Source: Mogibacterium sp.
GTDB taxonomy: Bacteria; Bacillota; Clostridia; Peptostreptococcales; Anaerovoracaceae
Assembly (NCBI GenBank): GCA_024403035.1
Contig: JAKSSP010000012.1
Location: 1 to 39,980, forward strand
Reading direction: 5' to 3'
Length of the DNA stretch: 39,980 nucleotides
The translations under genes were made by a program, and so were the position numbers. Numbering within the stretch: the stretch's first letter is position 1; every line of letters begins with the position of its first letter. The notes below the pieces were generated by a model. That model was not told where the DNA came from. It worked only from the letters and a program-made list of their open reading frames with translations, and made no database searches. Shown piece after piece: positions 1-39,980 of this stretch.

Positions 1-36
1 TTTCGGGAATAATTTTTACACATGTAACAAAAATGA

Positions 37-261
37 TTATCTCCACAAGAGAAAATTACCGAGCATCAAGGTAATTCATACTTCGTCGGCAGTGGCCGCA
101 AGCGTGAACCTGTAGACGAGAAAGATCGTCGAATACAGGAGCTTGAAGCCGAGCTGCGGGATGACAGAAAAGATTTTGCATTTTATACTGGCGCTTGCTG
201 TGGCCGTTCTGGCATACGCAACAATCTGTCACTTTGTGGTGAAGAAAGAGTACAGTACTGA
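37..261 (+). pseudogene. Decayed reading frame with coiled-coil-like segment, no start codon
   Basis: An open frame without any start codon runs from the stop at 34-36 to TGA at 259-261. The middle part (about 110-170) encodes a charged, coiled-coil-like stretch containing RRIQELEAELRDD, which looks like real protein. The last third is low-quality sequence and overlaps another small frame at 161-283. I do not recognise the parent gene; the segment recalls helical parts of transposase OrfA or conjugative-element proteins, but that is only an impression. It lies in the decayed accessory region at the left edge and may continue from a gene cut off by the window boundary. A pseudogene or chance frame are both possible. 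Confidence 0.25.
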
Positions 262-283
262 CGAGAGATACACAAAGGAGTAA
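161..283 (+). CDS. Possible 40-residue single-pass membrane protein
   Basis: ATG at 161 opens a 40-codon frame ending in TAA at 281-283. The product has a short polar N-terminus (MTEKIL), one hydrophobic helix at about residues 6-27, and a charged tail ending DERYTKE, the classic layout of a small inner-membrane protein. There is no convincing Shine-Dalgarno sequence before the ATG, and the frame overlaps another decayed frame. It could be an intact small gene of a conjugative element or a leftover. An AAAGGAG motif at 274-280 precedes the next ATG at 285, which stops after three codons, suggesting that a second gene of the same operon has been broken. Confidence 0.35.
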   Translation: MTEKILHFILALAVAVLAYATICHFVVKKEYSTDERYTKE

Positions 284-373
284 CATGAATCAATGAGCAT
301 GATGATATGCGTGAGCGAGTTACAGAGAGGGCAATCAGAAAGATAAACTGAGATAAAATCCACGAATCACAAG

Positions 374-406
374 GCGACATCACACATGATATCTTAATGA
401 TGTCGC
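374..406. repeat. 9-bp inverted repeat
   Basis: GCGACATCA (374-382) and TGATGTCGC (398-406) are perfect reverse complements separated by 15 bases. There is no T-run after either arm, so it is not an obvious intrinsic terminator. It lies between broken genes of the left-edge remnant and could be an operator or a leftover RNA hairpin. Confidence 0.45.
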
Positions 407-444
407 GTTACATATCCCGGCGATTTTTGCTTGGAAAGAGCATA

Positions 445-552
445 ATGGAAAAAACGCAGAAGGAAAGAATACAAGAGCTTACAAATCAACTAGAAGCAGG
501 TGTCGTTGAGGTATTCGAGAGAGATGCATATAAGGCATGTCTGCATTGCTGA
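445..552 (+). pseudogene. N-terminal remnant resembling an ArdC/LtrC-like conjugative-element protein
   Basis: ATG at 445 starts a 35-codon frame ending in TGA at 550-552. The peptide begins MEKTQKERIQELTNQLEAG and continues with a helical stretch VVEVFERDAYKACL. This pattern (xELTxxLExGVxxxFxSxxYKxYL) matches, from memory, the N-terminus of ArdC-like single-stranded-DNA-binding/zincin proteins of Gram-positive integrative conjugative elements, which are several hundred residues long. Here everything after the first helix pair is missing. The call is by motif memory, not by alignment. It supports reading 1-660 as the scar of a conjugative element. Confidence 0.45.
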
Positions 553-618
553 TATTAGCGCATATATCGGCAAAAAAATACAGACAAACACATCGCTAGA
601 TCAATATAACAATAAGAA

Positions 619-647
619 TTGACAAATAACACTGATGAAGTTATATT
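619..647 (+). promoter_or_regulatory. Sigma-A-type promoter of the AbiE-like operon
   Basis: TTGACA at 619-624, a 17-base spacer and TATATT at 642-647. Transcription would begin near 654, about 20 bases before the GTG start at 676. The consensus -35 and ideal spacing make this one of the better promoters in the window. Confidence 0.7.
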
Positions 648-675
648 ATAAATATCAAAGTTGAAAGAGGTAGAA

Positions 676-1596
676 GTGAAAACGATACTTGGACTGGATA
701 TAGAAAACAAACCGTTTGAATCCGAACAGAATCTGCCGCTTTATATCAGCGGCAACTACAGATTTAAACAGGTCAGCATAGCCGGATTTGAATGCATCCT
801 GATGAAACCCGATGGCAGTATGGGGAATGTGGAGTCCATACAGAAGCATATTGCCAAGGTAAAGCAGGTATGCGGTCTTCCTGTTGCGATCAACCCTGAT
901 CAGTTATCAGCCTTCAGAAGGAACAGCTTCCTTAATCACAGGATCCCGTTCTTGACAGAGAAGCAGGTATATCTTCCTTTTATGGGCACGTATCTTGAGG
1001 CAATAAACGAGAATGATGTAAGACTTGAATCTTTCACATCATCTGCGCAGGTGGCACTGATCAGATGGCTTCTAAGGCCTGCAGAACGTATTAGGGTCAC
1101 CGATCTGATGGAAGGACTTGGCTATACAACGATGACAGAATCCCGTGTTGCCAAACAGCTTGGAGCTACCGCCTGCTTTGAAATCGAGAAAGATGGAGCA
1201 GCAAATGTTCTTACAGCGAAGTATTCAGCTAAGGAAACTTTTCTGAGACTGAAGGAATATATGATATCGCCGGTTGAAGCAGCGGGCTATATTGACCTTC
1301 CTACAGATTGGGATGTCACAATAGCCGGGACAGAAGCTTTGTCAGAAAGAACCATGGTGAATCCGGACAAAGTCCATACTTATGCGGTATTTGGCATGAA
1401 CCGCAAAGCACTGCGCAGCGAACTTGTAGATCCGCAAAGACAGGCATATGTGGAAATATGGAGGTACGATCCTAAAAAACTACTGCAGGACGATGGATAT
1501 GCAGATCCAATCTCGATTGCACTCAGTCTGGAAGATACTGAAGATGAGAGGATCGAAGCTGCTGTAGATGAAATGCTTGAACAGATCTGGAGGTAA
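676..1596 (+). CDS. AbiEi-like winged-helix regulator (putative antitoxin), 306 aa
   Basis: The protein looks like the DNA-binding partner found next to AbiEii-fold nucleotidyltransferases: a poorly conserved N-terminal region (about 1-110), a winged-helix-like centre (about 115-200, with an RVTDLMEGLGYT recognition-type segment) and a mixed C-terminal domain ending in an acidic helix. The frame is open from TTG at 661, but GTG at 676 is preferred because AAAGAGGT (664-671) sits at the right distance and the promoter start falls near 654. The gene is followed after two bases by a nucleotidyltransferase-like gene that is truncated. In AbiE-type (type IV) toxin-antitoxin systems the regulator represses its own operon and counteracts the toxin. 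Assignment to that family is inferred from context and fold impression; it could also be a generic MarR-like regulator. Confidence 0.55.
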   Translation: MKTILGLDIENKPFESEQNLPLYISGNYRFKQVSIAGFECILMKPDGSMGNVESIQKHIAKVKQVCGLPVAINPDQLSAFRRNSFLNHRIPFLTEKQVYLPFMGTYLEAINENDVRLESFTSSAQVALIRWLLRPAERIRVTDLMEGLGYTTMTESRVAKQLGATACFEIEKDGAANVLTAKYSAKETFLRLKEYMISPVEAAGYIDLPTDWDVTIAGTEALSERTMVNPDKVHTYAVFGMNRKALRSELVDPQRQAYVEIWRYDPKKLLQDDGYADPISIALSLEDTEDERIEAAVDEMLEQIWR

Positions 1597-1598
1597 AT

Positions 1599-1925
1599 AT
1601 GGTACGCGGATTTCAAAGTTTCAAAGACTGGTTCCTTGGATATGAGGAGGAATATACGGTTATCGGAGGTGTGGCATGTGATCTCCTGATGGAAAATGCC
1701 GGACAGGAATTCAGAGCAACCAAAGATCTTGATATGGTCCTCATGGTGGAGGCGCTTACCCCTGATTTTGTCAGCAGGTTCTGGGAATATATCCAGGAAG
1801 CAGGTTATGAACACCGTCATAAGAGCAGCGGAAGTGTCCAGTTTTATCGTTTCACCAATCCAAAAGATAACTCATGGTTGCTTATGATAGAACTGTTCTC
1901 CAGAAAACCTGATTGCCCGATTTAA
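1599..1925 (+). pseudogene. Truncated AbiEii-like nucleotidyltransferase
   Basis: ATG at 1599 is preceded by GGAGG (1587-1592) inside the end of the upstream gene, so the two are translationally coupled. The 108-residue product carries the nucleotidyltransferase signature: IGGVACDLL at about residues 22-30, then RATKDLDMVL at about 39-48, with the D-x-D of the active site, followed by an FYRF and MIELFSR strand pair. Proteins of this fold are usually about 190-300 residues, so the second half, including the rest of the catalytic and helical domain, is missing. The frame ends at TAA 1923-1925 and the DNA beyond encodes something else. It is probably a dead toxin, which would leave the upstream regulator as an orphan. 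Confidence 0.6.
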
Positions 1926-2234
1926 GAATACTTATGGACTTGCGGAATAGAATGGGAAAACTGTGATCGTGTATGATGGAGAAAAAGTAGTACTCGATTC
2001 TGTGACAGAGCTATTTCTGACAGATAAGCATGCTTTTTCACAGGGTATAAATCTGTTGATCCGAAACAATGATAGAAAAATAGAGTTTCTTTCAGAAGCG
2101 TTAGATAAAGATGTTCGAATCGTGGAAACAACGTTTTTACTATTATTTCACAGAGACTTGCTGAAAATCCTCAGCTCCATCAGAATAAAGATATCTGGAA
2201 TGAGCCTATAAACTATTGGTATATAGAAAAGTGA
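1903..2234 (+). pseudogene. Unrecognised frameshifted gene remnant
   Basis: Three stretches of protein-like sequence follow one another with disruptions: LIARFKNTYGLAE up to TAG at 1948-1950, then in the same frame VIVYDGEKVVLDSVTELF onward to about residue 2140, then after a one-base frame change a piece ending DIWNEPINYWYIEK before TGA at 2232-2234. Together they give roughly 105 residues of plausible C-terminal protein. I do not recognise the family. The remnant abuts the truncated nucleotidyltransferase, which suggests that a deletion fused two unrelated genes here. Confidence 0.4.
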
Positions 2235-2304
2235 AATGCATTCATAAATTCGATGAAAGCAGGATGCATTACGTATAACAGCTGACATCGAAAGGAGCAT
2301 AGAT

Positions 2305-3015
2305 TTGAAAATATTGGTAATACCTGATGTCCACCTTAAGCCGTGGATGTTTGATAGAGCGAAGGAAATAATGGATACGGGTGCTGCTGAGAAAGCAGTA
2401 TGCCTGATGGATATACCTGATGACTGGGGACAGGAATATAATCTAGGGCTTTATGAGGACACATTTGATGCCGCCATACGATTTCAGAAAGCGTTCCCGG
2501 ATACACTTTGGTGCTACGGCAACCATGATCTGTCATATGAATGGCTCCAGTATGAAAGCGGCTTTTCATCTATGGCGATTCCTGTTGTAAATGAAAAACT
2601 AAGCGCGCTGAGAAGAGAACTACCGGGCAGAAGCCAGATGGCATATATTCACAGAATAGATGATGTCCTGTTCCTTCATGGTGGACTTACACACGCATTC
2701 GTGAAGTATTATGCATCAGATGTTGAGTATGATGACACCGATGCAGTGATAGAAAAGATCAACTGCCTTGGAAGAGACGAGATGTGGGATGATGCCTCAC
2801 CTTTATGGCTAAGGCCGCAGTTCTATTATGAGAAGATGTATAAAGAGGCAGGCATCCTACAGGTTGTTGGGCATACACCGGTTGAGGAAATAGACCGAAT
2901 TGGAAATGTTCTTTCCTGCGATTTGTTTTCAACCTACAGGACGGGAGATCCGATCGGAACACAGGAATTCCTGCTGATCGATACGGCAACCTGGGAGTAC
3001 AAAGGAATCAAATAA
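2305..3015 (+). CDS. Calcineurin-like metallophosphoesterase, 236 aa
   Basis: The sequence carries the metallophosphoesterase motifs in order: D8-x-H10 (IPDVHLKP), an Asp-rich DIPDDWG segment at 36-42 in place of the usual GDxxD, YGNHD at 71-75, FLHGG near 123-127 and VGHTP near 188-192. These bind two divalent metals and hydrolyse phosphoesters; the substrate (nucleotide, protein or nucleic acid) cannot be read from the sequence. The start is TTG at 2305, set by AAAGGAG at 2291-2297 with 7-base spacing. The length fits a single catalytic domain. It stands alone between two pseudogenes, which suggests it is cargo of the accessory region. The altered second motif is mildly unusual. Confidence 0.8.
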   Translation: MKILVIPDVHLKPWMFDRAKEIMDTGAAEKAVCLMDIPDDWGQEYNLGLYEDTFDAAIRFQKAFPDTLWCYGNHDLSYEWLQYESGFSSMAIPVVNEKLSALRRELPGRSQMAYIHRIDDVLFLHGGLTHAFVKYYASDVEYDDTDAVIEKINCLGRDEMWDDASPLWLRPQFYYEKMYKEAGILQVVGHTPVEEIDRIGNVLSCDLFSTYRTGDPIGTQEFLLIDTATWEYKGIK

Positions 3016-3026
3016 TCAATCGAAAT

Positions 3027-3596
3027 ATGAGTTTAAGTGCAGCTGCAGGCAGTGATGTCTGCAGTTTTTACTATGTAAAGCACACTCTCGATGCCTACAA
3101 TGATAAAGTAAACTACTACATTCCTATACTCGCAGTCCTGATGGTGGCGCAGCTCATCGGAATGGTCATATTCGGACCTGTGATGAGAAAGACATCAAAG
3201 AAGATGGCGATCATGATCGCTGCTCCGGTAAGACTGATCGGAGTCCTTGGTCTGTTCGCTTTCTCGCACCCGGGAGTATCGCTCGTGCCTATACTGGCGC
3301 TGGCCAATGCGGGTCTTGCTCAGAGCGCTGCCACACAGCACGGGATAGGAATTTGCTTCATAATGGCACCTGCTATCCTTTCCGCGCTGCTTCTTGTTGT
3401 AGCGATCCTCTTCCCGATGACCAGCGAAGAGTTTGACACCGTTCAGAAGGAAGTAGCCCGCCGCAAGGGTGAGGACACAAGCAAGACGACTGACGAGGAA
3501 AAGAAGATGCTTGAAAGCGTGACGGGATTTGCCTACGACAAGCTCTGGAGCAAAGATAACGCCGGAGTGAAGAAGGGCGAACCTGAACTCCTCTGA
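3027..3596 (+). pseudogene. Deleted GPH-family sugar:cation symporter
   Basis: The 189-residue frame matches the glycoside-pentoside-hexuronide:cation symporter type (MFS_2). It has transmembrane segments around residues 30-52, 58-80 and 85-103, then after a junction near NAGLAQ-SAATQ the last helix (about 108-130) and a hydrophilic tail beginning MTSEEFDTVQKE. Intact members have about 450-480 residues and 12 helices. Here the N-terminal half is absent and an internal block between the junction residues is also missing, including the segment with the conserved loop that normally follows. The frame is open because the internal deletion happens to preserve it. It is most likely non-functional and ends at a good terminator. 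Confidence 0.65.
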
Positions 3597-3620
3597 TCAG
3601 ACTGAACAATAACGAATTGA

Positions 3621-3653
3621 AGCGCCTCTATATGAGGCGTTTTCTTTTTCTTA
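3621..3653 (+). terminator. Intrinsic terminator after the symporter remnant
   Basis: CGCCTC (3623-3628) pairs with GAGGCG (3634-3639) around a 5-base loop and is followed by TTTTCTTTTTCTT. Confidence 0.8.
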
Positions 3654-3686
3654 TAATACATTTACAATGTTTATCATTACCTTGTG

Positions 3687-3715
3687 TTGACAGTTTTTGT
3701 CTGTTAAACTAACTC
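3687..3715 (+). promoter_or_regulatory. Candidate promoter of the channel operon
   Basis: A perfect TTGACA at 3687-3692 with a 17-base spacer to TAACTC at 3710-3715. The -10 is weak, so the call rests mainly on the -35 and on the position just downstream of a terminator. Confidence 0.4.
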
Positions 3716-3757
3716 TGAATAATAAGATATGTGCGATAAAAACGGGGAGAATCGCAT

Positions 3758-6700
3758 ATGGAACATATGGAAGAAAACAAGATAAGAGTGGATGAAGAGA
3801 CCCGCAAAAAGGCAAACCGGTACTTCTTTACAAAGGTGCTGGTCAACCTTGTGCTGGTGATCATAGGTGCGCTGTTCATTGCTTTGTTCATGCGCCAGAT
3901 GCAGGCAAAGACGGCTCTTGTAAAGCAGGAGGAGACAAGCAAGCTTGCTCTCGATGAGGCGGTAATGTCTCTGGAAAAAAATGAGCAGGACGCGGGTGAC
4001 CTGGCTCTCATATTCCACGACAGCAATCAGGACGTGCTTGGTGACATGAGCAGACTGTTCTCAAGCGGTCTCTTCGAATCGCTGGCAGATGCTGACAACA
4101 CTGAGAGGTCGGCGATGTTTGCCGACATGGTGGAGCGCTCGGGGGTGCAGTATTTATTCCTGATGTCTCCGGACGGCAAGATAGCGCTGTCACCGGAAGC
4201 ATCTCTCTACGGAGTTAACCCGGCTGCCAGGGCATATATGACACAGGAGAATGTGAATGACATTCTGAAGGGGGCCAAAGACAGTGAAGGGAATGTCACT
4301 CCTGTAACGGTCAAGAACCAGTACGGCACGTACTTTTTCTATTCGACTCCGTACACATACAAAGATATCACATATTATCTTGTGCTGGGGACTGATGCCT
4401 CCGTACTTGATGTGCAGATGGCGTCTCTTACGGACGTCTCTGTTGTGCTGAGCCGAGTGGCTGTGGGGAAAGGCGGCTTCGTTTTTGCGGTGAACAAGGA
4501 GGACGGCACATTCCTTTACTATAAGAATGGCGAAGAGATACTGACCGGCCAAAGCGCTCTTGCCTGCGGGCTTTCTGAAGCGGCTTTAGAGGATGGCTAT
4601 TCCGGCATCGAGACCATAAAAGGCACCAGGTATTATTGCGTGTCCAAGGATTACGGTGACCGTACCATGATCTCTGCTGTAGTGCAGACATCAAATCTGT
4701 ATAGGAATGATACCTATGCGCTGTTCTGGTCGATACTCGGTTTTGTACTGATAATGCTCGTGTGCCTCGCATATGCGGTGATAGTGAGAAACGACTTTGT
4801 GAGCCGTGAGGTGAAGACCGAAAGACAGATCCTCAACCCTAACTCTTCGAATCCGACGATCTTTGACAGATCCATCCTCAAGAAGGTGTTGCCGCTCCTC
4901 ATAGCGGGAGTTCTGGTGATGTATGGGATATCCTTCTATACACAGACAATGCTTGAGATCACCGAGGGAATAGAGAAATCCGATATCGCTCTGGATGAGA
5001 TTTCCGGAAGGTATCAGGAAAGTCTCACGAACCGCGAACTTATAGAAGATTACTACAACAACAGGTCCCTCGCCAAAGCCAGGCTCATAGCCTTCCTCAT
5101 CGAGGAAGATCCATCGCTTCTCAACGCAAACAGCGAGTTTTATCACAATTATTACGACGATAAGGGCGATAAGAAGTTTATTACAGACGACGAGGGCAAT
5201 CACCTCAAATCCATCTCCGAGTCGGCAAAGCTGCAGGAGCTCTGCGACGTGAATGACATAGACTCTATCTATGTGTTCGATGAGAGCGGTCATACGATAG
5301 GCACAAATACCCCTAACTGGTTCTTCACCGTAAGTCATAATGAAGAGGATCAGTCGTATCCGTTCCTGCAGATCCTGGACGGCAGGTTAGACAGCTACGT
5401 GCAGGAAGCCATGACCAATGATCTTGACGAGGCAACGCAGTTCATCGGAGTCGCCTTTAAGTACTACACCAGAAAAGACGCGAACGGCAATACGGAATAT
5501 GTGTCGAGTTTTGAATATGATAAAAATAAGGAAGGGATCACGGTGCACAGAGCCATGGTACAGGTAGGCCTTGATGCCGACACTTCCGCCAAACTGCTTG
5601 AGTCCACGGATGTAGCCAATATTCTCTCTACAAATATGCTGACCGATGGTTTTATAGTCATGTTTGACTCCACCGATGATCATCTCTGCACCTATTCGCC
5701 TGTGGATGTGAGCATAGGCCAGTCGGCAAAAGAACTGGGCGTATCGCCTAACGCGTTCACCGGAGATGATTACTATGGCTTTGCTAAAATAAACGGTGTC
5801 AAATACTTCTCGTGCTTCAGGTATGCCGATGACTATTTCATAGGCACCGCGCTTCCGACGTCCGGCATGTACAGGGCCCGCGGAACCATATCGCTTATCA
5901 CGGCGCTGGTATGCTTCCTCCTGATACTGATCCTTACCGGAACGGTGACGCTCACAAATGAGGAAGAAGAGCAGCTTTATGAAGTCATGAGTGAGGACAG
6001 GGAAAAGAGGGGTATCAACTCCGCGATATTCAACATAGTCCTGCCGTCCGGAAAAAGCGCTTCTACTGTCAAGGCAGCAGCCAGGTGGGACAACCGCAGG
6101 ATCACATGGGGAGAAAAGAACCCTGAGCAAAAGCTCGGAACGATACTGGGTGTTATCGGCACAGTGCTGATGGTATACGTCATCATCGTAGCTGCCGGAG
6201 CGGACAGGATATTTGATGAGAACTCCATAGTGCGCTATATACTCAGCGACACATGGGACAGAGGCTCCAATATATTCGCCTGGACCATGTGCGTCCTGGT
6301 ACTGCTGACGATAGCTCTTGGCGTAGAACTCTTCCGCATTCCGGTAAGGCTGTCGACAGCACTGCTCGGAGCGAGAGGGGAGACTGTCGGACATCTGCTG
6401 ATTTCCGTGGTGAAATACGGCGGTACTTTGGTAGCGGTATTCTACTGCCTGTATCTGCTGGGCATAGATTCTACAAGGCTGCTCGCCAGTGCCGGAATAC
6501 TGTCGCTGGTCATTGGTCTTGGAGCACAGAGTCTGATAAAAGACATCATAGCGGGTATCTTCATAGTGTTTGAAGGAGAATTCCGTGTGGGCGATATCGT
6601 CACCATAGGCGATTACCGCGGTACTGTAATGGATATAGGTCTGCGTACCACAAAGATCCTCGGAGCCGACGGCAACATCAAGATCTACAACAACAGCGAG

Positions 6701-7108
6701 ATATCCGGCGTCCTGAACATGACTCAGGAGGCTTCGTGGGCCATGACAAACATAGACATCGAATACGGACAGGACCTCAATTACGTGGAAGAGGTGCTCA
6801 ACAGAGAACTGCCTAAACTGCGTAAAGCAAATCCGCTCATCACCGGCGGCCCGACATACCTCGGCGTGCAGAACCTCAAGGACAGCGGTGTAGAGCTGCT
6901 TGTCGCATGCAACTGTAATGAGAAGGATATCCTGGGCGTAAGGCGTTTCCTCAACAAGAGCGTACTTCAGATATTCTATGACAACGACATAAACGTTCCG
7001 TTCCCTAATGTCACGATATCTACTCTCGAGAAAGAAGAGAAGAAATCATTTGACGAGCTGCTTGAGGAAAAGAAGAAAAAAGATAAGAAGAAAAATATAC
7101 TGGAGTGA
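3758..7108 (+). CDS. MscS-family channel with two extracytoplasmic Cache-like sensor regions, 1116 aa
   Basis: The C-terminal third is an MscS channel: membrane segments at about 793-816, 838-858 and 879-902, then the pore helix with GLGAQSLIKDIIAGIF (about 920-935) and EFRVGDIV at the start of the cytoplasmic beta domain. Ahead of it come TM1 (24-45), an extracytoplasmic region (46-320), TM2 (321-343), a cytoplasmic linker, TM3 (373-393), a second extracytoplasmic region (394-705) and TM4 (709-732). Both outer regions contain Cache-like strands such as GGFVFAVNKEDGTF and GFIVMFDSTDDHL. MscS itself is about 286 residues, so this is a large sensor-channel fusion. The tail is Lys-rich. ATG 3758 follows GGGGAG at 3744-3749. 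A solute-binding lipoprotein gene begins four bases after its stop. A ligand-gated rather than tension-gated channel is an inference. Confidence 0.85.
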   Translation: MEHMEENKIRVDEETRKKANRYFFTKVLVNLVLVIIGALFIALFMRQMQAKTALVKQEETSKLALDEAVMSLEKNEQDAGDLALIFHDSNQDVLGDMSRLFSSGLFESLADADNTERSAMFADMVERSGVQYLFLMSPDGKIALSPEASLYGVNPAARAYMTQENVNDILKGAKDSEGNVTPVTVKNQYGTYFFYSTPYTYKDITYYLVLGTDASVLDVQMASLTDVSVVLSRVAVGKGGFVFAVNKEDGTFLYYKNGEEILTGQSALACGLSEAALEDGYSGIETIKGTRYYCVSKDYGDRTMISAVVQTSNLYRNDTYALFWSILGFVLIMLVCLAYAVIVRNDFVSREVKTERQILNPNSSNPTIFDRSILKKVLPLLIAGVLVMYGISFYTQTMLEITEGIEKSDIALDEISGRYQESLTNRELIEDYYNNRSLAKARLIAFLIEEDPSLLNANSEFYHNYYDDKGDKKFITDDEGNHLKSISESAKLQELCDVNDIDSIYVFDESGHTIGTNTPNWFFTVSHNEEDQSYPFLQILDGRLDSYVQEAMTNDLDEATQFIGVAFKYYTRKDANGNTEYVSSFEYDKNKEGITVHRAMVQVGLDADTSAKLLESTDVANILSTNMLTDGFIVMFDSTDDHLCTYSPVDVSIGQSAKELGVSPNAFTGDDYYGFAKINGVKYFSCFRYADDYFIGTALPTSGMYRARGTISLITALVCFLLILILTGTVTLTNEEEEQLYEVMSEDREKRGINSAIFNIVLPSGKSASTVKAAARWDNRRITWGEKNPEQKLGTILGVIGTVLMVYVIIVAAGADRIFDENSIVRYILSDTWDRGSNIFAWTMCVLVLLTIALGVELFRIPVRLSTALLGARGETVGHLLISVVKYGGTLVAVFYCLYLLGIDSTRLLASAGILSLVIGLGAQSLIKDIIAGIFIVFEGEFRVGDIVTIGDYRGTVMDIGLRTTKILGADGNIKIYNNSEISGVLNMTQEASWAMTNIDIEYGQDLNYVEEVLNRELPKLRKANPLITGGPTYLGVQNLKDSGVELLVACNCNEKDILGVRRFLNKSVLQIFYDNDINVPFPNVTISTLEKEEKKSFDELLEEKKKKDKKKNILE

Positions 7109-7112
7109 GTCC

Positions 7113-8222
7113 ATGAGGAATCATAGAGAAAGTGAAAAAAGAAAAAAGACACTGATAAGGTTGATCGCCATCATGATGGCCTTCACTCTTGTGATGCTCA
7201 TGACAGCGTGCGGCGTATCATCCGGAGGTGATCCGGCGGAGACAAAGGACCCTGAAGGTGTAACTGTTGTCAAACTGGCGTTTTATCCGCACGGCCATGT
7301 CCTTAATGTAATAGCTGAGGATCAGGGCTACCTTGAAGAAGAGGGTATAAAGGTCCAGTATGTAAAAGTCGATACGGATGAAGACGTGTTTAAAGGGATC
7401 AAAAACGGGACGATAGACATTGCTTCAAACTCGGGCACCAACCTGCCGCTTGAACGTATCGCCGCAGGACAGGATCTTACCATATTCGGAGGCTATCTGC
7501 TGACGGGCTGCATGCCGGTATTCGCAAAAGAGGATACCGAGTGGAAGGGCATAGAAAGCCTTATAGGAAAGAAAGTAGCTTTTGAGCCTAACCTCTACTG
7601 CATAACGGGGCCTCTACTTGACAAGGGCTATGATCCGCTCAGGCAGATCAACTGGTATGAAACAGGCACTCAGGAAGAGCGCATACAGGCTGTAAAGGAA
7701 GGCAAGGCGGATTACGCTCTGGTCGGAACACAGCTCAATAATGTGATAAATACCGATCCGGAGCTGAAGGTCTGTACATACGCAAGCGACGTGCTGCCGG
7801 AGTATTCATGCTGCCGTGTGGTCGCAAGCACTGAGTGGGTCAATGAGAACCCGGACACGGTCAAAGCTCTGCTCAGAGCATGGATCCGGGCACTGTCATA
7901 CTATGACAGTCACCATGATGAGGCTGTCACGCTGCTGGTAAAGGAAACCGGCCAGACAGAAGAGTCTATCAGGGCATATCTGGATAATCCTCATTGTGAC
8001 ATAAACGTGGATCCAATGAAGAGCGCGGTCGACAGAGCCTGGAAATACATGGGCGAATTGGGGCTGCTCAGCGCGTCGGCATCGAAGATCGATATCGACG
8101 AACACATCAACACAGTTCTTTACAAAGAGGCGCTCGACGAGTGCCAGGATAAATACGGCAATGACAACTCCAAGTTCTACGAGAGGATGCAGGGGCAGTA
8201 TGCCAGAAACAACATGAATTAA
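7113..8222 (+). CDS. NMT1/SsuA-like solute-binding lipoprotein without an ABC partner, 369 aa
   Basis: The N-terminus is a lipoprotein signal: basic residues, a hydrophobic stretch (about 16-29) and the lipobox LMTAC with Cys33. The mature part has the fold signature of periplasmic-type binding proteins of the NMT1/THI5/SsuA group: VVKLAFYPHGHVLNVIAEDQ, GYLEEEGI, then GTIDIASNSGT and later a hinge segment. Such proteins usually deliver nitrate, sulfonates, pyrimidine precursors or similar to an ABC importer; here no permease or ATPase is adjacent. ATG 7113 is chosen over an upstream in-frame start because GGAG at 7102-7105 fits it and it immediately yields the signal peptide. The gene is four bases downstream of the channel gene and ends in a strong terminator, so the two form one operon. 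The ligand is unknown. Confidence 0.85.
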   Translation: MRNHRESEKRKKTLIRLIAIMMAFTLVMLMTACGVSSGGDPAETKDPEGVTVVKLAFYPHGHVLNVIAEDQGYLEEEGIKVQYVKVDTDEDVFKGIKNGTIDIASNSGTNLPLERIAAGQDLTIFGGYLLTGCMPVFAKEDTEWKGIESLIGKKVAFEPNLYCITGPLLDKGYDPLRQINWYETGTQEERIQAVKEGKADYALVGTQLNNVINTDPELKVCTYASDVLPEYSCCRVVASTEWVNENPDTVKALLRAWIRALSYYDSHHDEAVTLLVKETGQTEESIRAYLDNPHCDINVDPMKSAVDRAWKYMGELGLLSASASKIDIDEHINTVLYKEALDECQDKYGNDNSKFYERMQGQYARNNMN

Positions 8223-8241
8223 AAAAAGGAAACAAACAAAA

Positions 8242-8274
8242 GAACTCCGGGGATCGTTCCCCGGAGTCTTTTAT
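8242..8274. terminator. Bidirectional terminator between convergent genes
   Basis: ACTCCGGGGA (8244-8253) pairs perfectly with TCCCCGGAGT (8258-8267) around TCGT, followed by CTTTT on the plus side and an A-rich tract on the other side. It serves the channel operon and probably the minus-strand lysozyme operon as well. Confidence 0.9.
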
Positions 8275-8281
8275 TGTTGCT

Positions 8282-9553
8282 TTAATGGTACAGGATGTCC
8301 ATGTCTACATCGCCGCTTATGCCGTCGATGTTTCCCGTGCTGCTTGCCTGCCACATCATGTAAGGACCTTCGTAGTCGGTCTTATCGGTGTAGTGGGCGA
8401 GCCATACAGGCCTTGTATCAGTGTCATCCCAGACCTTCTCGAGACGCAGCTTGCTGCCGTAAAGCATGCAGTCGTAACCGCTCTTTGAGAGTTCATCCGC
8501 GAAGACATCGTAGAGTTTGTTGAGATCCGCGAAACTCATCTTGTAGGTCTGGAATTTTCCGAAGTCTTCCCAGTCAAAGGCGACAGGGAAGTCGAGCTTC
8601 TCACCGCCCAGCTTGTCGGCTATCCACGCTGCCGAGGCCCGGACGTTCTCTTCGCTGTCGTCATAACTGTACAGGTATACACCGACCTTCAGCCCGGCTG
8701 CTTTTGCCTTCTTGAAGTTGTTGTCAAACCAGTTATCGAGTGTGACTTTGCCTTCATCAGACCAGCCTATCCTGATGATTACGAACTCGCAGCCGGCTTT
8801 TTTCACTGCCTCATAGTCAACGCCATCCTGCCAGGCAGAAACGTCTATACCGAAGGATCTGCCGTCACCTTTATACTCTTTGGCAAAGTCTTCAAACTTT
8901 GTGCGCGGGGTGTCATCTTCATATTCCGGCACGGTATCGGCTACTTCAACAGTCATGTCCCATTCCGTGGAATTGCCCGAGGCGTCGGTCACGGTCACGT
9001 GGAGAGGGTACTCGCCGTTCTCATCCATGTTGACTGTGCCGTCGACCTTTACCTGAGGTTCAGGGTCGGCATTGTCACCGTACGCGATGATCTCCTGTAT
9101 GTCAAACTTTGTGCCGCGTTCAAGGATCGCTCCGTCCCAGTACCACAGCGAGATAGGGTCGACCGTATCTATGACTGTATAGCTGAGAGCGAATTCCTTC
9201 GATGGCGTGAACAGGCCTCCGAGTATCGGCCTCGAAACGGTATAGGATAAAGTCTTTTCGCCTAGGCTGTCTGTGTCGAGAGACGCTGCCGCCGGAGCTA
9301 CGTCGCCTGTGCTCTCCCGGACGTAGTCTCCGGATGAGTAGTCACCGCCGAATTCGACCGAAGGGGTCTCTTCAGTGAACTTGAGGTCGAGCGAATCCTT
9401 CGTGGTCTTGTACATGTAGGCGGTGCCGCCGCCGGTCGCTGCCGCCAGTACGATCATCAGGACAAGCAGTATCTTAAGCGGACTGCGTTTTTTCTTAGGT
9501 TTCGGTTCCTCCGCCTTCAGATGCGTCTTTACATCGTGTTTTCCTTCGCTCAT
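8282..9553 (-). CDS. Membrane-anchored GH25 lysozyme (muramidase), 423 aa
   Basis: The C-terminal domain (about 232-423) is a glycoside hydrolase family 25 lysozyme, cutting the MurNAc-GlcNAc bond of peptidoglycan: GIDVSAWQ with Asp237, IIRIGW, and the catalytic pair in VAFDWED (Asp327, Glu329). Residues 1-25 are polar, 26-48 form one membrane helix, and 90-206 form an Ig-like region ending VTVTDASGNSTEW that probably works as a spacer on the outer face. ATG 9553 is selected because AAAGGAGC lies 7 bases upstream and an upstream in-frame extension would overlap the small gene entirely. Its start overlaps the stop of the ribbon-helix-helix gene by ATGA, so the two are coupled. It is the last gene of the SPFH operon. 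The tethered form suggests wall remodelling by the producing cell rather than a secreted toxin. Confidence 0.9.
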   Translation of the reverse strand: MSEGKHDVKTHLKAEEPKPKKKRSPLKILLVLMIVLAAATGGGTAYMYKTTKDSLDLKFTEETPSVEFGGDYSSGDYVRESTGDVAPAAASLDTDSLGEKTLSYTVSRPILGGLFTPSKEFALSYTVIDTVDPISLWYWDGAILERGTKFDIQEIIAYGDNADPEPQVKVDGTVNMDENGEYPLHVTVTDASGNSTEWDMTVEVADTVPEYEDDTPRTKFEDFAKEYKGDGRSFGIDVSAWQDGVDYEAVKKAGCEFVIIRIGWSDEGKVTLDNWFDNNFKKAKAAGLKVGVYLYSYDDSEENVRASAAWIADKLGGEKLDFPVAFDWEDFGKFQTYKMSFADLNKLYDVFADELSKSGYDCMLYGSKLRLEKVWDDTDTRPVWLAHYTDKTDYEGPYMMWQASSTGNIDGISGDVDMDILYH

Positions 9554-9720
9554 TTTCTGTGCTCCTTTACGCTCTGTGTTAGAAGATATTCTATCTGACC
9601 GTTGATCGACCTGAAATCGTCCTCGGCCCATCTTGCGATCTCTGTCCACAGTGATTCAGGAAGGCGAAGGATTATCTGCTTGCGGGCATCTTTGTCTTTT
9701 TTCCCGGGCTTGTCAGGCAT
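9550..9720 (-). CDS. Ribbon-helix-helix (Arc-like) protein, 56 aa
   Basis: A 56-codon gene too short for most automatic calls. It starts at ATG 9720 with an AGGGGGG ribosome site and ends in TGA 9552-9550 overlapping the lysozyme start. The product has a Lys-rich N-terminus, a beta strand KQIILRLPESL (14-24) that would contact DNA, and two helices (about 23-35 and 38-52) with WTEIARWAEDD and SINGQIEYLL. This is the Arc/MetJ fold order. The SINGQIE pattern at the start of the second helix is typical of Arc-like proteins. It lies 18 bases after the SPFH gene. It probably binds DNA as a dimer; the inverted repeats upstream of the operon are the natural candidate target, by inference. Confidence 0.8.
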   Translation of the reverse strand: MPDKPGKKDKDARKQIILRLPESLWTEIARWAEDDFRSINGQIEYLLTQSVKEHRK

Positions 9721-9738
9721 GATTCCCCCCTGTGATCA

Positions 9739-10821
9739 CTAGTAGATCGATCCGCTGTTTACTATCGGCTGCGCGTCCTTGTTGCCGCAGAGTACTACGA
9801 GCAGGTTTGACACCATCTGAGCCTTGCGTTCCTGGTCGAGTTCGACGATGTCTTCATCGCTCAGCTTGTCGATGGCCATCTTGACCATGCTTACCGCTCC
9901 GTCAACGATCTTTGCGCGGGCGGCGATTATCGCCGAAGCCTGCTGTCTCTGCAGCATGGCTGCCGCTATCTCTTCCGCGTATGCGATGTGCGTGATGCGG
10001 ACCTCTTCTATAACGAGTCCCGCGAACGCGACTTTCTCCTGCAGCTCAACTTTCATCTTGTCCGCTATCTCAAGCGAGCTTCCGCGCAGGGTCTGCTCAG
10101 TCTTCTCCGAAGTCTCTTCCCCAAGTCCGTCGTCAAAGACATCGTAAGGGTAGAGCCTTGCCATGTTACGGATTGTGGAGTCTGTCTGGATGGAGAGGAA
10201 CTCTGTGTAGTTTTCTACGTTGAAGACTGCCTTGGTCGGATCTTCAACGTGCCACAGAACGATCGCTCCGATGATTATCGGATTGCCGAGCGCGTCGTTT
10301 ACCTTCTGGGTGCCGTTGTCGAGAGTAGCGCGTTTCAGGGACACGGTCTTCTTGATCCTGGTGTTTCCGGTCCTGCTGGTCTTGGTCTTTGAGCCTGTCT
10401 GCGAAGCCTCAGCGAGTTCTGTCAGGCTCTGCGAATCGTAGGCCGGGTTGTTGTATCTGGCGAACGGGTTCACAAAGAAGAATCCCGGTTTCATAATGGT
10501 GCCGTAGTACTTTCCAAAGAGAGTGAGCACCAGAGCCTCGTTAGGCCTTACGCTGCGGAGCCCTCCGAACAGGAAAGGAATCACTATGCAGAGCAGCAGG
10601 GCCAGAAGGATGCGTATGCCGCCTCCGTGCCATGCCGTCGCGCCGCTTATAAAGAGCACCGGTACCATGAGGCACAGGAAGATCAGAATGATCAGCGCCA
10701 GAAGTCCGCTTGGCGGATTGATAACTTTCTGTTCGACCGGAACAGCTCTGCCGGTGACAGCTTCTTCCGTGACTTCAGGCACGGTCTCGAATTCAACGTT
10801 TTTGTTGTCATTATCTGCCAT
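9739..10821 (-). CDS. SPFH/band-7 domain membrane protein, 360 aa
   Basis: Two N-terminal membrane helices (about 38-60 and 69-87) are followed by a band-7/SPFH domain (about 88-300): VRPNEALVLTLFGKYYGTI, a PGFFFVNPF segment, then IGAIVLWHVEDPTKAVFNV and a long Ala/Gln-rich helix AAAMLQRQQASAIIAARAK. Proteins of this stomatin/flotillin group oligomerise on membranes and organise proteases or other membrane proteins. ATG 10821 has AAGGAGG at good distance. It is the first gene of a three-gene operon with an RHH protein and a lysozyme. A promoter with overlapping inverted repeats lies just upstream. The exact partner is not known; a role in membrane or envelope stress is plausible given the lysozyme. 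Confidence 0.85.
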   Translation of the reverse strand: MADNDNKNVEFETVPEVTEEAVTGRAVPVEQKVINPPSGLLALIILIFLCLMVPVLFISGATAWHGGGIRILLALLLCIVIPFLFGGLRSVRPNEALVLTLFGKYYGTIMKPGFFFVNPFARYNNPAYDSQSLTELAEASQTGSKTKTSRTGNTRIKKTVSLKRATLDNGTQKVNDALGNPIIIGAIVLWHVEDPTKAVFNVENYTEFLSIQTDSTIRNMARLYPYDVFDDGLGEETSEKTEQTLRGSSLEIADKMKVELQEKVAFAGLVIEEVRITHIAYAEEIAAAMLQRQQASAIIAARAKIVDGAVSMVKMAIDKLSDEDIVELDQERKAQMVSNLLVVLCGNKDAQPIVNSGSIY

Positions 10822-10843
10822 ATAATCTATCCTCCTTTTGGAA

Positions 10844-10880
10844 ATGATATCATTTTGATATCATATATATATCAAAATGA
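10844..10880. promoter_or_regulatory. Overlapping inverted repeats, candidate operator
   Basis: TCATTTTGATAT (10850-10861) and ATATCAAAATGA (10869-10880) form a perfect 12-bp inverted repeat with a 7-base spacer. It overlaps a second one: ATGATATCA (10844-10852) and TGATATCAT (10856-10864) with a 3-base spacer. Both lie over the -10 and start region of the minus-strand promoter. Short symmetric half-sites in tandem are the usual target of ribbon-helix-helix repressors; the operon's own second gene is the obvious candidate (inference). Confidence 0.65.
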
Positions 10881-10894
10881 ATGCCCTTTGTCAA
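10866..10894 (-). promoter_or_regulatory. Promoter of the SPFH-RHH-lysozyme operon
   Basis: On the minus strand TTGACA (10894-10889), a 17-base spacer and TATATA (10871-10866). The -10 and the initiation region are covered by inverted repeats. The -35 shares bases with the -35 of the divergent promoter. Confidence 0.75.
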
Positions 10895-10916
10895 TAATGA
10901 GTCCTTATACTATAAT
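10888..10916 (+). promoter_or_regulatory. Promoter of the exporter-like gene, predicted leaderless
   Basis: TTGTCA (10888-10893), a 17-base spacer and a perfect TATAAT (10911-10916). The expected initiation base, about 7 bases downstream, is the A of the ATG at 10923, so the message would have no 5' leader. The -35 occupies almost the same bases as the divergent -35. Confidence 0.65.
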
Positions 10917-10922
10917 GTGTGC

Positions 10923-11792
10923 ATGAGCACGATAACTGTTGCAATAATCGATACAATAAAAGATACGCTGACGCTGATACCTTTCCTTTTCCTGACATAT
11001 GTTGCCATGGAATGGCTGGAGAGAAGGACGGAGGAGCAGTCGGTGGATCTTCTTGCGCGCATAGGAAAGTTTGGACATGTCGCGGGAGCCGGCATAGGCC
11101 TGATACCGCAATGCGGTTTTTCAGCAGCGGCAGCCAGCCTGTATTCGGGAGGCGTGATCACGGCGGGTACGCTGATCGCGGTATTCCTTTCGACCTCGGA
11201 CGAGATGCTGCCTATATTCCTTTCGTCATCGGTCGGCGCCGGCACGATAGGAAAGATACTGGCGGCCAAGTTCGTGATCGCTCTTATAAGCGGCATCGCG
11301 GTCGACCTCATAGCCGGTCTGGTGCATCACAGGTCTGAGACCAAGCACATACACGACCTCTGCGAGAGAGAGCACTGCGGCTGCGAGGATGAAGAGGGCG
11401 GCATACTGCACTCAGCCCTGATCCACACGCTGAAGATAACCGGCTTCATATTCGTCATATCGCTGATCCTGAGCCTTCTTATGGAGTTTGTCGGAGAGGG
11501 TGTCATGGCATCGTTCATGACAGACGCTCCGGTAGCCGGCACCATCGTGACGGCTGTCATAGGTCTTATTCCAAACTGCGCCGCGTCTGTGGTGATAGCC
11601 CAGATGTACCTGGAAGGGCTGCTTACCTGCGGCCAGCTTATGGCGGGCCTTCTGGTAGGAGCGGGAGTAGGGCTGCTGGTTCTGGTGAGGACAAATAATA
11701 AGACCAGTGAAAACGCCAAAGTGATAGGCGTTCTTTTGGCGCTGGGCATAGCCTGGGGCATACTCATAGATCTGCTGGGGATAACGTTCTAG
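10923..11792 (+). CDS. Putative heavy-metal/manganese exporter-like membrane protein (ArsP_2-type), 289 aa
   Basis: A polytopic membrane protein with two similar halves: each starts with a helix pair and contains the paired motif GLIPQCGF (near residue 45) and GLIPNCAA (near 217), typical of the putative arsenic-efflux/manganese-transporter family PF11449. Between the halves is a cytoplasmic loop rich in His and Cys (about 134-165, with VHHR, HIHDLCEREHCGC), which probably binds metal. The start ATG 10923 is preferred over ATG 10881 because homologues, as I remember them, begin at this helix and because the promoter -10 lies between the two. There is no ribosome site, fitting leaderless translation. 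The next gene starts two bases after the stop. The transported ion is unknown. Confidence 0.7.
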   Translation: MSTITVAIIDTIKDTLTLIPFLFLTYVAMEWLERRTEEQSVDLLARIGKFGHVAGAGIGLIPQCGFSAAAASLYSGGVITAGTLIAVFLSTSDEMLPIFLSSSVGAGTIGKILAAKFVIALISGIAVDLIAGLVHHRSETKHIHDLCEREHCGCEDEEGGILHSALIHTLKITGFIFVISLILSLLMEFVGEGVMASFMTDAPVAGTIVTAVIGLIPNCAASVVIAQMYLEGLLTCGQLMAGLLVGAGVGLLVLVRTNNKTSENAKVIGVLLALGIAWGILIDLLGITF

Positions 11793-11794
11793 AA

Positions 11795-12271
11795 ATGATC
11801 ACAAGCAATTACCTGATAATCAACAAGAAGCCGCAGAAGTTCAGCTCGATGCGGATCGCCGGTAAGGCCGCGGTCTTCATTGATGCGGACGGAAGACCGG
11901 TGGATTTCGGAGTACTGGCGCTTGACGACTCGATCTACACCATGCTGGTGTGCGGCGGGTTCAGACTGGTCATGCTCGTCATAGACAGGCATGGAGAGCG
12001 CAGGGTCCAGGGCATATTCTGGCTGAATGATGAAGACTATGAAGGCTGCGTCAGCGCTCTTGCCGGTGCCGCGGGCCTCAGGCCGTCGGTACAGGATTCC
12101 AAGATCAACAGCTACGCCTGGTCGATAGCAAAGAAGCTGGATCAGGGCGTACGCGTGAAGGTGACCGATGCAGTGGACGAAAGCGAGATGACGGTGTGCC
12201 CGGAATGCGGCATGCTGAACCCCAAAGGCTCGGAGTATTGTCTTGATTGCGGCGCGGAACTCTTGCCCTGA
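11795..12271 (+). CDS. Zinc-ribbon protein of unknown function, 158 aa
   Basis: Residues 1-128 form an unrecognised alpha/beta domain with alternating hydrophobic strands. The C-terminus is a zinc ribbon: CPEC (Cys135, Cys138) and CLDC (Cys149, Cys152), the common GSxYCxxCG form seen in many Firmicute proteins. ATG 11795 is two bases after the exporter stop; the only ribosome-site-like bases (GGGGAT near 11774) are rather far, so translation is probably coupled to the upstream gene. Membership in the exporter operon suggests a metal-related role, but that is only context. No function is assigned. Confidence 0.7.
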   Translation: MITSNYLIINKKPQKFSSMRIAGKAAVFIDADGRPVDFGVLALDDSIYTMLVCGGFRLVMLVIDRHGERRVQGIFWLNDEDYEGCVSALAGAAGLRPSVQDSKINSYAWSIAKKLDQGVRVKVTDAVDESEMTVCPECGMLNPKGSEYCLDCGAELLP

Positions 12272-12291
12272 CCGGCCTGAATATATATAAT
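12263..12291 (+). promoter_or_regulatory. Candidate promoter inside the end of the zinc-ribbon gene
   Basis: TTGCCC (12263-12268), a 17-base spacer and TATAAT (12286-12291). Transcription from about 12298 would give the next gene a leader of about 60 bases that contains a CCGCGGT/ACCGCGG hairpin (12317-12333). Confidence 0.5.
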
Positions 12292-12357
12292 AGTTCCGTT
12301 GCAGCGTTGACAAAACCCGCGGTGTTACCGCGGAATATGATAGAAAAGGGAAGAACA

Positions 12358-13053
12358 ATGGCAGAAGAAAAGAAACTGACAGAAGAGACCAAAGAAGAAG
12401 TACAGGAAGCAGCCGAAGAGGTGAAGGAGGAGGCAAGACCTCTCTCATCCACGGAGGCTAACCGTAAAAAGAAAGCTGAAAGAAGAGAAGCAAAGGCCGC
12501 CCGCAAAGAGGCCAACAAGGTCGAAGAAAAAAAGAGAAGACCTAACAACGGCGTGCTTGCCATCCTTATTTTTGGCGTTCTTATCGGTATGTTCGTATTC
12601 GTAGGCGTTTACAATCATTTCAGCAAGCCTGCAAACATTGAAAAGTATATGGAAGAGAACAGCATGGCGGATATGTACACCGACGCGCCGGTCGATGAAT
12701 ATACGACCGTGACCATGAAGGCCGACAAGAACACTCTGAAGATCTGGCTCAAGATAGCGGAAGACGCGCCTGAGGAAATTGTTGAACAGTATCAGGGAGA
12801 AGACGGCACAAAGCTGCTCAAGCAGTGGGGCGCTTACTACCTGACATCTTTCAGGCCGCAGGCCAGAGGCATGGGTGCCGAAGTCAAGGTCAAGGCGAAG
12901 CAGGGCGATGAATCGGTCAATTATGTGAGAATGTCGTACAAGGAAGCCAAGAAGTTCCTTGAGGAAGCTCAGGAAGAAGCGGAAGAAGAGGCCGAGGAAG
13001 CCGGAGATGACGCCGAAGCCGAGGATACGGAGACAGAAAGCGACGGCGAATAA
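12358..13053 (+). CDS. Single-pass membrane protein with charged tails, unknown function, 231 aa
   Basis: The N-terminal 62 residues are extremely Lys/Glu-rich and predicted to form a cytoplasmic coiled coil. One membrane helix lies at about 64-86 (GVLAILIFGVLIGMFVFVG). A small outer domain (about 90-200) follows, then an acidic tail of Glu/Asp/Ala. ATG 12358 is chosen because AAGGGAAG sits upstream; an open frame extending back to 12247 lies over the end of the previous gene and its promoter and is rejected. I do not recognise the family. It may be co-transcribed with the zinc-ribbon gene or use its own promoter at 12263-12291. It ends before a terminator shared with the convergent response-regulator gene. 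Confidence 0.7.
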   Translation: MAEEKKLTEETKEEVQEAAEEVKEEARPLSSTEANRKKKAERREAKAARKEANKVEEKKRRPNNGVLAILIFGVLIGMFVFVGVYNHFSKPANIEKYMEENSMADMYTDAPVDEYTTVTMKADKNTLKIWLKIAEDAPEEIVEQYQGEDGTKLLKQWGAYYLTSFRPQARGMGAEVKVKAKQGDESVNYVRMSYKEAKKFLEEAQEEAEEEAEEAGDDAEAEDTETESDGE

Positions 13054-13069
13054 AGAAAAGACAGACAAT

Positions 13070-13104
13070 AAAAGATGCATGCGGAAAGCAAGCATCTTTT
13101 TTAT
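13070..13104. terminator. Terminator between convergent genes
   Basis: AAAAGATGC (13070-13078) pairs with GCATCTTTT (13092-13100), followed by more T. The A/T flanks on both sides allow use in both directions. Confidence 0.75.
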
Positions 13105-13122
13105 TGCTTTATGAAGACCCGG

Positions 13123-13812
13123 CTAACGGACAGTGAACCTGTATCCCAGGCCGCGCACCGTGATGAGATAACGCGGGTTCGAAGGATCATCCTCTATCTT
13201 CTGTCTGAGTCTGTTGACGTATACCATGATGGCGTTCTCGTCGATTATTGTCTCGCCCCAGATGACGCTGTAGATCATGTCCTTTGAGAAGATGTGATCT
13301 ACGTTGTCGATGAAGAGCTTGATCATGGAGTTCTCTTTAGCCGACAGAGGGATCTCCTCGCCATTCTTGTAGAATCTGAGAGTCGAGGTGTTATACGTGA
13401 ACGGACCCGCCTCGATGATGTTGCTGGTGTTCTGCGGCGAGCGCTCGCGGCTCCTTCTGATAAGGGCCTTTGCCTTTGCCACGAGGGTGACCGGGTTGAA
13501 CGGCTTGATGATGTAGTCATCCGCGCCGATCTCAAGACCGTAGAGAGCGTCCTGGTCTTCTTTACGGCCGCTTACTACCATTACCGGTGTAGTAAGGCCT
13601 TTGGATCTGATGCGCTGTATCACTTCAAAACCGTTGATCCCGCGCATGTTTATATCCAGCAGGATCAGGTCATACTGATTGGTCTCAAGCAGGTCGAGAG
13701 CGGCCTCGCCGCTGATGGCCAGGTCGTTTTCGATGCCGTTGCTCTTGAGAGCCTTGTGTAGCATCGTCAGGATCGCTTTATCGTCATCAACTACCAGGAC
13801 TTTGTCTGCCAT
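13123..13812 (-). CDS. OmpR/PhoB-family response regulator, 229 aa
   Basis: The receiver domain (about 3-118) has the acidic pocket DDD (10-11), the phosphoacceptor Asp53 in LLDINMRG, Ser81 and Lys103 in IIKPF. The C-terminal winged-helix DNA-binding domain (about 130-229) ends with VNRLRQKIEDDP and VRGLGYRF, diagnostic of the OmpR/PhoB family. ATG 13812 has AGGAGG six bases upstream. It is transcribed divergently from a histidine kinase gene 129 bases away, so it is the probable but unproven partner. The regulon is unknown. Confidence 0.92.
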   Translation of the reverse strand: MADKVLVVDDDKAILTMLHKALKSNGIENDLAISGEAALDLLETNQYDLILLDINMRGINGFEVIQRIRSKGLTTPVMVVSGRKEDQDALYGLEIGADDYIIKPFNPVTLVAKAKALIRRSRERSPQNTSNIIEAGPFTYNTSTLRFYKNGEEIPLSAKENSMIKLFIDNVDHIFSKDMIYSVIWGETIIDENAIMVYVNRLRQKIEDDPSNPRYLITVRGLGYRFTVR

Positions 13813-13876
13813 GTGAGCCTCCTATCTGTAAGGTTTTGTCTCTAAGACCCCCATACATAGTGTAATAATAACATAC

Positions 13877-13905
13877 TTGACCCTAAATATGTACGTTTTT
13901 ATGTC
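13877..13905 (+). promoter_or_regulatory. Weak candidate promoter for the histidine kinase
   Basis: TTGACC (13877-13882), a 17-base spacer and TATGTC (13900-13905). A second -10-like TAGAAT at 13915-13920 lacks a matching -35. The sequence between the divergent genes is AT-rich and no clear minus-strand promoter was found. Confidence 0.35.
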
Positions 13906-13941
13906 ACTTCATGTTAGAATATAGCAGACGGAGGACAAGGC

Positions 13942-15777
13942 TTGGATAAGAAAACGGGAAGAGCAGTATTTATAATAGCGCTGGCTGTGGCTGTCGCGTG
14001 TATCACGGCAGGCGTTTTTAATGTCTGGAAATCATTCGAAAGATTCGACGAAAACATACTGAACGAAAAGGACACCCAGTTCTACAGCCTGATGCGTTCC
14101 GGCGACATCAATATGGAGAACTCCATCAACGCCATCGAGCGTGAGGCCGAGACATTCCTCAGCCGCGAGAGGCTGAGAAGCGAGATAGAAAACTGGAAAG
14201 AGGACGGCAAGACTGACAGTCTCAAATCATATATCGCAAACAATACACTGACTCCTAATCCGATCTACGCGGACCTTGTAATGTACAACAAGGATAAGAT
14301 ACTCTGCACGGCTTCGGGCAACAAGGACTACACTTCGGTAACAGGCATCGATCCCAACAGTATGCATCTTTGCGCGGACGGAAACGGGGTCTACTATCTG
14401 GCTTACAATCACGAGGCGTCGGACGGCATAAGCTATGACGTGCTCATAGACCTGACAAAACTGTACAGCTCGGCCATAGGCACCAGCCCGGAGCGTGAGA
14501 CCATGCTGGTGGATTACACTTCTACTCTGATGCTCACATCCGATGCCGACGGAGTCATAGTCAAGTCTGTGAGCGAAGAAACAGATGAGAAGACTGCCAA
14601 CTTCAGAGACTATCTGATCAGATGTCAGCAGGAGGGCATATCGGACGGGATGTCCGTAGAGCTGACTGATGACAGCGGAGAGACTTATACAGCCAGGATG
14701 GTGGCACTGCCGAGCGGCAGCACCGTGAACGGCGAATTCGCCATGGGCATACTCGCAAACTATGAGGAAGCGGTCGCTCCTTCGAGAGCGGCAGCCGAGG
14801 AGATACTTCTTTTCGGAGGCCTCGCCATGCTGGGTGTAGTGGGGCTCCTTCTGCTGCTCATCTTCATGAGGAGGGAGAACGCCACAAGCTCCGCGGAACT
14901 CCGGGTGCTCAAAAAGAAAAACGAGACGATGGAGGAGATCAACCAGAAGATGCAGGCGCTCGCGCACCATCAGAGGCTAGAGACCATCGGAACAATGACC
15001 GCCAGCATCGCGCATGATTTCAACAACCTGCTGACACCTATCATGGGCTACAGCATAATGACCATGGAGATGCTTCCTGCCGATGCTACGGATCTTCAGG
15101 ACAATCTGATGGAGATATACGATGCCTCCGTCAAGGCCAAGGATATCGTGACACGGCTGGCTGAGCTCACCAAGAAAGGCAAAGAGGAAAACTTCGCGGA
15201 GATAGAGGTAGACGAGATAATCCAGAGCGCTCTGAAGGTGACCTTGCCTGCCAAACCAAAGGAGGTAGAGGTCAAGGCCAACTTCAACGACGAGGGCAAT
15301 CTTATAAAAGCCGACCGCACGCAGATCTCGCAGATGGTGATGAACATAGTGCTTAACGCCTACGATGCAATGAGAGGAGAGGGCGGCACGCTCCTGGTAT
15401 CCACCAGGATCTCGGGCGAAGAGGTGGTGCTGAGGTTCAAGGACAGCGGCTGCGGCATGGATACAGAGACGCTCTCCAGGATATTCGATCCGTTCTACAC
15501 CACCAAGGAATCCGGCAAGGGCACCGGCCTGGGCCTGGCCATAGTAGCTCAGATAGTGGAGACACACGGAGGCAAGATCTACGTGGATTCCGAGCCGGGA
15601 AAGGGCACCGAATTCAGGATCTACATACCGCTTGTCGGAGCGGATGTGGAGAGCCTGGCATGGGGTCAGGGCGGAGAAGGAAAGTTCGATACGAAGCGTT
15701 ACAGCGCGAATCTGATCCGCAAAGAACTTGCGAGGATACAGGCGGAAAAGGAAGAGGAAGCGAACGCACAAAAATAA
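13942..15777 (+). CDS. Membrane sensor histidine kinase (NtrB-like transmitter), 611 aa
   Basis: TM1 (about 7-27) and TM2 (about 289-309) bracket a 260-residue outer sensor region that has Cache-like stretches but is not clearly assigned. After a coiled linker comes the dimerisation/phosphoacceptor helix with His358 in ASIAHDFNNLLTPI, then the ATPase domain: N-box NIVLNAYDAM (about 468-477), G1 DSGCGM (501-506), F-box FDPFYTTK and G2 GKGTGLGLA (about 524-532). The HDFNNLL form is typical of NtrB-type kinases, which commonly pair with NtrC-type regulators rather than OmpR-type. The start is TTG 13942 with GGAGG upstream (13930-13934). There is no attached receiver domain. Its partner may be the divergent regulator. 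Confidence 0.9.
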   Translation: MDKKTGRAVFIIALAVAVACITAGVFNVWKSFERFDENILNEKDTQFYSLMRSGDINMENSINAIEREAETFLSRERLRSEIENWKEDGKTDSLKSYIANNTLTPNPIYADLVMYNKDKILCTASGNKDYTSVTGIDPNSMHLCADGNGVYYLAYNHEASDGISYDVLIDLTKLYSSAIGTSPERETMLVDYTSTLMLTSDADGVIVKSVSEETDEKTANFRDYLIRCQQEGISDGMSVELTDDSGETYTARMVALPSGSTVNGEFAMGILANYEEAVAPSRAAAEEILLFGGLAMLGVVGLLLLLIFMRRENATSSAELRVLKKKNETMEEINQKMQALAHHQRLETIGTMTASIAHDFNNLLTPIMGYSIMTMEMLPADATDLQDNLMEIYDASVKAKDIVTRLAELTKKGKEENFAEIEVDEIIQSALKVTLPAKPKEVEVKANFNDEGNLIKADRTQISQMVMNIVLNAYDAMRGEGGTLLVSTRISGEEVVLRFKDSGCGMDTETLSRIFDPFYTTKESGKGTGLGLAIVAQIVETHGGKIYVDSEPGKGTEFRIYIPLVGADVESLAWGQGGEGKFDTKRYSANLIRKELARIQAEKEEEANAQK

Positions 15778-15814
15778 GACCAAGAAAGTCCAATAAAGAC
15801 CAAGAATGGCAGAG

Positions 15815-15855
15815 AAAAACCCGCATTATTGTGATACAATATATGCGGGTTTTTA
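15815..15855 (+). terminator. Terminator after the histidine kinase
   Basis: AAAAACCCGCAT (15815-15826) pairs with ATGCGGGTTTTT (15843-15854), extended inside by TATTGT/ACAATA with a one-base bulge. The T-run completes a strong terminator that isolates ackA from the kinase gene. Confidence 0.85.
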
Positions 15856-15922
15856 GCGGCGTTTTTCAGGGCAAAAACCCCGGGCGCCGTACTCGATCAC
15901 AATAATGAAAGGAAATCAAGAT

Positions 15923-17119
15923 ATGATCATTCTGGTAGTTAACACAGGAAGTTCATCCCTGAAGTATCAGCTCATCAACATGGACGACAATTCCGTACTC
16001 GCGAAGGGTCTCTGTGAGAGGATCGGTGAAGACGGTCACATGAATTACAAGACTGACGCCGGCACCGTTTTCGATCATGACGTTCCGCTTCCTGATCACG
16101 GAGTAGCGATGCAGCTCGTCATCAACGCTCTGACAGATCCTGAGCACGGAGTCATTGCCGACATGAATGAGATCGGAGCTGTAGGTCACAGAATAGTACA
16201 GGGCGGATACCTCTTCGACAAGTCGGAGATCATCACCGACGAGGTAGAGGCAGGCATCGAAGAGCTCTGCACGATCGGACCTCTCCACAACCCTCCTGCA
16301 CTGGTCGGCATCCGCGCCTGCAAGAAGGTGCTGCCTGACACACCGGGCGTCGTTGTATTCGACACCACATTCCACCGCACCATGCCTGATGAGTGCAAGT
16401 ACTATGCTATTCCTTGGGAGTATGCTGAAAAGTATCACGTCCAGAGATACGGCGCTCACGGAACCAGCCACCGCTATGTTTCGGAGAGATGCGCAGAACT
16501 CATGGGCAAGGACCCTAAGGACCTCAACATCATCACATGCCACCTCGGCAACGGATCATCCATCACAGCCGTCAAGGGCGGCAAGTGTTACGACACTTCG
16601 ATGGGCCTGACGCCGCTCGAGGGACTCGTAATGGGCACACGCTGCGGTTCCATCGACCCTACAGTCGTCAGCTTCATCTATGAGCAGACGGGAATGCCGG
16701 TCAAGGAGATCACAGACATGATGACAAAGAAGTCCGGACTCCTCGCTGTATCCGAGATCTCCGGCGACGTCAGAGACGTCTGCATCGCAGAGGCAAAGGG
16801 CAACCACAAGGCTCACGTCGCGAGAGAGATGCTGCTCAGATCCGTAAAGCGCTTCATCGGAGCTTACATCGCTGAGCTCGGCCAGGTAGACGCCATCGTA
16901 TTTACAGCAGGTATCGGCGAAAACGACGCCGAGCTGAGAGAGAAGGTCATGGACAACTTCGGCTTCATGGGCATCACCATCGACAAGAAGAAGAATGACT
17001 GCAGAGGCAAGGAAGTCGAGATCACGGGCAAGGATTCGAAGGTAAGAGTATTCATCATTCCTACAAACGAAGAGCTCATGATCGCAAAGGATACTCAGGC
17101 GCTCGTAGAGGCAATGTAG
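15923..17119 (+). CDS. ackA: Acetate kinase, 398 aa
   Basis: AckA converts acetyl phosphate and ADP to acetate and ATP, the main substrate-level ATP step of acetate-forming fermentation. The family motifs are all present: NTGSSSLKYQL at the N-terminus, GHRIVQGG, VFDTTFHRTMP, YGAHGTSHRYV, CHLGNGSS and FTAGIGEN near the C-terminus. The length equals the usual 395-405. ATG 15923 is chosen over ATG 15905 because family members begin at MxILVxNTGSSS and AAAGGAA lies at the right distance. No pta gene is adjacent. It uses the same restricted codon set as nifJ and fba, consistent with high expression. No convincing promoter was seen between the upstream terminator and the start. Confidence 0.97.
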   Translation: MIILVVNTGSSSLKYQLINMDDNSVLAKGLCERIGEDGHMNYKTDAGTVFDHDVPLPDHGVAMQLVINALTDPEHGVIADMNEIGAVGHRIVQGGYLFDKSEIITDEVEAGIEELCTIGPLHNPPALVGIRACKKVLPDTPGVVVFDTTFHRTMPDECKYYAIPWEYAEKYHVQRYGAHGTSHRYVSERCAELMGKDPKDLNIITCHLGNGSSITAVKGGKCYDTSMGLTPLEGLVMGTRCGSIDPTVVSFIYEQTGMPVKEITDMMTKKSGLLAVSEISGDVRDVCIAEAKGNHKAHVAREMLLRSVKRFIGAYIAELGQVDAIVFTAGIGENDAELREKVMDNFGFMGITIDKKKNDCRGKEVEITGKDSKVRVFIIPTNEELMIAKDTQALVEAM

Positions 17120-17164
17120 CATCCGCACGCCAGAGGGCAAGGGACTAACCAACTTTCGGAAATA

Positions 17165-17202
17165 ATTATTTCACCATATTATTTCATAAAAAGTACTTTT
17201 TA
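17165..17202. promoter_or_regulatory. Direct repeat and palindrome upstream of nifJ
   Basis: ATTATTTCA occurs at 17165-17173 and again at 17178-17186, and is followed directly by the 16-bp perfect palindrome TAAAAAGTACTTTTTA (17187-17202). A -10-like TATTAT (17177-17182) overlaps the second repeat, though with a poor -35. The block looks like a binding region for a regulator of PFOR; no known site consensus was recognised. Confidence 0.45.
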
Positions 17203-17249
17203 CTAATTATCACTCAATTTCAAAATCTTTTTATAAGGGAGATGAAAGA

Positions 17250-20200
17250 ATGAAGAGACAATTCAAGACAATGGACGGCAACAACGCTGCTGCACATGTC
17301 TCCTACGCGTTCACGGAAGTATCCGGTATTTACCCGATCACACCGTCCTCGCCTATGGCTGACTATGTAGACCAGTGGGCAGCAGCCGGCCGCAAGAACA
17401 TCTTCGGATCGACTGTACAGGTAGTCGAGATGGAGTCTGAAGCAGGCGCAGCCGGAGCAGTACACGGTTCACTCGGAGCCGGCGCTCTTACGACTACTTA
17501 CACAGCTTCCCAGGGACTCCTCCTGATGATCCCTAACATGTACAAGATCGCAGGAGAACTTCTTCCGGCGGTATTCCATGTATCGGCTCGTACGGTCTCG
17601 ACTCACGCTCTGAACATCTTCGGAGACCACTCCGACGTATATGCGTGCCGTCAGACAGGATTCGCGATGCTCGCTGAGGGCAACGTTCAGGAAGTCATGG
17701 ACCTCGCGCCTGTAGCTCACCTCGCAGCTATCGAAGGCAGAGTTCCTTTCCTGAACTTCTTCGACGGATTCAGAACATCCCACGAGATCCAGAAAGTCGC
17801 TGTATGGGACTATGAGGACCTCAAGGAAATGTGCAACATGGATGCCGTCAAAGCGTTCCGCGACGCATGCCTGAACCCTGATCACCCGCATCTGAGAGGA
17901 TCTCACGAGAACGGCGACGTATTCTTCCAGCACAGAGAAGCATGCAACAAGTTCTACGATGCAGTTCCTGATGTAGTTGAGAAGTACATGGGCAAGATCA
18001 ACGAGAAGCTCGGAACAGACTATCAGCTCTTCAATTACTATGGCGCAGCTGATGCTGACAGAGTCATCATCGCAATGGGCTCAATCTGCGACGTTGCTGA
18101 GGAAGTTATCGACTACCTCAACGCAAAGGGCGAGAAGGTCGGACTCATCAAGGTAAGACTCTACAGACCGTTCAGAGCAGACAAGCTGATCGCAGCACTT
18201 CCTAAGACATGCAGGAAGGTCGCTGTTCTTGACAGAACAAAAGAGCCTGGATCACTCGGCGAGCCTCTCTACCTCGACGTCATGACAGCATTCGCAGAAG
18301 CCGGCATGAACGACGTAAAGGTTATCGGCGGACGTTACGGACTCGGTTCGAAGGACACACCTCCGGCATCGGTATTCGCAGTTTATGATGAGCTCTGCAA
18401 GGACGAGCCAAAGAAGAGATTCACGATCGGCATCGTTGATGACGTTACGAACCTCTCGCTCGAGGAAAAGCCGGCTCCTATCACAGCTGCAAAGGGCACC
18501 ATCGAGTGCAAGTTCTGGGGTCTCGGCGGCGACGGAACAGTCGGAGCCAACAAGAACTCCATCAAGATCATCGGAGACCACACTGACAAGTACGTTCAGG
18601 CTTACTTCCAGTATGACTCCAAGAAGACAGGCGGCGTAACCATTTCTCACCTGAGATTCGGTGACTCCCCGATCAAGTCTTCGTACTACATCAACAAGGC
18701 TGACTTCGTTGCATGCCACAACCCAAGCTACATTGACAAGGGATTCAAGATCGTTCAGGACGTTAAGCCGGGCGGCATTTTCCTGATCAACTGCCAGTGG
18801 AAGCCTGAGGAAGTCGGTCACCACCTTGACGCAGCTGCCAAGAAGTACATCGCTGAGAACAACATCCAGCTGTACATCATCGACGCTATCGACCTCTGCG
18901 CCAAGATCGGAATGGGCAAGAGAACAAACACGACTCTCCAGTCCGCATTCTTCTCACTCGCTGAGGTACTGCCAAAGGCAGACGCCATCAAGTACATGAA
19001 GGATGCCGCTACGAAGTCCTACCTCAAGAAGGGCCAGGATATCGTAGACATGAACCACAAGGCCATCGACGCCGGTGCTGACGCTCTCGTCAAGATCGAC
19101 GTTCCTGCTGAGTGGGCAAACCCTGCTGCTGATGCTGAAAAGGCTCCTCTCGAAGGACCTGAGGCTCTCGTTAAGCAGGTCAAGAACATCCTCATGCCGA
19201 TCGACAACATGGACGGCGACAGCCTGCCTGTATCCGCATTCATGCCACACGTTGACGGTGAGTGGGAACTCGGAGCATCCGCTTACGAGAAGAGAGGCGT
19301 TGCGGTTATGGTTCCTGAGTGGGATTCGACAAAGTGCGCACAGTGCAACAGATGTGCTTTCGTATGCCCACATGCTACTATCAGACCATATCTGCTTGAT
19401 GAGGCTGAGATGGCAGCAGCTCCGGAGGGATTCAAGGCTGTTGACCACAAGCTGAGCAAGGGCGCATACAAATACGGTCTCGCCGTATCCCCGCTCGACT
19501 GCATGGGCTGCGGAGTATGCGTAACAGTATGCCCGACCAAGTCGCTGACAATGAAGCCGCTTGAGGAGCAGCTTCCTGAGCAGAAGAACTTCGACTATGC
19601 TGTAAAGAGCGTATCCGTCAAGAAGGAATTCGCAGACAACAGCAACGTTATCAAGTCGCAGTTCAAGACTCCTCTCCTCGAGTTCTCGGGCTCCTGCGCA
19701 GGATGTGCTGAGACTTCGTATGCAAGACTGATCACTCAGCTTTGCGGAGATCACACTTACATTTCCAACGCTACAGGATGCTCGTCCATCTGGGGCGGCC
19801 CTGGAGCAACTGCACCTTACACAACTGACGCATGCGGACATGGTCCTGCATGGAACAACTCCCTCTTCGAGGACAACGCTGAGCACGGTCTCGGAATGAG
19901 AATGGCTGTAAAGGCCAGAAGAGCCAAGATCAAAGCTGACGTTGAGGCTCTGGTAGAGGCAGGAGTACCTGCAGAGGTCAAGGAAGCTGCTGAGGCATGG
20001 TATGCAGTATTCGACGATCCTGTTGCTTCGAGAGAGGCAGGCGACAAGCTCGCTGCTGCACTCGAGAAGGCAGGTATTGGCGCTGAGATCGTAGAGCGCA
20101 AAGACCTCCTCGGCGAGAAGACCGTATGGATCTTCGGCGGTGACGGCTGGGCTTACGATATCGGTTACGGCGGACTCGACCACGTACTCGCCAGCGGTGA

Positions 20201-20780
20201 GAATGTAAACGTAATGGTATTCGATACCGAGGTTTACTCCAACACAGGCGGACAGGCTTCGAAGGCTTCCAACATCGGTCAGGTAGCGCAGTTCGCTGCT
20301 GCCGGTAAGGCAATCGAGAAGAAGTCGCTGTCGCAGATCGCAATGGCTTACGGCTATGTATACGTAGCTCAGGTAGCCATGGGTGCTGACCCGAATCAGA
20401 CTCTGAAGGCAATGAACGAAGCCATCGCTTATGACGGCCCATCCCTGATCATCGGCTACTCGCCATGCGAGATGCACTCCATCAAGGGCGGCATGGTCAA
20501 CTGTCAGATGGAGATGAAGAAGGCTGTAGAGTGCGGATACTGGAACCTCTTCAGATTCAACCCTGCTGCAAAGGCAGAGGGCAAGAATCCGTTCACACTG
20601 GACAGCAAGGTACCTGCAGGCGGATATCAGGAATTCCTGAAGAACGAAGCACGTTACAACAGACTGACCAGAGAGAATCCGGAGAGAGCAGAAAAGCTCT
20701 TCGCGGAGAACGAGGCAGCCGCAATGGCACGTTACGACAAGCTCGTCAAGTTCGTAGACTTCTACGCACCTGCAGAGTAA
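17250..20780 (+). CDS. nifJ: Pyruvate:ferredoxin (flavodoxin) oxidoreductase, 1176 aa
   Basis: This single-chain homodimeric-type PFOR oxidises pyruvate with CoA to acetyl-CoA and CO2, reducing ferredoxin. The order of domains is the standard one: pyruvate-binding domain I with YPITPSSPMAD (about 28-38), domain II, the gamma/EKR region, a two-cluster ferredoxin domain with CAQCNRCAFVCP (about 696-707) and CMGCGVCVTVCP (about 751-762), and the thiamine-diphosphate domain with CAGCAETSY (about 816-824), GGDGWAYDIGYGGLDH and NTEVYSNTGGQ-like residues. The length matches the family (about 1170-1190). ATG 17250 has AGGGAG upstream. It is a monocistronic unit with its own terminator. Together with AckA it gives ATP from pyruvate; reduced ferredoxin can feed hydrogenase or other oxidoreductases. 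Confidence 0.97.
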   Translation: MKRQFKTMDGNNAAAHVSYAFTEVSGIYPITPSSPMADYVDQWAAAGRKNIFGSTVQVVEMESEAGAAGAVHGSLGAGALTTTYTASQGLLLMIPNMYKIAGELLPAVFHVSARTVSTHALNIFGDHSDVYACRQTGFAMLAEGNVQEVMDLAPVAHLAAIEGRVPFLNFFDGFRTSHEIQKVAVWDYEDLKEMCNMDAVKAFRDACLNPDHPHLRGSHENGDVFFQHREACNKFYDAVPDVVEKYMGKINEKLGTDYQLFNYYGAADADRVIIAMGSICDVAEEVIDYLNAKGEKVGLIKVRLYRPFRADKLIAALPKTCRKVAVLDRTKEPGSLGEPLYLDVMTAFAEAGMNDVKVIGGRYGLGSKDTPPASVFAVYDELCKDEPKKRFTIGIVDDVTNLSLEEKPAPITAAKGTIECKFWGLGGDGTVGANKNSIKIIGDHTDKYVQAYFQYDSKKTGGVTISHLRFGDSPIKSSYYINKADFVACHNPSYIDKGFKIVQDVKPGGIFLINCQWKPEEVGHHLDAAAKKYIAENNIQLYIIDAIDLCAKIGMGKRTNTTLQSAFFSLAEVLPKADAIKYMKDAATKSYLKKGQDIVDMNHKAIDAGADALVKIDVPAEWANPAADAEKAPLEGPEALVKQVKNILMPIDNMDGDSLPVSAFMPHVDGEWELGASAYEKRGVAVMVPEWDSTKCAQCNRCAFVCPHATIRPYLLDEAEMAAAPEGFKAVDHKLSKGAYKYGLAVSPLDCMGCGVCVTVCPTKSLTMKPLEEQLPEQKNFDYAVKSVSVKKEFADNSNVIKSQFKTPLLEFSGSCAGCAETSYARLITQLCGDHTYISNATGCSSIWGGPGATAPYTTDACGHGPAWNNSLFEDNAEHGLGMRMAVKARRAKIKADVEALVEAGVPAEVKEAAEAWYAVFDDPVASREAGDKLAAALEKAGIGAEIVERKDLLGEKTVWIFGGDGWAYDIGYGGLDHVLASGENVNVMVFDTEVYSNTGGQASKASNIGQVAQFAAAGKAIEKKSLSQIAMAYGYVYVAQVAMGADPNQTLKAMNEAIAYDGPSLIIGYSPCEMHSIKGGMVNCQMEMKKAVECGYWNLFRFNPAAKAEGKNPFTLDSKVPAGGYQEFLKNEARYNRLTRENPERAEKLFAENEAAAMARYDKLVKFVDFYAPAE

Positions 20781-20810
20781 TCATCAGTCGCAGCGCGGCA
20801 TAAAAAGCAT

Positions 20811-20839
20811 AAAGAGCCGGTCCCCGGACCGGCTCTTTT
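20811..20839 (+). terminator. Terminator after nifJ
   Basis: AAAGAGCCGGTC (20811-20822) pairs with GACCGGCTCTTT (20827-20838) around a 4-base loop and ends in TTTT. Confidence 0.9.
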
Positions 20840-20844
20840 AGTGC

Positions 20845-20873
20845 TTGTAAGTACATAAATATACGGGTAAAAT
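20845..20873 (+). promoter_or_regulatory. Promoter of fba
   Basis: TTGTAA (20845-20850), a 17-base spacer and TAAAAT (20868-20873). It lies directly after the nifJ terminator and about 35 bases before the aldolase start. Confidence 0.6.
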
Positions 20874-20908
20874 ATAAGTGTGTTTATGCATGAAAAGGAG
20901 GTAATTTT

Positions 20909-21877
20909 ATGCCACTTGTAACTTCAACAGAAATGTTCAAAAAAGCTTATGACGGCGGATACGCCATCGGAGCATTCAACGTAAACAACATGGAGATCGT
21001 ACAGGGTATCACTGAGGCAGCCGGAGAACTCCGCAGCCCTGTTATCCTGCAGGTATCCAAGGGCGCAAGAGCTTATGCGAACCACACTTATCTGGTAAAG
21101 CTCGTAGAGGCAGCTATCATTGAGAATCCTGATATCCCTATCTGCCTGCACCTTGACCACGGCGATTCATTTGAGCTCTGCAAGAGCTGCATCGACGGCG
21201 GATTCACATCTGTAATGATCGACATGTCCTCGAAGCCTTTCGAGGAAAATATCGCGGTCACAAAGCAGGTAGTAGATTACGCTCACGCTCACGGAGTAGT
21301 AGTCGAGGCTGAGCTCGGAACTCTCGAGGGAGTAGAGGATGAGGTAGTAGTAGAAGCCGGACAGGCCAGCTACACACGTCCTGAAGAGGTTGAGGAATTC
21401 GTAACAAGGACAGGCTGCGACTCGCTCGCCATCGCCATCGGAACATCCCATGGTGCATACAAGTTCCGTCCGGAGCAGTGCACAAGGAACGAGGAAGGCA
21501 TTCTTGTACCTCCTCCACTGCGCTTCGACGTTCTTGAAGAGGTTTCAAAGAGACTGCCGGGATTCCCTATCGTACTCCACGGATCTTCATCCGTACCGCA
21601 GGAGTTCGTAGAGATGGTCAACAAGTACGGTGGCAACATGCCTAACGCGATCGGCATTCCTGAGGAACAGCTCCGTCAGGCAGCCAAGATGTCCGTTTGC
21701 AAGATCAACATCGATTCGGATATCCGTCTCGCAATGACAGCTAATATCCGTCAGCACTTCTGTGAGCATCCTGATCACTTCGATCCTCGTCAGTATCTGA
21801 AGCCGGCGAGACAGGCCGTAAAGGACATGGTAGCGCGCAAGATCGTCAACGTGCTTGGATCGGACAACAAGATCTAA
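20909..21877 (+). CDS. fba: Class II fructose-bisphosphate aldolase, 322 aa
   Basis: The enzyme cleaves fructose 1,6-bisphosphate to dihydroxyacetone phosphate and glyceraldehyde 3-phosphate in glycolysis. Metal-site and catalytic motifs are visible: LHLDHGD (Asp83, His84), VEAELG (Glu135), GTSHGAYKF (His181), VLHGSSS (His224) and KINIDSDIR for phosphate binding. The acidic loop EDEVVVEAG between strands is usual for the family. ATG 20909 is preceded by AAGGAGGT at good spacing. It has its own promoter and a strong terminator, so it is monocistronic. Codon use resembles the other highly expressed genes of the window. Confidence 0.96.
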   Translation: MPLVTSTEMFKKAYDGGYAIGAFNVNNMEIVQGITEAAGELRSPVILQVSKGARAYANHTYLVKLVEAAIIENPDIPICLHLDHGDSFELCKSCIDGGFTSVMIDMSSKPFEENIAVTKQVVDYAHAHGVVVEAELGTLEGVEDEVVVEAGQASYTRPEEVEEFVTRTGCDSLAIAIGTSHGAYKFRPEQCTRNEEGILVPPPLRFDVLEEVSKRLPGFPIVLHGSSSVPQEFVEMVNKYGGNMPNAIGIPEEQLRQAAKMSVCKINIDSDIRLAMTANIRQHFCEHPDHFDPRQYLKPARQAVKDMVARKIVNVLGSDNKI

Positions 21878-21900
21878 AGTTCATACAGTTTGGACTGAAT

Positions 21901-21930
21901 GCGGCGCGGAATGATTCCGCGCCGCTTTTT
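21901..21930 (+). terminator. Terminator after fba
   Basis: GCGGCGCGGAA (21901-21911) pairs perfectly with TTCCGCGCCGC (21915-21925) around TGA, followed by TTTTT. Confidence 0.92.
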
Positions 21931-21994
21931 CAGTGCCTGCAGGCGATTTTCATTATGTATATTCTGTAAGGATACAGTCTGTGCAATTTTGAAA

Positions 21995-22003
21995 TGTTAT
22001 AAT
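21995..22003 (+). promoter_or_regulatory. Extended -10 promoter of the ABC operon
   Basis: TGTTATAAT is a perfect extended -10 (TGnTATAAT). No good -35 is present at 16-18 bases, which extended -10 promoters can tolerate. The first gene begins about 45 bases after it. Confidence 0.55.
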
Positions 22004-22051
22004 ACATCTGGAGTATGGTCTGACGACAGACCACTACAGGGAGGATATAAC

Positions 22052-24457
22052 TTGTCTCACACCATTGAATTAAGAAAGGTCTCGAAATACTATGCCGGCG
22101 AAGATACCGTCAGCATGGGTTTTTCGCGTATCGATCTCAATCTTGACATAGGTGAATTCGTAGCCATCACCGGCGAGAGCGGAAGCGGCAAATCCACGCT
22201 GCTCAACGTCATAAGCGGCCTCGACACTTATGAAGAGGGCGAGATGTTTGTGTGCGGTGAAGACACGACCGCATACGGTACCGAGGATTACGAGAACTAC
22301 CGCAAGACTTACATTGGTAACATCTTTCAGGATTTCAACCTGATCAACAGCTATACGGTCTACCAGAACATTGAGACCGTCATGCTTTTGTGCGGAAAAA
22401 AGAAAAGAGAATGCAAACAGCGTATCAACGAGCTGATAGACCTGGTTGGCCTTACCAAATACCGCCGCACTAAGGTGTCCAAGCTTTCCGGCGGCCAGAA
22501 GCAGAGAGTCGCGATAGCGCGTGCCCTGGCTAAGGATGCGCCTATCATTGTGGCTGATGAACCTACCGGTAATCTTGACAGTGCTTCGGCTCAAAGCGTA
22601 ATGGAGACGCTGGCAAAGGTATCTACTGACAAGCTCGTTGTTATAGTTACTCACAACTATGAACAGGCTGAGCCTTACGTGACGCGCAAGCTTACGATGC
22701 ACGACGGCAAGATCATCGAGGACAAGACTGTCGCGCCTCCGCGCCTCAGCTCGGCTGAGCAGTACATTGCAGAGACGGGAACTGCTCAGACAGACGATAC
22801 CAAGCCTAGAGAGGGCCGTGTTGCGCGTGCCGAGAAGGCAGAACAGGCCGCTGAAGCAGGAAAGGCGACAATGCATGCCGAGCCTGTATACAGGCCGAGG
22901 AAGATGCGCAAGGGTTCGGAACTCAGACTGGGCCTGCGCAACACCTTCAACCTGCCTGCCAAGTTCATTCTGCTCTTTATCGTATACTTCTTTGTGTCGA
23001 CTGCCGTACTCAGCCAGTACGCTACGACTATAAACAGCATGCATGAAAGCGAGCTCCTTGGAAGCAATCCGTACTTCGTCAATTCCAGCTCTGACAGGAT
23101 AATAGTCAAGAAAGCCGATGAGACGAGTTTCACGGACGCTGACTTTGCCGCGCTTGAATCGACTCCGAACATCAAGCAGGTCGTCAAGAACGATCTCGCT
23201 GTGGATACCGGAGTCAGCTTCAGCATGGGAGACTTCTATATTGAGGGTCCGGTCATGCCTGTGAGCGATGTCAAGCCTGAAGACATAAAGTACGGGCATT
23301 TGCCTGAAGACGAATACGAGATAGTCGTAAAGCTTGATCCGACCAGTGACGCTCTCATAAGCGTAGGCAATGGGGGCGAGGATTACATCGATCAGGCCGT
23401 TGTGCTCAAGGACATGTCGCAGATGCAGACATATGAGTTCAACCACAAGATCAGGGTTGCCGGGATCATAGTTGATGAGAGTCTCAATGAAGACTCTGAT
23501 TTCTCACTCTACGGTTATTCAACTATATATGCCAGCGAAACGGTCAGCAACGAACTTCTCGTCTCGATGATGGCTGCCATGTCGAAGTCGGAGCTGAACT
23601 TCGGCGGTACAAAGGTAAGCAATGATTATGACAGAGCTATCTTTTCAACTTCAGCGGTACCTGAAGGCAAAGCATATATCTTTGAGGATCAGACATATTA
23701 TTACGAAGAAGAACAAGCTGTTGGAAAGGACTTTGGCCTAAAGGTAAGCAACAGATTCTTTGAGTCGACGGGTGAGTACAAAGTCGATAAGGTGATCACC
23801 AGCAAGAACTGTAAAGATCTTGTCGGTATTCCTACTGATGAATACGATATGTATTACAACTGCGTATTCATAAGCAACAAAGATTTCAGAAAGTTATTTG
23901 ATAAAGGCTTTTTCCAGGTAAGCGCGTACATGGACAATGAGCAGGACTCCGAGGAGACACAGGCCGCGCTTCGTGATAAGGGATTCACGACGCTTGCGAT
24001 CAAGGATTCGCTGACTGATACGACCGGCGGATTCAACGTCGTCATAGGTCTCATGACCTACGGCAGACTGCTGCTTGAGTTCATCATCCTCTTCTTCATC
24101 GCGTACGCTGTCATCAGGCTGATAATGAGGTCCAGAAACTCGTACTACTCGACACTCAGGATACTTGGCGCAACCAAGAGCAATACCGACAACATCCTCA
24201 GAGTCGAACTGATACTTATGATGGTGATCGCTTACGGCATGGACATAGCGTTCGTGGTACTCATGAACAAAGGCATCATACAGGAACTGGTGCACAGAGA
24301 TCTCAACGAGGTCACCAAGCTGCTGTACTATCTGACGCCTCTCGATTACGGCATCCTGGGCGGACTGCTTCTGCTGATGTCGCTCCTTATCGCCAACAGA
24401 TATTCAAGGCACATCTTCACAAGAAGTGCCATGAAGGCATTCAGAGAGGGGGCGTAG
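22052..24457 (+). CDS. ABC transporter ATPase-permease fusion (MacB/FtsX type), first of pair, 801 aa
   Basis: An N-terminal ATPase domain (about 1-240) has Walker [10 protein letters not shown] (41-49), signature LSGGQKQR (about 145-152) and Walker [10 protein letters not shown] (about 165-173). An Ala/Glu-rich linker follows, then TM1 (about 304-325), a 340-residue outer domain, and three helices at about 670-692, 719-742 and 766-785. This is the MacB-like layout, in which energy is passed to outer-face work rather than through a channel. The start is TTG 22052 with AGGGAGG upstream; a longer open frame back to 21899 crosses the terminator and promoter and is rejected. The second fusion gene starts four bases after the stop. 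The substrate is unknown: antibiotic or peptide export, or envelope signalling. Confidence 0.85.
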
Positions 24458-24461
24458 CGGC

Positions 24462-26918
24462 ATGATAAAGATCGAAAAGGTCAACAAGTACTATAACAAG
24501 GGAAAGGCCAATCAGATCCACGTCATTGACAATACGACGATGACATTGCCGGATAAGGGCATAGTGTGTCTGCTCGGACCTTCCGGCTGCGGCAAGACGA
24601 CCCTGCTGAACGCCATAGGCGGACTCGATAAAGTCGACAACGGAACTATCACCATTGACGGCCAGAGGATCACGAGATTCAGCTCAAGCAAGATCGACAG
24701 CATACGTAATGCGCGTATCGGGTACATATTCCAGAATTTCAACCTGCTTGATGACAGAACGGTATTTGAGAACGTTGCCATCGCGCTTCGTATGATAGGC
24801 ATCAGAGACAATACCACTGTTACGGCACGTGTAAGGTACTGCCTTGAAAAGGTGGGCATCGACCAGTACAGAAACAAACTGGCAGGCTCGCTGTCCGGAG
24901 GGCAGAGGCAGAGAGTCGCGATCGCCAGGGCTATCGTCAAGAACCCTAGCATCATCATCGCGGATGAGCCTACGGGAAACCTCGACAGCGCCAATACACT
25001 CGAGATCATGAACATCATCAAGACGATCTCGAAGGAGAGGCTGGTCATCCTCGTAACTCACGAGCGCAACATAGCCGGGTTCTATTCGGATCATGTCGCG
25101 GAGATGAAGGACGGCCGAATAGTCAAGGCATATAATAATGACTCATCAAGATACCTCGATTACCAGCTTGAGAACAAGATCTACTTAAAGGATATGGCGG
25201 TCCATAAGGGCTTCAGCCAAGATGACGTGAGCGTCGATGTGTACAGCGACGAGGAGCGTCAGGCCGACATCAAGGTGGTCATCAGAGGAAACAACCTGTA
25301 CATCAATACAGGCGGCAGGCTCAACGTAGTAGACGAGACATCCAACATCGAAATGGTCGATGAACACTACACGGCCATGGATGAGAGCTACTTTGAAGAC
25401 AAAGACTTTGACTATACTGCCTGTCTCCCTAACAAGTACAAGGCAAAATACACTTCCATCTACAGGCTGACAAATATGATCAGCAGCGGATGGGGGACAG
25501 TAAAGGGCTTCAAGCGCATCAAGAAGTTCCTCATGATAGGATTCGTATTTGCGGCGATGTTTGCCTTCCTGGCAATAAGCAACGTGCTGGGACTGCTTGA
25601 AGTAAAGCCTGTCGACTACAGGACGACCAACGGAAATTACGTCACCATAGCCAACACCTCGAAGACCGAGGACATGATAGAGCTGGTGGAAAGCCTTGAA
25701 AGCGTTTCGTTCGTCATACCGGGAGATACAAGGGTAAGCATCACGCTTCCTATGGATGACTATTTGCAGTCCAGCTATGCGCAGGAGGATCTGAACGTTT
25801 CCCTGGTCATGACCAAGGTGCTCAAACCGGGCGATCTTGTCGCCGGAGCCATGCCTGCGGAACCGCACGATGTGGTCATCGACAAGACGCTGATCGACAC
25901 ATTCCTCAGAGACGGTCTGGGCAATGCGATAGGACTCGACACGATGGAAGAGTTCCTGGGCCGCAAGCTCAGAGTCCAGAACCTGGATGATTACGTGATA
26001 GTCGGAATATCTGACACCGAATCTCCGTCACTGTTCGTTGATGAGGGACAGGTGATAAATATACTGACGAACGGCAGCAGTGCTGAAGACGATATCTCGT
26101 TCATGGAATTCGGAGACGATGAGGCGGCTGAGGATGTTATCAAGTCCGGAAGAGTCATGGACCTTGCTCTTGCAAAGAACAAGATCAAGATAAAGAAGGG
26201 CGATAAACCTGAAGCTGAATTCGAAGCCATCATCAACGCCATCCATGAGGATGAGATAGCGATAGGCAAGAACCTGCCTGTAAAGATGGGCGGACATAAG
26301 CTGACAGTTGTAGGCTACTACACCAGCGACAATGCTGATGACGATACATACTACGTGCATGCCGATACCATAAGAGCGGATTACATCAGCAAGCAGAAGA
26401 ATTTCACGGCATATTCCGACAACGCCGCATTGCTGAAGTCCATGCTCACAAAGGAAGGTCTGTCCTCAAAGGTAAACGACAATCGTGACAAAAAGGCGTA
26501 TATAAGCGCGCGCAAGGATCAGCTGACATCGGCGATAATCGTAGCCGGCATCATCATGTTCATCTCACTTATTGAGATGTTCCTGATGCTGAGATCCTCG
26601 TTCCTGTCAAGGATCAAGGAGGTAGGTACGCTGAGAGCCATCGGCCTTAAGAAGAAGGATATCTACAGGATGTTCACCGGCGAGATCCTTGTGATGACAT
26701 TCATCACGGCTATCCCGGGCATCGCAATAATGTACTTCGCGCTTATGCAGGTGGTCAAGATAACGTATTATCTTGAAGGACTGTACATGATCACTCCTGT
26801 GATAGCGGCAATTACATTCGGCATCATACTGGCGTTCAACCTGCTTGCAGGACTCATACCTGTCTACTCAACAATGAGGAAGACGCCGGCGCAGATACTT
26901 GCCAGAACGGATATTTAA
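24462..26918 (+). CDS. ABC transporter ATPase-permease fusion (MacB/FtsX type), second of pair, 818 aa
   Basis: The order repeats that of the gene before it: Walker A GPSGCGKTT (39-47), signature LSGGQRQR (about 144-151), Walker B IIIADEPTG, TM1 (about 356-380), a large outer domain (about 381-685), then helices at about 687-709, 740-762 and 776-803. The FtsX-like stretch LRAIGLKKKDIYRMF after TM2 is characteristic of MacB/FtsX permeases. GAGGGGG near the end of the upstream gene serves as ribosome site for ATG 24462. The two fusions are about as long as each other but clearly diverged, so a heterodimer is likely. Unusually, both partners keep complete ATPase motifs. It ends at a strong terminator. 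Confidence 0.85.
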   Translation: MIKIEKVNKYYNKGKANQIHVIDNTTMTLPDKGIVCLLGPSGCGKTTLLNAIGGLDKVDNGTITIDGQRITRFSSSKIDSIRNARIGYIFQNFNLLDDRTVFENVAIALRMIGIRDNTTVTARVRYCLEKVGIDQYRNKLAGSLSGGQRQRVAIARAIVKNPSIIIADEPTGNLDSANTLEIMNIIKTISKERLVILVTHERNIAGFYSDHVAEMKDGRIVKAYNNDSSRYLDYQLENKIYLKDMAVHKGFSQDDVSVDVYSDEERQADIKVVIRGNNLYINTGGRLNVVDETSNIEMVDEHYTAMDESYFEDKDFDYTACLPNKYKAKYTSIYRLTNMISSGWGTVKGFKRIKKFLMIGFVFAAMFAFLAISNVLGLLEVKPVDYRTTNGNYVTIANTSKTEDMIELVESLESVSFVIPGDTRVSITLPMDDYLQSSYAQEDLNVSLVMTKVLKPGDLVAGAMPAEPHDVVIDKTLIDTFLRDGLGNAIGLDTMEEFLGRKLRVQNLDDYVIVGISDTESPSLFVDEGQVINILTNGSSAEDDISFMEFGDDEAAEDVIKSGRVMDLALAKNKIKIKKGDKPEAEFEAIINAIHEDEIAIGKNLPVKMGGHKLTVVGYYTSDNADDDTYYVHADTIRADYISKQKNFTAYSDNAALLKSMLTKEGLSSKVNDNRDKKAYISARKDQLTSAIIVAGIIMFISLIEMFLMLRSSFLSRIKEVGTLRAIGLKKKDIYRMFTGEILVMTFITAIPGIAIMYFALMQVVKITYYLEGLYMITPVIAAITFGIILAFNLLAGLIPVYSTMRKTPAQILARTDI

Positions 26919-26927
26919 AAGCATCAC

Positions 26928-26956
26928 AAAAGCCTGCCTTTGCGGCAGGCTTTTTT
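26928..26956. terminator. Bidirectional terminator between convergent operons
   Basis: AAAAGCCTGCC (26928-26938) pairs with GGCAGGCTTTT (26944-26954) around TTTGC, with T-runs on both strands. Confidence 0.9.
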
Positions 26957-26970
26957 CATGTCTGAAAATT

Positions 26971-28212
26971 CTAGAGGTAGGTCACTTCGACTTCCTTCAG
27001 ATAACTGCGCTCCAGCGCGCGGGCTATCCTGTCGACGACAGGGAAGCGTACGCCTATCTTGGCGGCAGCCGCAGGGTCATCTGTGTCATTGTTGATCTTT
27101 GTGCCCATGACTATCTGCAGCTGGTCGATGTCTCTGAGTATCCTTATGATACGCTTTGCCGGATCCTCAGGCATTTGCTTGAGAAGGACCTTCTCTTCGA
27201 GGCGTTCTGAGACTTCTGTCAGTGTCAGCATGCCCTCGGTGACCAGCTCTATGCCGTCAATGATGCTTGCAGGCGGCAGGTTTCCGGATGGCGATCTGTC
27301 CGCCTTAACGTCTTTTCCGAGCTCGCGCGCCACTATCTTGGCGGTCGTTCCGCCGCATACTATGACACGTCCGTCAAAGTCTTTTATAATGGTACCCAGC
27401 TGCCTGTCAGACTCGCGGCTCCTCGGAGCTCCCGTGACCAGCATGGCACGCTTTGGCTTTCTGACGGATACAACAGCGCATGTGATGTCATCGTTGGCAT
27501 GATAGCGGTCGCGCTTATACGCTTCGGTGACTATTGCTCTTGCCAGATCCCTCGAATTGATATACGGATCCTTCTGAAGGAGGCGGTGTACGAATTCGCG
27601 GACGTTGTCCGTGCCCCATTCACCCAATTGCGCATCCGTGGAATGGATGCGTTCAGTGTCCACCCCCGGCAGAGAGCCCAGAACCAGACCGGACTGAGCG
27701 ACGCCGTCACTGAAGAATATGAGCCTGTCGCCTATCTTCATGTCAAACGATGAGGTGTGAACTATCTCTTCCTTGACTGCTGCCTTGCGGCGCAGCTTTG
27801 TGGATGTCTTTTCCCATTCCACAGGCTCGTTATCCACAAATCTGAGGCTTTCCGGATTGTCATATTCGACCAGTTCTACATTAATAAACGACTTGTCATC
27901 GGAGAAGGCGACCTTCGCGATGGTGAAAGTAGAATAGCTGATGCCTTTCTCCCTGTCTACCGGCAGGGTGTCCATGATGATCTCTGCCGAATGTGAAAGA
28001 TCCAGCGGAGAGAAGGACATCTTGTTGGCCATATGCGATGTAAGTGTGGCCAGTACGCTGGCTTTGACTCCGCTGCCCAGACCATCGGAGAGGGTGGCTG
28101 TGATGACATTCGAACCCGGGCTCCTGTCAAGCAGGAACACATCGCCGCCTATCTTCTGACCGTTCTTATATATCTGAGAATAGTCGATGTCGATGCAGAT
28201 ATCGTTCATCAT
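26971..28212 (-). CDS. SpoIIE-type PP2C Ser/Thr phosphatase, 413 aa
   Basis: Residues about 1-255 form a SpoIIE/PP2C phosphatase domain. Metal-binding acidic motifs include GGDVFLL near 22, LSDGLGSGVKA near 41-51, IFFSDGV near 164-170 and DDITCAVV near 240. Such enzymes remove phosphate from Ser/Thr of partner proteins. The C-terminal 160 residues (from about 255, with IVCGGTTAKIVARELG) form a second domain that I do not recognise. ATG 28212 overlaps the stop of the sensory hydrogenase by ATGA; a second ATG at 28209 is possible. Tight coupling to a hydrogenase-like sensor implies that the phosphatase is its output. No cognate Ser/Thr kinase is in the window. Confidence 0.85.
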   Translation of the reverse strand: MMNDICIDIDYSQIYKNGQKIGGDVFLLDRSPGSNVITATLSDGLGSGVKASVLATLTSHMANKMSFSPLDLSHSAEIIMDTLPVDREKGISYSTFTIAKVAFSDDKSFINVELVEYDNPESLRFVDNEPVEWEKTSTKLRRKAAVKEEIVHTSSFDMKIGDRLIFFSDGVAQSGLVLGSLPGVDTERIHSTDAQLGEWGTDNVREFVHRLLQKDPYINSRDLARAIVTEAYKRDRYHANDDITCAVVSVRKPKRAMLVTGAPRSRESDRQLGTIIKDFDGRVIVCGGTTAKIVARELGKDVKADRSPSGNLPPASIIDGIELVTEGMLTLTEVSERLEEKVLLKQMPEDPAKRIIRILRDIDQLQIVMGTKINNDTDDPAAAAKIGVRFPVVDRIARALERSYLKEVEVTYL

Positions 28213-29999
28213 TCGTCCGTACCGCCTTTATCTACTACCAGATCGCTGCTTCCGCGGTTCTCAGCGCCGATATTGAATTCTTCGATGATGGAATTCAGAA
28301 CCAGCTCTGTCTCTGCCGCGTTCTCTCCAAGCAGGGATGCGATCTGCTGCACTGTGCTGAGTGACTTTGTGATGACTTCTTCAGCCTTTTCTACTACAGC
28401 CTCTCTTCTGATGACCGGCGTCGTGATATCTTCGAACATAGCGCCCAGCATAGCCTTGTTCTCGACCAGGAAGAAGGTGATCCTCATGACTTTGTCGCCA
28501 TGCCTGAACCTGTACTGCTGAGGTTTGTTCATGAAGAACTGCTCGCGGAACTTCTCCTCGAACGGAACGAATACCGATACAGGCGTGCCGTGGAATGACC
28601 TCAGGCCTTCTGCGTCGAGGAACTCATCCGGATAGTCTTCGAATATCTTTATGAAGAGACGGTTGCACTCTACGATATTGAGGTCGTTGTCTACGATAAC
28701 TACGCCGTGCGGGATAGTGGAGAGCAGTATGTCCACCTTGCTTTCAGCGTCTTTACGCATCTTGGTGACGCACATCTCGGTCTCAGCGAGTCCGTCAAGC
28801 ATGGCGCGCGCCATGTCGCGGCATGCAGGATATCCGCAGCCGCCGCAGTTGAGCTCGTCTTCAGGTGTGGTCTTGCCAAGCTTGGCGAGCGCCTCAGTGA
28901 TCTCTTCTTCTGTATGATTAAAACCGTCGACTGCTGCCGGCTCAGGTGCCGGCGCGCCGTCAAGAATACCATAGCCTTTCTCATAGACTTCTCTGGCGAA
29001 TTCCCCGTCCCCGTCGAATACGTCAGGCTCACCCAGGCGTTCAATGACATGTGATGCAATGGCTTTCTTGCGGACTACCGCGGAGTCTTCGTGTGAAGTT
29101 CCCGGTCCGTTGATGCATCCGCCGTCGCAGTTGAGAGCCTCAAGGAAGTCGTTGGTGTGTGTGCCGCTGAGAGACGACATGACGCGGGTAACTCCGGATA
29201 CGGAGAGGGCAGACTGCTCTATGAAGCGATTCTCCCATATCTTGGAAGTTTCGATCTGTCCGTTCTCGATAGGATATATGGCAGCCTTGCCGGCCTTTGA
29301 AGGTACAAAGTCTACAGGGATGCCGGTATCCATGTTGGCGAGGTCTATGTTCTCTTCTTCAAGCCATTGGCGGACCTCCCTGAAAGTGAGCGATATGTCA
29401 GGATAGCCCGGATGCTCATCAGCCTCTATCTTCTTTGCCACGCATGGTCCGATGAAAACTATGACTATATCGTTGCCGTAAAGCTTGCGCAGGTACGCGC
29501 TGTGTGTCTGCAGCGGGCTTGGGACCGGCGCCAGTGCATCGATGCTTTCAGGGTAATACTTTCTTACAAGCTGGACTACGGAAGGGCAGGCCGTGGATAT
29601 GAACGGCGCGTTGCCGTGATCCTGCATGTACATGTCAAGAGCCTGAGATACCAGAGCCGCGCCTATTGCGGTCTCTGACACGGCATGGAAGCCAAGCTTG
29701 TAAAGCGCTCTTATGAAGTTGTCCTCATAGCCTACGAACTCAGAAACATATGAAGGCGCGAGCGAAACTATCACCTTGCGGTTCGACAGGAAAGCCATCC
29801 TGACTCTGTCGGTATCGTCCCTTATGACTTTTACCGAGTTAGGGCATTCATTCACGCACGTGCCGCAGAAGGTGCAGCGCTCATATATTATCACCGCGTG
29901 GGCGTCTTTAATCTGGATCGCCTTTACAGGGCAGTGCCGCACGCAACGATAGCAGTCGCGGCAATTGCTGATCTCAGTATAAATAGGTTGCTTTTCCAA
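28209..29999 (-). CDS. Sensory [FeFe]-hydrogenase with Fe-S and PAS domains (group C-like), 596 aa
   Basis: Domains in order: two [4Fe-4S] motifs (Cys13/16/19/23 and Cys42/45/48/52), an H-cluster domain, an Fe4-type cluster motif (Cys385, 388, 393, 410), a PAS domain (about 423-530) and a helical tail. H-cluster ligands are seen as STACPS (Cys138), GPCVAKK (Cys186) and NCDGGCINGPG (Cys291, Cys295). In catalytic enzymes the first motif reads TSCCP; here the proton-relay Cys is Ala, as in sensory group C enzymes. It probably senses H2 or redox state instead of turning over rapidly. The start is TTG 29999 with AAAGGAG upstream. It is co-transcribed with the SpoIIE-type phosphatase. Group placement is by domain order and motifs, not by phylogeny. 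Confidence 0.88.
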   Translation of the reverse strand: MEKQPIYTEISNCRDCYRCVRHCPVKAIQIKDAHAVIIYERCTFCGTCVNECPNSVKVIRDDTDRVRMAFLSNRKVIVSLAPSYVSEFVGYEDNFIRALYKLGFHAVSETAIGAALVSQALDMYMQDHGNAPFISTACPSVVQLVRKYYPESIDALAPVPSPLQTHSAYLRKLYGNDIVIVFIGPCVAKKIEADEHPGYPDISLTFREVRQWLEEENIDLANMDTGIPVDFVPSKAGKAAIYPIENGQIETSKIWENRFIEQSALSVSGVTRVMSSLSGTHTNDFLEALNCDGGCINGPGTSHEDSAVVRKKAIASHVIERLGEPDVFDGDGEFAREVYEKGYGILDGAPAPEPAAVDGFNHTEEEITEALAKLGKTTPEDELNCGGCGYPACRDMARAMLDGLAETEMCVTKMRKDAESKVDILLSTIPHGVVIVDNDLNIVECNRLFIKIFEDYPDEFLDAEGLRSFHGTPVSVFVPFEEKFREQFFMNKPQQYRFRHGDKVMRITFFLVENKAMLGAMFEDITTPVIRREAVVEKAEEVITKSLSTVQQIASLLGENAAETELVLNSIIEEFNIGAENRGSSDLVVDKGGTDE

Positions 30000-30079
30000 T
30001 TGGTTACTCCTTTTAACAGCAGATGAAAGCGTGCCTGACGATAGTTTTTCACCTGCTTTTAGAACAGTTTACAAGTAAA

Positions 30080-30088
30080 ATTATAGCA
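30080..30088 (-). promoter_or_regulatory. Extended -10 promoter of the sensory hydrogenase operon
   Basis: On the minus strand TGCTATAAT (30088-30080) is a perfect extended -10; the -35 region is poor. The distance to the TTG start is about 80 bases. It faces away from an identical extended -10 for glnS about 40 bases further on. Confidence 0.5.
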
Positions 30089-30128
30089 TAATATCTGCAG
30101 AATACTTTGTACTCGCTTGTATTCCTTG

Positions 30129-30137
30129 TGCTATAAT
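30129..30137 (+). promoter_or_regulatory. Extended -10 promoter of glnS
   Basis: TGCTATAAT (30129-30137) with only a weak TTGTAC 19 bases upstream. Transcription would start about 30 bases before the ATG, leaving no room for a T-box leader. Confidence 0.55.
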
Positions 30138-30175
30138 ATAAAAGATTTTTGGAACAGAGATCCGGAGGTATTTAT

Positions 30176-31834
30176 ATGGCATTTGCAACAGCAGAAGAAT
30201 ACAAAAACATGGCAGGCAACTTCATCCATGACATCATCGATGAAGATCTGGCCACGGGCAAGCATAAAGAGATAGTGACAAGATTCCCGCCGGAGCCTAA
30301 CGGCTACCTGCACATCGGTCACGCCAAGTCGCTTTGCCTCAATTTCGGCACCGCGCTCAAGTACGGCGGCCGCTGCAATCTCAGATACGATGACACCAAC
30401 CCTACAAAAGAGGACATCGAATTCGTAAAGTCCATCGAGGCTGACGTCAACTGGCTCGGATTCCAGTGGGATGAGAAGCTCTGGGCTTCAGACTATTTCG
30501 ACACGATGTACGACGCTGCAGTCGAACTCATCAGGCAGGGCAAGGCTTTCGTATGCGAGCTCACTCCGGATCAGATAAGAGAATACAGGGGCACGCTCAC
30601 ACAGCCGGGCAAGGAGAGCCCTTACAGGAACAGACCTGTCGAGGAGAACCTCGCGCTCTTTGAGAAGATGAGAGCCGGCGAGTTTGCTGACGGAGAAGTC
30701 TGCCTCAGAGCAAAGATCGACATGGCAAGCCCTAACATCAATATGAGAGACCCTGTCATCTACAGAGTCGTCCACGCGTCTCACCACAACACGGGAGACA
30801 AGTGGTGCGTCTATCCGATGTATGACTTCGCTCATCCTATCGAGGACGCAATTGAGGGCATCACGCATTCCATCTGTACTCTCGAGTTCGAGGATCACAG
30901 ACCGCTTTACGACTGGGTAGTGCGCGAGGTAGGCTGGTGGCCAAATCCACCTAGACAGATCGAATTCGCACCTCTCAACATCACTACCATGCTGATGAGC
31001 AAGAGGTTCATCCGCAGGCTGGTAGAAGAAGGCAAGGTAGAAGGCTGGGACGATCCGCGTCTGTGCACGCTGGCAGGTATCCGCCGCAGAGGCTACACGC
31101 CTGAGGCGATCCGCAAGTTCTGCAACGATATCGGAGTAACCAAGGCAGACACCATGATCGACATCGCCCAGCTTGAGCAGTGCGTCAGGGAAGACCTGCA
31201 GCTGAAGGTACCGGCGATCAACGTCGTAAAGAACCCTATAAAGGTAATCATCGACAACTATCCTGAGGATAAGACAGAGATGTGCACCGTCGAGAACAAC
31301 TCCAAGGTGCCTGAGATGGGGACCCGCGAGATACCGTTCGGACGCGAACTCTGGGTAGACGGGGATGACTTCATGGAAGTCCCTGTAAAGAAATATTTCA
31401 GGCTCTTCCCGGGCAACGAGGTCAGATTCAAGGGCGCGTACTTCATCACCTGCAACGAGGTAGAGAAGGACGCGGATGGCAACATCGTGGCACTCCACTG
31501 CACATACGATCCTGAGACACACAGCGGATCCGGATTCGAAGGCCGCAAGGTCAAGGGAACCATCCACTTTGTCGAGGCAAACAGCGCTGTTAAGATCAAG
31601 ATCAGAGAGTACGGCTACCTCATGAAGGAGAACGAGGAGACGGGAGAGCAGGAATTCGATCCTGAATCGCTCGTTGAGACATGGGGCTACGCGGAGCCAT
31701 CCGCAGCGAATGTGAAGCCGGGCGAAAGATTCCAGTTCTTCCGCAAGGGCTACTACATAGCAGACTCCAAGCTCACGACAGACGATGAGAAAGTATTCAA
31801 CAGCATCGTAGGACTGAAGAGCAGCTGGAAATAA
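30176..31834 (+). CDS. glnS: Glutaminyl-tRNA synthetase, 552 aa
   Basis: Class I synthetase that charges tRNA-Gln directly with glutamine. The catalytic motifs are [16 protein letters not shown] (HIGH box, near residues 38-53) and LMSKR (the KMSKS equivalent, near 275). In between is the GlnRS-type region with WGYDDP-like neighbours such as RYDDTNP and EGWDDPRL. The C-terminal two beta-barrel anticodon-binding domains extend to the end. The length matches bacterial GlnRS (about 550). ATG 30176 is preferred because CGGAGGT lies 7 bases upstream; an earlier in-frame ATG at 30149 lacks a site. It stands as a single gene with a terminator. Its presence means that direct glutaminylation is possible in this organism. 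Confidence 0.95.
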
Positions 31835-31842
31835 GAAACACC

Positions 31843-31872
31843 AAAGAGGTGCAGGAAGCTGCACCTCTTTTA
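31843..31872 (+). terminator. Terminator after glnS
   Basis: AAAGAGGTGCA (31843-31853) pairs with TGCACCTCTTT (31860-31870) around GGAAGC, followed by T. Confidence 0.9.
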
Positions 31873-31966
31873 GCTTTTGTTAAGGTTTAAGTAATGCGTT
31901 CCTTTTGAGACTATAATTACTATGATTGGATAACTATGTGCGGCTGAACACTAAAAGGAGAAAGCT

Positions 31967-33691
31967 ATAGAGACCGTATTAGAGAAGTTACTGAATTTCT
32001 CCGCTGAGAATCCTGAACTCGCGGTACACATCACCACCGTTTTAAGGTGGATATTTGTGGTGCTCGCGGCTTACATACTTCTCATCGCGATCGTGTCTCT
32101 GCTAACTACCAGAGCGACTCCGGAGATCTGGGGCTACTACATGGTAGAAGGGGGCGGCAACTTTCCGATCACCCACTGGGAGAACGTCATAGGCCGCTCG
32201 CGCTCAGCGGATATCAACATCCCGCTGAATATAGTCTCAAACAATCACGCGCTTCTCATAAGGCGCGATGAAGACAAGTGGATGATAAAAGATCTCGGCT
32301 CCAAGAACGGGACCAAGGTCAATGGCTTTGACCTGGATCCGCAGAAGCGGTACATCATAGGCCCGGGCGACCAGATAGACATGGGCGGAGTCATCGCTAC
32401 CATCACTCCTCCAAGTATCGAGGAGACACGCAACAACAGATTCATGAGGCGCCTTGATAAGGAGCCTGTACATCCGTGGAAGATACTGCTGGCCATCACA
32501 GTGTTCCAGATACTCACGATAGTCCAGCTGGTGATAGGCATGGGCGAGGAGATGACAGCCTCCGCGCTGTTGTCGATAGTTTTGCTCTGCGCTGTAATGT
32601 GGGCATACGTCATGTTTTTCCATGCAACAGGCAGGCGCGGCTTTGAGATGGAGATGATAGCCTTCTTCCTGTCAACGATCAACCTTGCGGTGACGGCATC
32701 TTCGGACCCGGGAATCGTATTGAAGGAATTCATAGCGATCCTCATAGGACTCGCTCTCCTGATATTCATGTGCATCTTTATGCAGGACCTCAACAGGAGC
32801 CGCAGGATCAAGCCTGTCCTTATAGGCCTTTCGATCGTGGCGCTGCTGATCAACCTGATCTTCGGTACCGCTAAGTACGGTGCTACCAACTGGATAAGGG
32901 TAGGGGCCATTACCGTGCAGCCGTCCGAATTAGTCAAACTGGCTTTCATTCTCATAGGCGCAGGCGCCCTGGAAGAGCTTTACGACAGAAAGAACACCGT
33001 GGTCTACGCGCTGTTCTCGCTCTTCTGCCTTGGCTGCCTTGCAATGATGAGCGACTTCGGTACGGCACTCATATTCTTCGCGACTTACCTGGTCGTTTCA
33101 TTCCTCAGAAGCGGAGATATCTCTCGTTTCGCTCTTACGGCCGTAGCAGCCGGCGCGATGGGGCTTATCGTTCTGAGGTTCAAGCCATACATAGCATCGA
33201 GATTCGATGCATGGGGCCACGTCTGGGAGCCTGAATTCATGGACGACCTGGGCTATCAGCAGACGCGCACCATGTCATTTGGCGCAGGCGGCGGAATGCT
33301 GGGCCTCGGAGCGGGCAACGGCTCGCTCAAATATGTAGGAGCATCCAATACCGACCTCGTGTTCGGTTTCGTAATGGAAGAGTGGGGCTTCATAATCGCA
33401 GTCCTGCTGGTGCTGTGCATAGCAACACTTTCAGTATTTGCGGTAATGCACATCGTTGCAGGAAGATCCACGTTCTACACTATACTCGCGTGCAGCGCTG
33501 CCACGATGTTCCTGGTGCAGACAATGCTCAACGTCTTTGGCGCGATAGACCTATTCCCGCTCACAGGAGTCACCTTCCCGTTTGTTTCGACCGGAGGAAC
33601 GAGTTTGATGACCTCGTGGGCGATGCTGGCGTACTTCAAGGCGGCCGACATGCGGCGTAATGCCGGACTCGGCACGGGAAAGGAGGAGTAG
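31967..33691 (+). CDS. FHA-SEDS (FtsW/RodA/SpoVE-like) fusion with apparent AUA start, 574 aa
   Basis: After TM1 (about 31-49) a forkhead-associated domain (about 60-140) shows GRSRSADI, SNNHALL and SKNGTKVNG, the phosphothreonine-binding loops. The rest is a SEDS glycosyltransferase (about 160-574) with ten or so helices, GATNWIRVG, QPSELVKL and MSDFGTAL, the last carrying the catalytic-type Asp. SEDS proteins polymerise peptidoglycan together with a class B PBP, here the next gene. In the frame no ATG, GTG or TTG occurs between the stop at 31952 and GTG 32057, which lies inside TM1. AAGGAG (31955-31960) sits six bases before ATA at 31967, so AUA initiation or an ATG-to-ATA change is proposed. 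The FHA domain suggests control by a Ser/Thr kinase. Confidence 0.85.
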   Translation: METVLEKLLNFSAENPELAVHITTVLRWIFVVLAAYILLIAIVSLLTTRATPEIWGYYMVEGGGNFPITHWENVIGRSRSADINIPLNIVSNNHALLIRRDEDKWMIKDLGSKNGTKVNGFDLDPQKRYIIGPGDQIDMGGVIATITPPSIEETRNNRFMRRLDKEPVHPWKILLAITVFQILTIVQLVIGMGEEMTASALLSIVLLCAVMWAYVMFFHATGRRGFEMEMIAFFLSTINLAVTASSDPGIVLKEFIAILIGLALLIFMCIFMQDLNRSRRIKPVLIGLSIVALLINLIFGTAKYGATNWIRVGAITVQPSELVKLAFILIGAGALEELYDRKNTVVYALFSLFCLGCLAMMSDFGTALIFFATYLVVSFLRSGDISRFALTAVAAGAMGLIVLRFKPYIASRFDAWGHVWEPEFMDDLGYQQTRTMSFGAGGGMLGLGAGNGSLKYVGASNTDLVFGFVMEEWGFIIAVLLVLCIATLSVFAVMHIVAGRSTFYTILACSAATMFLVQTMLNVFGAIDLFPLTGVTFPFVSTGGTSLMTSWAMLAYFKAADMRRNAGLGTGKEE

Positions 33692-33693
33692 CC

Positions 33694-35049
33694 ATGCGGA
33701 AACAGGAGAAGAGGGCAGTCATCTGCCTCATAATGGCGCTGATGCTGGTTGCGGGCCTGGGCATATTCGGCTACAGGCTTGTAAAGCACGGCGGAGAATG
33801 GGCCACTTTCTACGGAAATACACAGATATATACTGACGGAGCCATCAACCGCGGCACCGTCACCGACAGGAACGGAGTAGAGCTTCTCAGCTGCACTCCG
33901 GAAGGATTCGACTATACTGATGATTATGAGCTGAGAGTCGCAACCGTGCATGCGGTGGGCGATCCTCTGGGCAACGTATCCACCGGGGCCATCACTGTCT
34001 TCAGGAGCCAGCTGATAGGCTACGATCTGCTGAACGGAACATACGACACCAGCGCTAGCGGAAAGAAGATAGCGCTGACCATAGACGCCAATGCCAACCG
34101 CGCGGCTTACGAGGCTCTCGCGGGCAGGACCGGCACCGTAGGCGTTTACAACTGGAAGACAGGCGAGATAGTCTGCATGGTGAGTACTCCGGGCTTTGAT
34201 CCGGCGTATGAAGAGGAGACGGTAGATGACGGGGAGCCTATCTACTTCAACAACTTCCTCAGCGGACTCATCACTCCGGGTTCCACATTCAAGCTGGTCA
34301 CATCGGCAGCCGTCATAGATAAGATGGATAACAGGGATTCGTTCACATATGACTGCGACGGCATCAACCAGATAGGCGACACCAAGGAGTCCAGACTGAT
34401 CGACGTAAGCGCGCATGGCGAGGTGGACTTCAGGGAAGCTCTTGCCCAGTCGTGCAACGGAGCCTTCGGAGCGCTGACGCGGGAGGTCGGTGCCAAGGCA
34501 ATGAAGGAATACACCGAGAAGGCAGGACTCACAAAACCTGTCAATGTCGATGGCATAGAGACTGCCGCAGGAGTATTCGACTTCCCGGATAATGACGACA
34601 TCAGACTCAGCTGGGCGGGCATAGGCCAGGCGGGCGACATGGTCAACCCTTGCGCCATGATGGTGTACATGGGAGCCATAGCCAACGGCGGAGAAGCCGT
34701 GCAGCCTACGCTTATCAAGAGCGCTACCTTCCTTAAGGACATAACCGGCGGCAAGAGCCTCGGCAGATACCTTGATCAGGATACAGCAGGCGAGCTCAGA
34801 AGCATGATGAAAAATAACGTCGTGGAGAACTACGGCGAAGGCAATTTCCCCGGCCTGGACATTTACGCCAAGTCTGGGACCGCAGAAGGAGAGTCATACC
34901 AGCCTGACGCGTGGTTTGTGGGATTTACGGACAGTGAGGAGTCCCCGTACGCATTCGTAGTATGGGTAAAGGGAGGCGGCTACGGCGCGCAGGCAGCCGC
35001 ACCAATAGCAAACCGCGTCCTTCAGACGCTCGGATCCGGCGGAGAATAG
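33694..35049 (+). CDS. Class B penicillin-binding protein (transpeptidase), 451 aa
   Basis: A signal-anchor helix (about 8-26) is followed by a short N-terminal segment and a penicillin-binding transpeptidase domain. The three active-site motifs are present: Ser197-Thr-Phe-Lys200 in PGSTFK, Ser253-Cys-Asn255 and Lys393-Ser-Gly395. It crosslinks peptidoglycan outside the cell, working with the SEDS polymerase encoded just upstream (gap of two bases; GGAGG lies inside the end of the SEDS gene). At 451 residues it is shorter than typical PBP2/PBP3 (580-700), with a reduced pedestal, like the PbpA type found beside FHA/RodA genes. No clear terminator follows; a weak long-range inverted repeat TTTTGTGA/TCACAAAA (35054-35116) is the only structure. 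Confidence 0.93.
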   Translation: MRKQEKRAVICLIMALMLVAGLGIFGYRLVKHGGEWATFYGNTQIYTDGAINRGTVTDRNGVELLSCTPEGFDYTDDYELRVATVHAVGDPLGNVSTGAITVFRSQLIGYDLLNGTYDTSASGKKIALTIDANANRAAYEALAGRTGTVGVYNWKTGEIVCMVSTPGFDPAYEEETVDDGEPIYFNNFLSGLITPGSTFKLVTSAAVIDKMDNRDSFTYDCDGINQIGDTKESRLIDVSAHGEVDFREALAQSCNGAFGALTREVGAKAMKEYTEKAGLTKPVNVDGIETAAGVFDFPDNDDIRLSWAGIGQAGDMVNPCAMMVYMGAIANGGEAVQPTLIKSATFLKDITGGKSLGRYLDQDTAGELRSMMKNNVVENYGEGNFPGLDIYAKSGTAEGESYQPDAWFVGFTDSEESPYAFVVWVKGGGYGAQAAAPIANRVLQTLGSGGE

Positions 35050-35120
35050 CCTGTTTTGTGAGAAAAAACTTTCCGGGCCTTAATAATCGATCATGTTTTT
35101 GTTTAAATTCACAAAATGGC

Positions 35121-35149
35121 TTGACTTTGTTTTTCTTTGTATTTATTAT
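35121..35149 (+). promoter_or_regulatory. Promoter of the lysine-riboswitch transcript
   Basis: TTGACT (35121-35126), a 17-base spacer and TATTAT (35144-35149). Transcription would start near 35156, about 25 bases before the aptamer. Confidence 0.75.
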
Positions 35150-35179
35150 CTACACTGTAAACAAGTGAATAACAACTGA

Positions 35180-35340
35180 CCCGATAGAGGTCGCAGAGAT
35201 CAGGAGTAACGGTCACAGAAGCGCGGGGGCGCGGCCGTGAAAGGGTGATCTGCCGAAGCTTACCGGAATCCCAAGCCGGCAAGCTGGGACGGTGCAATAA
35301 GATGTACCGGACTGTCACGAAAGTGGAGCGCTATCATGGT
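35180..35340 (+). ncRNA. Lysine riboswitch (L-box) aptamer
   Basis: The conserved core of the lysine aptamer is recognisable in order: AGAGGTCGC (35186-35194), the AGTAAC loop element (35205-35210), GAAAGGGTGATCTGCCGAAG (35239-35258), CTGGGACGG (35284-35292), GGACTGTCACGAAAGTGGAG (35319-35338 region) and closing CTATC (35331-35335), which pairs with GATAG (35183-35187) to form P1. The length of about 160 nt is right. The element lies between a good promoter and an intrinsic terminator, upstream of an NhaC-family transporter. Lysine binding is expected to stop transcription. Confidence 0.9.
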
Positions 35341-35365
35341 TGGGTAAATATCATAGTAAGTTACC

Positions 35366-35411
35366 AGATCCATGGCAGAATCGTTTCATGCGTTATTCAT
35401 GGATCTTTTTC
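35366..35411 (+). terminator. Riboswitch-controlled intrinsic terminator
   Basis: AGATCCATG (35366-35374) pairs with CATGGATCT (35398-35406) and is followed by TTTTTC. It is the expression platform. The flanking AAGTTACC (35358-35365) is also perfectly complementary to GGTAACTT (35422-35429) next to the ribosome site. Confidence 0.85.
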
Positions 35412-35432
35412 ATTATTAGGAGGTAACTTTTT

Positions 35433-36992
35433 ATGGACACACCTGCACTTTATGCAACAGCATGGGCGGTTCTGCCGCCACTCATTGCCATCGTACTGGC
35501 ACTTATCACAAAGGAAGTCTACAGCTCGCTCTTCCTGGGCGTAGTCACGGGCGCTATCCTCTATGCCGGCGCAGATTTCGACGGCATCGTAAATCACATT
35601 CTCAATGACGGTATCATCGCGTCGCTCAGCGATGGCTGGAACGTGGGAATCCTCATCTTCCTGGTCATCCTCGGAATGGTCGTAGCACTGATGAATCTCT
35701 CCGGAGGTTCAAAGGCATTCGGCGGCTGGGCTCTCAAGCGCGTCAGAACACGTGTCGCGGCTGAGATCGCTACAGTACTGCTGGGCGTAGTAATCTTCGT
35801 AGACGACTACTTCAACTGCCTGACAGTAGGGTCCGTCATGAAGCCTGTAACAGACAACTTCAATGTATCCAGAGCTAAACTCGCCTACATCATTGACGCG
35901 ACAGCAGCTCCTGTATGCATCATCGCTCCTGTATCCTCATGGGCTGCAGCTGTATCCAGCTTCGCTGGTGAAGGAGAGGGCATCGCGCTGTTTATCAGAT
36001 GTATCCCTTATAATTTCTATGCTCTGTTCACACTTGTAATGATGATCGCCATCATCGTCATGAGATTCGACTATGCCGCTATGGCAAGGTTCGAGATGAA
36101 CGCGATCGAGAGCGGAGATCTGTTCACAGTACCTGACGTCAACGCTGAAATGGCAGATGCTGCAGACGAGGGAAGCGACAAGGGCATCGTAATTGACCTC
36201 GTATTCCCGGTAATCGTTCTCGTAGTGAGCTGTGTGCTCGGAATGGTCTACACAGGCGGATTCTTCGACGGAGCCGGATTCGTCACCGCTTTCTCGGATT
36301 CCGATGCAGCTGTCGGTCTTTCGATGGGAGCTCTCGTAGCGCTCGTCATCATAATCGCTTACTACACGATCAGACGCACCATCAGCTTCAGTCAGTGCAT
36401 GAGCTGCGTACCTGAAGGAATGAAGGCAATGGCTTCGCCTATCCTCGTTCTGACGCTCGCATGGTCGCTCAAGGCCATGACAGACAGCCTGGGACTTGCA
36501 GATTACGTAAGCGGCCTTGTAGAGGGAATGAGCGGATTCGCAGTAGGTATCATCCCTGCGGGACTCTTCCTGATCGCATGCGTTCTGGCGTTCGCTTCCG
36601 GAACATCCTGGGGAACCTTCGGTATCCTGATCCCTCTGGGTCTCGCTATTACACAGTCGCATCCTGAGCTTGCTACACCTATCATCGCGGCATGCATGGC
36701 AGGCGCTGTATACGGCGACCACTGCTCACCTATCTCGGATACAACGATCATGGCTTCTGCCGGCGCAAACTGCAACCACGTCTCGCATGTATCCACGCAG
36801 CTGCCGTACGCGACCACAGTCGCTGTTGTCTCTGCAATCTCTTATGTGATAGCAGGTTATGTAAGCAGCCCTGTAGTTCCGCTGATCGTCGGAGTCGTAC
36901 TGCTGCTTGGAGTACTCTTCTTCCTGAGAGGAAGAGAGGGCAGCTACAGAGTTCCTGACGAAGCAAACGTCAATCAGGCTGCAGTAGAATAG
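35433..36992 (+). CDS. NhaC-family transporter, probable lysine transporter, 519 aa
   Basis: A polytopic membrane protein of about twelve helices belonging to the NhaC superfamily: VIFVDDYFNCLTVGSVMKPV (near 128-147), a DATAAPVCIIAPVSSWAA segment and, in the second half, SGTSWGTFGILIPLG and GDHCSPISDTT. NhaC-like proteins are annotated as Na+/H+ antiporters, but members downstream of lysine riboswitches were proposed by comparative genomics to be lysine transporters (called LysW in that work, a name also used for another protein, so no symbol is given). ATG 35433 has AGGAGGT at 35418-35424. The riboswitch makes lysine import the best-supported role; exchange for another amino acid or a polyamine remains possible. 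Confidence 0.9.
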   Translation: MDTPALYATAWAVLPPLIAIVLALITKEVYSSLFLGVVTGAILYAGADFDGIVNHILNDGIIASLSDGWNVGILIFLVILGMVVALMNLSGGSKAFGGWALKRVRTRVAAEIATVLLGVVIFVDDYFNCLTVGSVMKPVTDNFNVSRAKLAYIIDATAAPVCIIAPVSSWAAAVSSFAGEGEGIALFIRCIPYNFYALFTLVMMIAIIVMRFDYAAMARFEMNAIESGDLFTVPDVNAEMADAADEGSDKGIVIDLVFPVIVLVVSCVLGMVYTGGFFDGAGFVTAFSDSDAAVGLSMGALVALVIIIAYYTIRRTISFSQCMSCVPEGMKAMASPILVLTLAWSLKAMTDSLGLADYVSGLVEGMSGFAVGIIPAGLFLIACVLAFASGTSWGTFGILIPLGLAITQSHPELATPIIAACMAGAVYGDHCSPISDTTIMASAGANCNHVSHVSTQLPYATTVAVVSAISYVIAGYVSSPVVPLIVGVVLLLGVLFFLRGREGSYRVPDEANVNQAAVE

Positions 36993-37026
36993 AATACATA
37001 TCACGCTTAATGCTCAAATACTATGG

Positions 37027-37065
37027 AAAACACGGCCACGCGATTCCGCGGATGTCCGTGTTTTT
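37027..37065 (+). terminator. Terminator after the lysine transporter gene
   Basis: AAAACACGG (37027-37035) pairs with CCGTGTTTT (37056-37064), with a CGCG/CGCG inner helix, followed by T. Confidence 0.8.
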
Positions 37066-37133
37066 CATTGAGTGAAATAGTATAATTGATAAAGAAAAAG
37101 GCAGTAAACATAGATTGAGGAAAGGACTGTGAG

Positions 37134-37940
37134 ATGAATTTCACTTCCAGCGAAACCGATTTTGTACTTGAGAACGAAGCTTATGTGCCTGTTCCGGAAA
37201 ACGAAAAGCGCCGGCTTGAGACTGTGGAGGATTTTGACGCTGAACTTGGCAGGATGCGTGACGCGGCTGCGGCCGGCGCCATGCCTGACATGCGCCACTG
37301 TGTCATCAAGGGTCTCGATCTTGCCGGCCGCGATCTTACCGGCATCGACTTCAGGCGCTCCGCTTTTGAAGGCTGTGATCTTCACGGGACCGACTTCAGC
37401 GGCTCACAGATGGACAACATCGCGTTCTATGACAACGACCTTGTCGGCATGAAGCTTTGCGGATGCAAGGCCAGGGGGTGCAGTTTCAGGTTCCAGGACA
37501 TGACAGACATCGACCTCAGCGGGGCCAACATATATTCATCGGTGCTTGAGGACGCGCTCAACCAGGACAAGGTGATCACAGATGATGAGACCAAGTGGTA
37601 TAAGATGCGCTGCCCGGAGGAGGGCGAGGCATTCATAGCATGGAAGTGCTGCACCGATCTCCGCGTTGTGATGATGCTCGTGCCGCGCGATGCCAAGCGC
37701 TGCATGGCCACGATGGAGACCGGCAGAGTTTCAAAGGTAAAGGTGCTGAAGATCACCAGCATAGATGAGACAGAGAACTACACATGGGCACAGTCTACGG
37801 TCGACCCGGACTTCTATTACGAAGTGGGCAAGTGGCTGGAGCCGGCGAACGGCTTCCAGGAGGACAGATGGAAAGACAGTTCGCCGGGCATACACTTTTT
37901 CCTGGACCGTCAGCAATGCGTAGACTACCAGTCAAAGTGA
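37134..37940 (+). CDS. Pentapeptide-repeat protein with C-terminal DUF5758-like domain, 268 aa
   Basis: After a polar N-terminus (about 1-50) there are roughly fifteen pentapeptide repeats (about 55-140), visible as GLDLAGRDLTGIDF, GCDLHGTDFSG and DIDLSGANIY, which form a right-handed quadrilateral beta helix. The remaining 120 residues (with WYKMRCPEEGEAFIAWK and a conserved MATMETGRVSKVKVL) resemble the domain of unknown function DUF5758 often joined to such repeats. The biochemical role is not known. ATG 37134 has a weak AGGA upstream; TATAAT at 37081-37086 may be the -10 of its own promoter, with no good -35. It is flanked by terminators on both sides, so it is a single-gene unit. Confidence 0.8.
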   Translation: MNFTSSETDFVLENEAYVPVPENEKRRLETVEDFDAELGRMRDAAAAGAMPDMRHCVIKGLDLAGRDLTGIDFRRSAFEGCDLHGTDFSGSQMDNIAFYDNDLVGMKLCGCKARGCSFRFQDMTDIDLSGANIYSSVLEDALNQDKVITDDETKWYKMRCPEEGEAFIAWKCCTDLRVVMMLVPRDAKRCMATMETGRVSKVKVLKITSIDETENYTWAQSTVDPDFYYEVGKWLEPANGFQEDRWKDSSPGIHFFLDRQQCVDYQSK

Positions 37941-37952
37941 CAGAGAAACACG

Positions 37953-37983
37953 GAAGCAGGGGCAGGGCTCTTGCTTCTTTTTT
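37953..37983 (+). terminator. Terminator after the pentapeptide-repeat gene
   Basis: GAAGCAGGGG (37953-37962) pairs, with two G-T wobbles, to CTCTTGCTTC (37968-37977) and is followed by TTTTTT. Confidence 0.75.
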
Positions 37984-37998
37984 GTGCAATTCATGTCA

Positions 37999-38027
37999 TT
38001 GAAAGCAGTAATACTCCGCGTTATAAT
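37999..38027 (+). promoter_or_regulatory. Promoter of the iorAB operon
   Basis: TTGAAA (37999-38004), a 17-base spacer and TATAAT (38022-38027). Transcription from about 38034 gives a leader of roughly 125 nt before iorA. Confidence 0.75.
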
Positions 38028-38033
38028 TAATCC

Positions 38034-38158
38034 AGTAAAGTATCGTGTTTCTTCTATATTATTATAGAAGCTAATGATGGCGTAAGGGCATTCAACATCA
38101 AATCCACGGAAGCGCTGAAAGGCGTTTCCGATATTATGTAAAAGGGAGGAAATGCTTT
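38034..38158 (+). promoter_or_regulatory. Structured 5' leader of iorA
   Basis: Two hairpins are seen: CTTCTATA (38051-38058) with TATAGAAG (38063-38070), loop of four; and CGGAAGCGC (38107-38115) with GCGTTTCCG (38122-38130), loop of six, one G-T pair. Neither is followed by a T-run, so they are not terminators. No known riboswitch or T-box consensus was recognised. The ribosome site AGGGAGG (38143-38149) lies after the second hairpin. Confidence 0.4.
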
Positions 38159-39946
38159 ATGAAAGTTATCATGTCCGGTAACGAAGCGACTGCCCGCGGA
38201 GCCTGGGAAGGCGGCGCGAGATTTGCTTCGGCATATCCGGGAACACCGAGCACGGAGATCCTCGAGAACATGCCTCAGTATGGAGCAGATTGCTACTCCG
38301 AGTGGGCACCTAATGAGAAGGTTGCCACAGAGGCTGCTATCGGAGCATCCATTGCCGGCGTAAGATCATTCTGCGCGATGAAGCACGTAGGAATGAACGT
38401 AGCTGCAGACCCTATCTTCACATTCGCATACACCGGTGTCACCGGCGGATTCGTAATGGTAGTCGCTGACGATCCGGGTCAGCACAGTTCGCAGAACGAG
38501 CAGGACAACAGAAACACCGCCAAATCGGCAAGACTGCTCATGCTGGAGCCTTCTGACTCGCAGGAGTCAAAGGACTTCATGAAGAAGGCCTTTGCTCTCT
38601 CGGAGAGATTCGACATGCCGGTGCTCTTCCATGTCACAACCAGAACATGCCACTCTAAAGGCCTTGTGGAACTGGGCGACAGAGAAGAGGCGGCCGTTCC
38701 TGACTACGAGCCAAAGATCAAGAAGTACGTAACAGCTCCTGCGAACGCAAAGGTGCTGAGAGCGACACTCGAAGACAGGATCGCAGCAGCAAGAGAATTT
38801 GCTAATGACTGCGAGTTCAACAGAGTCGAGATGCACGACACAAAGATCGGCGTTATCACATCCGGTATCTCGTATCAGTACGCCAGAGAGACATTCGAGG
38901 ACAACGCATCCTATCTCAAGCTGGGACTCACATTCCCAATGCCTGATGATCTGATCAAGGACTTCTGCTCAAAGGTAGACAAGGTCTACATCGTAGAAGA
39001 GATGGATCCGTACATCGAAGAGCACGTAAAGATGCTTGGCATCGAATGCACGGGCAAGGATGTGATCCCAAGATTCGACGAGCTCAACACGGACATCGTC
39101 AGAAAAGCATTCCTGGGCGTAGAGCCTGAGACATACACGACTGACATGAAGACTGTCGTAAGACCTCCGGCACTCTGCGCAGGCTGCCCTCACAGAGGAC
39201 TGTTCTACTGCCTCTCAAAGAGACAGAAGAAGGGCGACCTCATGATTACCGGAGACATCGGATGCTATACGCTCGGTATGGCTCCTCCGCTCAACGCGGT
39301 CCATACCACCATCTGCATGGGAGCTTCTCTCTCGCAGGGCCACGGTGCTTCTATCGCCATGAAGGACGCGGGCAAGGCTACAAAGGTAGCGTCCGTCATC
39401 GGAGACTCCACATTCTTCCACACAGGTGTCAACTCGCTGATGGATGCCGTATATAACAGCGGAAGCAACCTGTCCATCATTCTCGACAACCGTATCACGG
39501 GAATGACAGGTCATCAGCAGAACCCGGGTACGGGATACACTCTCATGGGCAAGGAAGCTCCTGAGGTAGACATCCCGGCTCTCTGCAGAGCTATCGGTGT
39601 CAAGGATGAGAATATCATCACGGTGAACCCTAATCACCTCGACGAAGTCGAAGCTGCTCTTGACAAACTCCTCGGTAAGGACGAGCCGACCGTACTTATC
39701 ACAAGATGGCCGTGCGTGCTCAAGAAGTTCAGCCAGCAGGATATCGATGAGTTCCCGACACTGCACAAGACACAGTGCGTGATCGATCAGGACAAGTGCA
39801 AGAACTGCAAGATGTGCGTAAAGACCGGATGCCCGGCTCTGATCTCCACAAAGGAGAAGGTCGTCATCGACAAGACGAGCTGCAACGGCTGCACAGTCTG
39901 CAAGCAGGTCTGCCCGTTCAAGGCTATTGAGGAGGTGACAAGATAA
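38159..39946 (+). CDS. iorA: Indolepyruvate:ferredoxin oxidoreductase alpha subunit, 595 aa
   Basis: IorA, with IorB, oxidatively decarboxylates aryl pyruvates (from Trp, Phe, Tyr) to aryl-acyl-CoA and reduces ferredoxin. The N-terminal part carries the pyruvate-binding-type domain (SGNEATARGAWEGG, SAYPGTPSTEI), the middle the thiamine-diphosphate domain (CAGCPHRG near 340, GDIGCYTLG, GDSTFFHTG, DNRITGMTGHQQNPGTG), and the C-terminus two [4Fe-4S] motifs, CKNCKMCVKTGCP and CNGCTVCKQVCP. The length matches the family (about 580-620). ATG 38159 has AGGGAGG upstream. The stop overlaps the iorB start. It indicates amino-acid fermentation in addition to sugar use. Confidence 0.95.
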   Translation: MKVIMSGNEATARGAWEGGARFASAYPGTPSTEILENMPQYGADCYSEWAPNEKVATEAAIGASIAGVRSFCAMKHVGMNVAADPIFTFAYTGVTGGFVMVVADDPGQHSSQNEQDNRNTAKSARLLMLEPSDSQESKDFMKKAFALSERFDMPVLFHVTTRTCHSKGLVELGDREEAAVPDYEPKIKKYVTAPANAKVLRATLEDRIAAAREFANDCEFNRVEMHDTKIGVITSGISYQYARETFEDNASYLKLGLTFPMPDDLIKDFCSKVDKVYIVEEMDPYIEEHVKMLGIECTGKDVIPRFDELNTDIVRKAFLGVEPETYTTDMKTVVRPPALCAGCPHRGLFYCLSKRQKKGDLMITGDIGCYTLGMAPPLNAVHTTICMGASLSQGHGASIAMKDAGKATKVASVIGDSTFFHTGVNSLMDAVYNSGSNLSIILDNRITGMTGHQQNPGTGYTLMGKEAPEVDIPALCRAIGVKDENIITVNPNHLDEVEAALDKLLGKDEPTVLITRWPCVLKKFSQQDIDEFPTLHKTQCVIDQDKCKNCKMCVKTGCPALISTKEKVVIDKTSCNGCTVCKQVCPFKAIEEVTR

Positions 39947-39980
39947 TGAGTGAAGTAAAGAATATCCTCCTGGTAGGAGT
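39946..39980 (+). CDS. iorB: Indolepyruvate:ferredoxin oxidoreductase beta subunit, 5' end only
   Basis: ATG at 39946-39948 shares a base with the iorA stop TAA (39944-39946). The ribosome site GAGGAGGTGA lies inside the end of iorA. The visible residues MSEVKNILLVGV match the typical N-terminus of the IorB subunit, which completes the heterodimer. The window ends here, so the rest cannot be assessed. Confidence 0.8.
   Translation, partial: MSEVKNILLVG

Follow-up and report, generated by a model that had tools for sequence, protein, structure and literature searches.

Two adjacent genes in the window, which is the whole 39,980-nt stretch of DNA analysed here, on balance probably encode a two-protein chemosensing channel, where a solute-binding lipoprotein is the ligand-binding co-receptor that gates an MscS pore through dCache sensor domains. 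MscS channels are textbook tension valves, and the arrangement suggests that this one is controlled by an outside molecule and not by membrane stretch alone. In the mechanism that we propose, the lipoprotein, anchored on the outer face of the membrane, would bind a small molecule and, once loaded, would dock on one or both of the channel's outer dCache domains, which would then relay the signal via their transmembrane helices to the MscS pore, with a shift in the opening threshold that would let ions or osmolytes flow. The docking, the ligand, the gating, the direction of flux and the physiological effect are what we infer from the gene order, the co-inheritance of the two genes, the lack of importer genes nearby and the predicted folds and outside location of the proteins.

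The gene for the tandem-dCache MscS-type channel (3758..7108, + strand) is an open reading frame encoding 1116 aa, and the gene for the orphan NMT1/SsuA-fold lipoprotein (7113..8222, + strand) starts with an ATG at 7113 and encodes 369 aa, with 4 bases between the channel stop (7108) and the lipoprotein start. An intrinsic-terminator-like hairpin lies upstream of the pair (3619..3643, + strand) and a terminator hairpin, detected on both strands, closes the unit (8244..8267, + strand); no promoter-like site in 3643-3757 rose over the scan threshold. The queries used gave no SsuBC-type ATPase or permease near the pair, and the only ABC ATPases that they located in the window lie around 22.1-25.1 kb. 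The preliminary description had read this region as an NMT1/SsuA-type lipoprotein starting four bases behind an MscS channel, within a unit that ends at a terminator and is without ABC permease or ATPase, and all of these points are borne out. There was no sign of phage or plasmid carriage of the pair, with a viral-contig scan matching 3 stretches by pattern, none of them a relative, and with no plasmid match at 1e-20.

Within the channel, hydropathy places TM1 (aa 21-50; 3818..3907) ahead of a first extracellular dCache-like sensor domain (aa 51-316; 3908..4705), which is followed by TM2 and TM3 with a cytoplasmic turn (aa 317-396; 4706..4945, hydropathy), a second extracellular dCache-like sensor domain (aa 397-704; 4946..5869) and a segment containing TM4, a cytoplasmic linker, TM5 and TM6 (aa 705-866; 5870..6355, hydropathy), all on the + strand. 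The MscS core, consisting of the TM2/TM3 pore helix and the cytoplasmic cage (aa 877-1095; 6386..7042, + strand), was delimited by Pfam and by alignment to 3t9n/3udc. The Pfam matches, MS_channel_2nd at 1.2e-14 and MS_channel_1st at 1.3e-5, represent the MscS pore and upper vestibule, and the core aligns end to end with TtMscS (3t9n, E 4.2e-38) and also with 3udc, so that by alignment both pore and cage are complete. MS_channel_2nd is present in 13/13 orthologous channels, and the Pfam families found for the channels include no model for a Cys-loop channel core, the pore being that of MscS.

The sensor domains are most evident from the predicted structure. Pfam returned no Cache domain match for the window channel; among 13 channel orthologues, three gave a weak dCache_1 signal at E 0.1 or below (best 5.1e-6), and the channel of locus G043 reached 36.8 bits against a Pfam Cache model, below the cut-off of 45. 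In the predicted model of the channel, which is weak overall (pLDDT 65.3, pTM 0.50) and whose pore region is modelled with low confidence, both sensor regions match solved or modelled dCache domains on structure comparison and have the dCache layout of a long N-terminal helix and two PAS-like modules outside the membrane. The two regions also align with each other (hhalign one-to-one, probability 89, E 2.3e-6). The Cache-containing channel of the preliminary description is thus upheld by the model matches and the mutual alignment, Pfam alone being weak.

Both sensor domains and the lipoprotein are predicted to be located outside the cell. The lipoprotein matches NMT1 at 8.1e-18 (65.5 bits against a cut-off of 20.5), its predicted structure has the type II SBP fold, and the lipobox cysteine C33 (codon 7209..7211, + strand) is an invariant column across the 17-row lipoprotein alignment. 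In its own genome, which is 77% complete, there is one strong NMT1 match, which is this gene; a second match, at 5.9e-6, sits on an SBP_bac_3 gene. That the genome has a single strong match, and that the pair recurs in other genomes, makes a chance adjacency unlikely.

Fundamental to the proposed partnership is that the two genes are inherited together. When the lipoprotein alignment was scanned against one genome per species, 16 related loci were obtained, and all 13 homologues with at least 57% identity (L091-L103) immediately follow a channel gene of this type. At 12 of these 13 loci that gene is complete and 53-91% identical to the window channel; in L102, as in G989, the contig starts within the channel, with the sensor part outside view. 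In the window and the 12 whole-channel loci the gap between channel and lipoprotein ranges from -29 to +34 nt, with a 4-base overlap of both genes in 6/13. Three matches stand outside the 13/13 count, namely L104 (46% identity, half-length and beside an ABC ATPase fragment) and L105 and L106 (23-27%). A search of 349 genomes of the host family added the pair in G997, G1013 and G989, so that, with five G loci identical to L091, L093, L094, L095 and L096 counted once, the pair is found in 17 genomes (the window, the 13 scan loci and these three). The adjacency therefore extends well beyond this genome, and confinement of the pair to it is ruled out.

The hosts belong to Mogibacterium (Clostridia, Anaerovoracaceae), to Solobacterium and further Erysipelotrichaceae (Erysipelotrichia) and to unclassified Clostridia, with a single host in the Lachnospiraceae, and 8 of the 13 loci come from goat or sheep gut or from Solobacterium/Mogibacterium MAGs of the same projects. 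Comparison of the window with the 13 loci found flanking ORFs in common between near relatives (window/L091; L098/L099), and L093 and L094, which are of the same family, have one common upstream flank match at 41%. The other matches are the two genes, antisense shadows inside them and a few low-identity hits elsewhere. Between families, the channel and lipoprotein pair is what the loci have in common. Errors of MAG binning cannot fake adjacency on the same contig, although a chimeric contig could do so in a single case.

A survey that started from the channel, with no lipoprotein required, assembled 16 loci at which a long channel with sensor domains, or a recognisable part of such a channel, is present (G000, G135, G169, G091, G1016, G1023, G997, G1013, G989, G1021, G1028, G1014, G043, G126, G155 and G962). 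The neighbourhood is readable at 14 of these, the others being G1028, where the contig ends on the 3' side of the gene, and G1014, a remnant in which the first 200 channel residues run into the end of a lipoprotein gene. At 12/14 readable loci the immediate neighbour is a lipoprotein of a type capable in principle of binding small molecules: an NMT1 lipoprotein downstream of the channel in 9, an SBP_bac_3 lipoprotein immediately upstream in G043 (7.4e-29) and G962 (5.8e-29), and in G1021 an alpha/beta-hydrolase-fold lipoprotein (Abhydrolase_1 3.9e-13) that overlaps the channel stop by one base. No partner was seen at the other two. G126 has an SRAP gene upstream and, on the opposite strand downstream, a phosphoribosyltransferase-like ORF (named by eye); G155 is followed by STAS, SpoIIE and HD_4 genes, with no partner on that side and the upstream flank outside view. 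These two channels, without a visible partner, indicate that the channel may work alone.

The SBP_bac_3 lipoproteins of G043 and G962 are 40% identical to one another and their channels 30%. As called, the two genes overlap by 19 nt in G043 and the ORFs lie about 60 nt apart in G962. SBP_bac_3 has 3 matches genome-wide in G043 and 6 in G962, from which the chance of such a gene touching the channel is roughly 0.3% and 0.9%, respectively, in an estimate that assumes about one gene per kb and was made after the pairs were seen. As a separate observation, the SBP_bac_3 gene of L148 lies beneath a longer antisense ORF and is visible in the full ORF list; full lists were also made at L065, L080 and L081.

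The partner slot thus seems to be exchangeable between NMT1, SBP_bac_3 and alpha/beta-hydrolase lipoproteins, and the presence of an unrelated SBP family and of a hydrolase-fold lipoprotein in the same place points to a slot for ligand recognition and not to one pathway. A broader reading, which we hold tentatively and at somewhat less than even chances, is that exchangeable co-receptors operate on a common tandem-dCache MscS channel, so that one and the same solute-release pore would respond, in different bacteria, to different molecules from outside. The channel is itself rare, with 15/349 host-family genomes reaching E 1e-70 and a full-length match in 2/398 genomes of the phylum, its own genome included. 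A search with the sensor part in 391 genomes of the class gave, beyond its own genome, only partial matches in 7 genomes and added no channel; on inspection, three of those loci (the other four being G324, G460, G392 and G302) proved to encode a chemoreceptor (MCPsignal, HAMP) in one case and SpoIIE proteins in two, and a channel in none. An 846-aa MscS protein (G196; 28% identity over 176 positions), matched by the channel query only and with no SBP among its listed ORFs, was left out of the count of long tandem-Cache channels. Since the channel searches had differing cut-offs and drew on partly overlapping sets of genomes, more divergent channels may be missed by these figures.

Where does a lipoprotein of this type come from? 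Its next-best 12 relatives after the orthologues (24-29% identity) are all in ABC operons, with ATPase and permease genes both no more than 3 kb away at 12/12 loci (tblastn, three of the loci having supplied the queries) and 10 of the permeases confirmed by Pfam. The same queries found such a gene beside the pair at 0/17 pair loci, the flanks being short in L102 and G989, which rules out the lipoprotein as part of an adjacent ABC importer. The preliminary description had made its case depend on most homologues not lying next to ABC genes, and the answer varies with how widely the term is drawn: the close homologues (at least 57%) accompany the channel in 13/13 cases, whereas the distant ones (24-29%) are ABC components in 12/12, so that the objection holds if homologues are taken that widely. 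The functional link that it drew between lipoprotein and channel accordingly stands in part, having come through both of its proposed tests (adjacency outside this genome and the company of the close homologues) and having gained the other lipoproteins in the slot, but with distant relatives that belong to ABC systems.

In a tree of 27 SBPs one branch (99/97) parts 14 channel-linked from 12 ABC-linked rows, with the ABC row L079 very long and flagged and the half-length L104 on the channel side. Unlike the importer SBPs of the NMT1/SsuA/NrtA/CmpA/ThiY type, the lipoprotein thus has no permease or ATPase beside it, falls in a separate clade and has distinguishing residues, 33 positions being invariant in 15 channel-linked SBPs and different in all 12 ABC-linked ones. 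A CysCysArg motif was also considered as a hallmark of the channel-linked SBPs (15/15) and discarded, because 11/12 ABC-linked SBPs carry it too and it is therefore uninformative about the channel. In the channel tree, from which G989, G1014 and L102 are excluded and where G043 and G962 have long branches, G126, G155, G1021 and G1028 group together in a single clade (99/99), and two changes, the minimum possible, account for the partner labels (NMT1, SBP_bac_3, other), with G1028 labelled 'other' though its downstream flank is outside view. Pairwise distances of channel and lipoprotein correlate (r 0.60, with 0/10,000 permutations as high), a value that shared descent alone would yield. SBP divergence correlates with that of the two Cache domains at r 0.46 and 0.57 and with that of the MscS core at 0.63, and a Cache-specific co-evolution with the SBP was rejected on this ground. 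The lipoprotein was probably recruited from an importer lineage and inherited with the two-sensor channel.

A co-receptor is one of several roles that a binding protein might have beside such a channel. The Cache domains could bind the signal directly, with the lipoprotein concentrating or buffering the same molecule and making no lasting contact with the channel, an account we regard as unlikely. Many of the dCache structures matched by the channel model do hold a ligand themselves, and the long channel of G126 has no adjacent partner, but the strict conservation of the pair with its short gaps speaks against this account. dCache amino-acid receptors carry an amino-acid-binding motif and, searched in the form Y-x(3,6)-R-x-W-[YF], it occurs in 0/13 channels, which counts against amino acids only and not against other ligands. 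That the lipoprotein instead delivers or collects a molecule that passes the pore, the channel being a conduit for the bound solute, appears very improbable. SBPs normally hand their substrate to a membrane protein, and MscS pores do pass small organic solutes, but these pores are wide and passive and would gain little from a high-affinity carrier, and two large sensor domains would be left unexplained.

A preliminary concentration of ligand, as in the direct-binding account, has been proposed for Cys-loop channels in the available portion of PMC549065. The two genes could also be co-expressed without contact between their products, the lipoprotein for solute retention or uptake and the channel for osmotic relief, under joint regulation; this we consider a little less likely than direct binding by the Cache domains. 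It fits with the importer affiliation of the next relatives of the SBP, and proximity of an SBP gene to a receptor gene does not always mean a link between the two: in the part of PMC11113362 consulted, SBPs encoded near the kinases AgtS and AruS showed no binding, so that adjacency is no proof of contact. Against it, a single SsuC-type permease query found no match in G169, G091 and G043 and only weak ones (E above 1e-5) in G000, G135 and G962, and an unrelated SBP family pairs with the same channel type. The co-receptor reading has its nearest counterpart in bacterial Cys-loop (ART-LGIC) channels. According to the consulted sections of PMC549065, the genes of these channels share predicted operons with PBP-II or Cache genes that stand alone, and fusions to PBP-I and Cache domains also exist, MscS not being mentioned in those sections. 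Both systems, as far as that text describes them, have the gene of an ion channel next to a separate gene for a binding protein, and in both a channel is served by extracellular sensors of the Cache and PBP types; the pore here, however, belongs to the MscS superfamily, two Cache-like domains are within the channel and its binding-protein partner is a lipoprotein.

The pair also resembles the SBP-dependent sensor kinases. These include LuxP-LuxQ, XylFII-LytS and AioX-AioS, where an adjacent SBP has an extracellular co-receptor role, for which the docking here is the putative equivalent; the output here would be a channel pore and not a kinase. Conserved gene adjacency, by which SBP-receptor pairs are recognised, is found here in 17 genomes. 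Among MscS-type channels, bCNG channels sense cyclic nucleotides inside the cell, whereas the sensors of the present channel are predicted to be outside and to come with a separate binding protein. The two channel types are alike in that a ligand-sensing part is joined to the MscS core. In the accessible parts of PMC4560390, bCNG channels are named as ligand-regulated members of the MscS superfamily; these parts also report MscS subfamilies to which ligand-binding domains and large loops outside the membrane have been added, and some subfamilies in which no mechanosensitivity was observed. The portion of PMC9602780 available, a survey of the SBPs of model bacteria, notes that SBPs also stimulate transmembrane receptors and does not contain the word 'channel', and the corresponding portion of PMC8846402 does not mention MscS. 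Among the papers listed by literature searches confined to open-licence texts, none concerns the pairing of a binding protein with an MscS channel. The preliminary statement that no system of this form has been described therefore holds for MscS as far as those papers go, but has a close precedent in the Cys-loop/PBP-II operons of PMC549065, on the sections consulted.

Sensing that is assisted by a binding protein and has a channel as its output is thus partly supported. The wider reading with exchangeable co-receptors includes a class of chemically gated MscS channels, so far undescribed, the existence of which is possible but a shade under an even bet. If this is true, the MscS superfamily gains a receptor branch with a logic comparable to that of ligand-gated neuronal channels but with a different pore, and the known outputs of binding-protein signalling come to include ion channels besides kinases and chemoreceptors. 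As a two-gene unit that is conserved in gut bacteria, the pair is directly testable.

The neighbours of the ABC-linked relatives offer a hint about the molecule. In a scan of 10 proteins, picked by eye from 6 of the 12 ABC-linked loci, three lie near genes of corrinoid-dependent methyl transfer (L070 and L078 near URO-D and B12-binding genes, L073 near MTTB) and L072 near nitrogenase-like genes, with an enolase-superfamily gene near L075 and an aminotransferase gene near L080. Our guess is that the ligand is a methylated small molecule.

The genes found directly behind the channel vary among its relatives. For instance, in genome G155, whose channel shares about 60% identity with that of the window, genes for a STAS protein, a SpoIIE phosphatase/ATPase and an HD_4 protein lie downstream of the channel (locus L066, 2859-5906), a neighbourhood that hints at a connection to stress-type partner switching. 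In G1021 a lipoprotein with an alpha/beta-hydrolase fold is encoded directly 3' of the channel (L174, 2749-3693), where it occupies the usual place of the binding protein.

In G1014 there is a remnant (L177, 5182-5871) in which the N-terminal 200 residues of the channel continue into the final portion of the lipoprotein gene, a pattern that a single deletion removing most of both genes would leave. A half-length relative of the lipoprotein (46%) in Faecalicatena contorta adjoins an ABC ATPase fragment (L104, 7161-8633), and this locus possibly represents a decayed importer near the root of the clade of binding proteins encoded beside the channel. Among the more distant relatives encoded in ABC operons, those at L070, L072, L073 and L078 are in the vicinity of corrinoid methyl-transfer or nitrogenase-like genes, neighbours that give a hint of the ligand class.

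In the genus of the window, G196 encodes an MscS-type protein of 846 aa whose outer regions are shorter (L068, 6041-8581), and no binding-protein gene adjoins it among the ORFs listed. G169 encodes a TAXI-type (NMT1_3) binding protein and a large membrane protein, TRAP permease-like by eye, at a distance of about 2 kb on the upstream side of the channel (L063, 14584-17499); another gene intervenes before the channel, and this set is separate from the pair.

Within the window itself, an MFS transporter ORF of 189 aa (3027-3596) matches the C-terminal portion of a transporter whose intact form, of 503 aa, is encoded in the relative L062 (5567-7078); the window copy looks truncated. On the minus strand (26971-29999) a PP2C/SpoIIE-type phosphatase-like ORF overlaps the end of an iron-only-hydrogenase-type ferredoxin protein-like ORF, both assigned by eye only.
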